DNA of 64,000 bases, from positions 806,001 to 870,000 of the forward strand of contig NZ_JAINZO010000002.1 of NCBI RefSeq assembly GCF_020179605.1, given 5' to 3'. The DNA is from Geomonas agri (GTDB taxonomy: Bacteria; Desulfobacterota; Desulfuromonadia; Geobacterales; Geobacteraceae). Both the position numbers and the translations under genes were made by a program. The notes beneath the pieces were generated by a model that was given only the letters and a program-made list of their open reading frames with translations, was not told the DNA's origin and made no database searches. Positions 1-64,000 of the stretch are shown here, one piece after another. How positions within the stretch are numbered: the stretch's first letter is position 1; the number at the start of each line of letters is the position of its first letter.

Positions 1-2353
1 GCGGCACGCGCAGCCACGCCATCTCCCGTCCGTCCGCCACCAGCTCCGGCCCGATCACCGGGACGTTGTTTTCGGCGTAGCAGGCGACGGCGCAGGCGCC
101 GCAACCGATGCAGCGCTGCAGGTCGACCACCATGGCCCAGCGGTGCTTGGCGTGTTGATGCGTCGGGTAAAGGTCGCGGTCGGCGTGGTACCCCTCGGGG
201 AGCGGGAGGTCGAAGTCTGCCTGGGGCGGGTTACCGGCACGCAGCACCGAAAGTGGCACCGACTGGAGCAGGTCGCGGTGCAGCTGCTCCCGGCGCAGCG
301 CGGTTCGAATCGGCCGGGGGGCGTCGTCGGCTACCCGGCTGACCCGGCAGGGGGTGGAAAAGCCCGCACGCTGGGCGGTGTCGAGGAGGAGAAAGGCGTT
401 GGACCCTACCCCCCTCGCGTTCTTGCCCAGGGCGCTGTGCCCCTGCCCCAGGCTGATCGCGGCGCTATGCTCGTGGATCTCCGTGGTGAGGCGGGCCGGC
501 GCCCGCAGCGAACCGGCGGCGGTGGCGAGTTGCACCAGGTCCCCCGTCTCGATGCCCAGCGCGGCTGCTTTCTTGGGATGCAGGTCGATCCAGTTCCCCC
601 AGACGATGAAGGTCATCGGGTCAGGTGCCTCCTGCAGCCAGCCCCGGTTGGCCAGGCGTCCGTCGTAGAGCATGATCGGCGCCCAGGGCCACAACTCCAC
701 GTCCTCGACCCGTACCGGTTCTGAGGACCGATGGGTCTGGAAAGACACTCCGGTCGGGCGCGGGGCGGGCGCCGTGCCTGAAGCTGGCGGCGTCGCCTGC
801 CAGGTCCCTCCCGTCCTGAGCGCGCCTTGCCAGCCGCGCTCCGCATCATCACTGCCGCCGCCGAAACCACGTCGTTCCTTCATCCACTGCAGTAAGTCGG
901 TCGGCATCGTGCCGCGTGGTGTCTTAAGTGCATTCCCTGCCTGCCGGGCCAGTCCGATCAGGACGTCCCCCGCGTTGTGGGTATCGTACAGACGTCCCAT
1001 CACCGGCTGCATCAGGCCATCCACGCCGGGCTCCGGCTGGTACTCGCCCCACGACTCCAGATGAGAGTCGGTTGGGAGCACCCAGCGCGCAAGTTCCGCC
1101 GTCTCGTCCAGTTGGCTCCCCAGGTACACCACCATCCCCGCCCGCGCCAGCAGATCCGCCGCTCCCGTCCTGGAGTAGGCGGGGTTGGCGTCGAGTACGA
1201 AGAGGACGTCTTGCGGCCCCAGGGAGGAAAAGAACAGGTCCAGTTCCGCATCGCGAGCGCTGGTACTGAGGGCATGGGGGCGGGAGAAATCGAACGTGGT
1301 GCCGATTGCCCCGACGGCGTAGTTGAGCAGGGCGGCGCAGAGGGCGGTGTCGGTGGCGGCCGGGCCGCCGCCGTACTGGGGGCCGGCCAGGGCCACCGGG
1401 CGTCGCGCAGAGGTGAAACCGCGGGCGACGGTCATCAGGAGCTCCTGGTCCATGGCGGGCATGGGGGAGGAATTGAGCAGGGCGTCCAGCGCCGGCCGGA
1501 CCGGTCCCATGTCGTTCCTGTTCCAGCCCCGGTCCATGATCACTCTGAGCAGGGCCGCCGCTACCAACGGGAGCTGCCGGGGGGATACCTGTAGGAAATG
1601 GTCCGCGTTGCTCGCGGTCATGGAGAGGCGCGGTCCAAGGTAGGCCATCCGTGTCGGCGCGGCACCCTCTCGGTATGCGCGGCCATCGGCGAACTGGCGG
1701 GCCTGGCGCACCGGAGAGCCCCATGTCTCCAGGAAGTCGGCGGCGAAGCTCACGATGAAATCGCACCCTTCCAGGTCGTAGCGGGGGATCACCGGGAGGC
1801 CGAAGAGCTGCTGGTGGGCGGTGCGGAGGGCTTCGTAGTTGAAAGGTTCGTAGAAGAGGAGCCGGTTGGAGCCGAACGCGGCGGCAAAGGAGTGCAGCAC
1901 CTCGGCCAGTGCGCCGGTCTGAAGGGTGGAGAGCAGCACCACCCGCCCTCCGGCGGAGAGCCGGGCGGAGATCGAGGTGAATGCTTCCCGCCAACTCTTG
2001 GGCCGAAGTTTCCTGCCGCTGCGGTAGAGCACCTGGGTGACCCGGTCCGGGTCGTAGAGCCCCTGCAGCGAGGATTGTCCGCGTGCGCAGAGCGTCCCGA
2101 AGTTCACTGGGTGCCCGGGGTTCCCTTCCGCCTTGGTGGCGCGGCCGTCGCGGTTGGCCACGTGCATGCCGCATCCGGCGGGGCATTCGCGGCAGGTGGT
2201 GGCGTAATAGGTCCAGTTGCCGGGGGTGATGTCTTCGGGTGGGATCACCTTGGGGATCAGCTTGTTGACCAGCTTGCGCGGCGCATCGGTTGCCAGCGCA
2301 ATGCTGCTCCCCCCGGTAATCCACAAGAAGGTGCGTCTGGACAGCTCGGACAT
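1..2353 (-). CDS. actB: ActB-like iron-sulfur/molybdopterin oxidoreductase-family subunit (alternative complex III type), partial
   Basis: Only the first 784 codons are visible; the gene runs off the window at its 3' end. It starts at ATG 2353-2351. A twin-arginine export motif SRRTFL lies at residues 5-10. A molybdopterin-oxidoreductase [4Fe-4S] motif C54-x2-C57-x3-C61-x27-C89 follows. The long molybdopterin-oxidoreductase-like body runs to about residue 735. A ferredoxin-type motif CIGCGACAVAC (C748-C758) then opens a second, FdhB/PsrB-like iron-sulfur region. This A-plus-B fusion is the layout known for ActB of alternative complex III, a periplasmic menaquinol:acceptor oxidoreductase, where the first part usually does not bind molybdenum. 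Other Act subunits would be expected beyond the left edge. A polysulfide/formate-type oxidoreductase with a fused B subunit is the main alternative. Confidence 0.75.
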   Translation of the reverse strand, partial: MSELSRRTFLWITGGSSIALATDAPRKLVNKLIPKVIPPEDITPGNWTYYATTCRECPAGCGMHVANRDGRATKAEGNPGHPVNFGTLCARGQSSLQGLYDPDRVTQVLYRSGRKLRPKSWREAFTSISARLSAGGRVVLLSTLQTGALAEVLHSFAAAFGSNRLLFYEPFNYEALRTAHQQLFGLPVIPRYDLEGCDFIVSFAADFLETWGSPVRQARQFADGRAYREGAAPTRMAYLGPRLSMTASNADHFLQVSPRQLPLVAAALLRVIMDRGWNRNDMGPVRPALDALLNSSPMPAMDQELLMTVARGFTSARRPVALAGPQYGGGPAATDTALCAALLNYAVGAIGTTFDFSRPHALSTSARDAELDLFFSSLGPQDVLFVLDANPAYSRTGAADLLARAGMVVYLGSQLDETAELARWVLPTDSHLESWGEYQPEPGVDGLMQPVMGRLYDTHNAGDVLIGLARQAGNALKTPRGTMPTDLLQWMKERRGFGGGSDDAERGWQGALRTGGTWQATPPASGTAPAPRPTGVSFQTHRSSEPVRVEDVELWPWAPIMLYDGRLANRGWLQEAPDPMTFIVWGNWIDLHPKKAAALGIETGDLVQLATAAGSLRAPARLTTEIHEHSAAISLGQGHSALGKNARGVGSNAFLLLDTAQRAGFSTPCRVSRVADDAPRPIRTALRREQLHRDLLQSVPLSVLRAGNPPQADFDLPLPEGYHADRDLYPTHQHAKHRWAMVVDLQRCIGCGACAVACYAENNVPVIGPELVADGREMAWLRVP

Positions 2354-2473
2354 CGGTGCGCCCCCGCGACGGTTCTCATCGCTTCAATGAAACCCAAGAT
2401 GAAAAAAGATTAACCTTTTGTATCAAGGTCGTCGGCCTTGTCAAGTTCACTCGGCAAATGGTGGCTATCGCTG

Positions 2474-2501
2474 TTGACAATGCAGGTCCGGTTCCTAGAC
2501 T
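2474..2501 (+). promoter_or_regulatory. Candidate sigma-70 promoter for the thiamine-diphosphate enzyme
   Basis: A perfect TTGACA at 2474-2479 is followed after 16 bp by TAGACT at 2496-2501. The site lies about 45 bp upstream of the ATG at 2547, in the gap between this gene and the divergent actB-like gene. Confidence 0.45.
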
Positions 2502-2546
2502 GTATGGTTGATTAAAAGAATTAAATCTAATGAGCAGGGAGGTCTC

Positions 2547-4337
2547 ATGACAACTGCCAGCGATTACCTGGTGCAAAGGCTGTACGAATGGGGGGTACGG
2601 AAGATCTACGGCTATCCCGGCGACGGGATCAACGGCGTGATGGGTGCCTTAAACCGGGAGAAAGAGAAGGTCGCCTTCATCCAGACCCGCCATGAGGAAG
2701 AGGCCGCTTTTATGGCCTGCGCGCATGCCAAGTTCACCGGCGAGGTTGGGGTCTGCATCGCCACTTCCGGGCCGGGCGCGATCCACCTGTTGAACGGGCT
2801 CTACGACGCGAAGCTCGACCACCAACCGGTGGTCGCCATCGTGGGACAGCAGTCCACCATGGCGCTCGGGGCGGATTACCAGCAGGAGGTCGATCTCATC
2901 TCCTTGTACAAGGACGTGGCCCACCACTACGTGCACATGGCGAGCAGCGCCGAGCAGATCAGGCAACTGGTCGACCGCGCCATCCGCATCGCGCTGGCGG
3001 AGCGCACGGTCACCTGCGTCATCCTCCCCAACGACGTGCAGGAGATGGATGCAGTCCCCTCGCCGACGCGCAAGCATGGCTCGACCTACACCGGGCTTGG
3101 CTTCACCCGGCCCGAAATCCTCCCGGCTCGCGACGATTTGAAACGTGCTGCCGATGTGCTCAACGCCGGTAAAAAGGTCGCCATCCTCGTTGGCGCCGGG
3201 GCGCTGGGTGCGGGCGAGGAGGTTGCCATCGCCGCGGAGAAGCTGGGGGCGGGAGTCGCCAAGGCCCTTTTGGGCAAAGCGGTACTGCCGGACGCGCTCC
3301 CCTACGTTACCGGCTCCATCGGGCTATTGGGCACCAAACCGAGTTGGGAGTTGATGAAGGAGTGCGACACGCTGCTCATGATCGGCAGCGGTTTCCCGTA
3401 TGCCGAGTTCCTTCCCAAGGAAGGGCAGGCGCGCGGCGTGCAGATCGACCTCAGTGCGCGGATGCTGGGGTTACGTTATCCCATGGAAGTTAACCTGCAG
3501 GGGGACGCCAAGCTCACCCTGCGGGCGCTGATCCCGCTGCTTGAGCAGAAGCAGGATCGTGGTTGGCGCGACGACATAGAGAAAGGGGTTGCCGAGTGGT
3601 GGGACGTCCTGGAGGCCCGCGCCAAGCTGGAGGCTAAGCCGATCAACCCGCAGCGCCTGTTCTGGGAACTCTCCGCCCAACTGCCGGACAACTGCATTTT
3701 GACCTGCGATTCCGGTTCGGCCGCCAACTGGTATGCCCGTGACATCAAGGTGAGGGAGGGGATGATGGCGTCGCTCTCGGGGGGGCTGGCCACCATGTGC
3801 CCGGGCGTCCCCTACGCCGTCGCCGCCAAGATGAATTACCCCGACCGCCCCGTGATAGCCATGGTGGGGGACGGCGCCATGCAGATGCAGGGGATCAACG
3901 GCCTGGTGAACATCGCCAAGTACTGGCAGGAATGGAGCAATCCGCAACTGGTGGTGCTGGTCCTCAACAACGGCGACCTGAACCAGGTGACCTGGGAACA
4001 GCGCGTCATGAACGGCGACGCCAAGTTCAGCGCCTCCCAAGACATCCCGCAGTTCCCGTACGCTGCGTACGCCGAGATGCTCGGGCTGGAAGGAATCCGC
4101 CTGGATGACCCCGAGCAGATCCGCTCGGCGTGGAGGTCGGCGCTTTCCGCTAACCGGCCGGTGGTGATCGATGCCCGCTGCGATCCGGACGTGCCGCCCT
4201 TGCCGCCGCACATCACCTTCGAGCAGGCCAAAGGCTTTGTCTCCTCGATCTTCAAGGGAGACCCCAACCTGGGAGGCATCGTGACCCAGTCGGCCAAGCA
4301 GATGATGTCGACGCTGTTGAGCAGGAGTGAGAAGTAG
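2547..4337 (+). CDS. Thiamine-diphosphate-requiring enzyme, pyruvate oxidase/acetolactate synthase-like
   Basis: The protein has 596 residues and the three-domain layout of the acetolactate synthase/pyruvate oxidase family (COG0028). The N-terminal PYR domain contains the catalytic-glutamate region RHEEEAAFMA (residues 48-57). A central domain near 195-340 follows. The C-terminal PP domain has the ThDP/Mg motif from GDG near residue 441 to NN near 474. The family decarboxylates 2-oxo acids such as pyruvate; the best guess is a pyruvate oxidase (quinone)-like or acetolactate-type enzyme, and the sequence does not decide the substrate. ATG 2547 is chosen over the in-frame ATG at 2508 because GGGAGG precedes it by about 6 bp. 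The gene stands alone and is divergent from the actB-like gene. Confidence 0.8.
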   Translation: MTTASDYLVQRLYEWGVRKIYGYPGDGINGVMGALNREKEKVAFIQTRHEEEAAFMACAHAKFTGEVGVCIATSGPGAIHLLNGLYDAKLDHQPVVAIVGQQSTMALGADYQQEVDLISLYKDVAHHYVHMASSAEQIRQLVDRAIRIALAERTVTCVILPNDVQEMDAVPSPTRKHGSTYTGLGFTRPEILPARDDLKRAADVLNAGKKVAILVGAGALGAGEEVAIAAEKLGAGVAKALLGKAVLPDALPYVTGSIGLLGTKPSWELMKECDTLLMIGSGFPYAEFLPKEGQARGVQIDLSARMLGLRYPMEVNLQGDAKLTLRALIPLLEQKQDRGWRDDIEKGVAEWWDVLEARAKLEAKPINPQRLFWELSAQLPDNCILTCDSGSAANWYARDIKVREGMMASLSGGLATMCPGVPYAVAAKMNYPDRPVIAMVGDGAMQMQGINGLVNIAKYWQEWSNPQLVVLVLNNGDLNQVTWEQRVMNGDAKFSASQDIPQFPYAAYAEMLGLEGIRLDDPEQIRSAWRSALSANRPVVIDARCDPDVPPLPPHITFEQAKGFVSSIFKGDPNLGGIVTQSAKQMMSTLLSRSEK

Positions 4338-4343
4338 GAGAGT

Positions 4344-4371
4344 CAATTGACAATGGACAATTGACGATGAA
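4344..4371 (+). repeat. Tandem heptamer array, four units
   Basis: Four head-to-tail 7-mers: CAATTGA, CAATGGA, CAATTGA, CGATGAA. They start 6 bp after the stop codon of the thiamine-diphosphate enzyme. The same array type occurs at 9695-9729 and 25886-25920. Confidence 0.8.
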
Positions 4372-4394
4372 CTGCAAGCAGGGGGATGAGTGTG

Positions 4395-4483
4395 AAGTCC
4401 CCCTTTGCGAAGGTGGATTTAGGGGGATTTGCTTTTGATTAGGGAGAGGCAAATCCCCTCTGTCTCCCCTTCGCAAAGGGGAG
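4395..4483. repeat. Inverted pair of REP-like intergenic repeats
   Basis: The left arm contains GTCCCCCTTTGCGAAGG followed by GGATTTAGGGGGATTTGC. The right arm from about 4449 reads as its reverse complement, GCAAATCCCC then CCCCTTCGCAAAGGGGA. The arms are separated by about 18 bp, so the transcript could form a long imperfect hairpin. Confidence 0.6.
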
Positions 4484-4720
4484 GACGCGAGGTCGGGGGC
4501 TGCGCTTCGGGAATGGCAGATGGCTGATCGCCAACCCCAGCACGGATCTTTGCAAAAGGGGAGAGGCAGGCAAGGAGTCTGGGGACCGCCCATAAAGCGG
4601 TTCCTTTTTGTTGTTACCTCCCCCTCCCTTCGAACCAATGAGGGCGGAGGCTGTGGGCTCTCATTGAAAAGCTGACAATCTGCGCTAGCCTCAACAGGTG
4701 TCGTCACAAAGGAGGCGCGG

Positions 4721-5590
4721 ATGAAGATTTCGACCGAGCAGTTCCGGGTTAAGCCAAAGGAAGAGGTGGACCTGAAGAAGCGGCCGACCTGTGTTCCCCC
4801 GTTTTACAAGTCCAAAGAAGAGTACCTGGACCTGCTGAACGAACAGATTGAACGGCTCAGTAAGCTACAGGGACTTCTCTACGCCAACAACAGCTGGTCG
4901 ATCCTGCTCATCTTCCAGGCGATGGACGCCGCGGGCAAGGACAGCATGATCAAGCATGTCCTTTCCGGGATCAACCCGCAGGGGTGCGAGGTGTACTCGT
5001 TCAAGCACCCGAGCCCGGAAGAGCTGGACCACGACTTCCTGTGGCGCAACATCCGCCGTCTGCCGGAGCGCGGACGCATCGGCATCTTCAACCGTTCCTA
5101 CTACGAGGAGGTGCTCATCGTCCGGGTGCATCCGGAGATCCTGGCGGCGGAGAATCTCCCGGACAAGTTGGCCAGCCACAAGAACATCTGGCGCGACCGC
5201 TTACGCTCCATGAATGACCTGGAAGCACACCTGGCCCGCAACGGAACCTGTATCCTCAAGTTCTTCCTGCACATCTCCAAGGAGGAACAGCGCAAACGCT
5301 TCCTGGAAAGGATCGACAACCCCGAGAAAAACTGGAAATTTAACCGGGACGACATCGCCGAGCGTAAGCTCTGGAAACAGTACATGCACGCCTACGAGGA
5401 GTGCCTGGGCGCCACCAGCAGCAAGGAGGCTCCATGGTACGTGGTGCCTGCCGACGACAAGAAAAACGCGAGGCTGATCGTGGCGCAAGTGGTTGTCAAC
5501 TTACTGGAAGAACTGAAGATGAGCTATCCGGAAACCTCTGAGGAGAAGCGCCGGGAACTCATGGACATCAGGAGCGAATTGGTGAAATAG
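4721..5590 (+). CDS. ppk2: PPK2-family polyphosphate kinase / polyphosphate:nucleotide phosphotransferase
   Basis: The protein has 289 residues, typical for a one-domain PPK2. The Walker A-like loop is MDAAGKDS (residues 68-75). The Walker B/lid region is [11 protein letters not shown] (121-131). Both are hallmark PPK2 motifs. The family transfers phosphate between inorganic polyphosphate and nucleoside mono- or diphosphates in the cytoplasm; the exact class (ADP- or AMP-phosphorylating) cannot be set by eye. The start is supported by AAAGGAGG about 7 bp upstream. The gene stands alone between a repeat-rich gap and a minus-strand terminator, in an area rich in stress genes. Confidence 0.88.
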
Positions 5591-5619
5591 GCAGAAGGTG
5601 CTTTGCGGACAAACAAAAA

Positions 5620-5635
5620 GGCGGCTTGCGCCGCC
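5620..5635 (-). terminator. Rho-independent terminator of the DUF1328 gene
   Basis: GGCGGC (5620-5625), loop TTGC, GCCGCC (5630-5635). On the minus strand the stem is followed by TTTTTGTTTG. It lies just past the stop of the 58-residue minus-strand gene. Confidence 0.7.
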
Positions 5636-5660
5636 TCGATTGAAGGTCTTGCCAGATGCG

Positions 5661-5837
5661 TCATCGTGTAATGCTCCGTCCTGCCAGAAGGCCTGCCACC
5701 AGCATAACCACGGCGACCACCAGGAACAGGTAGAAGAGTAATTTTGCGATACCGGCTGCCGCTGTTGCAATACCACCGAACCCGAATACTGCGGCTATTA
5801 TGGCGATAATGAAGAATATGATGGCCCAACGTAACAT
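5661..5837 (-). CDS. Small DUF1328-family membrane protein (YtjA-like)
   Basis: This 58-residue gene encodes [20 protein letters not shown] at its N-terminus and two hydrophobic helices (about 4-26 and 31-52), ending in GRSITR. This is the DUF1328/YtjA pattern of small inner-membrane proteins found in many stress regulons; the function is unknown. The start has a strong site, GGGAGGTGAACTATC, before the ATG at 5837-5835. It is convergent with ppk2 and ends in a clear terminator at 5620-5635. Confidence 0.85.
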
Positions 5838-5956
5838 GATAGTTCACCTCCCTCGGCCCTCATTAACTTCCTTAAACAAAGTGTATCATGGGAGGCGTGC
5901 AGTTTTATATCTTGTATTTTTTTAATTTCTCAACTTCGCCTTCCCCCGCCTCTCAT

Positions 5957-8623
5957 CTACCGCTCCAGGTTCTCGATGCACTGCTCCAGGTCGATCCCCG
6001 GACCCAGGACCCCCGCGAACAGGTCCCCCAGGTGCTCCAGCCTCCCCGGCATGGTGATGATGGTGAACTGGCTCGGGTCGAGGCCCGGTTTCACTTCCTC
6101 CCATTTGAGGGGGGCCGACACGGTTGCTCCGGGCCTGGGGCGGATACTGTAGGGGGCGGCCAGCGTCTGTCCGGGCTTGTTCTGCAGGAAATCCAAGTAG
6201 ACCTTTTTCTGGCGCAGCTTGGGGCTGCGCAGGATGCTGGTGAACTCGGGGACCTTGTGGTGCACCAGGGTAGCGATGACTTGGGCAAAATTGCCCGCGG
6301 CGTCGTAGTCGTACCTGGCGCCCAGCGGGACGTAGATGTGGATGCCGGTGGCACCGGAGGTCTTGGGAAAACTTACCGCGCCGGCGCGATCCAGCACCTC
6401 CCGGACTGCCAGCGCCGTCTCGATTACCTTGGCGAACGGGATGTCTTCGGGGTCGAGGTCGATCACGAAGTAGTCCGGGTTGTCGAGGTTTCGCAGACGC
6501 GACAGCCAGGGGTTGATCTCGATGCAGCCGAGATTGGCCATGTAGATGAGGGTCGCCTCGTCCTGGCAGACGAAGAACTTGATGTTCTTGTCCACGTGCT
6601 TTGAGTGGATCTCGCGGGTGGTGATCCACGACGGTGGCAGTTCGCCTGCCTCCTTCTGGAAAAAGCCCGGTTCGGCGATGCCGTTAGGGGTACGGTACAG
6701 CGACTCCGGGCGATCGACCAGGTGGGGGAGCATGGCGTGGGCGACCGTGCGGTAGTAGTTGATGACGTCCCCCTTGGTGTACCCCTGGTCTGGCCAGAAC
6801 ACCTTGTCCAGGTTGGAAAGCTCGAGCCGGTGGCCGTCCAGGATCAGTAGTTCGTCCTGTCCTTTCTTACCGCTCGTCCCTTTCTTGCGCTCGGTCTGAC
6901 GGGGGGGGGATGGCTCTGCCTCGGGCTCGGGGAGCGGGGGCGGAGCGGAGGCGACCAGCTCACGCACCACGCTCTTCGGGTCCTTGTCCTCCCTGAGTCC
7001 CAGGTAGATGGGCATGCGCATGACGTTCTCGTCGGTCCACTCGGAAAACTCCACCTCGCAGACCAGCTCCGGCCTCACCCATGTGATCGGCATGTCGGAC
7101 TTCACCGGTTGCTGGAATGGTGACTTCTCCTGAACCAGCGGCTGCAGCAGTTCGTACATCTCCTTGAGGCCCGCGTCATCGAAGCCCCCACCGGCGAAGC
7201 CGATGCAGACCAGCCGTTCGTCCTCGTAGACGCCAAGTACCAATGCCCCGAGACCTTTCCGACTGCGGCGCGGCTGGGTGAAGCCGCAGATGACAGCCTC
7301 CTGCTGCAGGCGCACTTTGATTTTCAGCCAATCCTTGCTTCTCTTTCCGGTCTGGTACAGGCTCGTGGCGCGTTTGGCCAGGATCCCCTCCAGGTTGTTC
7401 TGGCGCGCCAGTTCGAAGAACTCCTTGCCGGTCTCCATAACGTGGTCGCTGTAGCGGATGTCGGGGAGGTCGGGAAGGACGGAAAGCAAGGCGCGCAGTC
7501 GCTCCTTGCGGGCCAAAAGCGGTTGGTTACGCAAATCTTCGCCGTTGAGGTAGAGGAGGTCGAAGACGAAGTAGGCGATGGTGCCGCGGCCGGTGCGCTG
7601 GTAGTTTTGCAGCAGTTGAAAAGAGGAGCGGCCGGTTTCGTCCAGCGCCACCACCTCGCCGTCGAGGACGGCTTCGATGCCCAGGGAGGCCAGCGAAGCG
7701 GCCACGGTGGGGAACTTCTTGTTGAAAGAGAGGTTGTTGCGCGAGTAAAGCGCGACGTTTTTGCCGGTGGCCTCGGCGATGGTGCGGTAGCCGTCCCATT
7801 TTATTTCGAAGAGCCAGTCAGGGTCGTCGAAGGGCTCGGCAGCGGAGGTGGCGAGCATGGGGGACAGACGGGCTGGAAGCGTGGACGCAGTGTACCCGGT
7901 GGACGGAGTGGACCCGGTGGACCCGGGAGAGTTAGTAGGGCTGGAAGAAGTTAGAGAAACACTCGACGGGGTTTGCTCCTCCCCCTGGAGGGGGGAGGGC
8001 GGGAGGGGGGACGCCTGATGGGCCTGGACCGGCGGGCGCAGCGGCATCCGGCCGGCACGCACATCTTCTATGGTGGCGTTGCTCACTACGGAACGTTCCT
8101 GGAGGGTCACGTCTTCGCTGCTGGCAAACTGGTCCTTTTTCTTGATCAGCAACCACGAGTTCCCCTTGTCACCCTTTATGCGCACCAGGGCGAACTCGCC
8201 ATTGAGCTTCTCTCCGTGCAGGATGAACTTCAGATCTCCTTTCTGTAGCCCCTCGCGTAAAAGCTTCAGACTCTGCTCTGGGGCCTCACTCCCGGCAGCA
8301 TTGAAGGTGCCGGTATCCCAGATGATCACTTCGCCGGCGCCGTAGTTCCCCTTCGGGATCACTCCCTCGAAATCGCCATACTCGTACGGATGGTCCTCCA
8401 CCATCATGGCCAGCCGCTTCACTGCCGGGTCGAGCGACGGCCCCTTGGGAATCGCCCAACTCTTCAACACCCCGTCTATCTCCAGCCGAAAATCATAATG
8501 CAGATGGGAGGCGGCGTGCTTGTGGACCACGAAACGCAGCGACTTCACGGATCTGCCACCTTTCCCTTGCGGTTCAGGCGTTTTGCTCAGATCCCTCTTG
8601 CGCTGATACTCCTCCAGTCCCAT
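5957..8623 (-). CDS. ligD: Multidomain NHEJ DNA ligase D
   Basis: The protein has 888 residues in the order phosphoesterase, ligase, polymerase. The 3'-phosphoesterase domain covers about 1-160 (HYDFRLEIDG at 42-51). A low-complexity Ser/Thr/Pro linker covers about 165-255. The ATP-dependent ligase domain has the adenylation motif KWDGYR with the nucleophile K275. The C-terminal primase/polymerase domain covers about 605-888, with LSNLDKVFWP near its start and the metal-binding DLDPED near 721. LigD processes and seals double-strand breaks held by Ku. The start at 8623 has AAAGGAGG upstream; an in-frame start at 8659 lacks this. Ku is about 6.4 kb away on the same strand. Part of the linker (residues 205-217) is translated from a GC-rich repeat found elsewhere in intergenic DNA of the window. 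Confidence 0.93.
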   Translation of the reverse strand: MGLEEYQRKRDLSKTPEPQGKGGRSVKSLRFVVHKHAASHLHYDFRLEIDGVLKSWAIPKGPSLDPAVKRLAMMVEDHPYEYGDFEGVIPKGNYGAGEVIIWDTGTFNAAGSEAPEQSLKLLREGLQKGDLKFILHGEKLNGEFALVRIKGDKGNSWLLIKKKDQFASSEDVTLQERSVVSNATIEDVRAGRMPLRPPVQAHQASPLPPSPLQGEEQTPSSVSLTSSSPTNSPGSTGSTPSTGYTASTLPARLSPMLATSAAEPFDDPDWLFEIKWDGYRTIAEATGKNVALYSRNNLSFNKKFPTVAASLASLGIEAVLDGEVVALDETGRSSFQLLQNYQRTGRGTIAYFVFDLLYLNGEDLRNQPLLARKERLRALLSVLPDLPDIRYSDHVMETGKEFFELARQNNLEGILAKRATSLYQTGKRSKDWLKIKVRLQQEAVICGFTQPRRSRKGLGALVLGVYEDERLVCIGFAGGGFDDAGLKEMYELLQPLVQEKSPFQQPVKSDMPITWVRPELVCEVEFSEWTDENVMRMPIYLGLREDKDPKSVVRELVASAPPPLPEPEAEPSPPRQTERKKGTSGKKGQDELLILDGHRLELSNLDKVFWPDQGYTKGDVINYYRTVAHAMLPHLVDRPESLYRTPNGIAEPGFFQKEAGELPPSWITTREIHSKHVDKNIKFFVCQDEATLIYMANLGCIEINPWLSRLRNLDNPDYFVIDLDPEDIPFAKVIETALAVREVLDRAGAVSFPKTSGATGIHIYVPLGARYDYDAAGNFAQVIATLVHHKVPEFTSILRSPKLRQKKVYLDFLQNKPGQTLAAPYSIRPRPGATVSAPLKWEEVKPGLDPSQFTIITMPGRLEHLGDLFAGVLGPGIDLEQCIENLER
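7975..8012. repeat. GC-rich REP-like half-element inside the ligD linker
   Basis: This stretch (CTCCTCCCCCTGGAGGGGGG followed by AGGGCGGGAGGGGGG) matches the half-element found at 14958-15001 and 25970-26025. Read on the minus strand it gives the residues PLPPSPLQGEEQ in the ligD interdomain linker. Confidence 0.65.
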
Positions 8624-8678
8624 GAGAACACCTCCTTTGGCTGCACATGAGTCTATCACAGCAGCAGGGACCGGGAGA

Positions 8679-8706
8679 TTGACAAAAAGGGACCGGCGGC
8701 TAGATT
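8679..8706 (+). promoter_or_regulatory. Candidate sigma-70 promoter of the small SAP/ferritin-like cluster
   Basis: TTGACA at 8679-8684, 16-bp spacer, TAGATT at 8701-8706, about 60 bp upstream of the ATG at 8767 and divergent from ligD. Confidence 0.5.
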
Positions 8707-8766
8707 ATTAGACGTCGCCAATTTTGGCCTATCCAGCCCGACCGGGCACCAGAAAGGAGAAGAAGC

Positions 8767-8946
8767 ATGAAGGTCCAGGACATCAAGGAAATTGCCCAAA
8801 GGATGGACATCTCCAGCGGGAAGCTGAAAAAAGGCGAACTGATTCGCCTCATCCAAAGCAAAGAAGGGAATATTGCGTGTTTCGATTCGGGGCAGGCGTC
8901 CCAGTGCGGCCAAAGTGGCTGCCTCTGGGCGGAGGACTGCAACTGA
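8767..8946 (+). CDS. Small SAP-domain-like peptide
   Basis: This 59-residue protein starts MKVQDIKEIAQRMDISSGKL and continues KKGELIRLIQ. That helix-turn-helix pattern resembles the SAP or Rho N-terminal nucleic-acid-binding fold. The C-terminus carries three cysteines (CFDSGQASQC, then SGCLWAEDCN has two more), which may bind a metal. AAAGGAGAAG precedes the ATG. It is the first gene of a likely three-gene cluster (8767, 8972, 9246) divergent from ligD. A nucleic-acid-linked role near an NHEJ gene is possible but inferred only from fold and position. Confidence 0.72.
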   Translation: MKVQDIKEIAQRMDISSGKLKKGELIRLIQSKEGNIACFDSGQASQCGQSGCLWAEDCN

Positions 8947-8971
8947 CAACCAGCGGGAGAGGAGGCGCCAC

Positions 8972-9139
8972 ATGGACTTCGACTACACCAAGTACATCTA
9001 CCTGCCGGACTGCAAGGACGGCTGCGGCGCCATAACGGACTGGATGAGCAGCAAGGAGATGGCGCGCGAGGTGGGGGAGAACCACCACAAGTCGACGGGC
9101 CATGATTGGGTCCTGATCGAGAAGATGCGGGAGGAATAA
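8972..9139 (+). CDS. Conserved-looking small protein with a CKDGCG motif, function unknown
   Basis: This 55-residue protein begins MDFDYTKYIYLPDCKDGCGA and contains a His-His pair (ENHHKSTGHDW). It has no signal peptide or membrane segment. I do not recognise a named family. The chosen start has GGGAGAGGAGG just upstream; a longer frame opening at 8873 overlaps the preceding gene and is unlikely. It lies 25 bp after the SAP-like gene and about 105 bp before the ferritin-like gene, so co-transcription is likely. The Cys and His residues could form a small metal site. Confidence 0.65.
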   Translation: MDFDYTKYIYLPDCKDGCGAITDWMSSKEMAREVGENHHKSTGHDWVLIEKMREE

Positions 9140-9245
9140 CGTCGTCATGTTATCGGCTTCATGCTGACTGCAGGAGGGAGAGCGGTTTTCCCGCGGGGTC
9201 ACGCTCCGCGTGCAAACAATACCAAAAGCTGATCCGGAGGAAAGC

Positions 9246-9686
9246 ATGAACAGAGACGACATACTCGACCAATTGGAAAAACTGATTCAGCTTGACGTGG
9301 ATGCCACCCACGCCTATGACCAGGCCATCAAGAATGTGAACGAGGTGGCCATCAAGGACAAGCTGATCCAATTCCAGTCGGACCACCGCAAACACATCGA
9401 CCTCCTCTCCGCGAAGATGCTGGAGCTAGGAGGGACCCCTCCGGAACTCTCTTCCGACTTCAAGGGGTTCCTCATCTCCGGCTTCACGGCCCTGCGCAGC
9501 CTGACCGGTTCGAAGGGGGCGCTGGAGGCGATGGAGAGCAACGAGCGCCTGACCACCAGCCGCTACGAGGAGGCATCGAAGCTCGACTTCCCGGTGGACA
9601 TCTCGGCCATCGTGCGCGCGAACTACGCCGACGAGCAGCGCCACCTCTCGTTCATCCGCGAGGCGATTCCCACCCTGCGCAAGTAG
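9246..9686 (+). CDS. Ferritin-like (DUF2383-type) four-helix protein
   Basis: The 146-residue protein is almost all helical. It has repeated Asp/Glu/His positions typical of a ferritin-like diiron bundle: DVDATHAYDQAI near 18-29, FQSDHRKHIDLL near 43-54, and YADEQRHLSFIREAIP near the C-terminus. The pattern fits DUF2383/PA2169-type proteins, thought to be stress-related and of unproven activity. The start at 9246 follows CCGGAGGAAAGC; an upstream in-frame start at 9210 has no such site. A heptamer array and then a strong terminator follow the stop. Confidence 0.75.
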   Translation: MNRDDILDQLEKLIQLDVDATHAYDQAIKNVNEVAIKDKLIQFQSDHRKHIDLLSAKMLELGGTPPELSSDFKGFLISGFTALRSLTGSKGALEAMESNERLTTSRYEEASKLDFPVDISAIVRANYADEQRHLSFIREAIPTLRK

Positions 9687-9694
9687 AGGGAAGG

Positions 9695-9729
9695 CAATGG
9701 ACAATTGACAATGGACGATTGACAACGAA
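9695..9729 (+). repeat. Tandem heptamer array, five units
   Basis: Five head-to-tail 7-mers: CAATGGA, CAATTGA, CAATGGA, CGATTGA, CAACGAA. It lies between the stop codon of the ferritin-like gene (9686) and its terminator (9740). It matches the arrays at 4344 and 25886. Confidence 0.85.
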
Positions 9730-9739
9730 AGCGTAAGGA

Positions 9740-9770
9740 GGCCGGCACCCAAGGTGCCGGCCTTTTTTTT
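9740..9770 (+). terminator. Rho-independent terminator after the ferritin-like gene
   Basis: A perfect 10-bp stem GGCCGGCACC / GGTGCCGGCC (9740-9749 with 9753-9762), a 3-nt loop and eight T residues. Confidence 0.9.
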
Positions 9771-9799
9771 CGTCCTCCTGCAAGCTGCTGGGTTGGCTG

Positions 9800-9910
9800 C
9801 AGCCCCCTCCCCTTGCGGGAGGGGGGAAGGGGGTAGGGGAAGAGGCAATTATTGCGGCTGTTTGCGGCTTCACCCACCCCCCGTCCCCTCCCGTCATTGG
9901 AGGGGGGCGA
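9800..9910. repeat. Two GC-rich palindromic half-elements
   Basis: The first (about 9800-9838) contains CCCCCTCCCCTTGCGGGAGG followed by a G-rich tail. The second (about 9872-9910) has CCCCTCCCGTCATTGGAGGG in the other orientation. They belong to the same broad family as the elements at nuo gene borders. Confidence 0.55.
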
Positions 9911-10026
9911 GAGTTCCTGAGTAGGTACGAACCCAACGGCCCGGGCCCTTTGGATCCGGGCTCTTATTTTCATTAACAGCAGGGCGGACGGTACTCATCT
10001 TCTGCGAAGCAGCGTCTCGTGGCACG

Positions 10027-10054
10027 TTGACATGAAGAGCCGCTAATGTATCTT
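10027..10054 (+). promoter_or_regulatory. Candidate sigma-70 promoter for treZ-GH57
   Basis: TTGACA at 10027-10032, 16-bp spacer, TATCTT at 10049-10054, about 70 bp before the treZ start. Confidence 0.4.
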
Positions 10055-10124
10055 TGGTTAGTATTTTTTTAAGTATCCGACGGCGGTCTCATGAGAGGCG
10101 CGGCCATGGTTGGCGGAGGTGGGT

Positions 10125-12020
10125 ATGGTAGCGGGTGGCTGGCGCGTCGAGCTGGGGGCAACGGTCTTGAAGGAGGGGGGGACGCAGTTCCGGGTCTGGG
10201 CTCCCAAGTCCAAGACGGTGAACGTGCTGATCCTGTCCGGCAAGGCGACCGGGACAATGGCTATGCAGCCGGAGGGGAAAGGCTACTACTCCGTCACCGT
10301 CCCCGGCGTTGCCGATGGCGACCGCTACCTCTACCAGCTCGATTCCGGAAAAACGTTCCCCGACCCGGTCTCACGCTTCCAGCCGGAGGGCGTCCACGAG
10401 CCGTCACAGGTGGTCGACCCGGAGCAGTTCCTCTGGAGCGAGGAGGGGTGGCTCGGCATCCCGCTGGAACAGTACCGTATCTACGAGATCCACGTCGGCA
10501 CCTTCACCAGGGAAGGGACCTTCGAAGCCGTGGTCCAGCACCTCGACTACCTGGTCGACCTGGGCATCACCGCGCTCGAGGTGATGCCGGTGTCGCAGTG
10601 CCCCGGCAAGCGCAACTGGGGCTACGATGGCGTGTACCACTTCGCGCCGCAGAGCAACTACGGCGGGCCGGAAGGGCTCAGAAGACTGGTGAACGCCTGC
10701 CACAGAAAAGGTCTCGCCGTGGTGCTGGACGTGGTTTACAACCACTTCGGCCCGGAAGGGTGCTACCTCGACGACTTCGGCCCCTACTTCACCAACAAGT
10801 ACCGCACCCCCTGGGGACGAGCCATGAACCTGGACGACGCCGACAGCGATCCGGTCCTGGAGTACTTCCTGTCCAACGTGGCGTACTGGCTCACAGAATT
10901 TCGCTTCGACGCGCTGCGCCTGGACGCGGTGGACTGGATCTTCGATCAGACTCCCAAGCCACTTTTGCGCTGCCTGGCAGACGAGATTCGCCAGCACCGG
11001 GAGCGGCTGGGGCGGCACTTCTACCTCTTCGCCGAGAACGACACCAACGACGTGCGCCTTATCAACTCGCCGGAGAAATGCGGATTCGGCCTCGACGCCC
11101 AGTGGTGCGACAACTTCCACCATGCGCTGCGAGCCCTCCTCACTGGCGAGGTGACCGGCTACTACGAAGACTTCGGCCAGTTCAGCCAGCTGCAAAAAGC
11201 TTTCGAGGAAGCCTTCGTCTATACCGGCCAGTATTCCCGCTACCGTCGGCGGCGCCACGGTGGCCCGACTGAGAATCATCCGGGCAGCCAATTCGTGGTC
11301 TTCTCGCAGAACCACGACCAGGTCGGCAACCGCAAGTGCGGCGACCGGCTGAGCGCGACGCTCCCGCTGAACCAGCTGCTCCTGGCTGCCGCCACAGTGA
11401 TCCTGTCCCCCTACCTGCCACTGCTGTTCATGGGGGAGGAATACGGCGAGCGCGCCCCGTTCCGCTACTTCATCGACCACACCGATCCCGAACTCGTGGA
11501 ACTGGTGCGCAAGGGAAAGCACGAGGAGCACGCCTCCGGAATTTGCGAGGAGGATATCCCGGACCCGGCAGCCGAGTCCACCTTCGAGGAGTCCATCGTC
11601 GACGTGGGGACCCAGAAGGAGGGGGAGCAGGCGGTCATCCTCGCCTTCTACAAGCAGCTTTTCGTGCTGCGTAAGAGCCTTCCGGCGTTGCAGGTGTTCC
11701 AGCGTGACGCCATGGCGGTCTCCGGTCTCCCCGAACAGAAGGTCCTCTTCCTGAGGAGGTGGAGCGGCGACAACTCGGTTCTTTGCCTGTTCAGTTTCAG
11801 CAACATTCAGCAGGAGGTCCCGCTCGTCCTGCCGCCGGGAATCTGGCAGCGGGTGCTCGACTCGTCGGCCCAGCACTGGCGCGGGCCGGGAGAGGACGCG
11901 CCGGAGCGCGTGGATGGAGGGGATGCAGGCGGCAACCAACGGACCATGATCAGGATCAACCCATTCAGCGTGGTGGTCTACAGCACTAATCTTACAGGAG
12001 GAGACCATGGAGCAAGCTAA
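10125..12020 (+). CDS. treZ: Malto-oligosyltrehalose trehalohydrolase
   Basis: The 631-residue protein has an N-terminal carbohydrate-binding domain (GTQFRVWAPKSKTVNV) and a GH13 barrel. The likely nucleophile is the Asp in LDAVDWIF near residue 267. The acid/base Glu is in FAENDTND near 304, and the third carboxylate is in SQNHDQVGN near 398. The IYEIHVGTFT segment is typical of TreZ. TreZ releases trehalose from maltooligosyl-trehalose, the step after TreY; no treY is in this window. ATG 10125 is preferred because GGAGGTG sits 5 bp upstream; an in-frame TTG at 10110 lacks such a site. The stop overlaps the start of the GH57 gene by 14 bp, so the two are translationally linked. Confidence 0.88.
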   Translation: MVAGGWRVELGATVLKEGGTQFRVWAPKSKTVNVLILSGKATGTMAMQPEGKGYYSVTVPGVADGDRYLYQLDSGKTFPDPVSRFQPEGVHEPSQVVDPEQFLWSEEGWLGIPLEQYRIYEIHVGTFTREGTFEAVVQHLDYLVDLGITALEVMPVSQCPGKRNWGYDGVYHFAPQSNYGGPEGLRRLVNACHRKGLAVVLDVVYNHFGPEGCYLDDFGPYFTNKYRTPWGRAMNLDDADSDPVLEYFLSNVAYWLTEFRFDALRLDAVDWIFDQTPKPLLRCLADEIRQHRERLGRHFYLFAENDTNDVRLINSPEKCGFGLDAQWCDNFHHALRALLTGEVTGYYEDFGQFSQLQKAFEEAFVYTGQYSRYRRRRHGGPTENHPGSQFVVFSQNHDQVGNRKCGDRLSATLPLNQLLLAAATVILSPYLPLLFMGEEYGERAPFRYFIDHTDPELVELVRKGKHEEHASGICEEDIPDPAAESTFEESIVDVGTQKEGEQAVILAFYKQLFVLRKSLPALQVFQRDAMAVSGLPEQKVLFLRRWSGDNSVLCLFSFSNIQQEVPLVLPPGIWQRVLDSSAQHWRGPGEDAPERVDGGDAGGNQRTMIRINPFSVVVYSTNLTGGDHGAS

Positions 12021-14385
12021 GGAGCGTTTCGTCTGCATCCACGGACACTTTTACCAGCCTCCCCGGGAAAACCCGTGGCTCGAGGCGGTGGAGATACAGG
12101 ATTCTGCCTTTCCCTACCACGACTGGAACGAGCGCATCACGGCCGAATGCTATGCCTCCAACTCGGCGTCGCGCATCCTGGACGGCGACAGCCGCGTCAT
12201 GGACATCACCAGCAATTACGCCAAGATCAGCTTCAACTTCGGCCCCACCGTCCTCTCCTGGATGGAACTGGCCGCCCCCAACATCTACAACGCGATTCTC
12301 ACGGCGGACAAGCAGAGCATGGAGTGGCGCTCCGGGCACGGCTCGGCCATCGCCCAGGTCTACAACCACATGATCATGCCGCTGGCCAACGCGCGCGACA
12401 AGCGCACCCAGGTGGTGTGGGGCATCGCCGACTTCCAGAAACGCTTCGGCCGCTTCCCCGAGGGGATGTGGCTCGCCGAAACCGCGGTCGACCTGGAGAC
12501 CCTGGGCATACTGGCGGAGCAGGGGATCAAGTACACCGTGCTTGCGCCGCACCAGGCCGAGGCATACCGCGCGCTGGGGGCCGAGGAGTGGACCGAAACC
12601 GAGATCGATCCGACCCGGGCCTACCTCTGCAAGCTCCCCACCGGGCGCTCCATTACCCTGTTCTTCTACGACGGTCCGATCTCCCGGGCGGTCGCCTTCG
12701 AGAACCTGCTCGACAGCGGTGAAGCCCTCGCGGGCCGACTGGTAGGCGGCTTCACCGAGGACCGGGACTGGCCGCAGCTGATGCACATCGCCACCGACGG
12801 CGAGACCTACGGCCACCACCAGAAGTTCGGCGACATGGCGCTGGCAGCCTGCCTGAACCACATCGAAGGGAACAACCTGGCGCGGCTCACCAACTACGGC
12901 GAGTACCTGGAACTCTGCCCCCCGGCAATGGAGGTGAAGATCCGCGAACGGACCTCCTGGAGCTGCGCCCACGGCGTCGAGCGCTGGAACAGCGACTGCG
13001 GCTGCTCGGGCGGCATCCAGGGGTGGAACCAGCAGTGGCGCACCCCGCTGCGCACTTCGCTGGACTGGCTGCGGGACCGCCTCGCCAAGGCGTTCGAGCA
13101 GAAGGGGCGCGAGCTGTTCAAGGACCCGTGGCAGGCCCGCGATGCCTACATCGAGGTGATCCTGGACCGCGGCATGGAGCAGGCGGAGCGCTTCCTGGCC
13201 CAGCACGCTTCGCGCGAGCTTTCCAAAGACGAGAAAATCATGGCGCTCAAGATGCTGGAGATGCAGCGCCACGCCATGCTCATGTACACGAGCTGCGGCT
13301 GGTTCTTCGACGAACTCTCCGGCCTCGAGACCGTGCAGGTGATCGACTACGCGAGTCGTGCCTTGCAGCTTTCCGAAGGAGTCGCCGAAGGCAACGTGGA
13401 AAAGGCATTCCTGGACCGCCTTAAGGAGGCCAAGAGCAACATCCCCGAGCACCACGACGGGCTCTGGATCTACCAGAACTTCGTGTTGCCGATCAGGCTC
13501 GACTTGGTCAAGGTCGGAGCCCACTACGCCTTCAGCTCCCTCTACGAGGAGTACGAGGAGCACTCACAGATCTACTGCTACGCCATCGCCAAGGAGGATT
13601 ACACCAAGCTCTCCACCCCGGACGCCGTCATGGCCATGGGGCGCATCCACGTGGCCAGCGAGATCACCGAGGAGGAGGCCTGCCTCACCTTTTGCGTCAT
13701 GCGCATCGGCAGCCACGATTTCAAGGGGGGCGTCAAGGAGGTTTGCGACGCGGGTGCCTACGCCGCCATGCGCGAGGAGATGAGCGGCGCCTTCGACAAG
13801 GGACTCTACACCGACCTGGTCACCCTGATGGACAAGCACTTCGGCACCCACAGTTTCTCGTTGATCAACCTCTTCAGCGATGAGCAGCGCAAGATCATCA
13901 ACCAGATCATCAAGCAGAACATGGAGGACGAGATCGCGAGCTACCAGGAGATGTACGAGCGCAGCCGGCCGCTGATGGAGTTCGTCAAGGAGACCCGGGT
14001 CCCGGTGCCGCACATCTTCATGGCCGTGGCGCAACCGGCGCTCAACGAGGCGCTCAGGCACGCCATGAGCGAGGACGAGGTGGACGCGGACCAGGTGCGC
14101 AGGATCGTGAGCCAGATCCGAACCTGGGGCGTCGCAATCGAGGAGCCGGGGACCGAATACTTCATGCGGCGCCGCCTCGAAGAGATGTCGAGCCAGCTGC
14201 TGCAGGACCCCTCCGATCTCAAGCTGATCGCCAAGATGCAGAAGAACATGGATCTCCTGAACGAGATCCCCGTCCGACTCCAGGTGCCTCATGAAGCGGG
14301 GCAGGTTCTCGAGGTTGCGCCAGAATTCGTACACCTCCTGGGGCGGCAGGCCGATAGTGACGGCCTTGGTTATGGTCAAGGCTGA
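12007..14385 (+). CDS. GH57/DUF3536-family glycoside hydrolase, apparently truncated at its C-terminus
   Basis: The 792-residue frame starts with the GH57 signature HGHFYQPPREN (residues 12-22). It has the conserved GMWLAETAVDLE (Glu near 158) and the TDGETYGHH motif (Asp near 264). A DUF3536-type helical C-terminal region follows. GH57 enzymes of this group act on alpha-glucans, which fits the overlap with treZ. The start has ACAGGAGGAGACC upstream. The last ~35 residues after LLNEIPVR look unlike the rest; the DNA there is the antisense of a minus-strand SRPBCC gene fragment. The natural end therefore seems to be lost and replaced by read-through to a chance stop at 14385. Loss of only the final part probably spares the catalytic domain. 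Confidence 0.85.
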   Translation: MEQAKERFVCIHGHFYQPPRENPWLEAVEIQDSAFPYHDWNERITAECYASNSASRILDGDSRVMDITSNYAKISFNFGPTVLSWMELAAPNIYNAILTADKQSMEWRSGHGSAIAQVYNHMIMPLANARDKRTQVVWGIADFQKRFGRFPEGMWLAETAVDLETLGILAEQGIKYTVLAPHQAEAYRALGAEEWTETEIDPTRAYLCKLPTGRSITLFFYDGPISRAVAFENLLDSGEALAGRLVGGFTEDRDWPQLMHIATDGETYGHHQKFGDMALAACLNHIEGNNLARLTNYGEYLELCPPAMEVKIRERTSWSCAHGVERWNSDCGCSGGIQGWNQQWRTPLRTSLDWLRDRLAKAFEQKGRELFKDPWQARDAYIEVILDRGMEQAERFLAQHASRELSKDEKIMALKMLEMQRHAMLMYTSCGWFFDELSGLETVQVIDYASRALQLSEGVAEGNVEKAFLDRLKEAKSNIPEHHDGLWIYQNFVLPIRLDLVKVGAHYAFSSLYEEYEEHSQIYCYAIAKEDYTKLSTPDAVMAMGRIHVASEITEEEACLTFCVMRIGSHDFKGGVKEVCDAGAYAAMREEMSGAFDKGLYTDLVTLMDKHFGTHSFSLINLFSDEQRKIINQIIKQNMEDEIASYQEMYERSRPLMEFVKETRVPVPHIFMAVAQPALNEALRHAMSEDEVDADQVRRIVSQIRTWGVAIEEPGTEYFMRRRLEEMSSQLLQDPSDLKLIAKMQKNMDLLNEIPVRLQVPHEAGQVLEVAPEFVHLLGRQADSDGLGYGQG

Positions 14386-14646
14386 GTTGTGTGTGTGCAC
14401 GGTATCGACCCCCATCGCGTCATAGATGCCGCAGTGCCCGGTTTGCCCCCGGTACAGGAACATGCCTCCCGCCAGCATCATCGCCAGGCCGGAGGCGTAA
14501 TTACGCTTGCTGATGCATCTCAGACCCGATACCGCCAGGGCGGCACCGCCGATGACAGACGCCTTCCGCTCGGCGGGGCCCACGTTCACCCGCCTGTCTC
14601 TTCGCCATTCTCTCGACTGGCCGCGTTCGGTTTCACTCGGTTCCAT
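14276..14646 (-). pseudogene. 5' fragment of a YgaP-type membrane / SRPBCC (START-like) domain gene
   Basis: From ATG 14646 (GGGAGGATAAAGC upstream) about 123 codons look genuine. They encode a charged N-terminus, two hydrophobic stretches (SVIGGAALAVSGL and GLAMMLAGGMFLYRG), then the start of an SRPBCC domain with LPPQEVYEFWRNLENLPRFM. This is the known layout of an inner-membrane DUF2892/YgaP segment fused to a polyketide-cyclase-like lipid-binding domain. After HLES the frame runs into the antisense of the GH57 gene (His- and Leu-rich nonsense), so about 100 residues of the SRPBCC fold are missing. The frame stays open to 13564 but that part is not credible as protein. Confidence 0.7.
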
Positions 14647-14786
14647 GCTTTATCCTCCCTTGGAAGCTGCTGCCGCTCGCTCTTATTAAGGTCCTCAGTT
14701 TTTAGAATTAGAACAAACTAACATAAGGTAGTGGGTTTGCAACGGGGTGGGGAGGAAATATGGGAGTTATGGGAGCTACGAGAATG

Positions 14787-14911
14787 ATGGGAAGTATGGG
14801 AAGTATGGGAAGTATGGGAGCTGGAGGGAGCTGGAGGGAGCGGCGGAACTACCGGAGAGTGGGAGAGTGGGAGAGTGGGAGAGTGGGAGGCTGTGGGCAG
14901 GCTGTGGGCAG
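14787..14911 (+). repeat. Cluster of short tandem repeats of periods 9, 10, 8 and 11
   Basis: ATGGGAAGT occurs three times (14787-14813), CTGGAGGGAG twice (14821-14840), GGAGAGTG four times (14854-14885) and CTGTGGGCAGG about twice (14891-14911). The strand is nearly all purine. Confidence 0.85.
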
Positions 14912-14957
14912 TGGAGCTGCTGGAGCTTGTGAAGTTTGTGGCCGGCCGGCGGGGGAA

Positions 14958-15001
14958 GCCCCCTCCCCCGGAGGGGGAGGGACGGGGAGGGGGAAGGGGG
15001 C
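14958..15001. repeat. GC-rich REP-like half-element after ku
   Basis: CCCCCTCCCCCGGAGGGGGA followed by GGGACGGGGAGGGGGAAGGGGG. It is the left-half type of the paired elements at nuo gene borders. It directly follows the ku stop codon, so it may serve as its 3' end structure. Confidence 0.65.
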
Positions 15002-15018
15002 AGCAATCCGCAGCTGAA

Positions 15019-15795
15019 CTAGGCGGCTTCTTTGCGCTTCTGCTTCAAACTCTCCTTCAAAAGGGCCATCATGTCGGCCACCTTCGGCGGCGGCGCGGCC
15101 TTGGCCGGGGTAGGCTGGCGTCCCTGCGCCTTCTCTTCGATCATCCGCTTCAGATCGTCGATGTACTGGTCCCTGTACTTGGCCGGGTCGAACTTCACGG
15201 TCAACTGGTCGATGAGCGACAACGCCAGGGTCACTTCCTGCTCACGCACCTGCTCGTTGCCGGGGAGCTTCAGGTCAGAAGCGTCACGCACCTCCGTGGC
15301 ATACCGGATCTGGTTCAAAACCAGCAGGTCATCCAGCGGCCGGACGATGCCCAGGCTGCCGCGGTTCCTCAGCACGTAGTAGGCGACCCCCACCTTTCCG
15401 GAGCGCTTCAGCGCCTCCCTGAGCAGCGCATAAGCCTTGGGCCCGCTCTTGTCCGGCTCCAGGTAATACGGCTTCTCGAAAAACCGGGTGTCGATCTCCC
15501 TCTCATCGATGAAGTCGACGATATCGATCAGGTGCGTCTTCTCAAGGCTCGCGTTCTCAAAGTCCTTGTCGGTGAGCACGATGTACTCGCCGTCACTGTA
15601 CTCATACCCCTTGACGATCTCCTCGTAGGGGACTTCCTTGTTGTCGGTCTTGCAGACCCGCAGGTACTTGATCGGGCAGAGGTCGTTCTTGCGCAGCATG
15701 TCCAGATCGAGCGAGTTGCTCTGCGAGCCGCTGTAAAGTTTCACGGGGATGTTCACCAAGCCGAAGCTTATCGACCCCGACCACATAGCTCTCAT
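15019..15795 (-). CDS. ku: Ku protein, non-homologous end-joining
   Basis: The 258-residue protein opens MRAMWSGSISFGLVNIPVKL, the typical start of bacterial Ku. It has the expected core beta-barrel and DNA-bridging arm, and a short Lys-rich C-terminal tail. Ku forms a ring-shaped homodimer on DNA ends and recruits LigD, which lies about 6.4 kb away on the same strand. The start follows GGAGGTTAACG. Ku and LigD are not one operon: treZ, GH57 and the ferritin-like cluster lie between them on the other strand. Confidence 0.95.
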   Translation of the reverse strand: MRAMWSGSISFGLVNIPVKLYSGSQSNSLDLDMLRKNDLCPIKYLRVCKTDNKEVPYEEIVKGYEYSDGEYIVLTDKDFENASLEKTHLIDIVDFIDEREIDTRFFEKPYYLEPDKSGPKAYALLREALKRSGKVGVAYYVLRNRGSLGIVRPLDDLLVLNQIRYATEVRDASDLKLPGNEQVREQEVTLALSLIDQLTVKFDPAKYRDQYIDDLKRMIEEKAQGRQPTPAKAAPPPKVADMMALLKESLKQKRKEAA

Positions 15796-15982
15796 CGTTA
15801 ACCTCCTCGGTTGCAGACCTTTCCTTGCCAGCGTCTAGTTCTGGTACAGCTCGCATTTTACCATCATTGCGCAAGGGCGCGCATCCACATCATGGCCTAC
15901 GGGCCGACTTTTCCGACTGGGCACCCACCAGGTACCGCCTTTATTTTTGTGCTGACGACAGGACTTAAAGCGCGAGCCGCGA

Positions 15983-16010
15983 TTGACAAAGCAGGTGCAC
16001 CGCATACATT
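15983..16010 (+). promoter_or_regulatory. Candidate sigma-70 promoter for the DUF748 gene
   Basis: TTGACA at 15983-15988, 16-bp spacer, TACATT at 16005-16010, about 57 bp upstream of the ATG at 16067. Confidence 0.45.
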
Positions 16011-16066
16011 TATTAGCGTGTTTTTATCTTGCCCTGTATCGCCTGCCGTAACCCTTGGAGATTGTT

Positions 16067-17692
16067 ATGGTTGAACCGAATGAGCCGGTGCCACAGGGCA
16101 CACGTCGTATGCCGGCACTACCGAAGGCGCTGCTCTGGATCGTGGGGATCGTGGTCTCCCTGGTGTTGATCGTCTTCATCGCCAGCTTCTTCATCGACGA
16201 GCCGCTGCGGCGCACCACGGAACGACGCATGAACCAGAGCCTCAAGGGGTACAAGGTACGGCTTCCCAAGCTGCACTTCAGCCTCATCGGCCTTTCCATC
16301 ACCTTGAAAGGGTTGACCATTTCCCAGGAGGCCCACCCCCAGCCGCCGGTGGCCGAGTTCCCCTACCTGAGGGCCAGCGTGCAGTGGCGCGAGATCCTCT
16401 CCGGCAAGCTGGTTGGTGATATGACGCTGCACGGGCCGAAGGTTCACGTGAACCTGTTGCAGCTCAAAACTGAAGCGGCCAGCAAGGTCCCCATGAAGCA
16501 AAAGGGGTGGCAACAGGCCTTCGAGGCCATCTACCCTCTCAAGATCAACCTCTTGCAGATCACCGACGGCAGTCTCAGCTACATCGACCAGGACCCGAAG
16601 CGGCCGCTGAAACTCTCCAACCTGAACCTGTCCGCCGACAACATCCGCAATATACATCTGCCCGACAAGGTGTATCCATCGAACTTCCACCTGGAAACCG
16701 ACATCTTCGGCAGCGGGCACGGCACCGTAGATGGGAGGGCGAACTTCCTGGCTGAACCGACCCCGGCGGTGAAGGCTGCCATCGAGTTGGCCAAGGTTCC
16801 CATCGCCTACTTCGCGCCCATGGCGGCCCGGTCCAACGTCAGGATCGAGGGAGGCACCCTGACTGCGAGCGGCAACGTGGAGTACGGCCGCAAGGTGCAG
16901 ACAGTCCGGCTCAAGAAACTGGCCATCCACGGCGTCAAGCTCGACTATATCCATACCCCTGAGACCGCCCGAGCGGAATCGAGAAGAGCCCAGAAAGTCA
17001 AGAAGGCGGCCAAGGAGGTCAGCAACAAGCCAGACCTCATCCTCACCATCGATCATTTCAGCCTGACCGAGTCCAACGTCGGATTCGTCAACGAGTACGG
17101 TGGCAAAAAACTCCGCCTGTTCCTGTCCGAGGCGAATCTCTACCTGGACAACTTCTCCAACCAGTTTTCCAAGGGGCCGGCCACGGCGCGACTCTCCGGC
17201 AAGTTCATGGGGAGCGGAATTACAGAGGCCAAGGCGACCTTCCGCCCAGAGAATAAGGGCCCTGACCTGGACCTCTACCTGAAAATCACCAACACCCAGC
17301 TCGCCTCGCTGAACGACCTGCTGCGAACCTACGGTAACTTCGATGTCACCGCCGGCACCTTTTCGCTGGTGACAGAACTGCACGTGAAGAACAACAGGGT
17401 GAACGGCTACATCAAGCCCTTCTTCAAGGACATGAAGGTCTACGACCGTCGCCAGGACAAGAACAAAGGGTTCTTTCACAAAGTGTACGAGATGCTCGTG
17501 GGGGGGATCGCCAAGCTGCTGGAAAACAGGCCCCATGATCAGGTGGCCACCAAGGCGGACATCTCGGGGCCGCTGCAGAACCCGAAGACCAGCACCTGGC
17601 AGGTCGTCATCGAGCTGATCCGCAACGCCTTCATCAAGGCCATTCTGCCCACCTTCGAGAGAAACGTTGACGCGCTCGGCCGACACAAGTGA
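16067..17692 (+). CDS. DUF748-family AsmA-like membrane-anchored protein
   Basis: The 541-residue protein has one N-terminal membrane helix (about 21-43) followed by a long, beta-rich region. LHFSLIGLSITLKGLTI near the helix and many alternating hydrophobic repeats are typical of DUF748/AsmA-like proteins. These are thought to span the periplasm and take part in envelope or lipid transport, though for DUF748 this is inference. ATG 16067 follows TTGGAG by 6 bp; a TTG at 16055 is possible but overlaps that site. It leads a run of small stress-type genes (17733, 17915, 18144, 18810) on the same strand. Confidence 0.78.
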   Translation: MVEPNEPVPQGTRRMPALPKALLWIVGIVVSLVLIVFIASFFIDEPLRRTTERRMNQSLKGYKVRLPKLHFSLIGLSITLKGLTISQEAHPQPPVAEFPYLRASVQWREILSGKLVGDMTLHGPKVHVNLLQLKTEAASKVPMKQKGWQQAFEAIYPLKINLLQITDGSLSYIDQDPKRPLKLSNLNLSADNIRNIHLPDKVYPSNFHLETDIFGSGHGTVDGRANFLAEPTPAVKAAIELAKVPIAYFAPMAARSNVRIEGGTLTASGNVEYGRKVQTVRLKKLAIHGVKLDYIHTPETARAESRRAQKVKKAAKEVSNKPDLILTIDHFSLTESNVGFVNEYGGKKLRLFLSEANLYLDNFSNQFSKGPATARLSGKFMGSGITEAKATFRPENKGPDLDLYLKITNTQLASLNDLLRTYGNFDVTAGTFSLVTELHVKNNRVNGYIKPFFKDMKVYDRRQDKNKGFFHKVYEMLVGGIAKLLENRPHDQVATKADISGPLQNPKTSTWQVVIELIRNAFIKAILPTFERNVDALGRHK

Positions 17693-17732
17693 TGCAACAG
17701 CAACGGATAACCGGGGAGAAAAGGAGGAAGCC

Positions 17733-17885
17733 ATGAGACTGATTTTGTTGATAATCGTGATCTTGCTGCTCATCGGTTCACTCCCCACGTGGCCCTACAG
17801 CGCCGGGTGGGGGTACTACCCAAGTAGCGGCCTGGGGCTGGTTCTGCTGATCCTGCTGATCCTGGTGCTCCTGGGACGGATCTAG
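17733..17885 (+). CDS. DUF3309-family small membrane protein
   Basis: The 50-residue protein reads MRLILLIIVILLLIGSLPTW, then a short Tyr/Gly-rich loop (PYSAGWGYYPSSG), then LGLVLLILLILVLLGRI. Two helices joined by a Trp/Tyr/Gly loop are the DUF3309 pattern. The function is unknown; such genes often sit with stress and envelope genes. The start has GGAGGAAGCC upstream. It lies 40 bp after the DUF748 gene and 29 bp before the DUF6496 gene. Confidence 0.88.
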   Translation: MRLILLIIVILLLIGSLPTWPYSAGWGYYPSSGLGLVLLILLILVLLGRI

Positions 17886-17914
17886 CGACGTGGACGAGGG
17901 AGGAGGAAGACTCG

Positions 17915-18100
17915 ATGGCCAAGTACGGGAAGAAGGCCCAGGAAACGGTGCACGAGGTGATGGACAAGTTCAAGAAGGGGGAACTGAAGAGCGGTAGCAG
18001 CGGCAAGAAGGTCACCGACCGCAAACAGGCCGTAGCCATCGGTCTTTCGGAGGCGCGCGAGAAGGGAGCCAAGGTGCCTGAGCCTCCGAAGAAGAAATAA
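17915..18100 (+). CDS. DUF6496-family small basic protein
   Basis: The 61-residue, Lys-rich protein (MAKYGKKAQETVHEVMDKFK) has the GKKVTDRKQAVAIGLSEARE core shared by DUF6496 proteins and plasma-membrane-stress-type small proteins. The strong positive charge suggests nucleic-acid binding, but no function is proven. GGGAGGAGGAAGACTCG precedes the ATG. It forms a likely cotranscribed set with DUF3309 upstream and the glycine-rich stress protein downstream. Confidence 0.82.
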   Translation: MAKYGKKAQETVHEVMDKFKKGELKSGSSGKKVTDRKQAVAIGLSEAREKGAKVPEPPKKK

Positions 18101-18143
18101 GCGGGCACCGCAATCCGGCAGTACCAGAAAAAGGAGGCCTGAC

Positions 18144-18707
18144 ATGGCAAAGAACACGGCAGTTTTCGGCATCTACCGCAGCCGCGACAGCGTTGAACAG
18201 GCAGTCGACTCGCTGCGCGCGGCGGACTTCCGTAACACCGACATCTCGGTCCTGTTCTCCGAGAACGTCGGTACCAAGGACTTCGCTCACGAGAAACACA
18301 CCAAGGTCCCGGAAGGCTCGACGGCAGGCGCGGGGACCGGTGCGGTGATCGGAGGTGCGCTGGGCTGGCTCTCCGGCATCGGCGCCCTGGCCATCCCGGG
18401 GGTCGGTCCCTTCATCGCTGCGGGCCCGATCGTAGCGGCGTTGGCGGGTGTGGGCGCAGGCGGGGTGATCGGCGGTATCGCCGGGGCGCTCATCGGCATG
18501 GGGATACCGGAGTACGAGGCCAAGCGCTACGAGGGGCGCGTTAAGGAAGGTGGCATCCTCCTGTCGGTTCACTGCGACAACGCAGACTGGAAAAAGCGCG
18601 CCATCGAGATACTGAAGCAGACCGGCGCGACCGACATCGGGTCCGAGGGCGAGTCCAAGGCGGACTTCGCCAACTCCGATAAGCCCAAGCCGAGGGGCAT
18701 GGCGTAA
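18144..18707 (+). CDS. General-stress-protein-like Gly-rich hydrophobic protein
   Basis: The 187-residue protein has an N-terminal YflT/GSP17M-like domain (AVFGIYRSRDSVEQAVDSLR). A central Gly/Ala-rich hydrophobic stretch (about 58-118) resembles the glycine-zipper membrane hairpin. The C-terminal part is soluble (GGILLSVHCDNADW). Similar proteins are induced by general or osmotic stress; the molecular role is unknown. AAAAAGGAGGCCTGAC precedes the ATG. A REP-like hairpin follows at 18738-18762. Confidence 0.75.
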   Translation: MAKNTAVFGIYRSRDSVEQAVDSLRAADFRNTDISVLFSENVGTKDFAHEKHTKVPEGSTAGAGTGAVIGGALGWLSGIGALAIPGVGPFIAAGPIVAALAGVGAGGVIGGIAGALIGMGIPEYEAKRYEGRVKEGGILLSVHCDNADWKKRAIEILKQTGATDIGSEGESKADFANSDKPKPRGMA

Positions 18708-18737
18708 GAGCAGTATGAAAATTGGGTAGTTGTAACG

Positions 18738-18762
18738 CGGGGGCGAACGCAAGTTCGCCCCT
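18738..18762. repeat. Single REP-like hairpin of the GGGGCGAA/TTCGCCCC family
   Basis: GGGGCGAA and TTCGCCCC separated by CGCAAG, followed by TACATG. Related copies lie at 33628-33650, 33710-33728 and 58911-58931. Confidence 0.65.
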
Positions 18763-18809
18763 ACATGTATCGGCACCAGGAGCCGTGGTGCCCAAAAAGG
18801 AGAAACCAG

Positions 18810-19322
18810 ATGCCAACAAGCCAGAAGTCGAGCGAGGCGCACACCGGGGCGGAAATGACCATCTTCGATGTGCTGAAGCAGGACCACGAGAAGGTACGCT
18901 ACCTTTTCGACAAGGCCCAGAAGGCGGGCAAGAAGGATATTTCCTCCCTGCAAAAGCTCTTTTCGCAGTTGGAGGAAGAACTTGAACTGCATATGGAAGG
19001 GGAAGAGCGCTTCTTCTACAGTGTGCTGGAGCAAAACGAGGAGATGCGCGACAAGGTGCTGCAGTCCTTCGAGGAGCACCAGGTGACCAAGACCTTGTTG
19101 GGAACCTTCCAGGCCCTGGCGGTGGATGACGAGCGCTGGATAGCCAAACTGCAGGTGCTCAGCGAGATCGTAGAGCACCACATGCAGGAAGAGGAGAAAG
19201 AGGTCTTCAAATTGGCGCGCAAAGCCCTCGGCAAGGAGCAGCAGCACGAGACAGCGCTCGCCTTCCAAAGGAGCAAGCGGGAGGGGCGCAAGCCCTCACG
19301 GGGAGCACCGGTCGAGGGATAG
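18810..19322 (+). CDS. Hemerythrin HHE-domain protein
   Basis: The 170-residue helical protein carries HHE-type motifs: LKQDHEKVRYLFD, ELELHMEGEERFFY, FEEHQVTK and EIVEHHMQEEEKEVF. These supply the His/Glu ligands of a diiron site. Proteins of this group bind or sense O2 or NO, or act in iron and stress handling. The start at 18810 follows AAAAAGGAGAAACCAG. The tail (about 145-170) is basic and disordered-looking. A terminator follows at 19346-19388, closing the stress gene run. Confidence 0.85.
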   Translation: MPTSQKSSEAHTGAEMTIFDVLKQDHEKVRYLFDKAQKAGKKDISSLQKLFSQLEEELELHMEGEERFFYSVLEQNEEMRDKVLQSFEEHQVTKTLLGTFQALAVDDERWIAKLQVLSEIVEHHMQEEEKEVFKLARKALGKEQQHETALAFQRSKREGRKPSRGAPVEG

Positions 19323-19345
19323 CAGCAGCAACGGGCACAAACAAG

Positions 19346-19388
19346 GGCGCTGTGGCAGTGTGAATTTGACTGCCGCAGCGCCTTTTTT
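19346..19388 (+). terminator. Rho-independent terminator after the hemerythrin gene
   Basis: GGCGCTGTGGCAGT (19346-19359) pairs with ACTGCCGCAGCGCC (19369-19382) with one mismatch, followed by TTTTTTG. Confidence 0.85.
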
Positions 19389-19472
19389 GTGTCAGTTTCG
19401 AAAAATCCTACTTGTGTATAGCTTAATGTATGATATAAAATGATTCCTAACTCAGAGGGTAGAGGCGACAGA

Positions 19473-19558
19473 GTCATAGCGAAAAGCAGCCCTTTCACAA
19501 AAGATTCTCCTCTCCGCACTATGAGTGCGGCGGCGCCAGCGAAATCGCTGTCTATGAC
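19473..19558 (+). ncRNA. Possible structured RNA leader upstream of the response regulator
   Basis: An outer pair GTCATAG (19473-19479) / CTATGAC (19552-19558) encloses two local hairpins: CCGCACT-ATG-AGTGCGG (19514-19530) and CAGCG-AAAT-CGCTG (19537-19550). The arrangement resembles a multibranched RNA such as a riboswitch or sRNA. It matches no class I can name. It lies about 185 bp upstream of the response regulator at 19742. Confidence 0.3.
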
Positions 19559-19741
19559 AGATCATATGATGGCATCTTTCGCAACTTCCAGAATGAGCCT
19601 GAAGCTGTGCTGTAACGGGAATTACGGTAATAGTTAAAGAAAATAATGTTAAACGTTAATTAACTTATTGGTGGAGTACCGGTCGAATCACCACCGCTGT
19701 TTGACAGTAACGAACCCTGAACCGCAGTAGTGGGAGGCGCT

Positions 19742-20125
19742 ATGCAAGAAGCTGAGATTTTGTTGGTTGAAGATAACAGCAATTGCGAAGAACTCGCCTT
19801 GCGAGCCCTGAAGAAAGCGGGCTACGACAAGGTGGCGGTTGCGCGCGACGGGGCTGAAGCGTTGGGGATGCTCCTGGGGGAGGGGAGCACCTGGGGGGCA
19901 CACCATGAACCTAATTTCATACTGCTGGACATGAAGCTGCCCAAGATTGACGGGGTCGGGGTGCTGCAGCGGTTGCGCAACGACGACCGCACCAAGGGGC
20001 TCAAGGTCTTTGCACTGTCGTCCTCGGAGGATCCCAAGGACCTCGAACAGTGTAAGAGCCTGGGCGTTGTGGCCGTCCTGCCGAAACCGCTTAATCCGGA
20101 ACTGCTCAAGCGGTGGCTGCACTGA
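19742..20125 (+). CDS. Single-domain response regulator, Rcp1-like
   Basis: The 127-residue protein is a lone CheY-like receiver domain. EILLVEDNSNCEELALRAL opens the fold, LLDMKLPKIDG holds the likely phosphorylated Asp, ALSSSE the conserved Ser/Thr, and VLPKPL the conserved Lys. The pattern matches Rcp1-type regulators, which partner with phytochrome-like or hybrid histidine kinases. No output domain or kinase is adjacent. The start is at ATG 19742, after GTGGGAGGCG. It converges with the HDOD gene, which ends 22 bp after it. Confidence 0.85.
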   Translation: MQEAEILLVEDNSNCEELALRALKKAGYDKVAVARDGAEALGMLLGEGSTWGAHHEPNFILLDMKLPKIDGVGVLQRLRNDDRTKGLKVFALSSSEDPKDLEQCKSLGVVAVLPKPLNPELLKRWLH

Positions 20126-20146
20126 GCTTGTGCCGCCGCGCGTACT

Positions 20147-20998
20147 TTATTCACTTGAAATGGGAACGGCGAGCGCGTCCTCGACGATGATCTCCAGTTC
20201 CGCCAAGGCAGTCTCCTTGAGACCAAGCACCTGTGCCTCGGCCGAGGCAAAGAGTAGGACCGAGGGGTCGCGGTTCATGCCGATGCCCAACTTGCGGCAG
20301 GCCAGGTTCGCCAGGCGTACCATGGCCAGAAGCACGTTGGCCTGGTCCCAGCGCTCCTGCTGGTGTCCGGCCACGATGTCGCAGTAGACCTGCGGCATCT
20401 GCCACTGCACCATGAGCTGGTATCCCTGCTCCACGTGCAGCGTCGCGAGCACCTCCCTCAACACCGCCTGGCTGGTTACCCCGTTGAAATGCTGCTCGCG
20501 GCACACCTCCTCCATGCACTTCAGCAGGAAAAGTTTGCCCAAGTCGTGCAGCAGCCCGCCCAAGAATGCCTCTTGTGCCTGCGCCGCGAATCCCACCTTT
20601 TGCGCCAGCCATTTGCTCCCCACCGCACAGCAGAAAGAGTGCTTCCAGAGCGTCTGCATGATCGCGTTGTAGCGTGTGTCGTTGGAACGGTACAGGTCCT
20701 GCTGTGTGGTCACCATGGCGAGGTTGGCCACCTCGTTGGCGCCCAGCCTGATGATCGCCTCCCGGATCGTGCTTACCTTGGTGAGGCCGGCGTAGAAGGC
20801 GGAGTTGGCCGCCCTGAGGACGCCGGTCGCGATGCCCGGATCAGCGTTCAACAGCTGGTGCACCTCCTTGATGTCGAAATCAGGACGAGCCAACGCCTGC
20901 TGCAGCCTGAGAGCTACCGCGTGGAATACGGGTATGCTGAGACGCCCCTCCGCGAGTCGCGCCTTAATCACCTCAACGATTGAGGTTTGCTGGTTCAT
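20147..20998 (-). CDS. HDOD-domain signalling protein
   Basis: The 283-residue protein has an HDOD domain over about 15-215: IPVFHAVALRLQQALARPDF, LLNADPGIATGVLRAANSAF, GLLHDLGKLFLL. HDOD is related to HD phosphohydrolases and serves in signalling in many Geobacter proteins; enzymatic activity is not shown. The HDLGK piece keeps an HD pair. The start at 20998 follows AGGAGAGCAGCCGAC; an in-frame ATG at 21019 overlaps this site. It lies 34 bp after the GspE/PilB-type ATPase gene on the same strand, so the two may be co-transcribed. Confidence 0.85.
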   Translation of the reverse strand: MNQQTSIVEVIKARLAEGRLSIPVFHAVALRLQQALARPDFDIKEVHQLLNADPGIATGVLRAANSAFYAGLTKVSTIREAIIRLGANEVANLAMVTTQQDLYRSNDTRYNAIMQTLWKHSFCCAVGSKWLAQKVGFAAQAQEAFLGGLLHDLGKLFLLKCMEEVCREQHFNGVTSQAVLREVLATLHVEQGYQLMVQWQMPQVYCDIVAGHQQERWDQANVLLAMVRLANLACRKLGIGMNRDPSVLLFASAEAQVLGLKETALAELEIIVEDALAVPISSE

Positions 20999-21031
20999 GT
21001 CGGCTGCTCTCCTGTGCATCTGGTAGTTTCC

Positions 21032-22927
21032 TTAATAGCCGAGCAGCCGGCGCAGTTCCATGAGTGGCCGGGGCGCCCCGATGCGGGGGAGGTCACGCAG
21101 CACCTCCTGGAGCGAAATGAGTCCGTTGGCCGCCTTGACCAGGCCGTCCTCGAAGAGAGTAACCAGTCCCGAGGTTTCCATGCTCAGCCTGCGGATCTCA
21201 GCGGAGGACCGGTTTTGCAGGATCGCTTCCTTAACCGGCTCGTTCAAAACCAGCAGTTCGAAGACGGCGCTTCTCCCCTTGAACCCGGTGAAACGGCAGT
21301 TGGTGCAGCCGCGCCCGGCCCGGAAGTTGGCCCCGGCCAGGTCCTTTGCCGACATCCCCATGCGGCCGTATTCCGCAGGTGCGGGAATGTAGGGCTCAGC
21401 GCAGTCGTTGCAGACCAGGCGCAGCAGGCGCTGGGCCACCACGCAGACCACCGTGGAGGAGATCAGAAACGACTCGATCTGCATGTTCATCAGGCGCAAC
21501 AGGCCGCCGATGCTGTCCTCGGTGTGGAAGGTGGTGAGCACCTTGTGCCCGGTGAGAGCGGCCTGGATGGCGGTATCAGCGGAAAAGGTGTCGCGGATCT
21601 CGCCCAGGACGATTACGTCCGGGTCCTGGCGCACCATGTGGCGCAGGGTCTCCTCGAAGGTCACCCCGATCTTCTGGTTGATGGAGCACTGGGAGACCCC
21701 CTCGATGACGTACTCCACCGGATCCTCGGCGGTGATGATGCTGGTGTTGATGTTGTTGAGGTGGCTGACGCAGCCGTAGAGGGTCGAGGTCTTGCCGCTG
21801 CCGGTGGGGCCGGTGATGATCATGACCCCCGACGGGGTCTCCAGGGCGTCTTCCATGAACTGCTTGAGCATGCGCGGCGCCATGCCGATCTGGGACACCT
21901 CGAGGATGGCTTCCTTCTTGTTCAAAAGGCGCAGCACGATCTTCTCGCCGAAGATGGTGATGTAGAAGGAAACGCGCATGTCGAGGTTGAAGCCGTGCAG
22001 CCGGCTCTCGTAGATGATGCGCCCGTCCTGGTGGCGCCTTTTCTCGGCGATGTCGGCCTGGGCCATGACCTTGATGCGCGAGGAGAGCTGCGGCGCCAGG
22101 TCGAGCGAGAGCTCCATGTGCGGCATCATGACCCCGTCGTGGCGCAGCCGTATGCGCAGCCGGTCCCGGAGCGGCTCGATGTGGATGTCGCTCGCTCCCA
22201 TGGTCATGGCATCATCGAACAGCTTGTTGATCATCCCCACCACGGTGGTCTCGTCGGGCACCACGACGTCCTCGCCGGCGGTCTTCTGGGCGGCGGTGAT
22301 GGCGGAGAGGATGGCGGTACGGGTGGCAATGGCGGGCTTCACGTTCCTGCCGAAAATCTTCTCGGCGGATAGACGCGAGTACTTCTCCAGCGGGTTCGCG
22401 AAAGCGACCAGCGTGGTGCCATCGTCCTCGAGGGCGTACGGGACGAAGAGCTCGTCCCGGAACACCTCGAAAGGGGCCTTGGCGAAGAGCTTGCGATCCA
22501 GCTTGCGGAACTCCAACTCAGCCATCGGGAAGCCAAGCTGGAAGGAAAGCACCTCGGTCAGCCGGCGCTCCTCGATGAATCCCTTCTCCACGATGATGTC
22601 CCCGAGCATCTTGCGCGGCGTGCCACCTTCCTTCTGGAGGTTGAGCGCGGTGAGCAGTTCGCTCTGCTTCAGGTAGCCCAGTTCGACCAGCAAGTCGCCA
22701 ATCCGGATGGAGAGGCTGTTCTCACGCAGGGTGCGCACCACGTCCTCGCGCTTTATGTACTCCAGTTCCTGGAGCACGTCGATCAGCGTCTTGGTGGACT
22801 GCAATTTGCCGTGCACGCGCTGGGCGTAGTGGAGCTGTTGCGTGCTGATGACGCCGGTGGCAACCAGCAGCTCAACAATCTGTCCGGCGCCCTGGGGGGG
22901 CGGGGCGTCATTGTGATGTTTTCTCAT
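21032..22927 (-). CDS. GspE/PilB-type secretion or pilus assembly ATPase
   Basis: The 631-residue protein has repeated N-terminal MshEN-like segments (IRIGDLLVELGYLKQSELLT and MLGDIIVEKGFIEERRLTEV). A GspE catalytic core follows, with Walker A GPTGSGKTST near 371-380, an Asp-box/Walker B segment DPDVIVLGEIRD near 434, and a tetracysteine zinc motif (CNDC near 504, CTNC near 540). MshEN domains of this type often bind c-di-GMP. Such ATPases power type IV pilus or type II secretion assembly. No other pil/gsp gene is nearby, so the partner machine is unknown. No strong ribosome-binding site is seen; GGAGTCACC lies 15-20 bp before the ATG. Confidence 0.85.
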   Translation of the reverse strand: MRKHHNDAPPPQGAGQIVELLVATGVISTQQLHYAQRVHGKLQSTKTLIDVLQELEYIKREDVVRTLRENSLSIRIGDLLVELGYLKQSELLTALNLQKEGGTPRKMLGDIIVEKGFIEERRLTEVLSFQLGFPMAELEFRKLDRKLFAKAPFEVFRDELFVPYALEDDGTTLVAFANPLEKYSRLSAEKIFGRNVKPAIATRTAILSAITAAQKTAGEDVVVPDETTVVGMINKLFDDAMTMGASDIHIEPLRDRLRIRLRHDGVMMPHMELSLDLAPQLSSRIKVMAQADIAEKRRHQDGRIIYESRLHGFNLDMRVSFYITIFGEKIVLRLLNKKEAILEVSQIGMAPRMLKQFMEDALETPSGVMIITGPTGSGKTSTLYGCVSHLNNINTSIITAEDPVEYVIEGVSQCSINQKIGVTFEETLRHMVRQDPDVIVLGEIRDTFSADTAIQAALTGHKVLTTFHTEDSIGGLLRLMNMQIESFLISSTVVCVVAQRLLRLVCNDCAEPYIPAPAEYGRMGMSAKDLAGANFRAGRGCTNCRFTGFKGRSAVFELLVLNEPVKEAILQNRSSAEIRRLSMETSGLVTLFEDGLVKAANGLISLQEVLRDLPRIGAPRPLMELRRLLGY

Positions 22928-22980
22928 GATAGTTCCGCGGTGACTCCCTGGCTGCCGTTATGCCACGCCCAAAAAACAAA

Positions 22981-23010
22981 AGGTCCCCGCAAGCTACAGC
23001 GCGGGGACCT
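22981..23010 (-). terminator. Terminator of tatA
   Basis: AGGTCCCCGC (22981-22990) pairs with GCGGGGACCT (23001-23010). On the minus strand the stem is followed by TTTGTTTTTTGG. Confidence 0.85.
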
Positions 23011-23044
23011 TTGAACGACGGGCGCAAAAACTAATTAGCTGGAG

Positions 23045-23236
23045 CTAGCTCCCTTTCTTATCGTCATCGGGACGTCCGGCTTTAATCTCAATTTCATCCT
23101 TGCCGCTGGAAGCCTTCTTGAAGTTCCTGATGCTCTTGCCGAGCGCGCCGCCGATCTCCGGGAGCCGGCCGGCACCGAACACCACGAGCACGATCACCAG
23201 GATAATAATGAGCTCCGGCATGCCGAATCCAAACAT
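23045..23236 (-). CDS. tatA: Sec-independent translocase TatA/E-type subunit
   Basis: The 63-residue protein begins [20 protein letters not shown], the short N-terminus plus single membrane helix of TatA. It continues with the conserved [23 protein letters not shown] amphipathic region (split here as [19 protein letters not shown]) and an acidic/basic soluble tail. TatA forms the pore-like part of the twin-arginine export path; the actB-like protein at the left edge carries a Tat signal. TatBC are not in the window. It is divergent from the response regulator at 23412. Confidence 0.9.
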
Positions 23237-23411
23237 GTGACCTCCCTTTGTTGATTGCGTAAGATGCCGCAGTATCGCACAGTGGTGGCGGAAAAATCAA
23301 CAGTTCCGATTAAAGCAGTGCTAAAAGAAAAATTATTAAAAAAATATTGTAAACAATTCGCAAATTTGTTAAAAACATGCTCCACTATCTCTCTAAACAC
23401 GGAGGACTCAG

Positions 23412-23858
23412 ATGAACAAGATGATCCTGCTGGTCGAGGACAATCCTGATGACGAGGCTCTGACCCTTAGGGCGATACGCAAGCACATGCCGTACGGAAT
23501 CGTGGTGGCGCGCGACGGCGCCGAGGCGCTGGACCACCTGTTCGGTACCGGGCGCAACGGCGGCGAGGCGATCCCGACCCCTCTCCTGGTGCTGCTCGAC
23601 CTGAAGCTCCCCAAGGTCAACGGCCTGGAGGTGCTGCGCCGCATGAGGGAGGAGGCGAAGACCCGTTCCATCCCCGTGATCGTGTTCACCTCGTCAACCG
23701 AGGAGCAGGACATCCTGGACAGCTACCGCCTGGGTGCCAACAGCTATATCCGCAAGCCGGTGGACTACGGCCAGTTCTGCGAAAACATGAAGCAGGTGAT
23801 GAACTACTGGCTCAGCGTGAACCAGCTCCCGCCGCAGCGGACCTGCGCCGCGGCCTGA
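23412..23858 (+). CDS. Single-domain response regulator, Rcp1-like
   Basis: The 148-residue CheY-like protein has ILLVEDNPDDEALTLRAI, a phosphoacceptor in LLDLKLPKVNGLEVL, the VFTSSTEEQD segment and the conserved Lys in IRKPVDY. The form with a long beta4-alpha4 region is typical of Rcp1-type regulators. It has no output domain and no adjacent kinase. The start has CACGGAGGACTCAG upstream. uvrB follows 45 bp downstream on the same strand, so read-through is possible. Confidence 0.87.
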   Translation: MNKMILLVEDNPDDEALTLRAIRKHMPYGIVVARDGAEALDHLFGTGRNGGEAIPTPLLVLLDLKLPKVNGLEVLRRMREEAKTRSIPVIVFTSSTEEQDILDSYRLGANSYIRKPVDYGQFCENMKQVMNYWLSVNQLPPQRTCAAA

Positions 23859-23903
23859 CACCCCTGTTGCCAAGGCGCACCTCATCCTGTTAATATCCTG
23901 CGC

Positions 23904-25885
<1,982 letters not shown>

Positions 25886-25892
<7 letters not shown>

Positions 25893-25920
25893 CGATTGAC
25901 AAGGGACAATTGGCAACGAA
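25886..25920 (+). repeat. Tandem heptamer array, five units, overlapping the uvrB stop
   Basis: Units CAATTGA, CGATTGA, CAAGGGA, CAATTGG, CAACGAA. The first unit supplies the uvrB TGA stop codon (25890-25892). A terminator begins 2 bp after the last unit. Confidence 0.82.
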
Positions 25921-25921
25921 A

Positions 25922-25956
25922 AAGCCCCTCTATTCGAGACGGATGAGGGGCTTCTT
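25922..25956. terminator. Terminator between convergent uvrB and pcnB
   Basis: AAGCCCCTC (25922-25930) pairs with GAGGGGCTT (25945-25953), followed by CTTT. The minus strand reads AAGCCCCTC then GAGGGGCTTTTT, so it may act in both directions. Confidence 0.75.
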
Positions 25957-25969
25957 TATGTCGCTATAA

Positions 25970-26025
25970 CTCCCTCCCCTGGAGGGGGAGGGGCGGGGAG
26001 GGGGAAGGGCGGGGAGGGGGAAGGG
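25970..26025. repeat. GC-rich REP-like half-element with a duplicated tail
   Basis: TCCCTCCCCTGGAGGGGGAG followed by GGGCGGGGAGGGGGAA, then the unit GGGCGGGGAGGGGGAA again. It lies 10 bp past the pcnB stop codon. Confidence 0.65.
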
Positions 26026-26035
26026 ACCGGCCGCT

Positions 26036-27472
26036 TTATTCCGGCGCCGCACCCGGCTTCTTACGCCGCCGTTTCCGCCGCCGCTTCTTTTTGGCACCTT
26101 CGGCGGCTGCCGCTTCGCCTTTGGGCGGGGGCGCGGACTCCCCCCCTTCCGATTGTTGCGCGGAAAAACGCTCCCACCAGTCGCCCAGCGACCTTTTTGG
26201 CGGGGTGAGCTGCTCCATGAAACGAAGATACTGCAGCGCGTCGCGGAAGGACAGACGGGCAACCACACCGCGGCCGTTTCTTCCCGGGGTCTTCTGGAAA
26301 CGGTGCTGCATGTTGAGGATGTCGCGTACCGCGACCAGCACCCGGTTCGGCACCGACACGGTCGGAGCGAGTTCTCCGGCGAAGGCGGCTACGGCGGCGT
26401 CGGTCGCCTGCTGCGGCGGCAGCCCCTCGTCACGGAACTGGGCTACCTTCTCCTCCAGGTACTCCCCGAACATCAGGGCTATCAACAAAGAAGGTGAGAC
26501 CGGGATTCCCTGGGCCAGCTGGTCGTCGACCCATTCCAGTGCCTTGCCGACGCGGACGTGGGGGTAACAGTCGGACTCGCGGGAGAGCCAGGCGTCGAAA
26601 TGGGGGAAGAGCGGCTCAAACAGCCCGCTGTGGCGCATCATCTGGTAGGTGCGCTCGCCGGCCCCCATGAGGAGCAGCTTCAGCACCTCTTCGTAGAGGC
26701 GCGGCGGCGTAGCCTTGTTGATGGTGCCGCACAGCGCCTCGATGGCGGCCTCGGTACGCGGTTCGATGTTGAAGCCGAGCATGGAGGCGAAGCGGATGGC
26801 GCGGATCATGCGCACCGGGTCTTCGGTGAAGCGGACCATGGGGTCGCCGATGGTACGGATCAAGCCGTTTTTCAGGTCCTCCATACCCCCGACGTGGTCG
26901 ATGATTGAGAAGTCGGCGATGTTGTAGAACAGGGCGTTGACGGTGAAGTCACGGCGCACCGCGTCCTCTTCGGGAGTGCCGAAAACGTTGTCCCTGAGCA
27001 CCATGCCATCCTCGCTCTTGAGGATGGGCGGGCCGTGGTGGTGCCGGCGCCGCCTCCGGTCGCGGTCCTCTTCGAGCTGCTCTGCCTCGGCAGGAGCCTC
27101 GACGGGCTCTTCGGGCAAGGCCTCGGCGAGTTCTTCCTGGGCTGCTTCAGCGGCATCGACGGTGGAGCGGAAGGTGGCGACTTCTATTATTTCATCGTGA
27201 AAATGAATGTGGGCCAGGCGGAAGCGGCGCCCGATCAGGCGGCAGTTGCGGAACAGCTTCTTGAGCTGGTTTGGGGTGGCGTCGGTGACGACGTCGAAGT
27301 CCTTGGGCTCGCGCCCCAGGAGCAGGTCCCGGACGCCGCCCCCCACCAGGTAGGCGATGAAGCCGTGCTCTCTGAGTTTGTAGAGCACTTTTACGCCGTT
27401 GGGGCTGAGCAACGAGCGGGAGATGGAATGCTCCTCGCGCGGGATGATGACTTTTTCCATGTTAGTGTTCAT
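26036..27472 (-). CDS. pcnB: Poly(A) polymerase I-like nucleotidyltransferase
   Basis: The 478-residue protein has the class II nucleotidyltransferase signature LVGGGVRDLLLG (42-53) and the metal-binding DFD (58-60). RNA-binding helices characteristic of PcnB/CCA-adding enzymes follow. A charged insert of about 45 residues (roughly 105-152, Glu-rich then RDRRRRRHHH) interrupts the head domain. The C-terminus is a very basic tail (KKKRRRKRRRKK), as in PcnB proteins that act on mRNA. A separate CCA-adding enzyme would be expected elsewhere. The start is not certain: Met1 and Met5 are both possible and no clear ribosome-binding site is present. Confidence 0.85.
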   Translation of the reverse strand: MNTNMEKVIIPREEHSISRSLLSPNGVKVLYKLREHGFIAYLVGGGVRDLLLGREPKDFDVVTDATPNQLKKLFRNCRLIGRRFRLAHIHFHDEIIEVATFRSTVDAAEAAQEELAEALPEEPVEAPAEAEQLEEDRDRRRRRHHHGPPILKSEDGMVLRDNVFGTPEEDAVRRDFTVNALFYNIADFSIIDHVGGMEDLKNGLIRTIGDPMVRFTEDPVRMIRAIRFASMLGFNIEPRTEAAIEALCGTINKATPPRLYEEVLKLLLMGAGERTYQMMRHSGLFEPLFPHFDAWLSRESDCYPHVRVGKALEWVDDQLAQGIPVSPSLLIALMFGEYLEEKVAQFRDEGLPPQQATDAAVAAFAGELAPTVSVPNRVLVAVRDILNMQHRFQKTPGRNGRGVVARLSFRDALQYLRFMEQLTPPKRSLGDWWERFSAQQSEGGESAPPPKGEAAAAEGAKKKRRRKRRRKKPGAAPE

Positions 27473-27528
27473 TCGCGGGAAAGTAGCATAAATCAGTCAC
27501 AAAGGCAAAGGGTGCGGAGTTGATTTAA

Positions 27529-27542
27529 TTGACTTTCGTCAT
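27529..27542. promoter_or_regulatory. FNR/CRP-family-like half-palindromic site upstream of ygbA
   Basis: TTGAC-TTTC-GTCAT, an almost symmetrical TGAC-N4-GTCA, lies about 36 bp before the ygbA start. This spacing resembles sites of FNR/DNR/HcpR-type regulators. The assignment is weak without other genomic copies. Confidence 0.25.
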
Positions 27543-27577
27543 GACTTAAGGTGATTTGTTCTGCTATGGTGGCGACC

Positions 27578-27880
27578 ATGGAAAAGAGAGTGAAGCAGGA
27601 AAAAGATATCAGGGTCCTGGAAACCTTCATCGGTTGCTACTGCCGGAGCAAGCACAAAAGCCAGAAAGGCGTGCTCTGCAAGGAGTGCTCCGAGCTTTTG
27701 GCTTATGCCAAGCTGAAGCGGGAGAAATGTCCGCTCGACCCGAAACCCACTTGCAAGCACTGTCACGTACACTGCTACGGCAAGATGCAGCGCGCGAAGA
27801 TCCGTGAGATCATGGCTTATTCCGGAAAACACCTCATGCTGCGCGGCCGCCTCGATCTGCTGTGGCACTATTTTTTTTAA
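27578..27880 (+). CDS. ygbA: YgbA-like (nitrous oxide-stimulated promoter family) protein
   Basis: The 100-residue protein contains a Cys-rich core: ETFIGCYCRSKHKS, GVLCKECSELLAYA, KCPLDPKPTCKHCHVHCYG, then the C-terminal RGRLDLLWHYFF. This matches the YgbA/PF11756 pattern, a family induced by nitrosative stress in enterobacteria and important for growth with NO damage. The cysteines probably bind a metal. ATG 27578 is preferred, with GGTGG 5 bp upstream; in-frame starts at 27551 and 27566 are possible. The ferredoxin gene follows after 22 bp, so an operon is likely. Confidence 0.8.
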   Translation: MEKRVKQEKDIRVLETFIGCYCRSKHKSQKGVLCKECSELLAYAKLKREKCPLDPKPTCKHCHVHCYGKMQRAKIREIMAYSGKHLMLRGRLDLLWHYFF

Positions 27881-27902
27881 AGGGATTTTAGGAGGGTAAA
27901 GA

Positions 27903-28673
<771 letters not shown>

Positions 28674-28748
28674 AGGGCGTTGCGTAGGGGGAAATCGGAC
28701 ATCCCAAAAGGGAAAAGAGACAAATAGGACGCTTTTTATCTTTTTTGA

Positions 28749-28777
28749 TTGACACGGGATTGGACCGCTGGTACAGT
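28749..28777 (+). promoter_or_regulatory. Candidate sigma-70 promoter for the 2-Cys peroxiredoxin
   Basis: TTGACA at 28749-28754, 17-bp spacer, TACAGT at 28772-28777, about 45 bp before the start codon. Confidence 0.6.
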
Positions 28778-28821
28778 TGCTCCCATTAGAATCCCAATCA
28801 GCTGAAAGGAGAACAACACCT

Positions 28822-29427
28822 ATGAGTCTTACTACCCTGGTAACTAAGGAAGCCCCCGATTTTACGGCACAGGCGGTAATGCCCGATAACTCCTTCGCAG
28901 AGCTCACTCTGTCCAAATATCGCGGCAAGTACGTCGTCCTCTTTTTCTACCCGCTCGACTTCACCTTCGTTTGCCCCTCCGAAATCCTCGCCTTCGACAA
29001 GAGGGTCGCGGAATTCAAGGAGAAGAACTGCGAAGTGATCGGCGTCTCGGTAGACTCCAGGTTCACCCACTTGGCCTGGAAAAACACCGCGGTAGAAAAC
29101 GGCGGTATCGGCAATGTCCAGTATCCGCTGGTCGAGGACCTCGACAAGGGCATCGCCAGGAGCTACGGCATTTTGCTGAATGAGTCGGTTGCACTGCGCG
29201 GGCTCTTCCTCGTCGATACCAAGGGCGTCGTACGCCACTCCGTCATCAACGACCTGCCGCTGGGCCGCAGCGTCGGGGAGGCACTCAGGATGTTGGATGC
29301 GCTCCAGTTTGTCGAGACCCACGGCGGCGAAGTCTGCCCGGCCAACTGGCAGGAAGGTGAGGAGTCAATGAAGGCTTCCACTAGCGGCGTCGCCGAATAT
29401 CTCGCCAAGAAGCACGGTAAGAAGTAA
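28822..29427 (+). CDS. Typical 2-Cys peroxiredoxin (AhpC/Prx1 type)
   Basis: The 201-residue protein has the peroxidatic Cys51 in FYPLDFTFVCPSE and the resolving Cys171 in GGEVCPANW. Two conserved Cys in these contexts define typical 2-Cys peroxiredoxins, which reduce H2O2 and organic peroxides in the cytoplasm. The start at 28822 follows AAAGGAGAACAACACCT; an in-frame ATG at 28777 lies within the promoter. It is a single gene with its own promoter and terminator. The reductant (AhpF or thioredoxin) is not in the window. Confidence 0.92.
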   Translation: MSLTTLVTKEAPDFTAQAVMPDNSFAELTLSKYRGKYVVLFFYPLDFTFVCPSEILAFDKRVAEFKEKNCEVIGVSVDSRFTHLAWKNTAVENGGIGNVQYPLVEDLDKGIARSYGILLNESVALRGLFLVDTKGVVRHSVINDLPLGRSVGEALRMLDALQFVETHGGEVCPANWQEGEESMKASTSGVAEYLAKKHGKK

Positions 29428-29454
29428 CATCCACACCAGACACTGAATAAACAG

Positions 29455-29487
29455 AAGGCGCGGTTTTTCCAACCGCGCCTTTTTTGT
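29455..29487 (+). terminator. Terminator after the peroxiredoxin gene
   Basis: AAGGCGCGGTT (29455-29465) pairs with AACCGCGCCTT (29471-29481), followed by TTTTTG. Confidence 0.9.
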
Positions 29488-29591
29488 TACTGATTGCCTC
29501 AATGACAAAGATAGTGCTGTCTTGCCAATGAAAGACATCTATGCTACAAGAACATAGCATTTATCGACATGTAGCTCAAAAAGGAGTCGAC

Positions 29592-30002
29592 ATGCGTATC
29601 AAGGCCGCCCTGTTATCCCTGTTGTTGCTCATGGTTTTTGCCACGTCTTCGTTTGCTTTGGAAGGTCAGCAACCGGAGGCAATTGCCGAGAAGATGGCGT
29701 TCAAACTGGTTCGCGGGGTGACCAATACGGTGACCTCAGTGGTAGAGGTGCCTAAACAGTCTTACCTGATGGTGCGGGACCACGGTGGCGTCGGCTACGT
29801 GGTCGGGCCCCTCAAAGGCATGGGGATGGCCTTCTATCGCTTGCTGACCGGCCTGACCGAGACCGTCTTTTTTGCGGTGCCCCAGCCTGGCTACTACGAT
29901 CCTCTGATCTCTCCGGAATTCGTCTGGGAAGGTTGGGAGGAAAAAAGGGTTGAGCCGAGAGGGCAGAGCGAGGCGCAACCTGTTCCGGCCAAGGGAGAGT
30001 AG
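29592..30002 (+). CDS. TIGR04073-family exported protein, copy 1
   Basis: The 136-residue precursor has a signal peptide MRIKAALLSLLLLMVFATSS with a likely cut after SFA. The body includes KLVRGVTNTVTSVVEVPKQ and YVVGPLKGMGMAFYRLLTG, ending PGYYDPLISPEFVWEGW. This matches the TIGR04073 (putative exosortase-associated) family of small exported proteins, whose function is unproven. AAAAAGGAGTCGAC precedes the ATG. The related copy 2 starts at once after its stop. Confidence 0.82.
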   Translation: MRIKAALLSLLLLMVFATSSFALEGQQPEAIAEKMAFKLVRGVTNTVTSVVEVPKQSYLMVRDHGGVGYVVGPLKGMGMAFYRLLTGLTETVFFAVPQPGYYDPLISPEFVWEGWEEKRVEPRGQSEAQPVPAKGE

Positions 30003-30377
30003 ATGATGCAGAAGAGGCTTGTTGTTCTGGCCATGCTGGCGTTGGCCTTGGTGCTGATCGCAGAAAAGGGGCATGCCGCCGATGCCCGTACTGTGGATAG
30101 CGCCTCCGCGCAAGAGGTTGTGGACGGTATGGCCAACAAGCTAGTTCGTGGCGTTGCCAACATCGCGACCGGGTGGCTGGAATTCCCGAAGCAGATCTAT
30201 ATCACCTGCAAGGAAGAAGGGGCCGCCAAGTGTATCGCCGTCGGTCCCATCAAGGGAATAGGTATGACGCTGGTGCGAACGGTATCTGGTGTCGGTGAGA
30301 CAGCCACCTTCTTCCTGGCGTATCCCGGCTTCTACGATCCGTATCTCGACCCGGGCTACGCCTGGCAGAAGGAGTAG
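30003..30377 (+). CDS. TIGR04073-family exported protein, copy 2
   Basis: The 124-residue precursor has a signal peptide (MMQKRLVVLAMLALALVLIA) and the same body pattern as copy 1: NKLVRGVANIATGWLEFPKQ, VGPIKGIGMTLVRTVSGVGE, YPGFYDPYLDPGYAW. The shared KLVRGV, PKQ, GPxKGxGM and YDP blocks show tandem duplication. The start lies directly after the copy 1 stop codon (the first of two adjacent ATGs), so translation is coupled. A terminator follows at 30408-30455. Confidence 0.82.
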   Translation: MMQKRLVVLAMLALALVLIAEKGHAADARTVDSASAQEVVDGMANKLVRGVANIATGWLEFPKQIYITCKEEGAAKCIAVGPIKGIGMTLVRTVSGVGETATFFLAYPGFYDPYLDPGYAWQKE

Positions 30378-30407
30378 GCAGACCGAGTACCGCTGCCAGA
30401 AACGTAA

Positions 30408-30455
30408 AAAGATCCAAGGCTCGTTCCGCAATCGGACCCCTTGGATCTTTTTTTA
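30408..30455 (+). terminator. Terminator after the TIGR04073 pair
   Basis: AAAGATCCAAGG (30408-30419) pairs with CCTTGGATCTTT (30439-30450), followed by more T residues. Confidence 0.87.
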
Positions 30456-30547
30456 TGCCCGCGGAGCAACGGCAGGCGTTCGATCTATCCCCTCGTGAGG
30501 ACACTGGGTGTGACGGGAAGCTTAGGCTTCCATCGGAAATAAAAAAA

Positions 30548-30569
30548 GGCCGCATCGTGAGATGCGGCC
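30548..30569 (-). terminator. Terminator of the Lys/Ala-rich peptide gene
   Basis: GGCCGCATC (30548-30556), loop GTGA, GATGCGGCC (30561-30569). On the minus strand it is followed by seven T residues. Confidence 0.9.
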
Positions 30570-30595
30570 TCTCGCAATTACCCGTTAAAGGGAAA

Positions 30596-30832
30596 TTACT
30601 TTGCAGCCGGAGCAGCCGGAGCAGCGGCTTTCTCTTCTTTCTTCTCTTCTTTCTTAGCAGCGGCTTTCTTAGCTTTTTTCTTCTTCGGAGCAGCTTTCTT
30701 AGCCGGAGCTTTCTCTTCTTTCTTAGCCTCTGCAGCCGGAGCAGCAGCCGGAGCAGCGTCAGCAGCGAAAACAACACCAGCGAAAGCAACAGCAACGAGA
30801 GCAGCAACTACGGAGGACAGAACTTTTTTCAT
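30596..30832 (-). CDS. Exported Lys/Ala/Glu-rich low-complexity peptide
   Basis: The 78-residue precursor has a signal peptide (MKKVLSSVVAALVAVAFAGV, cut probable after VFA). The rest is built of Ala/Pro and Lys/Glu blocks (APAAEAKKEEKAPAKKAAPK and similar). No domain can be named. Such Lys/Ala-rich exported peptides are common in Geobacter genomes; a role is not known. The gene has AAGGAGAATCACC before its ATG, a consensus -10 TATAAT on the minus strand and a strong terminator, so it may be highly expressed. Confidence 0.8.
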   Translation of the reverse strand: MKKVLSSVVAALVAVAFAGVVFAADAAPAAAPAAEAKKEEKAPAKKAAPKKKKAKKAAAKKEEKKEEKAAAPAAPAAK

Positions 30833-30896
30833 GGTGATTCTCCTTGTACAAAATGGGTTGGTGTCAGACGTAGAGCAGGTTGTGTGCCAACCTCTC

Positions 30897-30915
30897 ATTA
30901 TAAGTGTAAACACTT
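30897..30915 (-). promoter_or_regulatory. Consensus -10 box with adjoining palindrome for the Lys/Ala-rich peptide
   Basis: On the minus strand TATAAT lies at 30902-30897. Immediately upstream is the palindrome AAGTGT-TT-ACACTT (30915-30902), which could be an operator. The -35 region is not clear. Confidence 0.45.
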
Positions 30916-30967
30916 GAAACTGCGTCCGGCTCCACCAGGGGCGACCAAGTCTCTCATGATAATGCCG

Positions 30968-31000
30968 CCCCATATGCTCCAGCGAGTACCGCATATGGGG
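30968..31000. other. Ten-bp perfect inverted repeat between divergent genes
   Basis: CCCCATATGC (30968-30977) and GCATATGGGG (30991-31000) are separated by 13 bp and followed by TATACT. No T-run follows on either strand, so a terminator is unlikely; an operator or RNA hairpin upstream of the radical-SAM gene is possible. Confidence 0.45.
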
Positions 31001-31109
31001 TATACTTTGTTGCGGTCCGTGCCTGTGGCGAGGGTATATTGCTTGCCAGCGCTTCGAATATTTTGTTATTATGTCCGGTCACGGCTAAGCTGGGCTATCT
31101 GGGGGATTT

Positions 31110-33599
31110 TTGAGCAATAACATACTTTTGTCAGTGGAAAAACCCGCCCGCTACATGGGTGGGGAGATGGGAACAGTTGCCGACCGGGAAGGAGCGCTCC
31201 GTTTTGTGCTCGCTTTCCCTGACGTGTATGAAATAGGGATGAGTCATCTCGGGCTGCAGGTCCTCTACGGCGTTCTGAAAGGGGTGCCCTGGGTCATGCC
31301 CGAGCGGGCCTACGCCCCGTGGCCTGACCTCGAGGAGTCGTTGCGTGCCGAAGCCAAGCCCTTGGTCACGCTGGAGGCGGGGACGCCTTTGGCTCAGGCC
31401 GATATACTCGGTTTCACCCTGCAGTACGAGCTTTCCTACACCAACATCCTGAACATGCTGGACCTCTCAGGGATCCCGCTGCTTGCCGGTGACCGGCCCG
31501 AAGGGTATCCGCTCGTCATCGCGGGCGGCCCCTGCGCGTACAACCCGGAACCGCTGGCCGACTTCTTCGACGCCTTCCTGATCGGTGACGGGGAAGAGGC
31601 AGTGATCGAACTGGCAGAATGCGTGCGCACCGCGAAGGCTGAGGGTATCGCCAAGACCGAACTTCTGGAGCGCTTGGCGCGGATCGAAGGGGTCTACATC
31701 CCTTCCCTGTTCGAGGTGAGCTATCACGACGACGGCAGGATCGCCGCCATCACATCAAAGAAAGAGTGGTACCGGGGCGTGCGCAGGCGTTTCGTCGCCG
31801 ACCTGGAGACCGCCTACTACCCGACCTCCCCCATCGTCCCGTTCCTGAAGACGGTGCACGACCGGGTCAGCGTCGAGATTTCCCGTGGCTGCACGCGGGG
31901 TTGCAGGTTTTGCCAGGCAGGGTATATTTATCGTCCTGTGCGCGAGCGCAGCCCCGAGCGGGTCTTCGAGATTATGGAAGAGGCGCTGCACAACACCGGT
32001 TACGACGAGATATCGCTCCTCTCCCTCTCCACTGGCGACTACGGCTGCCTGACCCCGCTGCTCAAGGGGCTCATGGACCGCTACTCGGCTCAGAAGAAGG
32101 CTGTCTCGCTTCCCTCGATGCGAGTTGGGAGCCTGAGCGACGAGATGGCGGAGGAGATCCGCCGGGTGCGCAAGACCGGTTTCACGCTGGCCCCGGAAGC
32201 GGGAAGCGAGCGGCTCCGGAGCGTGATCAACAAGGGGATTACCGAACAGGCGCTCCTGGAGAACGCCGGCTCGGTCTACCGTAACGGCTGGCGTCTGATC
32301 AAGCTCTACTTCATGATCGGCCTGCCGACGGAGACCATGGAGGACGTGGACGGGATCGTGGAACTCTCCCGCGAGGTGAAGCGACAGGGGAAATTCGCCG
32401 GCAACGGTGGTGACGTCAACGTCTCCGTGTCGAGCTTCGTACCCAAGCCGCACACCCCGTTCCAGTGGGAGCCGCAGATCAGCGAAGCCGAGATCGTCGA
32501 AAAGCAGCGCTACCTGCGCGACGCACTCAAGAAGAAGAAGCTGATCATGAAGTGGCAGGACGCCTCGCTGTCCGGGATGGAAGGGGTCTTCGCCCGCGGC
32601 GATCGCCGACTCTCGAAGCTCCTCATCGAGGCGCACCGGCTGGGCTGCCGTTTTGACGGCTGGTGGGAGCACTTTGACCGCCTCAAGTGGGCGCAGGCCT
32701 TCGAGAATTCCGGCATCGACCCGATCTTCTACCTGAGGCGGCGCGAGCTGGACGAGGTGCTCCCTTGGGATCACATCGACTGCGGCGTGACCAAGTCCTT
32801 CCTGCTCCAAGAGCGCGAGGCGTCGCTGGTCGGCGCGGCCACCCCGGACTGCCGCTTCGATCGCTGCACCGGCTGCGGGGTCTGCGACTTCAAGGACATA
32901 AAGCTGCGGCTCAACGAGCCGGTTCCCTTTGGCACCTACGCCAGCCAGTCCGCTGTACCTGAGCCGACCGAAGACGCGCAGAGGATCCGGATCCGGTTCG
33001 AGAAGGTCGGCCGCATGCGCTTCCTGAGCCACCTGGAGATGCTGACCCTGTTCACCAGGGCGGTGGGGCGCTCCGGCATCCCGATCCGATATTCGCAGGG
33101 GTTCCATCCCCACCCGAAGTTCTCCTTTGCCACCGCACTCTCCGTCGGCATCGAGTCCTATGCGGAGTACATGGATTTCGAGGTTGATGCCGGTTACACG
33201 GCAGCCCAGTTGCAGCAGGCTCTAAACGCGACCCTACCGGAGGGGGTGCGGGTGCTGGAGGCGGATGAGATCCCGCTGCGGGCCCCGGCCCTTTCCGTGA
33301 TCATGGACAAAGTGCGCTATCGCGTGACCCTTCCCGAGGAACTGGCCCATGACCTGGAGGCGAAGGCCGCGGCCTTCCTAGCCTTGGAATCATCGCCGGT
33401 CAAACGCGAGAAGAAGGGGAAGGCAACCGAGTTCGACCTGCGCCACGAACTGGCCGAGCTGAAGGTCGAAGGTCGGGCGCTGGAGATGGTGGCGGGGCGC
33501 GGCAAGCTGCTCGAGTTCGCCAGCGCCATCCTGGGTGTTCCGGCCGCCGACCTCAAAGAGGCGCGGCTGGAGAAGCTGGAAGTGCTCTTCAAGGAATAA
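31110..33599 (+). CDS. TIGR03960-family radical SAM protein fused to a DUF2344/TIGR03936 domain
   Basis: The 829-residue protein has an N-terminal B12-binding-like part (FPDVYEIGMSHLGLQVLYGV). A radical-SAM core has C262-x3-C266-x2-C269 (GCTRGCRFCQ). An extra Cys cluster lies near 585-595 (CRFDRCTGCGVCDF). From about 624 a DUF2344 domain begins (RIRIRFEKVGRMRFLSHLEM). Such fusions are widespread beside ribonuclease G; the reaction is unknown, perhaps RNA or ribosome modification. The start is TTG at 31110, with GGGGGA 4-6 bp upstream; the first in-frame ATG (31155) would cut the conserved N-terminus. rng follows about 200 bp downstream. Confidence 0.85.
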   Translation: MSNNILLSVEKPARYMGGEMGTVADREGALRFVLAFPDVYEIGMSHLGLQVLYGVLKGVPWVMPERAYAPWPDLEESLRAEAKPLVTLEAGTPLAQADILGFTLQYELSYTNILNMLDLSGIPLLAGDRPEGYPLVIAGGPCAYNPEPLADFFDAFLIGDGEEAVIELAECVRTAKAEGIAKTELLERLARIEGVYIPSLFEVSYHDDGRIAAITSKKEWYRGVRRRFVADLETAYYPTSPIVPFLKTVHDRVSVEISRGCTRGCRFCQAGYIYRPVRERSPERVFEIMEEALHNTGYDEISLLSLSTGDYGCLTPLLKGLMDRYSAQKKAVSLPSMRVGSLSDEMAEEIRRVRKTGFTLAPEAGSERLRSVINKGITEQALLENAGSVYRNGWRLIKLYFMIGLPTETMEDVDGIVELSREVKRQGKFAGNGGDVNVSVSSFVPKPHTPFQWEPQISEAEIVEKQRYLRDALKKKKLIMKWQDASLSGMEGVFARGDRRLSKLLIEAHRLGCRFDGWWEHFDRLKWAQAFENSGIDPIFYLRRRELDEVLPWDHIDCGVTKSFLLQEREASLVGAATPDCRFDRCTGCGVCDFKDIKLRLNEPVPFGTYASQSAVPEPTEDAQRIRIRFEKVGRMRFLSHLEMLTLFTRAVGRSGIPIRYSQGFHPHPKFSFATALSVGIESYAEYMDFEVDAGYTAAQLQQALNATLPEGVRVLEADEIPLRAPALSVIMDKVRYRVTLPEELAHDLEAKAAAFLALESSPVKREKKGKATEFDLRHELAELKVEGRALEMVAGRGKLLEFASAILGVPAADLKEARLEKLEVLFKE

Positions 33600-33622
33600 A
33601 CAGGGCTGCGTTCTGTGTGGAA

Positions 33623-33736
33623 CCTGTAGGGGCGAATTATGATTCGCCCCCCTCCACGCGCCACTGGTCCGGCTGCCGCACAGATGTGCAAGCGGGGACC
33701 GCAGCGGCTGGGCGAATAGTATTCGCCCCCTACAGG
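33623..33736. repeat. REP doublet with 15-bp inverted ends (REPIN-like)
   Basis: The element begins CCTGTAGGGGCGAAT (33623-33637) and ends ATTCGCCCCCTACAGG (33721-33736), its inverse but for one extra C. Each end forms its own hairpin (GGGGCGAA/TTCGCCCC at 33629-33650; GGGCGAAT/ATTCGCCC at 33710-33728). It sits in the 200-bp gap between the radical-SAM gene and rng. Confidence 0.75.
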
Positions 33737-33799
33737 ACGCAGACGTCAAACCTGAAACAGTTTTGCTTTTGAATTTAATAGATACAGGAAGGGGTTAGC

Positions 33800-35290
33800 A
33801 TGGGAAACGAGTTGGTCATCAACACCACCTCCCACGAAACCCGCATCGCGCTCATCGAGAACGGCACCATAGCGGAGCTGTACGTCGAGAGGAGCAGGGT
33901 GAAGGGGATCATCGGCAACATTTACAAGGGAAAGGTGGTCCGGGTGCTGCCGGGTATGCAGGCGGCATTCGTGGACATCGGGCTGGAAAAAGCGGCCTTC
34001 CTCTACGTGGCGGACGTCTTCGACGCCATGGACGAGTACGACAGCTACATCGAGCCGGAGGAGGGCGAGGAGCCGGTGCCGCACCCGCTGCACCCGATTG
34101 AGGAGCTGCTGCAGGAAGGGCAGGAGCTCCTGGTGCAGATCTCCAAGGAGCCGATCGGCACCAAGGGAGCCCGCATTACCGCCCACATCTCGCTGCCGGG
34201 ACGGCACCTGGTCTACATGCCGACCGTGGACCACGTCGGCATCTCCCGCCGCATCGAGGACGAGGCCGAGCGTGAGCGCCTGAAGGAGATCGTGGACCGC
34301 ATCAAGCCGGTCGGCGGCGGCTTCATCGTCCGGACCGTCTCGGAAGGCAAGAGCGAAGAGGACCTGGTCGCCGACCTGCACTACCTCACCAAGCTCTGGG
34401 ACGAGATCGCCAAGAAGAAGGACAAAGCGGGCGCGCCCACCCTGATCCACTCCGACCTGGACGTGACCCAGAAGGTCGTACGCGACATCCTCACCGAGTC
34501 GGTCGAGCGCATCGTGGTGGACTCCAAGCCCGAGCACGACAAGATCGTCCAGTTCATCAGCACCTTCATGCCCAAGATGAAGTACTCCATCGAGCTTTAC
34601 GACGAGGAGGAGCCGATCTTCGACCATTTCGGCCTCGAGGTGGAGATCAGCCGCGCGCTGGGGCGCAAGGTCTGGCTGAAATCGGGCGGCTACATCATCA
34701 TCGAGCAGACCGAGGCACTGACCGCCATCGACGTCAACACCGGTCGCTACGTCGGCAAGCACAACCTCGAAGACACCATCCTCAAAACCAACCTGGAAGC
34801 GGTCAAGGAGATCGCCTACCAGCTGCGCCTGAGGAACCTGGGCGGGATCATCATCATCGACTTCATCGATATGGAGAAGGAGGTGAACCGCGAGAAGGTC
34901 TACGGTGCGCTGGAAGAGGCACTCAAGAGCGACAAGTCCAAGACCAACATTCTGAAGATCTCCGAGCTCGGCCTGGTTGAGATGACCAGGAAACGGGTGC
35001 GCGAGAGCCTCGGGCGCATGATGTGCGAGCCCTGTCCGTACTGCGAGGGGCGCGGCTACGTGAAGTCCAAGATCACCGTCTGCCACGAGATCTTCCGCGA
35101 GCTGCGCCGCGAGATGCTCGACATCCGCGGCACCAAGGTGATGCTCACCGTGCACCCGCAGGTGGCCGACCTCCTTTACGACGAGGAGCGCCGCGGCCTC
35201 GAGGAGCTGGAGAAGAACTTCAAGAAGCGGATCACCGTGCGCGCCAAGCCCGGCTTCCACCAGGAACAGTTCGAAGTAGCAGTCAGCTAA
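33800..35290 (+). CDS. rng: Ribonuclease G/E-family endoribonuclease
   Basis: The 496-residue protein has an S1 domain near the N-terminus ([20 protein letters not shown]). The catalytic Asp residues are in [12 protein letters not shown] (D311) and IIIIDFIDM (D354). The zinc-link region is C409-x2-C412-x2-C415 (CEPCPYCEG). It lacks the long RNase E tail, so it is RNase G-type. It cleaves single-stranded A/U-rich RNA in 5S/16S rRNA maturation and mRNA decay. The start has ACAGGAAGGGGTTAGC upstream. It follows the radical-SAM fusion gene on the same strand, a frequent pairing. Confidence 0.92.
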
Positions 35291-35309
35291 TTTATATTCA
35301 GGAGAGAAG

Positions 35310-36488
35310 ATGATTGGCACGCCGCTGAAAAATGGTGCGACGAGGATGATGCTGCTGGGCTCCGGTGAGCTCGGTAAGGAAGTGGCCATCGAGGCCCAGA
35401 GGTTCGGGATCGAGGTGGTCGCGGTCGACCGCTATGCCGATGCGCCGGCGATGCAGGTCGCACACAGAAGCCATGTGATCGACATGCTGAACCGCGAGCA
35501 GTTGGACCGGGTGGTGCGTTTGGAGCAGCCTACCTACATCGTGCCCGAGATCGAGGCGATCAACACCGAATACCTTCTGGAGTTGGAAGCGGAAGGCTTC
35601 AATGTCATCCCGACGGCGCGTGCCGCCAACCTCACCATGAACCGTGAGGGGATCCGCCGCCTCGCTGCCGAGGAGCTTGGCCTACCCACCGCCGCCTACC
35701 GTTTCGCCACCAGCATGGAAGAGTTCCGCGAGGCGGTCGCCGCCATCGGCCTTCCCTGCGTCGTCAAGCCGATCATGAGCTCCTCCGGCAAGGGGCAGAG
35801 CGTTCTGCGCGACGCGGCCGACATGGAACGCTGCTTCAAATACGCCATCGAGGGGGCGCGCGGCGCCTCCAACAAGGTGATCGTCGAGGAGTTCATCCCG
35901 TTCGACTACGAGATCACCCTGCTCACCGTGCGCCACGTCGGCGGCACAAGCTTCTGTCCTCCCATCGGGCATCGCCAGATTGACGGTGACTACCACGAAT
36001 CCTGGCAGCCGACCCCGATGGTCCCGGCGGTGCTGGCCGAGGCGCAGCGTCAGGCGGAGGCCGTGACCGGTTCCTTGGGCGGACGCGGCATCTTCGGCTG
36101 CGAGTTCTTCGTCACCGGCGACAAGGTCTGGTTCTCCGAGGTTTCGCCCAGGCCGCACGACACCGGCATGGTGACCATGATTTCCCAGAACCTGTCCGAG
36201 TTCGAGCTGCACGTGCGCGCCATTTTGGGCCTTCCCGTGCCTGAGGTGGTGAGCCAGGGGTGCGCCGCCTCGCATGTGATCCTGGCCGAGGAGCCGACTG
36301 CAGAGGTGGGCTTCGAAGGAGTCGCCGAGGCGCTGGAGGTTCCTGGCAGCAAGCTGCGTCTCTTCGGCAAACCTGATACCAGGAAGGGGCGCCGCATGGG
36401 CGTGGCACTCGTTTTCGGCGCCGATTGTGACGAGGCGAGGCAGAAGGCCGAGCGGTCGGCGCACTGCGTGAAGATCGTGAAGCGGTAA
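35310..36488 (+). CDS. purT: Formate-dependent phosphoribosylglycinamide formyltransferase
   Basis: The 392-residue ATP-grasp protein matches PurT in length and motifs. [20 protein letters not shown] forms the N-terminal nucleotide fold, [18 protein letters not shown] the ATP-grasp loop, and [20 protein letters not shown] the metal-binding end. PurT uses formate and ATP to formylate GAR in purine synthesis, so it can replace folate-dependent PurN. The start has CAGGAGAGAAG upstream. The gene follows rng by 19 bp and may be co-transcribed. Confidence 0.93.
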
Positions 36489-36603
36489 TGGGCACCGTCT
36501 CCTGGTGCTCTTCCCCTTGGAGGGAGAGCGCGAGGGGCGTTGCGTAAGGCGATAAATTAAGACGATACAAGCGGGGCCCACATCTTAGATCCGGAGGTGT
36601 TCC

Positions 36604-36909
36604 ATGGTATTTGCCGCGAAAGTTTCCGAAGTTCCTGAATTTGGCAAGAAGCTGGTTGAGGTTGGCGGGGAGAAGATCCTCCTGGTGAAGACCAAGGGGG
36701 CGATCTACGCCTGCGAGCACGAATGCCCGCACCAGGGCGCGCCGCTGCAGGGTGCGTTGATAAAGGAGGCAGGAAAGCTTTCCTGCCAGCGCCACGGCTA
36801 CCGTTTCGACCTGGTTACCGGTGCCTGCCCGGAGCACCCTGAGTGCGTCCCGCTGAAGATCTACCCGGTCGAGATCCGCGGCGACGAGGTCTTTGTCGAC
36901 CTCGATTAG
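36604..36909 (+). CDS. Small Rieske [2Fe-2S] protein
   Basis: The 101-residue soluble protein has the Rieske ligands C41-P-H43 (CPHQGAPL) and, 17 residues on, C61-Q-R-H64 (CQRHGYRFD). It is similar in size to the ferredoxin subunits of ring-hydroxylating systems and NirD-like proteins, which pass electrons in the cytoplasm. No oxygenase partner is nearby, so its partner is unknown. CCGGAGGTGTTCC precedes the ATG. It stands between purT and rplU. Confidence 0.87.
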   Translation: MVFAAKVSEVPEFGKKLVEVGGEKILLVKTKGAIYACEHECPHQGAPLQGALIKEAGKLSCQRHGYRFDLVTGACPEHPECVPLKIYPVEIRGDEVFVDLD

Positions 36910-36956
36910 CCTCTGTCGCGTCTCCGCAGAAAAATTGGCGGCGACGGAAAAAAACC

Positions 36957-36985
36957 TTGACTCAAAATACTTTTCAAGATAAGTT
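36957..36985 (+). promoter_or_regulatory. Candidate sigma-70 promoter for rplU-rpmA
   Basis: TTGACT at 36957-36962, 17-bp spacer, TAAGTT at 36980-36985, about 43 bp before the rplU start, in an A/T-rich region. Confidence 0.5.
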
Positions 36986-37027
36986 TGACCGCTCAATTGT
37001 AAATCCAGAGTAAAGGTGGTGAAGTAC

Positions 37028-37336
37028 ATGTACGCAGTAGTCAAAACCGGAGGGAAGCAATACAAAGTTTCCGAAGGCGACTTTCTCAAAGTCGAAAAGC
37101 TGGAGGGTGCGGTAGGTGATACCGTCGAAATCTCCGACGTCCTGATGGTTGGCGGCGATAAGGTTGTTATCGGAACACCTTTAGTGCCCAGCGCCTCTGT
37201 AGTCGGCAAGATCGTCGAGCAGGGCAAAGACAAGAAGATTCTGGTCTTCAAGTCCAAGCGCCGGAAAAACTCCAGGAAACTTAACGGGCACCGTCAACTC
37301 AGGACTATTCTGTTGATTGAGAAGATTAACGCCTAG
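37028..37336 (+). CDS. rplU: 50S ribosomal protein L21
   Basis: The 102-residue protein opens MYAVVKTGGKQYKVSEGDFL and ends in the L21 signature GHRQLRTILLIEKINA, with KRRKNSRKLNGHRQ binding 23S rRNA. ATG 37028 is chosen because AAAGGTGGTG precedes it; an in-frame GTG at 37016 lies in that site. It is followed by rpmA and obgE, the standard bacterial order. Confidence 0.97.
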   Translation: MYAVVKTGGKQYKVSEGDFLKVEKLEGAVGDTVEISDVLMVGGDKVVIGTPLVPSASVVGKIVEQGKDKKILVFKSKRRKNSRKLNGHRQLRTILLIEKINA

Positions 37337-37409
37337 GTAATATTCAAACGGCGGTGCGGCAGCCGGGATTCGTTGGGATCAGGGCCGCTACCGGCAGAAG
37401 GAGCAGAAA

Positions 37410-37667
37410 ATGGCACACAAGAAAGGCGTCGGTAGTTCCAGGAACGGTCGCGACTCCGACGGCCAAAGACTTGGTTGCAAGAAGTTTGGCGGCGAAGCCG
37501 TCAAAGCTGGCAACATCATCTACCGTCAGCACGGCACCAAGATCCACCCGGGCAACAACGTAGGCCTCGGTAAGGATTACACGCTGTACGCCCTGATCGA
37601 GGGCGTGGTAAAGTTCGAGCGTCTGGGCAAGGACCGCAAGAAGGTCTCTGTCTACCCGGCCAACTAG
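37410..37667 (+). CDS. rpmA: 50S ribosomal protein L27
   Basis: The 85-residue protein starts [20 protein letters not shown], with the conserved N-terminus that reaches the peptidyl-transferase centre, and the [15 protein letters not shown] core. It has no N-terminal leader needing protease removal, unlike Firmicutes L27. AAGGAGCAGAAA precedes the start. The stop is followed by a terminator at 37692-37721, before obgE. Confidence 0.97.
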
Positions 37668-37691
37668 CCAGCGCAGCAAGACGAAAGTGTG

Positions 37692-37721
37692 AAAGCCCGG
37701 AGCCGCAAGGTCCGGGCTTTT
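37692..37721 (+). terminator. Terminator or attenuator between rpmA and obgE
   Basis: AAAGCCCGGA (37692-37701) pairs with TCCGGGCTTT (37711-37720), then T and GCCG. The T-run is short, so partial read-through into obgE is likely. Confidence 0.7.
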
Positions 37722-37739
37722 GCCGTTTGCACAGGATAA

Positions 37740-38762
<1,023 letters not shown>

Positions 38763-38785
38763 GGACTTAAATAGACAGGTGTGAA

Positions 38786-38820
38786 AAGGGGGAGGGCCGA
38801 CAGGCTGCTCCCCCTTTTTT
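38786..38820 (+). terminator. Terminator after obgE
   Basis: AAGGGGGAG (38786-38794) pairs with CTCCCCCTT (38808-38816), followed by TTTT. Confidence 0.87.
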
Positions 38821-38980
38821 GTTCTGGTTTTGGGACGGGGTGGGAGGAATCCCTAAGGCGGCAATCACGGAAAGACATGGTAGACTAACGTTTGTCTTTT
38901 TTAATAAATAGAGCGAAAGTGGTCGGAATGTTCCAGTAGTATTGCAGCGGCGCGGTTCCCACTTCTTCAGGAGGTCGGGT

Positions 38981-39916
38981 ATGTACCGAATGATCCAGCT
39001 GGAATCCCTGATACCGGAAACACTGCCGGGGGTCGCCCTGTTCATCAAGCATGGCGAAAACCACGTACTGTACAAGGACCCGAAACTCTCATTCACCCAG
39101 AGCGACAAGGAGCGGCTGCTCGACAACAATGTGAAGCACCTCTTTGTCAAGGCTGCGGAAATGTCGACCTACAACCAGTACGTGGAGGCTAATCTTCCGT
39201 TGCTGCTGTGCGACGACAGTATCGAGCCGGAACTCAAGCAGACCATGCTCTACCAGGCTTCAGTCAACTACGTGCAGGAAATTTTCGACAGCCCCGCCAT
39301 TGCTATCAGGCAGAACGCCGACCGCTGCCGTAACCTCATCAAGCACATCCTCAATGACGTAATGAGTTCAGACGGTGTGATGCCGGCGCTGAGCAGCCTG
39401 GTAGACCACAACGCCTATACCTACGTGCATTCGGTCCAGGTCGCCACCTACTCGATTGCCCTGCACATTAAGGAGTTCGATCTCGGCAAGGACGAGCTGA
39501 TGGACGTGGGCATGGGGTCGCTGTTCCACGACTACGGCAAGGTCTATGTTCCGAAGGAGTTGCTGGACAAGCCGGGCAAGCTCTCGGCAACGGAGTTCCA
39601 GGAAGTGAAGAAACACCCGGTTTATGGCTATAGCACTTTGAAGGACCTGGAGATCTTCACGCCGGTTGCCCTGGGCATCGTCAAACACCACCACGAAAAG
39701 GAGAATGGTAGCGGCTACCCCGATGGCCTGGCCAGCTATGACATCGCCAGGAGTTCCAAGATCACCGCCATAGCCGACGTCTTCAGCGCTCTGACCACCA
39801 ACAGGTCCTATCGACAAGCCCTCACCAAGGAGAAAGCGCTGGAGATCATGTACGGCGAGATGGACGGCTCCTTCGATCTTCAGTATCTGAGCACCTTCCG
39901 TGATAGTCTGCAGTAG
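38981..39916 (+). CDS. HD-GYP domain protein, putative c-di-GMP phosphodiesterase
   Basis: The 311-residue protein has a variable N-terminus (1-120, no membrane helix) and a C-terminal HD-GYP domain. HSVQVATYSIAL, HDYGK (H183-D184), KKHP, HHHEKENGSGYPDGL (GYP at 245-247) and ALTTNRSYR are the family motifs. The catalytic set seems complete, so c-di-GMP hydrolysis is likely though unproven. ATG 38981 is chosen because CAGGAGG lies 6 bp upstream; an in-frame TTG at 38942 is less likely. Confidence 0.88.
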   Translation: MYRMIQLESLIPETLPGVALFIKHGENHVLYKDPKLSFTQSDKERLLDNNVKHLFVKAAEMSTYNQYVEANLPLLLCDDSIEPELKQTMLYQASVNYVQEIFDSPAIAIRQNADRCRNLIKHILNDVMSSDGVMPALSSLVDHNAYTYVHSVQVATYSIALHIKEFDLGKDELMDVGMGSLFHDYGKVYVPKELLDKPGKLSATEFQEVKKHPVYGYSTLKDLEIFTPVALGIVKHHHEKENGSGYPDGLASYDIARSSKITAIADVFSALTTNRSYRQALTKEKALEIMYGEMDGSFDLQYLSTFRDSLQ

Positions 39917-39940
39917 TCACCACCCAGGGGAAACAACGTA

Positions 39941-39973
39941 AAAAGGCACCCTCCCTATGGGGTGGTGCCTTTT
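39941..39973. terminator. Bidirectional terminator between HD-GYP gene and nuoN
   Basis: AAAAGGCACC (39941-39950) pairs with GGTGCCTTTT (39964-39973). It lies between convergent genes; both strands end in T-rich tails. Confidence 0.8.
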
Positions 39974-40069
39974 GTGAGCCTTCATCCGGGGGGGCAGGCA
40001 CCTGCGGTGCCAGTCCCCTCAGCCATTCCGCTCGTTCCGGAATCACAAGCTGAGGAATAACAAACCGCT

Positions 40070-41464
40070 TCAGTGCAACGCCGCCTCGATTGCCCCCAGC
40101 AGTGGCCCGGGGTAAACCCCAATTACCAGGATCATGATAGATGCGCAGCAGAGGGCGATGCCCTCGGCAAGCGAGACAGGCTTGGGCGCTGGAGCTTCTC
40201 CGCGGTGCATGTAGAGCTGAGCTACCACCCTGAGGTAGAAATAGGCGGAAGCCGCGGCGCATAGGATGCCGATGATAGCGAGGGCGATAGCGCCACCCTT
40301 TATGGCGGAGTAGAAGATGAAGAACTTACCGACAAAGCCTGCTGCCGGCGGAATGCCCGCCAGGGAGATCATGGCGAGAGCCAGCACGCCGCCGCGCAAG
40401 GGAGCAGTGAAGCCGAGCCCGGCATAGTCAGTGATCAGTTCTCTCTCCTGCTCGACCGAAAGAGAGGAGATGGCGCCGAAGGCGGCCAAGTTCATGGCGG
40501 TGTAGACCGCGCCGTAGAGCAGGACCGCGGCGTAGCCGTCACGACTGCCGCTCATCAGGGCGAGGGCCAGGTATCCCATGTGCGCCACCGAGGAGTAGGC
40601 CAGCATCCTCTTTATATTCTGCTGCGGCAGCGCGGCAAGGTTGCCAAGCACCATGGAAAGCACCGACAATGCGGCGAGCGGAACACGAAGCTCTACCATG
40701 GGGGGGGACAAGGCCAGCAGCATCAGCAGAAGCGCCGCTGCCGCCACTTTGGAGCTAGTGGAGAGAAAGGCGGAAACGGGTGCGGGGGCGCCTTGGTAGA
40801 CGTCCGGCGTCCAGAGGTGCCCAGGGACCAGGGAGAGTTTGAAAGCCATCCCTACGAGGATGACACCCCACCCTGCCGAGATGATGGCGCGGTTGTCGGG
40901 GCGGGCCAGGGCGCCAGAGAGTTGAAGAGTGCCGCTGCCGGTGAAGAGCAGGGCGAAGCCGAAGGCGGTGAACGCGGCGGCGACCGCTCCGAGCAGCAGG
41001 TACTTCAGTCCCGCCTCACCCGATTCTGCCCGGTTCAGGTCCATGCTGACCAGGATGTAGAAGGCGAAGGAGACCGATTCCAGCGCGAGGAACAGCACCA
41101 GCATATTGGTTGCACAGGGGAGCACGCAGGTGGCGAACAGGGCGAAGAGCACCGTGGCGGGGAATTCCTCCCCCTTGATGCCGCGGCGTTCATTGTAGCT
41201 GTGGGAGAGGAGCAGGGTAAGCGCAGCGGCGAAGCAAAAGAGCGGGATCAGGAACCTGGCCAGCGGCGTGAACGCAAGGCCCGTGACTGCCTGAGTGGAT
41301 GTCGGTGTCGAGAGGGCTGCCCAGATGCCTGCGGCCGCCGAGGTCGTCACGCCGATGGCGGTAAGGCTAGCCGACAAGAGCACCGGTCCGACCAGCAGCA
41401 CGAACAGCGCCCCCGCCGCAGTGATGATAATCGGCATGATGGAATATAAATCAGCAAGCGTCAT
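40070..41464 (-). CDS. nuoN: NADH-quinone oxidoreductase subunit N
   Basis: The 464-residue membrane protein of about 14 helices belongs to the Mrp antiporter-like proton-pumping subunits. Typical blocks include [19 protein letters not shown] and [19 protein letters not shown]. NuoN lies in the membrane arm of complex I. ATG 41464 has GGAG 6 bp upstream; an ATG at 41476 is in frame but lacks a site. It is the last gene of the nuo operon. It is parted from nuoM by a 445-bp inverted-repeat-bounded cassette, so its expression may depend on read-through. Confidence 0.95.
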
Positions 41465-41491
41465 TAGATGCTCCAACGATAAAAGCTCACC

Positions 41492-41936
41492 ACAGAGGTC
41501 TCAGAGGTCCACAGAGTACTCAGAGGATAATCCTTTCAATACCGTCCTTCAGGTGGAGTTCTCCAAAGTTCAGGAGAAGGCCTAACTTCTTTTTACTCAA
41601 CTTGAGATATGACAGGAGCTGCGCTTTGTGGACAGGGTGCAGTTTTTCCAGGGCCTTTAGCTCTACGATGATCTGCTCTTCCACAAGAAGGTCGACCCGG
41701 TACCCCAAGTCAATAGTCACCCCGTCGTAAAAGACAGGGAGGCACACTTGGGTGGCAGTCCTAAAGCCTCGTTTTACCAGTTCGTGATTGAGACATGCCT
41801 CGTAGGCGCTTTCCAATAACCCGGGACCAAGTGTCGTATGGACTTTGAGAGCTGCATCGATGATATGCCCTGTAATGAGATTAGCTTCCATACAAGGTTT
41901 TCCTCCGTGCTCTCTGTGGACCTCTGAGTCCTCTGT
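41492..41936. mobile_element. Inverted-repeat-bounded cassette carrying a GxxExxY gene, within the nuo operon
   Basis: The outer ends, 41492-41516 and 41912-41936, are inverted repeats of 25 bp matching at 24 positions (left ACAGAGGTCTCAGAGG with TCCACAGAG). The cassette contains one gene, GxxExxY, and fills almost the whole gap between nuoM and nuoN. No transposase is present, so movement would need help in trans. Confidence 0.6.
41520..41891 (-). CDS. GxxExxY-family protein (PD-(D/E)XK nuclease-like)
   Basis: The 123-residue protein contains the family signature GPGLLESAYEACL, followed by YRVDLLVEEQIIVELKALEK, in which Asp, Glu and the Lys of ELKA fit a PD-(D/E)XK nuclease core. GxxExxY proteins are widespread, short, often in repeat-bounded cassettes, and of unknown function. 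The start ATG 41891 has GGAGG about 10 bp upstream, inside the repeat-adjacent region. The stop TGA falls in a CTCTGAG unit of the left repeat. It lies between nuoM and nuoN on the same strand. Confidence 0.85.
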   Translation of the reverse strand: MEANLITGHIIDAALKVHTTLGPGLLESAYEACLNHELVKRGFRTATQVCLPVFYDGVTIDLGYRVDLLVEEQIIVELKALEKLHPVHKAQLLSYLKLSKKKLGLLLNFGELHLKDGIERIIL

Positions 41937-41945
41937 GTTCCGGGT

Positions 41946-43424
41946 TTACTGCTTCAACAGGACCTCCAACGGTGCTCTAAACAGTTCCAGCACCGGCCCC
42001 GGGTGCACGCCGAGGGCGACCACCACCAGCGCCATCACGCCCAGCACCCCCGCCTCCCTCAGCGACAGGTCCTTAAGTTCCAGCGGCGTCTTCTCTTTGC
42101 CGAACACCACCTCCTGAACCAACCGTACCGTATAGACCAGCGTCAGTATGGTCCCCAGGAAGGCGAGGGCGGCAGCCAGCGGCGCGACCCGGAAGGTCCC
42201 GACCAGGATGATCAGCTCGCTGACAAAGTTGTTGAGCCCCGGCACCCCGGCTGACGCCATGTTGAAGACGAGGAAGAAGAAGGAAAAGACGGGTATCTTG
42301 CCCCAGGTGCCGCCGAAGCTGGAAAGATCGCGGTTCTCTGCCCGCTCCTCCAGCATGCCGACCACGACGAACAGCGCACCGGTGGTAACGGCATGGTTCA
42401 CCATCTGCAGCAGCGCGCCTGACACCGCGACGGGACTCCAGGCGGCGATGCCGAGCGCTACGAAGCCCATGTGGCTGACGCTCGAATAGGCCAGCATCCG
42501 CTTCATGTCCCGCTGCGCGAAGGCGATCCAGGCAAAGTAGCCGATGCCGAGCACGGCCACCACGTAGATCAGCGGCGTGAGAGCGCGCGATGCCTCGGGA
42601 AAGAGCGGAAACGCAATGCGGATCAGGCCATAAGCGGCGGTTTTGGAGAGGAGGCTGCCGAGCATAAGCGTGCCGGCAATGGGGGCGTCGCAATAGGCAT
42701 CCGGCTGCCAGGTATGCAGCGGGAACAGCGGGAACTTGATGGCAAAGGAGAGCAGGAACGCGGCGAACAGCCATAGCCCGGTCTCGTACGGGATGCTGGT
42801 GCGCACCAACTCGGGCAAGGCGAAGGTGTAGCTCGCGGTTTGCGCCCCGTGCATCAGGTAAAGCGCGATGATGGCCAGCAGCATGAGCAGCGAGCCGACG
42901 AAGGTGTAGAGGAAGAACTTGATGGTGGAGTACACCGGCCGGCCGCGCCCCCAGACGCCGATCAAAAGCAGCATCGGGATCAGCATAGCCTCCCAGAAAA
43001 GGTAGAAGAGGAACAGGTCGAGGCTCAGGAACAGACCTTGTACGGCGGCCTGCAGGGCGAGCAAAAGGGAGAAGAACAGCCCGGCTCGCTCCTTCACCTG
43101 CCAGGCGGAGAGCACGGCGATCACGGTGATGAAGGCAGTCAGCAGGGTCATCACGAGGCTGATTCCGTCCATACTCAGTGTAAAGCGGATCCCGAACCGT
43201 TCGATCCACGCTGCATCCTGGTAGAGGAAGAACCCGGCCGGCGTGCCAGCAGCTTTCTCGCCGGTCAGCGCGAGCGGCCACAGGCACAGCGCCAGTTCGG
43301 CCAGGCTGAACGCGAGCGCGACGCCACGTGCCGCCGCGTCGCTGCGCCGGAGGGCGAAGACCAGCAGCGACCCGCAGAGCGGGAAGAAGACCAGCAGCGT
43401 GAGTATCGGGATGAGAGAAGTCAT
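41946..43424 (-). CDS. nuoM: NADH-quinone oxidoreductase subunit M
   Basis: The 492-residue membrane protein is an antiporter-like proton-pumping subunit. FYLFWEAMLIPMLLLIGVWG with its conserved Glu and KFPLFPLHTWQPDAYCDAP are hallmarks, as is [19 protein letters not shown]. It has full family length. The start at 43424 has CGGGAACTGCCG upstream. It lies 35 bp after nuoL. Confidence 0.96.
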   Translation of the reverse strand: MTSLIPILTLLVFFPLCGSLLVFALRRSDAAARGVALAFSLAELALCLWPLALTGEKAAGTPAGFFLYQDAAWIERFGIRFTLSMDGISLVMTLLTAFITVIAVLSAWQVKERAGLFFSLLLALQAAVQGLFLSLDLFLFYLFWEAMLIPMLLLIGVWGRGRPVYSTIKFFLYTFVGSLLMLLAIIALYLMHGAQTASYTFALPELVRTSIPYETGLWLFAAFLLSFAIKFPLFPLHTWQPDAYCDAPIAGTLMLGSLLSKTAAYGLIRIAFPLFPEASRALTPLIYVVAVLGIGYFAWIAFAQRDMKRMLAYSSVSHMGFVALGIAAWSPVAVSGALLQMVNHAVTTGALFVVVGMLEERAENRDLSSFGGTWGKIPVFSFFFLVFNMASAGVPGLNNFVSELIILVGTFRVAPLAAALAFLGTILTLVYTVRLVQEVVFGKEKTPLELKDLSLREAGVLGVMALVVVALGVHPGPVLELFRAPLEVLLKQ

Positions 43425-43459
43425 CGGCAGTTCCCGTTGGCGCGCAGGCGCCGGTTACG

Positions 43460-45337
43460 TTACAGCGCGAGCCAGGCGAGGTAGCCCAATATCAAGGCTG
43501 CCCCGGCGGCGAAACTGATGAGATAGACAGCAACTTTCCCGGTGCTCCAGCGCCCGAACAAGCCTCCAACGCCGCCCACACCCGAACCGAGGCCGTCCAC
43601 GGTGGCATCGATCACGGCTTCATCGACGCGCTGCCACAAGAACCCGGCCAGCGCCTGGTAGGGGCGGATCAGCACGAGGTCGTACAGCTTGTCGAAGTAC
43701 CATCCTTGGGCCAGGAAGGAGATCAGCGGGGTCGACTGTGCCTGCGCCTCGCGCATCCGCTCCGCCCGACCCTTTCCATAGCGTAGGTACGCTGCCAGCA
43801 GGCCGACCAGCGCGACGACACCGGCCACGGCCTGTAGCGTGATCTCCTGCTCGTGCGAGGCGGTAGGGAGGTCGCCGGCGGGGAGCGCCGCAAAGAAGCC
43901 GCTCAAATAACCGCCTCCAAGATAGGCCGGGAGGTCGAGCAGGCCGCCGAACAGCCCGAGGATGGCGAGCGGAATCAACACCACCTGCATCACGGTGAGT
44001 CCGGAGTTGCGGTGTACGTGCCCGTTGTCACCAGCGAAGACCAGGAAGACCAGCCTGAAGCTGTAGTAGGCGGTGATCAATGCGGTTACCAGCCCGAGCA
44101 GGTAGAGGGCCTGGTACAGCACGCCCCCCTTGATCCAGACCGCGAGGAGAATGCTGTCCTTGGAGAAGAAGCCACCGGTGAGGGGGATGCCGGCCAGGCA
44201 GGCGGCGCCTACCAGGAAGCTCCAGAACGTCAGCGGCAGCGAACGCCTCAGCCCACCCATCTTGTAGATGTCCTGCTCGTGGTGCATGGCGGCGATGACG
44301 CAGCCGGCGCCAAGGAAGAGCAGCGCCTTGAAGAAGGCGTGCACCAGCAGGTGGAAGGTCGCGGCGGTCACCGCCCCGGCACCGACGCCGAGCATCATGT
44401 AGCCGATCTGGCTTATGGTCGAATAGGCGAGCACCCGTTTCAGATCGCGTTGCGCCAGGGCGCAGGTGGCGCCGTAGAAGGCGGTCACTGCACCGGTGAC
44501 GGCGATGGCTGCGAGGGCCGCCTTGGAGCCTCCGATCAGCGGCAAAAGGCGCGCCAGCAGGTAAACGCCGGCGGTGACCATGGTGGCAGCGTGGATCATG
44601 GCGGAGACCGGGGTCGGGCCGGCCATTGCGTCGGGGAGCCAGACCATGAGCGGCACTTGGGCCGACTTGCCCATGGCGGCGATCAGGAACAGGATGCCCA
44701 GCATGGTGATGACGGAAACGGGCATCAGGAAGCCCATCCCGTTCACCTTGGTGATGGAAAGAGTGCCGAAGAGCTGGAACACCCAGGCCAGCGCGATCAT
44801 GAGCGCCACGTCGCCGATCCTGGTGGTGATGAAGGCCTTCCTGCCGGCATCGGCGTTGGCGGGATCCGAGTACCAGAAGCCGATCAGCAGGTACGAGCAG
44901 AAGCCCACCCCTTCCCAGCCGAGGTACAGTAGCGGCAGGGTCTCCCCGAGGACCAGGGTCAACATGGCGAACACGAACAGGTTCAACAGGGCGAAGTAAC
45001 GCGCGTAGTCCTGGTCCTCGCGCATGTAGAAGACGGAATAGACGTGGATCAGCCCGCAAACGAAGCCGATCATCACCGCCATGGAGAGCGAAAGGGGGTC
45101 AAGGTAGAGCGAAAAGGGGATGGCAAGATCGAAGCTCGCGAACCAGTCGGCGAGGGGGATCACCTGCGGCCTGCTATAGGCGGCGGCCGCCAGCGCGGCG
45201 CAGACGAAGCTCCCCCACACCGTAGCGCAGGCGAGCACCTCCACCAGCGCGCGCGGCAGCTTACGGCCGGCAACGGCGCAGGTGAGGCCGCCAAAAAGCG
45301 GGAAAAGGAGCATCAATGTCAGGTAGGTAGGCAGCAT
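43460..45337 (-). CDS. nuoL: NADH-quinone oxidoreductase subunit L
   Basis: The 625-residue protein is the largest membrane subunit of complex I. Conserved blocks include GWEGVGFCSYLLIGFWY, PLMVWLPDAMAGPTPVSAMI and AYSTISQIGYMMLGV. The C-terminus carries the long lateral helix and last membrane helix. The start at 45337 has only a weak ribosome-binding site. A paired REP-like element fills the gap to nuoK. Confidence 0.96.
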   Translation of the reverse strand: MLPTYLTLMLLFPLFGGLTCAVAGRKLPRALVEVLACATVWGSFVCAALAAAAYSRPQVIPLADWFASFDLAIPFSLYLDPLSLSMAVMIGFVCGLIHVYSVFYMREDQDYARYFALLNLFVFAMLTLVLGETLPLLYLGWEGVGFCSYLLIGFWYSDPANADAGRKAFITTRIGDVALMIALAWVFQLFGTLSITKVNGMGFLMPVSVITMLGILFLIAAMGKSAQVPLMVWLPDAMAGPTPVSAMIHAATMVTAGVYLLARLLPLIGGSKAALAAIAVTGAVTAFYGATCALAQRDLKRVLAYSTISQIGYMMLGVGAGAVTAATFHLLVHAFFKALLFLGAGCVIAAMHHEQDIYKMGGLRRSLPLTFWSFLVGAACLAGIPLTGGFFSKDSILLAVWIKGGVLYQALYLLGLVTALITAYYSFRLVFLVFAGDNGHVHRNSGLTVMQVVLIPLAILGLFGGLLDLPAYLGGGYLSGFFAALPAGDLPTASHEQEITLQAVAGVVALVGLLAAYLRYGKGRAERMREAQAQSTPLISFLAQGWYFDKLYDLVLIRPYQALAGFLWQRVDEAVIDATVDGLGSGVGGVGGLFGRWSTGKVAVYLISFAAGAALILGYLAWLAL

Positions 45338-45369
45338 CAGTGTCCTTTGTCGTTCTGTGTCTATCCACG

Positions 45370-45484
45370 TCCCCCTCCCTCTGGGAGAGGGTGCCCGTAG
45401 GGCGGGTGAGGGCGTAGCCTAGAGCAGCATGCTTGCCGGGTGCCGGCGCCCTCACCCCGGCCCTCTCCCGAAGGGAGAGGGAGG
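45370..45484. repeat. Paired palindromic element in the nuoK-nuoL gap
   Basis: The left half reads CCCCCTCCCTCTGGGAGAGG, then a G-rich tail with GGGTGAGGGCG. The right half inverts it, GCGCCCTCACCCCGGCCCTC then TCCCGAAGGGAGAGGG. This is a different subfamily from the elements at 46315, 48643 and 52060. Confidence 0.7.
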
Positions 45485-45494
45485 AGAATGCGTA

Positions 45495-45803
45495 TTATCC
45501 CTTCATAGAGTCAAACTCATCAGTGTTCACCGTCTGCTTGCGCCGGTGCAGGTAAACGACCATGGCGAGTGCCAGGGAGACCTCTGCCGAGGTGAGCGCC
45601 ATCAGCATCAGGGAGAACAGCTGTCCGTCGGCGATGCCCCAGTGGGCCGAACCGCCGACGAAGGTGAGCATCACCGCGTTCAGCATGATCTCGATGCCGA
45701 TCAGCATCATGATCACGTTGGCGCGCCAGGCAATCACGCAGCCAAGGCCCATGGCGAACATCAACGAGGCGACGATCAGCACGTGGGAAAGCGGTACGCT
45801 CAT
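45495..45803 (-). CDS. nuoK: NADH-quinone oxidoreductase subunit K
   Basis: The 102-residue protein has three membrane helices with the conserved Glu in NVIMMLIGIEIMLNAVML and a second conserved Glu in SAEVSLALAMV. It belongs to the proton channel region of complex I. Its start overlaps the nuoJ stop by four bases (ATGA), so the two are translationally coupled. Confidence 0.96.
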   Translation of the reverse strand: MSVPLSHVLIVASLMFAMGLGCVIAWRANVIMMLIGIEIMLNAVMLTFVGGSAHWGIADGQLFSLMLMALTSAEVSLALAMVVYLHRRKQTVNTDEFDSMKG

Positions 45804-46285
45804 CTGCGCCTCCCGAGATAGAGTGCGCCTACCAGCGCGAAGAGAAGCTGCATGGAAACGACCTCCACGGCAACCCCGTACTGTTTGAAGAGGGCGAAAG
45901 CGAACTGGCGGACCGGTATCTCGGTGAACCCCGGCGGTACCGCCTGCAGGCGGGAGCAGAGCAGAACCACCAGCGCACCGACCACAGCGCCGGCGAGGAG
46001 CAGGGCCGGCAGCCAGTTCTTGAAGTGCGGCTTGGCGAGCTTCTCCGGCGATTCGAGCTCCAGCATCATGATGACGAACAGGAAGAGCACCATGATGGCC
46101 CCGGCGTAGATGATGACCTCAAAGGCCGCGATGAGGGGCGCACCCAGGAGGTAGAACATCAGGGCCAAGGCGAAGAACGAGGTCACCAGGTAGACGATGG
46201 AGCGCACCGCCTGCCGGGCCGTAATGGCGAGCAGTATCCCGATCAGGAGTACCGCCGCCAGTATGTAGAAAAGGGTCGCTTCCAT
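45800..46285 (-). CDS. nuoJ: NADH-quinone oxidoreductase subunit J
   Basis: The 161-residue protein has five membrane helices and the typical AAFEVIIYAGAIMVLFLFVI block. ATG 46285 is chosen because CTGGAGCG lies just before it; the in-frame ATG at 46312 does not. It overlaps nuoK by four bases at its end. The paired GC-rich element at 46315-46405 separates it from nuoI. Confidence 0.95.
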   Translation of the reverse strand: MEATLFYILAAVLLIGILLAITARQAVRSIVYLVTSFFALALMFYLLGAPLIAAFEVIIYAGAIMVLFLFVIMMLELESPEKLAKPHFKNWLPALLLAGAVVGALVVLLCSRLQAVPPGFTEIPVRQFAFALFKQYGVAVEVVSMQLLFALVGALYLGRRR

Positions 46286-46314
46286 TTCGCTCCAGGTTCT
46301 AGTCTGATTCATAT

Positions 46315-46405
46315 TCCCTCCCCCGGAGGGGGAGGGGCAGGGAGGGGGAAAGGCCTTGCGCCAACAGCTGCCCCCCTCCCAACCTCCCCCCTCCGGGGGG
46401 AGGAG
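46315..46405. repeat. Paired GC-rich palindromic element (nuoI-nuoJ gap)
   Basis: The left half is CCCTCCCCCGGAGGGGGAGG followed by a G-rich tail. The right half is CCCCCCTCCCAACCTCCCCC then CTCCGGGGGGAGGAG. It shares length (about 90 bp) and order with 48643-48733 and 52060-52146. Confidence 0.8.
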
Positions 46406-46414
46406 TTAGCCCGA

Positions 46415-46945
46415 CTACGGCAGCAGGCTCCTCGGGTCTGCCGGTGCCTGTTCGCCGGCGCCGCTACCGCGCGGCTGCACCACGCCGATGCCGGCATGGC
46501 GGTAGAAATTGTAATTGGGATCCTTGCCGGTGCCGTCGATCAGCAGGTCCTCCTTCTCGTAGACCATATCGATGACCTGGCGCCTGCAGTGGAACATTTC
46601 CGGCGACATCTGGATGGCGAGCGTCGGGCAGGCCTCGGCGCACATGCCGCACAGGATGCAGCGCGAGAAGTTGATGCGGAACCAGGCGGCGTAGCGCCGA
46701 CCGTTCTCCCCCTCCGCAGCTGCCATCGAGATGCAGTCGACGGGGCAGGCCCCGGAGCACAGATAGCAGGCGACGCAGCGCTCGGCGCCGTCGGGGTCAC
46801 GGGTCAGCACGATGCTGCCGCGGAAGCGCTCGGGCATGGCCCTGCGCTCCTCAGGAAATTGCACCGTAACCGGTTTCCGGAAGATGTGCCGGAAAGTGAT
46901 GGAAAGGCCGGTCAGGATTTCTTTTATGTCGTTCAGTATGGGCAT
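46415..46945 (-). CDS. nuoI: NADH-quinone oxidoreductase subunit I
   Basis: The 176-residue protein has two [4Fe-4S] motifs, [15 protein letters not shown] and [15 protein letters not shown], which carry clusters N6a and N6b of complex I. The C-terminal tail ([17 protein letters not shown]) is longer than usual. The start at 46945 has AGGAACAG upstream. nuoI is parted from nuoH by the ankyrin gene. Confidence 0.95.
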
Positions 46946-47041
46946 CTGTTCCTGCTTGCAGTGTCGTTGGTGCCGTAGTAGATGCCGGCAAAATGGTTGC
47001 GGCCGCCGCTCGTCAACGGCTCGAGCGGTGCGGACCGGGGC

Positions 47042-47070
47042 CCGGCAGGCAGCACTGGTCTGCCTGCCGG
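47042..47070. other. Strong hairpin between ankyrin gene and nuoI
   Basis: CCGGCAGGCAG (47042-47052) and CTGCCTGCCGG (47060-47070) form an 11-bp perfect stem with a 7-nt loop. No T-run follows, so it may act as an RNA stability or attenuation element rather than a terminator. Confidence 0.6.
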
Positions 47071-47079
47071 AAGGAGGTG

Positions 47080-47529
47080 TTAGTTGGGCCGTAGTGACTT
47101 CATCAAGACGTCAAGGGTCTGTCTGTGCCGGTTGTTCTCTGCGTAGGCCAGGGCGGTGGTTCCGGAGTACGACATTGCCAGCGGGTCGGCCCCGCTGTCG
47201 ACCAGCATCTGCGTGGTCTGGGTGCAGCCGTAGTTGGCTGCCAGCATGAGAGGCGTGTGGCCGTCACGGTCGCGGGCATCGACCTCGGCCCCCTTTTGCA
47301 GCAGCAGGCGTACTACGTCCGCGTTGCCGTGCGCCGCCGCGAAGTGCAGCGCAGTTTTTCCCTTGTCGCTTCTGGCCGTGAGGTTGGCGCCCCTCTCCAG
47401 CAGGTCGGCCACCTCGGCCAGGTTGCCGGCCTTCGCTGCGTCCATGAGAGCGGTGTGGCCGTTTTTGTCCACCGCATCCACCTGTGCCCTGAACCCTGCC
47501 CCCAACTCGACTTCCACGGTTGTTGTCAT
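47080..47529 (-). CDS. Ankyrin-repeat protein inserted in the nuo operon
   Basis: The 149-residue protein has about four ankyrin repeats: [60 protein letters not shown] and [20 protein letters not shown]. It has no signal peptide or membrane helix. Ankyrin repeats bind proteins; the partner is unknown. ATG 47529 follows AAAGGAGGAACTGCG; an in-frame ATG at 47568 overlaps that site less well. It is placed between nuoH and nuoI on the same strand, so it is probably co-transcribed with complex I. Confidence 0.9.
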
Positions 47530-47574
47530 CGCAGTTCCTCCTTTGTGAGAATACATTGCCCAGTACAACGCCTC

Positions 47575-48564
47575 TTATCGTAAAGCCAGCCACCACCCGG
47601 TGACTAGAATATTGAGAAGAGCTAGCGGTGTCAGGAACTTCCAGCCCAGGTGCATGAGCTGGTCGTAGCGAAGGCGTGGGAGGGTTCCCCTGACCCAGAT
47701 GAACAGGAACGAGAATAACCCGACCTTGATGAAGAACCAAAAGATCGGCGGCAGCAGCGGCCCGCGCCATCCGCCCAGGAAGAAGAGCGAGGCGAGCGAG
47801 CTCAGCGAGATGATGTTGATGTACTCCCCGACGAAGAAGAGGCCGAAGCGCATCCCGGAGTATTCGGTATGGAAGCCGGCCACCAGTTCCCCCTCCGCCT
47901 CGGGAAGGTCGAAGGGAATCCTGCGGCACTCGGCCAGGATACTGACCAGGAAGATCACGAAGGCAATCGGCTGGTACACGATGAAGGGCATGTCGGCCTG
48001 CGCGTTGACGATATCGGCGAGGCTCAGCGACTTGGCCAGCATCACCACGGGAACCAGCGACAGCCCCATGGAAAGTTCGTAGGAGATCAGTTGGGACAGG
48101 CCACGGATGCTCCCCAGCAGCGCATACTTCGAGTTGGATGCCCAACCGCCCAGTGCGATGCCGTAGACTGCGACCGAGGAGAGGGCCATGAAGAAGAGCA
48201 CCCCCACGTTCAGGTCGGCGACCTGCAGGTTCACCTGGCGCCCGAAGAGCTGCAGCGGCGCCCCCACCGGGATGATGGCGAAGGTCAGAATCGCCGGGAT
48301 GGCGGCCATGGCCGGGGCCATCGAGAAGAGCAGGCGGTCGGCGGCCTTCGGGATCATATCCTCCTTGGTGATCATCTTGATCACGTCGGCCAGGGGCTGC
48401 AACAGACCGAACGGACCTACGCGATTGGGACCGATGCGGTCCTGGAGGAAGCCCAGGATACGCCGCTCCGCCAGCACCAGGTAGGCCGCACCGGTCAGAA
48501 TGATGGCGTAAAGCAGCACGATCTTGCCCAGCATCAGCGCTATGTCAGTGGCAGTCCAGGTCAT
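47575..48564 (-). CDS. nuoH: NADH-quinone oxidoreductase subunit H
   Basis: The 329-residue membrane protein has ILGFLQDRIGPNRVGPFGLL, RIPFDLPEAEGELVAGFHTE and FIWVRGTLPRLRYDQLM, all marks of NuoH, which forms the quinone chamber of complex I with NuoB and NuoD. The start has GGGAGGAACCCTT upstream. Next in the operon comes the ankyrin gene, an unusual break between nuoH and nuoI. Confidence 0.96.
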   Translation of the reverse strand: MTWTATDIALMLGKIVLLYAIILTGAAYLVLAERRILGFLQDRIGPNRVGPFGLLQPLADVIKMITKEDMIPKAADRLLFSMAPAMAAIPAILTFAIIPVGAPLQLFGRQVNLQVADLNVGVLFFMALSSVAVYGIALGGWASNSKYALLGSIRGLSQLISYELSMGLSLVPVVMLAKSLSLADIVNAQADMPFIVYQPIAFVIFLVSILAECRRIPFDLPEAEGELVAGFHTEYSGMRFGLFFVGEYINIISLSSLASLFFLGGWRGPLLPPIFWFFIKVGLFSFLFIWVRGTLPRLRYDQLMHLGWKFLTPLALLNILVTGWWLALR

Positions 48565-48642
48565 AAGGGTTCCTCCCGCTAGCGGCGGGAACGGGTGAAT
48601 TCTTCTTTGCCCGGCAATGTTACTGTTTCCTCGCCAGTCGCG

Positions 48643-48733
48643 TCCCCGCCCCCGGAGGGGGAAGGACAGGGAGGGGGAATTGCTGCTGCACTGACGCCTC
48701 CCCTCCCAACCTCACCCCTCCGGGGGGAGGAGC
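48643..48733. repeat. Paired GC-rich palindromic element (nuoG-nuoH gap)
   Basis: The left half is CCCCGCCCCCGGAGGGGGAA followed by GGACAGGGAGGGGGAA. The right half is CTCCCCTCCCAACCTCACCC then CTCCGGGGGGAGGAG. It matches 46315-46405 and 52060-52146 in layout. Confidence 0.8.
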
Positions 48734-48754
48734 TATACCAACGGGGTACCAAGA

Positions 48755-50692
48755 TTATTCTTCTGCAACAATGCTGAAAATACGTACCCCTTCGCCCTCG
48801 GGGTCGAGGTTTTTCAGCACGTGCCATTTGCCGGACAACGGCTCCGGCACCTCTCCTCCCAGCCTCTCGATCACCTGTGCCATCACCTGCCAGGCATCGC
48901 GCTCGGTCCCACCGGGGACGTCCTTGCGGTGCACCCGGGGCGGATGCAAGGCGACGGCTTCTGTGGCGTTGCCGTAGTACTTCGGGTCGAGCCCCTTGAG
49001 CGGCAGTCCGGCGACCCTGCTGCGCTGAAAGCACTGGGCCCTGCCCTCGTAGTTGATGGCGGTGCCGTCGGACTCCACCCAGGTGGTGGTAGGGAGGAAG
49101 ATGGGGCTCTTCTCCGCCACCGGCCCCCGGCGCCAGTCGGCAGTTGCCAGGACCTCCACGTCTGAGAGCAACACCTCCGGCACATCGGCTTCGAAGCACA
49201 CCACACCCCGTACCTGCCGGCTCGACACTACTTCCGCCAGCGGGATTGCGGCGTGCTCTTGGGCGAGGAGCGCGGCGGCGAATCCGTTCGGGCCCGGCTG
49301 CAGCATTACCAGCTTCGCGCCGCTGGAGGCCATTTCCGCTAACAGAACGGGATCCTTGCCGCCGGCACCGCAGATGATCACCCCTTTGCCGCCCCCCTCG
49401 AAGGGAACCTGGTCCAGGGTCTCCACCGCGGTGTACTTGAAGGGGAGCGCCTGGTGCGGCGGTAGCGTATCGCCGCCGACCAGGAAGATCTGCGCCCCGG
49501 CCAGGAAAGCTTTGCGCACCGCCAGGGCCAGCATGGGGCCCTCCTCCATCAGGTCGATGGCGTGCAAGGAGACCCACTGCGCCTGCTCGATGTCTTTCAC
49601 GTAGGCCGCATTTTCCTCGTGGAGCAGCTTGATCGCTGCGATGCTCCCCTGCTGTTGGGTGGCATCCTCAAAGTAGCAGATCCTTGCTCCGCCAGCGGCC
49701 TTGGCCACTTCGGCTAGCAGGATCATCCCTTCCAGCGAGAGCCTGGTGGAACCGACGAAGGCGAGCTTGTCGGCGCCGTTTTTGCGCACGAACTCCGCGA
49801 TCGATTTGGCTGCCGCATCGATCGCGACATCGTAGCCACAGGTGGCGCCGTCCAGGCGGGGCTCCCGCGGCCGCTGCGGGTCGTTCAAATAGCCCTTGTC
49901 AAAGCGGGCCCGGTCACAGATGAACCAGCCGTTCACCTGGTCGTTGCGGCGCCCGACGATCTTGATGGTTTCGCGCTGGAAGTTTTGCGGCGAGGTGTTG
50001 CACCCCACCGAGCAGTGCTGGCAGATCGAGGGGGCGAACTGGTAGTCCCAGTAGCGGGCCCGGAAACGCCCGGTCTTGTCGGTGAAGACGCCGGTAGGGC
50101 AGATGTCCACCAGGTTGCCGGAGAACGGTGACTCCAGCGGTCCCTCCTGGAATCGGCCGAAGTAGACCCGCCCCGCGCTTCCCATCACCCCGAAGTCGGT
50201 GCCGCCGGCGTAGTCCTGGTAGAAGCGGACGCAGCGGTAGCACTCGATGCAGCGGTTCATCTCGTGGTGGATCCCCTCGCCCAGGTACTGGTTCTGGAAG
50301 GTACGCTTCTTTCCCTGGTAACGGCGACGGCTGTGCCCCCCGGCGATGGTGAAGTCCTGGAGCAGGCACTCGCCACCCTCGTCGCAGACCGGGCAGTCGT
50401 GGGGGTGGTTCAGCATGAGCCACTCGATGACCAGGGAGCGCATCTTGAGCGCTTCGGGATCGGTGGTGGAGACCACCATGCCGTCCTGGGCGGGGAGGGC
50501 ACAGGACATCTGGATCCCTTTCACCGGGCCGTCCAGGAGCTTCACCGCGCAGAGCCTGCAGGCAGCGGCGATGGCCAGGGCCGGGTGGTAGCAAAAGTGC
50601 GGGATGGTGATCCCGACGCTGCGGGCAGCCTCCAGCACGCTGGTCCCCGGTGCGACTTCCACCGGTATGTCATCGATGATCAGCTTGGGCAT
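48755..50692 (-). CDS. nuoG: NADH-quinone oxidoreductase subunit G
   Basis: The 645-residue protein has an N-terminal [2Fe-2S] domain (PHFCYHPALAIAAACRLCAV), a His/Cys [4Fe-4S] region (NHPHDCPVCDEGGECLLQD), a ferredoxin-like CIECYRCVRFYQDY, and a molybdopterin-oxidoreductase-type [4Fe-4S] (SICQHCSVGCNTSP). The C-terminal molybdopterin-like domain is shorter than in E. coli NuoG. ATG 50692 follows GAAAGAGGACG; the open frame to 50773 reads through a REP-like element and is not used. NuoG passes electrons in the peripheral arm of complex I. Confidence 0.93.
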   Translation of the reverse strand: MPKLIIDDIPVEVAPGTSVLEAARSVGITIPHFCYHPALAIAAACRLCAVKLLDGPVKGIQMSCALPAQDGMVVSTTDPEALKMRSLVIEWLMLNHPHDCPVCDEGGECLLQDFTIAGGHSRRRYQGKKRTFQNQYLGEGIHHEMNRCIECYRCVRFYQDYAGGTDFGVMGSAGRVYFGRFQEGPLESPFSGNLVDICPTGVFTDKTGRFRARYWDYQFAPSICQHCSVGCNTSPQNFQRETIKIVGRRNDQVNGWFICDRARFDKGYLNDPQRPREPRLDGATCGYDVAIDAAAKSIAEFVRKNGADKLAFVGSTRLSLEGMILLAEVAKAAGGARICYFEDATQQQGSIAAIKLLHEENAAYVKDIEQAQWVSLHAIDLMEEGPMLALAVRKAFLAGAQIFLVGGDTLPPHQALPFKYTAVETLDQVPFEGGGKGVIICGAGGKDPVLLAEMASSGAKLVMLQPGPNGFAAALLAQEHAAIPLAEVVSSRQVRGVVCFEADVPEVLLSDVEVLATADWRRGPVAEKSPIFLPTTTWVESDGTAINYEGRAQCFQRSRVAGLPLKGLDPKYYGNATEAVALHPPRVHRKDVPGGTERDAWQVMAQVIERLGGEVPEPLSGKWHVLKNLDPEGEGVRIFSIVAEE

Positions 50693-50723
50693 CGTCCTCT
50701 TTCGTCCTTTTACCTTCTGCCCA

Positions 50724-50771
50724 ATTTCCCCCTCGCCCTCCGGGAGAAGGGCAGGGGTGAGGGCGCAGCGC
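50724..50771. repeat. REP-like half-element in the nuoF-nuoG gap
   Basis: TTCCCCCTCGCCCTCCGGGA followed by GAAGGGCAGGGGTGAGGGCG. It is close to the subfamily at 45370-45484. Its other strand would add about 27 spurious residues to the start of nuoG. Confidence 0.6.
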
Positions 50772-50774
50772 ACC

Positions 50775-52037
50775 TTATTTCAACGGGCACTTCTTCTTCA
50801 CGATATGCTCCCGCACCTCGTCCTCGAAATCCCGCAGCAGGCCGTCCAGTGGGGCCATGGCGCCGGGGGCGAGGGCGCAGAAGGTGTAATTCAGGTACTT
50901 CACGTGCTCGCGCAGGATGGTGATGTCGTCTTCTTCGCCATGCCCGTTCTCGATCCGGGTCAGGATCTCCTTCACGTACGGGAGCCCTTCGCGGCACGGG
51001 GTGCACCAGCCGCAGGATTCGCGGGCGAAGAAATTGATTAAGTTCAGGGTCGCTTCCACCAGGCAGTGCCCCTCGTCGAAGACGATCACCCCGCCCGAGC
51101 CAAGCCGGGAGCCCGCCTTGGCCACGGTGTCGTAGTCCATGGGGAGGTTCCAGTGCTCAGGCTTCAGGAACTGGGTCGATGCGCCGCCCGGAATGCAAGC
51201 CTTAAACTTTTTGCCGTCGCGCATGCCGCCGCAGGCCCCGTCGATAATGTCGCCGAGCGTGGTGCCGATGGGGAGTTCGACGCAGGCCCGGTTCTTGACC
51301 GAGCCGCTCACGCAGAAGAGCTTGCTGCCGGCCCCTTCCGGGTTGAGCGCCAGCCCCTTGAACCACGCGGCGCCGTTGGCGACAATGGCGGGAACGTTGG
51401 CCAGGGTCTCCACGTTGTTGACCACCGTCGGCCCCTGCCAGAGACCCTTCACCGCCGGGAACGGCGGTTTCGAGCGCGGGTTGGGGCGCTTTCCTTCCAG
51501 CGCGTTGATCAGGGCGGTTTCCTCGCCGCAGATGTAGCGGCCGGCGGAGAGGTGCAGGTCCAGTTCGATGGAGTGCTCGCTTCCCAGGATGTGCTCGCCG
51601 AGCAGCCCCGCCTTCTTGGCCTCCTCGATGCCGCGCGCCAGGTTGGCCGCCGCTTTCTCATACCCCTTCCTGATGAAGATGAAGGCGTGGCGCACCCCCA
51701 GTGCATAGCAGGCAAGCGTCATCCCCTCAATAAGGCTATACGGGTTGTGCTCCAGCAGCACCCGGTCCTTGTAGGTCCCAGGCTCCATTTCATCGCAGTT
51801 GCAGATGAGCCAGCGCGGGCCGGGGAGGTCGCGGGGGACGAAGGACCATTTCCTGCCGGTGGCGAAGCCGGCGCCGCCGCGGCCCCTAAGCCCCGAGTCG
51901 AGCACCGCCTGCTGCACGTCGTTGGGAGTCATCACGGAGAAGGCCTTTTTCAGCCCCTCGAAGCCCCCTTCCTCGCGGTACTCGTCGAAGGTGACCACGC
52001 GGTTTGGGCGGTTATGTCGGAAAAGAGGGAGGTCCAT
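50775..52037 (-). CDS. nuoF: NADH-quinone oxidoreductase subunit F
   Basis: The 420-residue protein has the NADH-binding GRGGAGFATGRKW, the FMN-binding ICNCDEMEPGTYKDR and the cluster N3 motif ESCGWCTPCREG near residue 342. It oxidises NADH at the tip of complex I. The start has GACAGGATCAC upstream. It follows nuoE, with a paired GC-rich element between. Confidence 0.96.
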   Translation of the reverse strand: MDLPLFRHNRPNRVVTFDEYREEGGFEGLKKAFSVMTPNDVQQAVLDSGLRGRGGAGFATGRKWSFVPRDLPGPRWLICNCDEMEPGTYKDRVLLEHNPYSLIEGMTLACYALGVRHAFIFIRKGYEKAAANLARGIEEAKKAGLLGEHILGSEHSIELDLHLSAGRYICGEETALINALEGKRPNPRSKPPFPAVKGLWQGPTVVNNVETLANVPAIVANGAAWFKGLALNPEGAGSKLFCVSGSVKNRACVELPIGTTLGDIIDGACGGMRDGKKFKACIPGGASTQFLKPEHWNLPMDYDTVAKAGSRLGSGGVIVFDEGHCLVEATLNLINFFARESCGWCTPCREGLPYVKEILTRIENGHGEEDDITILREHVKYLNYTFCALAPGAMAPLDGLLRDFEDEVREHIVKKKCPLK

Positions 52038-52059
52038 GTGATCCTGTCATTCCATTGTC

Positions 52060-52146
52060 TCCCTCCCCCGGAGGGGGAGGGGCGGGGAGGGGGAATAAGG
52101 CTGCCTTGCCCCCCCTCCCGACCTCCCCCCTCCGGGGGGAGGAGGT
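52060..52146. repeat. Paired GC-rich palindromic element (nuoE-nuoF gap)
   Basis: The left half is CCCTCCCCCGGAGGGGGAGG followed by GGCGGGGAGGGGGAA. The right half is CCCCCCCTCCCGACCTCCCC then CCTCCGGGGGGAGGAGG. Same layout as 46315-46405 and 48643-48733. Confidence 0.8.
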
Positions 52147-52147
52147 A

Positions 52148-52621
52148 TTACCCTTTGTGCCGCTCCATTTCCAGTATCTCGTCTACCAGTTCCGGCGTCA
52201 GCCTACCGTAGGGAGTCCCTCCGACTGACATGGCGGGGCTGTCGCCGCACATCCCCATGCAGCAGCAGGGAACCAGGGTGAACATGCCGTCGGCCGTAGT
52301 ACCGCCCAGCCCGACGCCGAGCTTATCCTTCAGGTACTGGATGAGCTTGTCGCAGTCGGCGCACCAGCAGGAGATCGAGTCGCAGACGTGGATCACCTTC
52401 TTCCCTACCGGGCGGCGATAGATCATCTCATAGAAGGTGGCGAGCTCCTCAACCTGCAACGGCGAAAGGCCCAGCAGCGCCGCGGCCTCCTCCACTGCCT
52501 CGTCGGTCAGCCAGCCGTAGTGTGCCTGTAGCTCCTTCATCACGTCCACAGCCGCCTCCCGGGCGGTGATGGCGGAGGCGACGCGCGCCTGGAGCGATGT
52601 TTTCAGTGTCTCGGGTATCAT
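52148..52621 (-). CDS. nuoE: NADH-quinone oxidoreductase subunit E
   Basis: The 157-residue protein has a helical N-terminus and a thioredoxin-like [2Fe-2S] domain. CDSISCWCADCDKLIQ and VPCCCMGMCGDSPAMS hold the four cluster N1a ligands among extra Cys residues. The start has AGGAGAGCACCGGGG upstream. It partners with NuoF and follows nuoBCD by 21 bp. Confidence 0.95.
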   Translation of the reverse strand: MIPETLKTSLQARVASAITAREAAVDVMKELQAHYGWLTDEAVEEAAALLGLSPLQVEELATFYEMIYRRPVGKKVIHVCDSISCWCADCDKLIQYLKDKLGVGLGGTTADGMFTLVPCCCMGMCGDSPAMSVGGTPYGRLTPELVDEILEMERHKG

Positions 52622-52642
52622 CCCCGGTGCTCTCCTTACTAA

Positions 52643-55027
52643 TTACCGGTCCAGGTCCGCCAGCACGAAGTCGATCGAGCCGAGGATGGCCAGGAAGTCC
52701 GACACCAGCCAGCCCCGGCTCAACAGCGGCAGCGACTGGATATGCGGGAAGGTCGGCGTCCTGATGCGCATCCGGTAGGCGGTGTGCAGTCCGTCGGAAA
52801 CGGCAAAGTAGCCGTATTCCCCCTTGGGGGCCTCGATAGGTGCATAGCATTCCCCTTTTGGGGGCGACATGCCGCGCGTGGCGTTGACGAAGTGGTGGAT
52901 CAGCGACTCGATGTCTTCCAGTGCGTCGCGTTTCTGAGGCAGCGTGTAGCGGTAATCCGCGGAGATCCAGCGTCCACCCGGCATCCCCTCGGCCGCCTGT
53001 TTCACGATAGAGAACGACTGCCGCATCTCCTCCATGCGCACCAGGTAGCGCGCGTAGCAGTCGCCGCCCTCGGCGGTGGCGACCTGGAAATCGAAGCGGT
53101 CGTAGCCGCAGTAAGGCATGGTCTTGCGCAGGTCCCACGCGAAGCCGCAGGCCCTGAGCATCGGTCCGGTCAGACCCCACTCAAGCGCCTCGTCCCTAGT
53201 TATGGCGGAGACGCCCTTGAGGCGCGCGGTGAAGATGGGGTTGCCGGTCAGCAGTTTCTCGTATTCCGCGAGTCGCGGCGGGAACCAGTCCAAAAACGCC
53301 TGCACCTTGGTCAGCCATCCCTTGGGGAGATCGTCCGCCACGCCGCCGATCCTGAACCAGGCGGGGTGCATGCGGCCGCCGGTGACCGATTCCACGATGT
53401 CGAAGATCTTTTCGCGGTCGGTGAAGGTGTAGAAAACCGGGGTCATGGCGCCGATGTCGGCGGCGAAGGTCCCGAGCCAGACCAGATGGTTGGCAATCCG
53501 GAACAGCTCGCAGAGCATGACCCGGATGTATTGGGCTCGCTCCGGCACCTCGATGCCGCACAGCTTCTCAACAGAGTTCACGTAGGCCAGGTTGTTCTGC
53601 ACGCCGGCCAAGTAGTCCACCCGGTCGGTGTAGGGAATGTACTGGTGCCAGTTCTGGCGCTCCCCGATCTTCTCGGCACCGCGGTGGTGGTAGCCGATCT
53701 CGGTGTCCATGTCGACGATCTCTTCGCCGGAAAGTTTGAGGACGAAGCGCACCACGCCGTGGGTGCCGGGGTGCTGGGGGCCGAGGTTCAGGATCAGCGT
53801 CTCGTCGTCCACCCGGTCGAAGAAGTCGCTGGCCGGCAGCGTCTTGCGGCCGCGCGCCTCCTCGGCGGTGTAAGGAGCCATCTCGGTGGCGCGCGAAGGA
53901 TGCTCCTTCCGGAGCGGATGCCCCTGCCAGTCCGCCGGCATCAGGATCCTGCCCAAGTTTGGATGCCCGGCGAAACGGATGCCGAACATGTCGTAGGCCT
54001 CACGCTCGTACCAGTTGGCGACAGGGAAGACGGAGGTGACGCTGGGAGCTTCGGGATACTCGCCGTCCAGCTCTGTCTTAATCCGGATCCTGCCGGGGGT
54101 GTCGAAGCAGGTGAGATGGTAGTTCACGGTGAAGTCGCGGAAGCGGTCGCGGTCGCGGCGGCAGGACTCGTCGACGCAGGCGATGTCCTCCAGGCGGCGG
54201 AAGGGCGAAGACTTCCGTTCCTTCAGGTGCTTCAGGAGTTCAGGCACCAGCCGCGCGGGGGTACGGTAGGTGAGCATGTCGGCCCCGGCTTCGTCCCGTT
54301 TGACCTCGCCGTTGAACGCCGCCTGCAGTTCCTCTTCCAGGCCGAAGTCGGGGTAGGGGAGGCGGGGCTGTTTCGGGCGCCAGAGCTCGTCCGAGCGCGG
54401 CGCGGCGAAGTGGGGGTGCTGCATCGAAGTGCCACGGATGGGGATCCCCTGCATGCCGGGGCCACGGGTATCGCGGGACTTGGTGACGCCGTCGACGAGG
54501 ATGGGGGCGACGGTCCCCTGGGTGCCCCCTTGCATGCGCAGCACGGGACGGGTGGGACGCTCCTCGCTCCTGATCTTTTGCTGCAGCAGCATGAGCCCTT
54601 CCAGGAAGGACTCCGGGCGCGGCGGGCAGCCGGGGATGTACAGGTCGACCGGCAGAATCTGGTTGACGCCCTGCACCACGGAATACACGTCGTACATGCC
54701 GCCGGAGTTGGCGCAGCTCCCCATGGAGATGACCCACTTGGGTTCGGCCATCTGGTCGTAGAGCCGCAGGATGCTGGGGGCCATCTTCTTGAAGACGGTC
54801 CCGGCGATCACCATGAGGTCGGCCTCACGCGGGGTGCCGCGCAATACCTCGGCGCCGAAGCGCGAGACATCGTAGCGCGAGGTGAAGGACGCCATCATTT
54901 CCACGAAGCAGCAGGAAAGACCGAAGAACATCGGCCAGAGTGAGTTCGCCCTCCCCCAGTTGATCAGGTCGTCCAAAGAGGTGAGGAGGACGTTTTGCGG
55001 TATGTTTTCGTCGTCCCTCTCAGTCAA
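52643..55027 (-). CDS. nuoBCD: Fused NADH-quinone oxidoreductase subunits B, C and D
   Basis: The 794-residue protein joins three subunits. NuoB covers about 1-170, with the tandem C39-C40 of [10 protein letters not shown] plus C105 (MGSCANSGG) and C134 (IPGCPPRPE) for cluster N2. NuoC covers about 230-385 ([17 protein letters not shown]). NuoD covers about 410-794 ([20 protein letters not shown] and the quinone-site residues nearby). CD fusions are common in gammaproteobacteria; the B-C-D fusion is a rarer form I associate with Geobacter relatives. The B-C junction (170-230) is Pro/Arg-rich. The start overlaps the nuoA stop by four bases. Confidence 0.95.
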
Positions 55028-55425
55028 TGTTTACCTCGCATGCGGATTGCGGAAGGACCCCATTCCAGTCCCCCCTTCATCCAGAGCCAGATCAGCCCCA
55101 ACATCAGGATGATGACAAAGACGGTGATGTGCACCAGCCCCTGGATTCCGAGCAGGTCCCATGCGGTGGCCCAGGTCAGGATGAAGGAGCCTTCCACGTC
55201 GAAGACGATGAAGAAAATGGCGATGAGGTAGAAGGGAACTTGTGAGGCGTGACGGGCGGCGCCGGTAGGGACCACCCCGGATTCATACGGTATGTGCTTG
55301 TCGGGGGTATCGCGGCCCGAGCCGAGGAAGTAGGCTGCCGCCAGCAGGACGCCAATCAGCCCCACCGCGATGGCGGTGTAGATGGCAAGGGGGATGAACT
55401 CGACCTGCTGTGCGGTGACTGGCAT
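55024..55425 (-). CDS. nuoA: NADH-quinone oxidoreductase subunit A
   Basis: The 133-residue protein has three membrane helices and the conserved [20 protein letters not shown] and [15 protein letters not shown]. It is the first gene of the nuo operon and overlaps nuoBCD by ATGA. A candidate promoter lies at 55497-55470. Confidence 0.95.
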
Positions 55426-55469
55426 ACCGGCCTTTCAATGAGAATCACAGGGGATTTTAGTACCCGTAT

Positions 55470-55497
55470 AATCTAGCGTAGCGCTGCCGAAAGTCAA
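55470..55497 (-). promoter_or_regulatory. Candidate sigma-70 promoter of the nuo operon
   Basis: On the minus strand TTGACT (55497-55492), 16-bp spacer, TAGATT (55475-55470), about 45 bp before the nuoA start. The -10 is followed by a second A/T-rich box, TTATAC. Confidence 0.55.
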
Positions 55498-55528
55498 TTA
55501 GTCCGCGTTGGGGGATGAGATCATTAAA

Positions 55529-56950
55529 TCACGTCATCATAATCTTGCTCTTCAGGATCAATATTTCGAAAGCCATGGCGGCTTTGGCGATCAGTTTCTG
55601 TACTTCGGGAAGTTTTTCATCAAGTGGGGCGCTTCCACCGCCGACATAGAGGACCGCGACCACGCGCCCCATCATCAGCAGCGGCACCAGCAGGTTGTTG
55701 AAGGGGGTGCCCCCCTTCAAGGCTTCCATGATGGCCTGGTTGCCAGGTGTCGGTGGCATCGGCCCGAGGAAGAAGCTCTTGCTCTGGTGCACCACGTTCA
55801 GCACCGACGGTTCGTTCAGGGCAAGTTCCAGCCCCTCGAACTCGGGGACCGGCTTGTTGTCCACCCGTGCCATCCACCCGGTGGCGGTGCCACCGCGCAG
55901 CAGGAAGAAGGCGACCCGCTTGAACTGGGGCCCCAGGTGACCGGTGATCAATTCGGCGATCCAGTCGCGGTCATCCGCCTCGGCTAGCCCGACCAGGACG
56001 CTCTCCAGCGAATAGTCCTGCTCCGGCTCCTCGAACTGTTCCTGGTACAGTTCGGCCAATACAGTGGGTTCGGGTGCGGGAGTGGCCGGCTGCTGGCTCG
56101 CCGGAGGCTCGGTTGCCTGGGGTGACGGAGCAGGGGCCGTGGGGGCTGCCGGAGGTACGGGCGCTGCAGCGGGTGCGAGCGAAGCTGGGGGGGGCTGGGG
56201 CACAGGGGGCGCAGGAGCTGCCTCAGTTGCCTCGGTTGCCGGAGCGGCTGGAGCGGCTGGAGCGGCAGATGCAGCAGGTGCCGTCTCGGCTTGATCCAGC
56301 ACATCAAGGCTCAGTTCCTCGAGCATGGGGAGATCGATGACCTCTTCTTCGAGGTGCGCGGGCCATTCCTCGAGCGTTGCCTTAGAGGCCGCCGGCACAG
56401 GGGTGGCCGTCACCACCCGGGCCGCGGGCGCGGCGGGTTGCGGGGCAGCGGAATGAGAGGCGTGGTGCTTGGCCCTCCCCCTGCTGCCACCCTCGACGCT
56501 GATGTAGCGCACCTCGCGCTTGATCCCGTAGTACTTTTCCATAGCCGTGACGATGCGCAGCTCCGCCGCGACCACCGGCACGATGATGTAGCCCGTGGCG
56601 AAGGCGATCTCGTCGATGGCGTGCAGGTCAGTGGGATCGACCATGGCAAGGGTTACCTTGCGGTTGTTGATCGCAATGGGAATGGCTTTGTACTTCTTGA
56701 CGTAGTCGAACGGGATGAGCTTTATGACGTGCGGGGGAATATCGAGCAGTTCAGCGGGAGCGGCGTAAGCGACACCAATTTTCTTACTCAGGAACTCCGC
56801 CAGGTCCAACTCGTCCAGGTACCCCATTTCCACCAGGTTGGTACCGAATCGTCCTCCGAAGATGGCCTGTCCTTTTAGAGTTTCATCCAACTGGGCCGCA
56901 GTGATCTTCCCTGCTTGGACCAGCATTTCCCCTAAGCGCATTTTCTTCAA
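55529..56950 (-). CDS. MshEN-domain protein with a Pro/Ala linker and a C-terminal GAF-like domain
   Basis: The protein has about 473 residues. The N-terminus is a MshEN (GspE N-terminal) domain: RLGEMLVQAGKITAAQLDET, then FGTNLVEMGYLDELDLAEFL, with VTLAMVDPTDLHAIDEIAFA after it. A long Ala/Pro-rich linker covers about 205-315. The last ~140 residues are globular, with VFLLRGG-like strand patterns and PFNNLLVPLLMMGRVVAVLYVGG, resembling a GAF sensor fold. No ATPase core is present. MshEN domains bind c-di-GMP in other proteins, so a sensory or regulatory role is possible. The start is unsure: TTG 56950 fits GGAGGG spacing best, ATG 56941 and TTG 56965 are alternatives. It has no close operon partner. 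Confidence 0.7.
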   Translation of the reverse strand: MKKMRLGEMLVQAGKITAAQLDETLKGQAIFGGRFGTNLVEMGYLDELDLAEFLSKKIGVAYAAPAELLDIPPHVIKLIPFDYVKKYKAIPIAINNRKVTLAMVDPTDLHAIDEIAFATGYIIVPVVAAELRIVTAMEKYYGIKREVRYISVEGGSRGRAKHHASHSAAPQPAAPAARVVTATPVPAASKATLEEWPAHLEEEVIDLPMLEELSLDVLDQAETAPAASAAPAAPAAPATEATEAAPAPPVPQPPPASLAPAAAPVPPAAPTAPAPSPQATEPPASQQPATPAPEPTVLAELYQEQFEEPEQDYSLESVLVGLAEADDRDWIAELITGHLGPQFKRVAFFLLRGGTATGWMARVDNKPVPEFEGLELALNEPSVLNVVHQSKSFFLGPMPPTPGNQAIMEALKGGTPFNNLLVPLLMMGRVVAVLYVGGGSAPLDEKLPEVQKLIAKAAMAFEILILKSKIMMT

Positions 56951-57140
56951 GCTACCCTCCGCCAATGCATTAAATTACACGTGCAACTCATGGAGCCAGG
57001 GCTGGCATGACAAGGGGCCGGCATCGGTCGCAGCTGACTTTGCAAACCTGCCGGACCGACAGAAAAACAGCCTTGTTAATCAGGCGCTAATTTAGAGCCG
57101 GAGCAGGACAATGTCAATAGCAAACGCCGAGTTGCAAGGC

Positions 57141-57620
57141 TTAGCAAAGGTCGACAATCTCATAGCGAGTGTCTCCTACTTCCACCTCGTCTCCCACTGA
57201 TTTCCCGATGAGTTGGCTACCCAGCGGAGAGGCCGCGGTGATCACCAGTATTTCCTCGCCGTCGACGTGCAATTTAAGGCCACCTTCCTGGGGGCCTATG
57301 AAGAAGGTCTTACTGGTTCCCTCCTCGTCCTGGAGCGTCACCAAGGCCGTCAGTCGAATAGTGTCGGCCTCTCCGAATGAATGTAGCGCGAGGTGCCGGT
57401 ACGTCTGAAGGGCATGCTTCAGCTCCTGAGCCCGGTTCGCCTGCCCCTGCGCCACGTATGACGCCTCGAGGCTGAGCGTATCGTACTTGTTGTCGGGGAT
57501 ATTTTCTTCATGGATAGCTGCTTCGTGGGCGGCTTTTGCGGCATGGGACAAAACCGACAGGTCGTGCGTCAGTCTTTCGATGATAAGCCGGTGCAAACGG
57601 CTCTTTCTGGTGGTAACGAT
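57141..57620 (-). CDS. GreA/GreB-like transcription elongation factor with a non-standard start
   Basis: The 151-159-residue protein has a coiled-coil N-terminus (KAAHEAAIHEENIPDNKYDT) ending in the acidic-tip region and a C-terminal FKBP-like domain (ASPLGSQLIGKSVGDEVEV). This is the Gre/Rnk layout; such proteins act in the RNA polymerase secondary channel. The first usual start codon is TTG at 57596, with no ribosome-binding site. A strong GGAAGG site lies 6 bp before an ATC codon at 57620-57618 (eight codons further out), and the extra residues (TTRKSRL) fit the family's basic N-terminus. I use 57620 here. ATC initiation is rare, so the start remains open. Confidence 0.72.
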   Translation of the reverse strand: MVTTRKSRLHRLIIERLTHDLSVLSHAAKAAHEAAIHEENIPDNKYDTLSLEASYVAQGQANRAQELKHALQTYRHLALHSFGEADTIRLTALVTLQDEEGTSKTFFIGPQEGGLKLHVDGEEILVITAASPLGSQLIGKSVGDEVEVGDTRYEIVDLC

Positions 57621-57732
57621 GGGGAACCTTCCTGAGCTGAAATGTGCAGCCGGCGCCGTACCAGGACGAGCGCCGGACGTTGATGGGAACCGATACTATA
57701 ACGCGGCAGGGAATCTGTCAAAAGGAAGATGG

Positions 57733-58272
57733 TCACATTCCCGGGTACCAGTTGACCCCGAAGAGATGCATGTTCATGCCGGGATTGATTTTGCCGTTAA
57801 ATCCTGCATTGGACATGTGTTGGAACCGGTAGGAAAGAGCAAAGGCCGGGGTGAAGTGATAGACAATGCCGGCGTGGGAAATGAACTGCTCGATGCCGTT
57901 GTAATCTCTCCCGCCGAATCTCTCGCGGCTCAAAACGGCGACGCTGACGCCGAGGTCTAGTTCAACAGATTTGGGATTGCCGACCTCCAAGGCGGGACCA
58001 AGGGAGCCGATAAACCCGAGGTCTTCTCCACTGGAAAGTGCGCCGGCCGTAAGGGCAACCAGGGGAGATACGCCCCATCCGCCCTCGCTGCGCAGACTCC
58101 AGGGGAGTTGGTAGCCGGCGAAGGCCTCGAATATCTGGGCGCCGTGGTCCTTGTCATCGGCTGAGAAACCTCCTCGCACCCCGATGGGGCCCCAGCGGTT
58201 GGCCGACGCGGAGCCTGCTGCCCCCAGAGACAGAGCGAATGCGATCAAAACCAGATGGAGGATCGTTCTCAT
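57733..58272 (-). CDS. PagL-like lipid A 3-O-deacylase / acyloxyacyl hydrolase
   Basis: The 179-residue precursor has a signal peptide (MRTILHLVLIAFALSLGAAG) and a beta-barrel-like body ending in an aromatic terminus (YP). The C-terminal motif YRFQHMSNAGFNGKINPGMN contains the His-x-Ser-Asn-Ala-Gly core of PagL. The Glu expected 12 residues after the Ser in P. aeruginosa PagL is Met here, while the NPGxN pattern of the wider family is present. PagL removes a 3-linked acyl chain from lipid A in the outer membrane. ATG 58272 follows CCGGAGAGCGCC. Activity with the changed Glu position is not certain. Confidence 0.75.
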   Translation of the reverse strand: MRTILHLVLIAFALSLGAAGSASANRWGPIGVRGGFSADDKDHGAQIFEAFAGYQLPWSLRSEGGWGVSPLVALTAGALSSGEDLGFIGSLGPALEVGNPKSVELDLGVSVAVLSRERFGGRDYNGIEQFISHAGIVYHFTPAFALSYRFQHMSNAGFNGKINPGMNMHLFGVNWYPGM

Positions 58273-58499
58273 GGCGCTCTCCGGATTAGGGTTGGTTAAC
58301 GACATATCATTTAAGCTGGTATTTTGGTAAATTCAAGCAGCCGCTACCAAACCCAGTACTCGGGACGGTGTTTCCCTGCGACAGCCACCGGCCGTGGCCG
58401 TACACTGTCCCTTGCGGAAAAATATCGCCGGATGTACTATTTAATTGGCGTCATCAGGCAGAAAGAGGCAGGCTTGTAACAAGCCCAAAGGAGGTGGCC

Positions 58500-58871
58500 A
58501 TGAAGGGATACCAACTGGTAAAGGAGATCAGAGAAGCGAAGGGCGCTCACCCCGACCGGGTATTCATCAAGTGGTGGCGTAATGAGGAGGACTTCATTGA
58601 CTTTGACCTGCTTGACAGGTTTCTGCAGAATCTGAAAGAGAGTGAGAAGATCGACGGCTTCGAGTTGATCAACGAAGATGAGATGTGGCGTACTTTGGAG
58701 GCCCGGTGTCAGGGCCGGGTGTCCAGAGAGAAAAGAGATGGTGATTGGGTGCTGCACTGGACGCCGCCGCCGAACACAAAGGTGGAGGAAGGGCAGACCG
58801 AGTATCCGTACACGCCAGAGTCAATGGTGAAGATCCTGGATTCAGAAACCAACTACAACTACGTCGACTGA
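58500..58871 (+). CDS. Hypothetical protein of unknown function
   Basis: The 123-residue soluble protein begins MKGYQLVKEIREAKGAHPDR and is rich in Trp and acidic residues (IKWWRNEEDFIDFDLLDRFL, YPYTPESMVKI). I recognise no family. AAAGGAGGTGGCC precedes the ATG; longer frames upstream to 58368 lack a site. It is followed by a shared terminator and converges with bcp. Confidence 0.7.
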   Translation: MKGYQLVKEIREAKGAHPDRVFIKWWRNEEDFIDFDLLDRFLQNLKESEKIDGFELINEDEMWRTLEARCQGRVSREKRDGDWVLHWTPPPNTKVEEGQTEYPYTPESMVKILDSETNYNYVD

Positions 58872-58910
58872 CCGGGCCACAAGGCCGCCGGTGGTCGGGG
58901 TAAAAAAGAG

Positions 58911-58940
58911 AGGGGCGAAGCGATTCGCCCCTTTTTTTTT
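58911..58940. terminator. Bidirectional terminator made of a REP-like GGGGCGAA hairpin
   Basis: AGGGGCGAA (58911-58919) pairs with TTCGCCCCT (58924-58932), followed by eight more T residues. The minus-strand tail is also T-rich (CTCTCTTTTTTAC). The stem is the same family as REP copies at 18738 and 33628. Confidence 0.88.
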
Positions 58941-58941
58941 G

Positions 58942-59418
58942 CTAGCGTCCCTTCGCCAGCATCTTGAAGAAATCAAGCACCTTGTCCGGGTGTTCCGATG
59001 CCTTGGCCACCTTGGGCCAATGCTTGATGATGGTTCCTTCCGGCGAGATGACGACGGTAGAGCGGATGGTGCCCATGGTGGTTTTACCATATTGCACCTT
59101 TTCGCCGAAGGCGCCGTAGGTTTTCATGACAGAGGCGTCCGGGTCGGAGAGGAGGGTGAAGGGGAGCTTGAAATCGGCGATGAACTTGTCGTGGGACTTC
59201 ATGGAATCCTTGGAAACCCCCACGAGCACCGCACCGAGCTGTTCGAAGAGCGAGTGCAGCTTGGCGAAGCCCACCGCCTCGGCGGTGCACCCCGGGGTGT
59301 TGTCCCTGGGGTAGAAGAAGAGTACCAGGATCCTGCCCCGGTAGTCTGCCAGCGTGTGCTCCTTTCCGTCGCTCCCCTGCAGTTTGAAATCGGGTGCTTT
59401 CTGTCCTTCCAAAAACAT
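58942..59418 (-). CDS. bcp: Bcp/PrxQ-type peroxiredoxin
   Basis: The 158-residue protein has the peroxidatic Cys44 in FYPRDNTPGCTAEAVGF. The position five residues on, often Cys in PrxQ (CTAEACGF), is Val49 here, so it should act as a one-Cys enzyme or use an outside thiol. Bcp reduces H2O2 and alkyl peroxides using thioredoxin. ATG 59418 follows CAAGGAGGCCATC; an ATG at 59460 in the same frame has no site. Confidence 0.92.
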   Translation of the reverse strand: MFLEGQKAPDFKLQGSDGKEHTLADYRGRILVLFFYPRDNTPGCTAEAVGFAKLHSLFEQLGAVLVGVSKDSMKSHDKFIADFKLPFTLLSDPDASVMKTYGAFGEKVQYGKTTMGTIRSTVVISPEGTIIKHWPKVAKASEHPDKVLDFFKMLAKGR

Positions 59419-59553
59419 GATGGCCTCCTTGAGTGTGCTTCTCATTAGCGGATAAACCATAGCAGAGTGGCGCTAGTTGGCAAGAGGAATGACGCTGTTG
59501 TAACCGGTGCGGATTCGGGTTATGCTGCCGCAGCTTTACGGGGAGGGGTGGAT

Positions 59554-60084
59554 ATGGGCGGCATGATGCAGGTGGCAGTCGATCCGGTGCGGTGGCATCA
59601 CTTTGCCGGGGTGCTGCTGGTGATCGCGCTGGCGGTATTGCAGGGGCGGGTGGGGAGATCGGGCGCTTTTTGGCAGATCTGTTGGGCGCTGCCGGGGACG
59701 CTTTTGCACGAGCTGTCCCACCTGCTAGTGGCCGCGGTAACCGGCGGGCGGCCCGTGGGTTTCACCATCATACCCCGGCGGGACGGTCCCCGCCGGTGGG
59801 TGCTGGGCTCGGTCACCATCAGCAATCCTGGTCCGGTTTCTGCGCTCCCCTCGGCCCTGGCGCCGCTGTTGTTGAATGTCGTTGCCTATTACCTGTATCT
59901 CGGGTGGAGTACGTGGTTCCCGACGGATCTGCCGCATACCCTGCTGATGTATGTCGCCATATATGTTTTCAGCTACAGCTCGATACCTTCGGGGCAGGAC
60001 CTGAAGGTCGCCGTTTCCAGCCCTGCAGGAGTGTTGCTCTATGGCGGGGCGGTGGGGGTATGTTGGTGGCGGTGGGTAGGGTAG
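59554..60084 (+). CDS. HExxH-motif integral membrane protein (M50-like putative metalloprotease)
   Basis: The 176-residue protein has about four to five membrane helices. LLHELSHLLVAAVTGGRP contains H52-E53-x2-H56, the zinc-binding motif of membrane proteases. A third ligand is not obvious; the NPGPVSALPSALAPLLLN segment could play the NPDG-like part known in site-2 proteases. I cannot name the family with confidence. ATG 59554 is chosen because GGGGAGGGG lies just before it; a longer frame from 59467 is possible. It is convergent with the FAD enzyme, with a terminator between. Confidence 0.65.
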   Translation: MGGMMQVAVDPVRWHHFAGVLLVIALAVLQGRVGRSGAFWQICWALPGTLLHELSHLLVAAVTGGRPVGFTIIPRRDGPRRWVLGSVTISNPGPVSALPSALAPLLLNVVAYYLYLGWSTWFPTDLPHTLLMYVAIYVFSYSSIPSGQDLKVAVSSPAGVLLYGGAVGVCWWRWVG

Positions 60085-60126
60085 GGGTCCCGTGGCAGCA
60101 CGTTTGCCAATAGCAGCCATCCGCAA

Positions 60127-60158
60127 AAAAGCCCGCCCACTGTTGTGGACGGGCTTTT
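60127..60158. terminator. Bidirectional terminator between convergent genes
   Basis: AAAAGCCCGCCCAC (60127-60140) pairs with GTGGACGGGCTTTT (60145-60158) with one mismatch; loop TGTT. Confidence 0.88.
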
Positions 60159-60180
60159 GTTACAGAAACTGGGGCTGGCG

Positions 60181-61380
60181 TTACAGCGATGCCGCTAGCC
60201 TTTCGTACTCTTTCTTGGAGCGCACGATGCAGTCCTCGACGGCCATTCCGGCGAAGTAGTTGCCGGTGACGTAGAGGTTGTTACCGGCAATCAGGCGGTC
60301 GATTTGGTCAGTAAGCGCTTTGTGGCCGACCACCGGAGAGGGAAGCTGGCTTTCGCGCTGCACCACCTGCTCCAGGTCGTCGGTCGTCACCTGCAACACG
60401 GAGGCGATCCGCTTCAGCTTGGCATCCAAGGGAACCTTCCCGGCTTTGTAGTGAAAACTGAAGCCGCGGTAGCTGTCATGGAGCACGGTGTCGCGGGAGA
60501 CCGCAGAGTAGAACTCTTCCCCGATCGGGATCAGGCCGGCCAGCAGCGGGAGCTTCAGCTTGCTCTTCTTGACTGCCACCCCGATACTCTCGATGGTCTC
60601 CAGCTTAACCTGGTTGAGCACCTTGGAGAGTTCCGGCGCTATTTCGGCGGCGAGCTTGGAACTCACGGGAGGGGGGGCGGCCAAGGCGAGCCGCGGCGCC
60701 TGATACGTGGTGCCGTCGGCGAGTTCCACGGTGTAGCCTTCGGCGCCCTTGGCGATGTGCGTTACCTCAACGCCGGTTTGCAGGGTCACCCGGTCCGCGA
60801 TGGCAAGTTTGTCGATGACGCTGTTAAGCCCCCCTTGCAGGGTGAAACTCTTGATGACGTCCTTTCTCCTGGGGCGCTTGTTGAACAGCATGTCGGCGGG
60901 GAAATCGTCTGCGCGCTGTGAGATGACTGCGTTGAAAGCGGGCCCGAAGACCCGGTCGTAGTTGCCACGGCCGACGATGCTGCCGTAATACGAAGCGACG
61001 CTGGCACCGTCCTTTTTCAGGGTGAACAGCTTCCAGGCGGAGCAGGCCAACTCGGGGAAGGAAAGCTGCGACGGGATGCTCTTCACCTCGTTGTTGACCA
61101 GCATCTTGAACGAGACCTTTTCCCTGGGGAGGATGCTTCCCATCAGGCCGTGTCTCTCCATCAGCTCCAGCAACCCACCGTAGGAGTTGTAGCAGGTGTG
61201 GGCGCCCAGCTCGAGCCAGAACCCGGCGGCACTCCCCTCGAAGCGGTGCGAATGGAAACAGCCGCCCGGCCGCTCGCTTTTCTCGAGGACCAGCGTGTTC
61301 AGCCCCTTGGCAGCTGCATGACTTGCGAAACTGAGACCGCTGATCCCTGCACCTATGACGATGGCGTCGAATTGCTTCAT
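60181..61380 (-). CDS. FAD-dependent protoporphyrinogen oxidase / amine-oxidase-family enzyme
   Basis: The 399-residue protein opens with a Rossmann FAD fold (AIVIGAGISGLSFASHAAAK, GAGISG at 10-15). It has the substrate-domain pattern of PPOX/HemY and a C-terminal FAD segment (NNLYVTGNYFAGMAVEDCI). Such enzymes oxidise protoporphyrinogen or coproporphyrinogen in heme synthesis, or desaturate carotenoids or other substrates. A PPOX-like role is most likely given its length, but no heme genes are close by. The ATG at 61380 has CAGGAGCTGCCAG upstream. It is divergent from the DnaJ gene. Confidence 0.75.
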   Translation of the reverse strand: MKQFDAIVIGAGISGLSFASHAAAKGLNTLVLEKSERPGGCFHSHRFEGSAAGFWLELGAHTCYNSYGGLLELMERHGLMGSILPREKVSFKMLVNNEVKSIPSQLSFPELACSAWKLFTLKKDGASVASYYGSIVGRGNYDRVFGPAFNAVISQRADDFPADMLFNKRPRRKDVIKSFTLQGGLNSVIDKLAIADRVTLQTGVEVTHIAKGAEGYTVELADGTTYQAPRLALAAPPPVSSKLAAEIAPELSKVLNQVKLETIESIGVAVKKSKLKLPLLAGLIPIGEEFYSAVSRDTVLHDSYRGFSFHYKAGKVPLDAKLKRIASVLQVTTDDLEQVVQRESQLPSPVVGHKALTDQIDRLIAGNNLYVTGNYFAGMAVEDCIVRSKKEYERLAASL

Positions 61381-61440
61381 CTGGCAGCTCCTGTTTTTAA
61401 GAGTCGTTAATTGCAGCCTATATAAGCGCGCCTGCAGCGG

Positions 61441-61490
61441 GTTGTCAAGGTTTACAACATGTTGACAACGACAGGGTCAGCCATTACATT
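61441..61490 (+). promoter_or_regulatory. Promoter with overlapping inverted repeat upstream of the DnaJ-type gene
   Basis: TTGACA (61462-61467), 17-bp spacer, TACATT (61485-61490). The -35 lies in the right arm of an inverted repeat GTTGTCAA (61441-61448) / TTGACAAC (61462-61469), a possible operator. The repeat also lies in the divergent leader of the FAD enzyme gene. Confidence 0.5.
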
Positions 61491-61532
61491 CTGTGGAGCT
61501 GAAACGAAGCAAATGTGAAAGGAAATTTAGAC

Positions 61533-62429
61533 ATGGCGCAGAGAGATTATTACGAAGTACTGGGACTCAAGAAAGGCGCCTCGGCCGACGAAATCAAGCG
61601 GGCCTACCGCAAACTCGCGGTCAAGTATCACCCGGACAAGAACCCGGGCGACAAGCAGGCCGAAGAGCGCTTCAAGGAGATCAACGAGGCGTACGCGGTC
61701 CTGTCCGACCCGAAAAAGAAAGAGCAGTTCGACCAGTTCGGCTCCACCGATTTCCACCAGCGCTTCTCGCAGGAGGATATCTTCAGGAACTTCAACGTCG
61801 ACGACATGTTCCGCGACCAGGGGTTCGGGACCGATGACATCTTCTCCCGCATCTTCGGCGACGCCATGCGGCGCCAGCGCGGCGGCGGTCGCGGCCGTCC
61901 CATGGCCGCCAAGGGAGAGGACTTCTCTATGGAGATCCAGGTCACCTTCCGGGATGCCTACGATGGGGCCGAAAAAAGGGTGGCCTTCATGCGCGACGGC
62001 GCCCGCGAAGAGCTGTCGGTCAAGATCCCCGCAGGGATCGAGAGCGGCGCGCGGCTTCGGGTGGCAGGGCGTGGCGCACCGGGGCGTATGGGCGGACCGG
62101 CCGGCGACCTCTACCTCTCGGTGACGGTGGGGACCGACGCCCTGTTCCAGCGCGAGGGCGCCGACATCGTGCTCAACCACGAGGTGCGCTTCTCCCAGGC
62201 GGTGCTCGGTGGCAACATCGAGGTGCCGACCATGGAGGGGACCAAGAGGCTCAAGATCCCCGCCGGTATCCAGTCCGGCACCAAGGTGCGCCTGAAGGGG
62301 CTGGGGTTCCCGGTGCTCGGGGCGCAGACACGCGGCGACATGTACGTGAGGATCGCGGTGCACGTGCCGGAAAAACTGACGACGCGTCAGCGCGAACTGG
62401 TGGAGCAGTTGGCGGCCGAAGGGCTCTAA
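61533..62429 (+). CDS. DnaJ-type co-chaperone lacking the zinc finger (CbpA-like)
   Basis: The 298-residue protein has a J domain with HPD at 33-35 (KYHPDKNPG). A Gly/Arg/Phe-rich stretch follows (about 70-130, [20 protein letters not shown]). Then come two substrate-binding beta domains ([19 protein letters not shown] and [19 protein letters not shown]). The Cys-rich zinc domain of DnaJ is absent, so it is CbpA-like. It recruits and stimulates a DnaK-family Hsp70. ATG 61533 follows GAAAGGAAATTTAGAC; an in-frame start at 61515 overlaps that site. Confidence 0.93.
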
Positions 62430-62460
62430 CTTCTTTAACAACGACAGCGGGCCGTAGATA

Positions 62461-62502
62461 AAAAAAATCCCCCTCGCCGGTGACGGTGAGGGGGATTTTT
62501 TT
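62461..62502. terminator. Bidirectional terminator between DnaJ-type and SurA-like genes
   Basis: AAATCCCCCTC and GAGGGGGATTT form a stem around a GC-rich loop, with A-run before and T-run after (about 62465-62500), giving a usable terminator for both convergent genes. Confidence 0.87.
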
Positions 62503-62517
62503 TCGGAAGTAGGGCGC

Positions 62518-63477
62518 CTAGGGCTGCTTTATGTCGATGCTGGCGGCGTTGCGCAAGTCCTTGACCCACTGGTTGAAGCGGTCCTCGGATTTTTTCCGGT
62601 ACAGCTGCTCCTCGATGGACTCCTTCACTTCCGTGAAGGGACGCCCTTTCTCCTGGCTTTTTTCTTCCAGCTTGATGATGTGCAGCCCGGCCGGGCTTGC
62701 CACCAGCGAGCTTACCTCGCCGGGTTTCATTGCGGCAACGGTGTTGCCGATCTCGGCGAGCATGTCGCTTTTCTTGAAGGTGCCCAGGTCGCCGCCATTC
62801 TTGGCCGCTGCAGGGTCCTGCGAGTACTTCTTGGCAAGATCGACGAAATTCTCTCCACTGCGCGCTTTGGCCAGCACTTCTTCGGCGAGCTTGCGGGTCT
62901 TGGCGGTCTGCTCTGCGCTTCCGTTCGGGTCCAACTTGAAGAAAATATGGCGGGCGTGGAAGGTCTCGCTGCCGCCGTAATCGGCGCGGTGCGCTTCGTA
63001 GTACTCACTTATCTCGCGCTCGCCTACCTGGATCTTGGACCGCACCTCCTGGCTCATGAGCCGCATGCGTTCCAACTGCTCCTTGAGCTGCACCTTGTAC
63101 TGCAAGACGGTGAGCCCCTGGCCGGCCAGCGCCTGCTCCAGCGCTTCCTGGGTCAGGTTGTTCTGCTTCTTGACATCTTCGATGGCCAAGCGCACGTCCT
63201 CGTCGCTGACTTTGATGTCGAGTTCGCGGATCTTCTGTTCAACCAGCTTGCGGTCCACCAGACGATTCAGGGCCGTGCTCCTCGTCGCGGTCCTTTCAGG
63301 CACGGGGAGCTTTTCGGCTTCCTTCTGCAACTGTGTGTACTCCTTGTCGACGTCGGCGGTGGTGATCACCTCGTCGTTGACGATGGCGGCAATGCTGCTG
63401 ATCGGTTTGGTGGTGGCAAAGCTCGGAGTGACTGCGAGGAGGGCCAGCATGCTGCAGGCCGTGATGATCTTGACCAT
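62518..63477 (-). CDS. SurA-like periplasmic peptidyl-prolyl cis-trans isomerase
   Basis: The 319-residue precursor has a signal peptide (MVKIITACSMLALLAVTPSF). A SurA N-terminal chaperone region (ISSIAAIVNDEVITTADVDK) is followed by a PpiC parvulin domain at about 165-265 (HARHIFFKLDPNGSAEQTAK, GGDLGTFKKSDM, HIIKLEEK). It would help fold outer-membrane or cytochrome proteins in the periplasm. It is shorter than SurA with two parvulin domains. A second parvulin gene lies just upstream with a terminator between, so the SurA-like gene may have its own promoter. No strong ribosome-binding site except GAGAGAGCAAC. Confidence 0.87.
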   Translation of the reverse strand: MVKIITACSMLALLAVTPSFATTKPISSIAAIVNDEVITTADVDKEYTQLQKEAEKLPVPERTATRSTALNRLVDRKLVEQKIRELDIKVSDEDVRLAIEDVKKQNNLTQEALEQALAGQGLTVLQYKVQLKEQLERMRLMSQEVRSKIQVGEREISEYYEAHRADYGGSETFHARHIFFKLDPNGSAEQTAKTRKLAEEVLAKARSGENFVDLAKKYSQDPAAAKNGGDLGTFKKSDMLAEIGNTVAAMKPGEVSSLVASPAGLHIIKLEEKSQEKGRPFTEVKESIEEQLYRKKSEDRFNQWVKDLRNAASIDIKQP

Positions 63478-63519
63478 GTTGCTCTCTCTGTGGGCCGCCA
63501 GGGCGGCGCTTGTGCAAAA

Positions 63520-63542
63520 ACGGCCGGGACTAGCCCGGCCGT
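63520..63542 (-). terminator. Terminator of the upstream parvulin gene
   Basis: ACGGCCGGG (63520-63528) pairs with CCCGGCCGT (63534-63542). On the minus strand the stem is followed by TTTTTGCAC. It separates the two PPIase genes. Confidence 0.8.
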
Positions 63543-63576
63543 CTTTCTGTTTCTGTTACTGCCTGAATGATTGTGC

Positions 63577-64000
63577 CTACTTGGCCTTTGCCGGCTGGGC
63601 TGCCTCGCCCGGCTGGGCTGCGCCCCCCTTCGGGCCGTCGTTGCCGAGTTCCTTCAGGGCGTCTTCCTTGACGGTAATCTTAGCCTGCTTCTTCAGGTCG
63701 TCCTTGAGCGCCTTGAAGATCTCCTGCTGCTTGGCAGGTGCCAGGGCCGCCTTGATCTCGTCCTTCACCTCGTCCAGGGAGCGGACGCCGGCCGGACGGG
63801 AACCGGTCTTCTTGATGATGTGGTAGCCGAACTGGGTCTTCACGATCCCGGAGGTCTCGCCGTCTTTAAGACCGAAAGCAACTTTCTCGAAGTCGGGGAT
63901 CATGGAGCCTTTGCTGAACCAGCCGAGATCGCCACCTTTGGCGGCCGCGCCGTCAATGGAGTTCTTCTTGGCGAGATCCTCGAAGCTCGCACCGCCTTTC
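63577..64000 (-). CDS. Parvulin-type peptidyl-prolyl cis-trans isomerase, partial
   Basis: Only the C-terminal ~140 residues are inside the window; the 5' end is cut by the right edge. The visible part holds the PpiC parvulin end: FEDLAKKNSIDGAAAKGGDL, GWFSKGSMIPDFEKVAFGL, VKTQFGYHIIKKTGSRPAG. A Lys-rich helix and a Gly/Pro/Ala tail ending QPAKAK follow. A signal peptide or lipoprotein signal and a SurA-type N-domain would be expected upstream. It is paralogous to the next gene at 62518. Confidence 0.85.
   Translation of the reverse strand, partial: KGGASFEDLAKKNSIDGAAAKGGDLGWFSKGSMIPDFEKVAFGLKDGETSGIVKTQFGYHIIKKTGSRPAGVRSLDEVKDEIKAALAPAKQQEIFKALKDDLKKQAKITVKEDALKELGNDGPKGGAAQPGEAAQPAKAK

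Follow-up and report, generated by a model that had tools for sequence, protein, structure and literature searches.

In Geomonas agri, the gap between nuoM and nuoN holds an element in which inverted arrays of a 7-8 bp word, with short variable linkers between the units, enclose a gene for a GxxExxY protein. By analogy with REPIN-RAYT systems, this cassette would be the member that carries the gene in a pairing of repeat and protein, with a nuclease in place of the Y1 transposase, a reading that we hold with about even confidence. The element lies in a stretch of 64,000 nucleotides (contig NZ_JAINZO010000002.1, positions 806,001 to 870,000), here called the window, and positions below are those of the window.

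The cassette spans approximately positions 41480-41948, inside the nuoM-nuoN gap. The preliminary description had given it near-perfect inverted ends of 25 bp built from ACAGAGG units, and this held up: positions 41492-41516 and the reverse complement of 41912-41936 are identical at 24 of 25 positions, and both arms consist of ACAGAGG-type units set as inverted arrays. The arms reach beyond these cores, covering 41480-41530 on the 3' side of the gene (CTCACCACAGAGG-TCTCAGAGG-TCCACAGAG-TACTCAGAGG, plus strand) and 41898-41948 on its 5' side (GGAACACAGAGG-ACTCAGAGG-TCCACAGAGAG-CACGGAGG, minus strand), and over these 51 nt they are 78% complementary. A scan of the window for inverted pairs whose arms are at most 700 apart listed 16, these arms first, and their same-geometry score of 51 was matched by one of 3000 random window placements, placements overlapping the element included; this score, and the flank counts against controls across GxxExxY loci given below, rule out a chance inverted repeat. 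As also proposed, the gene (41520-41891, minus strand) fills the gap on the coding strand, its neighbours NuoN, NuoM and NuoL being co-stranded (NuoM and NuoN identified by profile), with nuoM upstream (41946-43424, minus strand) and nuoN downstream (40070-41476, minus strand), and it takes its TGA stop codon (41520-41522, minus strand) from a repeat-like unit, CTCTGAG. A Shine-Dalgarno-like GGAGG (minus-strand feature, plus-strand positions 41902-41906) precedes its ATG and belongs, by eye, to the innermost unit of the 5'-side arm. No transposase was found within the cassette.

Elsewhere in the window, two near-alike GC-rich palindromes of the CCCTCCCCCGGAGGGGGAGGGG type (46315-46404 and 52059-52144) perhaps represent a further multicopy family, and by eye several ACAGAGG mini-elements in relatives (L274, L275, L277, L288, L289) contain GC-rich palindromes that resemble them somewhat. 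An inverted pair, CCTGTAGGGGCGAAT ... ATTCGCCCCCTACAGG, with arms 60 nt apart, occupies 33623-33736.

The cargo is indeed a nuclease-fold protein, as had been suggested. Its 123 residues match the GxxExxY family of PD-(D/E)XK proteins (TIGR04256, E 4e-43; PF13366, E 5e-42) well above the curated cut-offs of 35 and 22 bits, at 146.4 and 143.4 bits, respectively. All 81 aligned sequences, that of the window protein among them, have E27, D67, E77, K79 and Q91, and at least 90% have Y95; the motif set D, ExK (E77-x-K79) and QxxxY (Q91-xxx-Y95) is one that we take to be RecB/Cas4-like. An AlphaFold2 model (mean pLDDT 95.9) found its best PDB match in 4ic1 (SSO0001; E 9e-4, with a TM-score of only 0.46 by query length), followed by lambda exonuclease, and a search by sequence for a relative of solved structure returned a single, unconvincing match (E 0.66). 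The fold is thus shared with Cas4, lambda exonuclease and RecB-type nucleases, but the weak Cas4 profile matches fall under the curated cut-offs (16.8 bits against 22.7 in Pfam, 12.3 against 65 in NCBIfam) and we rejected a Cas4 identity; unlike Cas4, the protein has 123 residues and is encoded outside any CRISPR locus. Between the window and G018, a relative in the same genus, the gene shows a dN/dS of 0.04, at synonymous sites that are near saturation; against G004 these sites are saturated, so that no ratio could be given. From this ratio and the invariant active site we conclude that the gene is kept by strong purifying selection. At E 1e-5, only 7 of 72,556 plasmid records and none of 50,697 phage records gave a GxxExxY match, and we therefore discarded plasmids and phages as its vehicle.

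In order to follow the history of this copy, we compared the nuoM-nuoN gap in 19 genomes of the genus, judging its state by eye. An intact GxxExxY gene with ACAGAGG ends is present in only three (G000, G018, G004), so the cassette is far from being the same in all relatives. One genome (G003) has a gene with an altered C terminus, in three (G014, G011, G010) the ends enclose a gene that is broken or has an internal deletion, and five (G005, G006, G007, G009, G012) have the ends alone, some of them worn. A different array, of CCCATAA type, fills the gap in four (G001, G002, G013, G015), and three (G008, G016, G017) have neither cassette nor other array. Compared between the window and G018, the GxxExxY gene has a synonymous divergence of 0.63, above the 0.39 of nuoM and the 0.46 of nuoN. 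Because of this divergence and the decayed versions in relatives, the cassette is an old resident of the site that is decaying to its ends alone; a recent insertion is rejected on the same grounds, and with it the earlier idea of a mobile unit, insofar as it meant a recent move of this copy. It had also been suggested to look in the relatives for target duplications, and no clean one was found at empty sites, which were judged by eye. No copy was seen moving in the genomes compared. Four relatives' loci (L043, L044, L046, L053) carry a CCCATAACTCCCAGACTTCCCAT-type array where the window has its cassette, and a locus of a second protein family described below, S23 (L402), has a similar word, GGTTATGGG.

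The bracketing of the gene extends far beyond this site. We took the best 80 of 579 GxxExxY matches across phyla, a set that leans to relatives of the window protein, and scored the inverted similarity of their flanks with a threshold of >28; 79 of the 80 loci have flanks on both sides and one does not. Inverted flanks bracket 67 of these 79 genes, in many bacterial phyla and in archaea, compared with 2 of 279 shifted controls from the same loci. The nuclease/repeat pair of the preliminary description is in this respect well supported and much wider than one cassette, and the inverted ends at other GxxExxY genes are often built from another word. Most of these flanks are arrays of short words, the words being various, and 63 of the 67 flanked loci have an arm in which an exact 5-mer comes back after 7-12 nt; L122 is one of the four loci lacking a recurring 5-mer and by eye has no array. 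Flank pairs taken from different loci exceeded the threshold in 50 of 465 cases, an excess presumably due to words shared between loci. We also asked whether the arms match most tightly within one element, and dropped the idea, the outcome being unclear: at 37 of 67 loci the right arm of the element itself outscored every foreign right arm. Among 30 further GxxExxY loci from the window's phylum, 24 scored >28 versus 2 of 114 controls, and at least two of the 24 (L182, L183) have inverted flanks in which no short word is seen by eye.

A second protein family has the same architecture. Both GxxExxY and S23 are common annotations for which, to our knowledge, no role is on record. In the genus, S23 four-helix-bundle genes (TIGR02436; 22 taken of 30 fetched at E below 1e-20) score >28 at 21 of 22 loci, a count made with no control. 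In the phylum, 25 of 30 S23 loci are bracketed by inverted arrays, compared with 2 of 116 controls; two of the 30 end at contig ends, and one of the misses, L419, is perhaps misplaced for that reason. The array words of S23 loci (L226-L251, L395-L424) include GGGGCTAGGG, AGATAAAG, CAATTGA, GTTCAACG, GTTCTACG and others. We know of no nuclease site in S23; its genes, bracketed likewise, widen the class and suggest that the array architecture does not need a nuclease. S23 (23S_rRNA_IVP) genes also occur in the intervening sequences of 23S rRNA, which, as reported in PMC11270868, are thought to spread horizontally and are cleaved by RNase III; here the S23 genes are bracketed by inverted arrays and, unlike those intervening sequences, the elements sit between protein genes, and GxxExxY is a different family.

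At the GxxExxY loci, the word follows the protein. Across the 67 flanked loci, protein identity correlates with arm similarity (rho 0.26, reached by none of 2000 permutations), showing that the word follows the protein tree and that GxxExxY clades differ in word. At least six words occur at the GxxExxY genes of the genus, genes with the same word having similar proteins by eye, and seven typed representative proteins share 32-55% identity. We then counted arrays in 50 genomes picked by hand from 78, subtracting the sampled locus itself; the word of the sampled gene was CACAGAG in 11 of them, CGCAAAG in 13 and neither in 26. Genomes whose sampled gene has CACAGAG contain more CACAGAG arrays than the others (median 10 versus 2-3, one-sided p 0.043), and those with a sampled CGCAAAG gene more CGCAAAG arrays (median 12 versus 1-2, one-sided p 0.0015); a ratio test gave p 0.0016 and the cross tests were not significant. 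The test is noisy because genomes usually carry several GxxExxY genes. Within the genus, the number of ACAGAGG arrays does not track the presence of an intact ACAGAGG-type gene (p 0.16), and G012 has 74 array hits, yet its sole GxxExxY gene carries another word.

To determine which residues might read the word, we collected 125 proteins, of which 86 have countable units and 78 a clear A or G at unit letter 5. On the protein tree, letter 5 changes 10 times against 26.2 +/- 2.2 after shuffling (78 loci), and letter 2 changes 16 times against 26.2 +/- 2.3 (81 loci). On each of four trees built from different column sets (10 or 11 independent pairs), the column that best tracks letter 5 is residue 7, in helix 1; on the all-column tree it gave 6.4 concordant versus 0.0 discordant over 11 independent pairs, being mostly T with letter-5 G and A with A, while S occurs with both. 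Residue 15 is among the top eight columns for letter 5 on four trees and residue 11 on three, and helix-1 columns as a group outrank the others (p 0.0005, 0.0035, 0.027 and 0.040 on the four trees), although these values stem from 10-11 switches, non-independent columns and residue scores taken from pooled frequencies. Some trees likewise place columns beyond helix 1 (35, 68, 71 and 102) near the top; letter 2 gave no helix-1 signal, and a pair test restricted to supported branches retained three pairs and had no power. Residue 12 of helix 1 was set aside: G versus D splits letter 5 in pooled data, but with independent pairs the column falls outside the top 15, and its signal looks clade-bound. 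The co-variation of letter 5 with helix-1 residues, residue 7 foremost, suggests that the protein may directly recognise its word, helix 1 (residues 7, 11 and 15) reading letter 5.

An alternative is that the arrays spread by other machinery, be it some transposase or host recombination or replication, and that GxxExxY and S23 are merely open reading frames held between them and inherited with them. That one architecture serves two different protein families, the two in which we looked at bracketing, is what such passengers would show, as is the persistence of arrays that lack the gene; co-inheritance alone would yield the correlation of word with clade and could yield the genome counts. It would not be expected, however, to make helix-1 residues co-vary with one letter of the unit on independent branches, or to leave an invariant active site and a gene under strong purifying selection. 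We regard this alternative as unlikely, while placing it ahead of the two discussed below.

Arrays also occur where no gene lies between them. The genome of the window has two GxxExxY genes, the second of which (L002) is bracketed by the word GCAAAG. Ends with and without a gene, for which a search had been suggested, are both present: nine pattern hits resolve into six places with ACAGAGG arrays, namely the cassette and the gene-less L003, L005, L006, L008 and L011. Genus-wide, ACAGAGG pattern hits number 0 to 97 per genome and GxxExxY matches one to four, and many of the gene-bearing copies stand, by eye, at shared places. The 97 hits of G003 form 39 clusters, the nuoM-nuoN copy included, and in all 17 clusters holding both orientations the plus array precedes the minus array. 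Linkers between exact units in G003 measure 1-3 nt and vary in letters and length, so the arms need not pair base for base. The gene-less pairs are scattered between genes, several within co-directional runs, a placement judged by reading the sites. Asking whether G003 mini-elements close reading frames gave no clear answer: no frame runs open through 8 of the 39, but short elements are numerous; and a constant polarity of mini-elements relative to transcription, seen by eye at a few sites, was discarded, many G003 elements having alike ends. GGGATA arrays were seen by eye nested in or beside ACAGAGG elements in G003 (L331, L346, L350, L351, L359), and in G004 a probable insertion sequence, also by eye, lies within an ACAGAGG array (L369) where G003 has an uninterrupted pair.

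The occupant of a given site changes between species. At the L002 site, five genomes (G000, G002, G003, G009, G018) have a gene with the GCAAAG word and seven (G001, G005, G006, G007, G010, G011, G013) a gene of another clade with GGGATA; G014 has gene-less GGGATA arrays, G008 a remnant, and G004 an ACGGAT-word pair together with a GCAAAG remnant. The element is absent from G016; G017 has two matches, one without arrays and the other with a CACAGAGG array further on, and the comparison returned no row for G012 and G015. Of three mini-element sites, two vary in word or lack it among species, and the third is present in five and unseen elsewhere. Of sixteen G003 sites sought in G004 and G012, 15 were located in each genome; the element or its word is different at several of them, and one is empty in G012.

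These observations bear on the possibility that the intergenic arrays are protein-binding sites or mRNA hairpins in host regulation or RNA processing, with GxxExxY as a domesticated factor acting on them. The location of arrays between genes at the sites read, several in co-directional runs by eye, would suit this explanation, as would the cleavage of 23S rRNA intervening sequences by RNase III (PMC11270868) and the proposal by Aklujkar 2009 (PMC2700814) that paired arrays of G. metallireducens bind a global regulator. Against it, words change or disappear at one site among related species, the variable linkers of G003 remove the need for exact pairing of the arms, and no Rfam family reached its gathering threshold in 8 loci, a result that also led us to drop a known structured RNA as a candidate. 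We consider host regulation improbable. Slightly less probable still is homing, by which the nuclease would cut a gene-less array and repair would copy the gene in, as for a free-standing homing endonuclease gene: the L002 site does show one word, GGGATA, with a gene in seven genomes and gene-less in G014, but the gene fragments between intact ends at nuoM-nuoN in G011 and G010 indicate deletion rather than gain, and genomes of the genus hold one to four GxxExxY matches against as many as 97 array hits.

We return to the reading as a REPIN-RAYT-like pair. REPIN-RAYT systems, as presented in PMC8049555 and PMC3733652, have a repeat-flanked gene, genes specific to their repeats and inverted repeat pairs, and RAYT genes are reported as unseen on plasmids (PMC8049555). 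Likewise, the elements described here have a repeat-flanked gene that is rare on plasmids, gene-less inverted pairs dispersed between genes and a gene per repeat family, and the number of arrays goes in part with the gene's word across phyla, though not significantly within the genus. They differ in that the flanked gene of REPIN-RAYT encodes a Y1 (HUH) transposase and here a PD-(D/E)XK nuclease, and in that REPIN-RAYT hairpins are GTAG-tagged, whereas here the words are tandem, 8-10 bp long and ACAGAGG-type, with no GTAG seen by eye at the element ends. A MITE of an IS element would share its ends with a transposase-bearing IS and show a target duplication; the cassette contains no transposase, and empty sites are, by eye, without a clean duplication. 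In Geobacter metallireducens, tandem arrays paired on opposite strands were listed as 'predicted global regulator binding sites', classes 1-3, with words that include MTYCTGA and TCTCCGTS (Aklujkar 2009, PMC2700814); like ours, these are short tandem units paired on opposite strands at variable distance. Multicopy sequences are also found between genes in G. bemidjiensis, where they occupy 12% of intergenic regions and their insertion is non-random (Aklujkar 2010, PMC2996986). In the passages and legends on these repeats, neither report links them to GxxExxY or S23. The literature searched (open-licence PMC, main text) yielded no paper that pairs arrays with either family, and searching with six array sequences as text returned no paper on the pairing by title or abstract.

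How such a pair would work can be outlined conditionally. The nuclease would cut or nick at the arrays, either in duplex DNA or where single strands fold into a hairpin, after which the array pair, mostly without the gene, would be copied by repair or replication into tolerated sites, new pairs landing often in or beside existing arrays. The gene itself would seldom move and would be maintained by purifying selection, and internal deletion, as at nuoM-nuoN, would yield part of the gene-less pairs. The preliminary description had considered a cassette that spreads with no transposase of its own; the nuclease may itself mobilise the repeats. With somewhat less than even confidence, we extend this to a general proposal: GxxExxY nucleases and S23 bundles, which are unrelated, would each define families of array-bounded elements in prokaryotes, in which the word is the recognition site and is determined by residues of the protein, those of helix 1 in the case of GxxExxY; gene-less pairs would replicate without an HUH or DDE transposase, and the multicopy arrays of Geobacter would be such populations.

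Through the inverted arrays, GxxExxY and S23 each gain a testable partner. The pairing offers an explanation for Geobacter repeat families once noted as possible regulator sites, and it points to a system of repeat populations that has no known transposase. The pairs of word and protein could form a natural series of sequence-reading nucleases.
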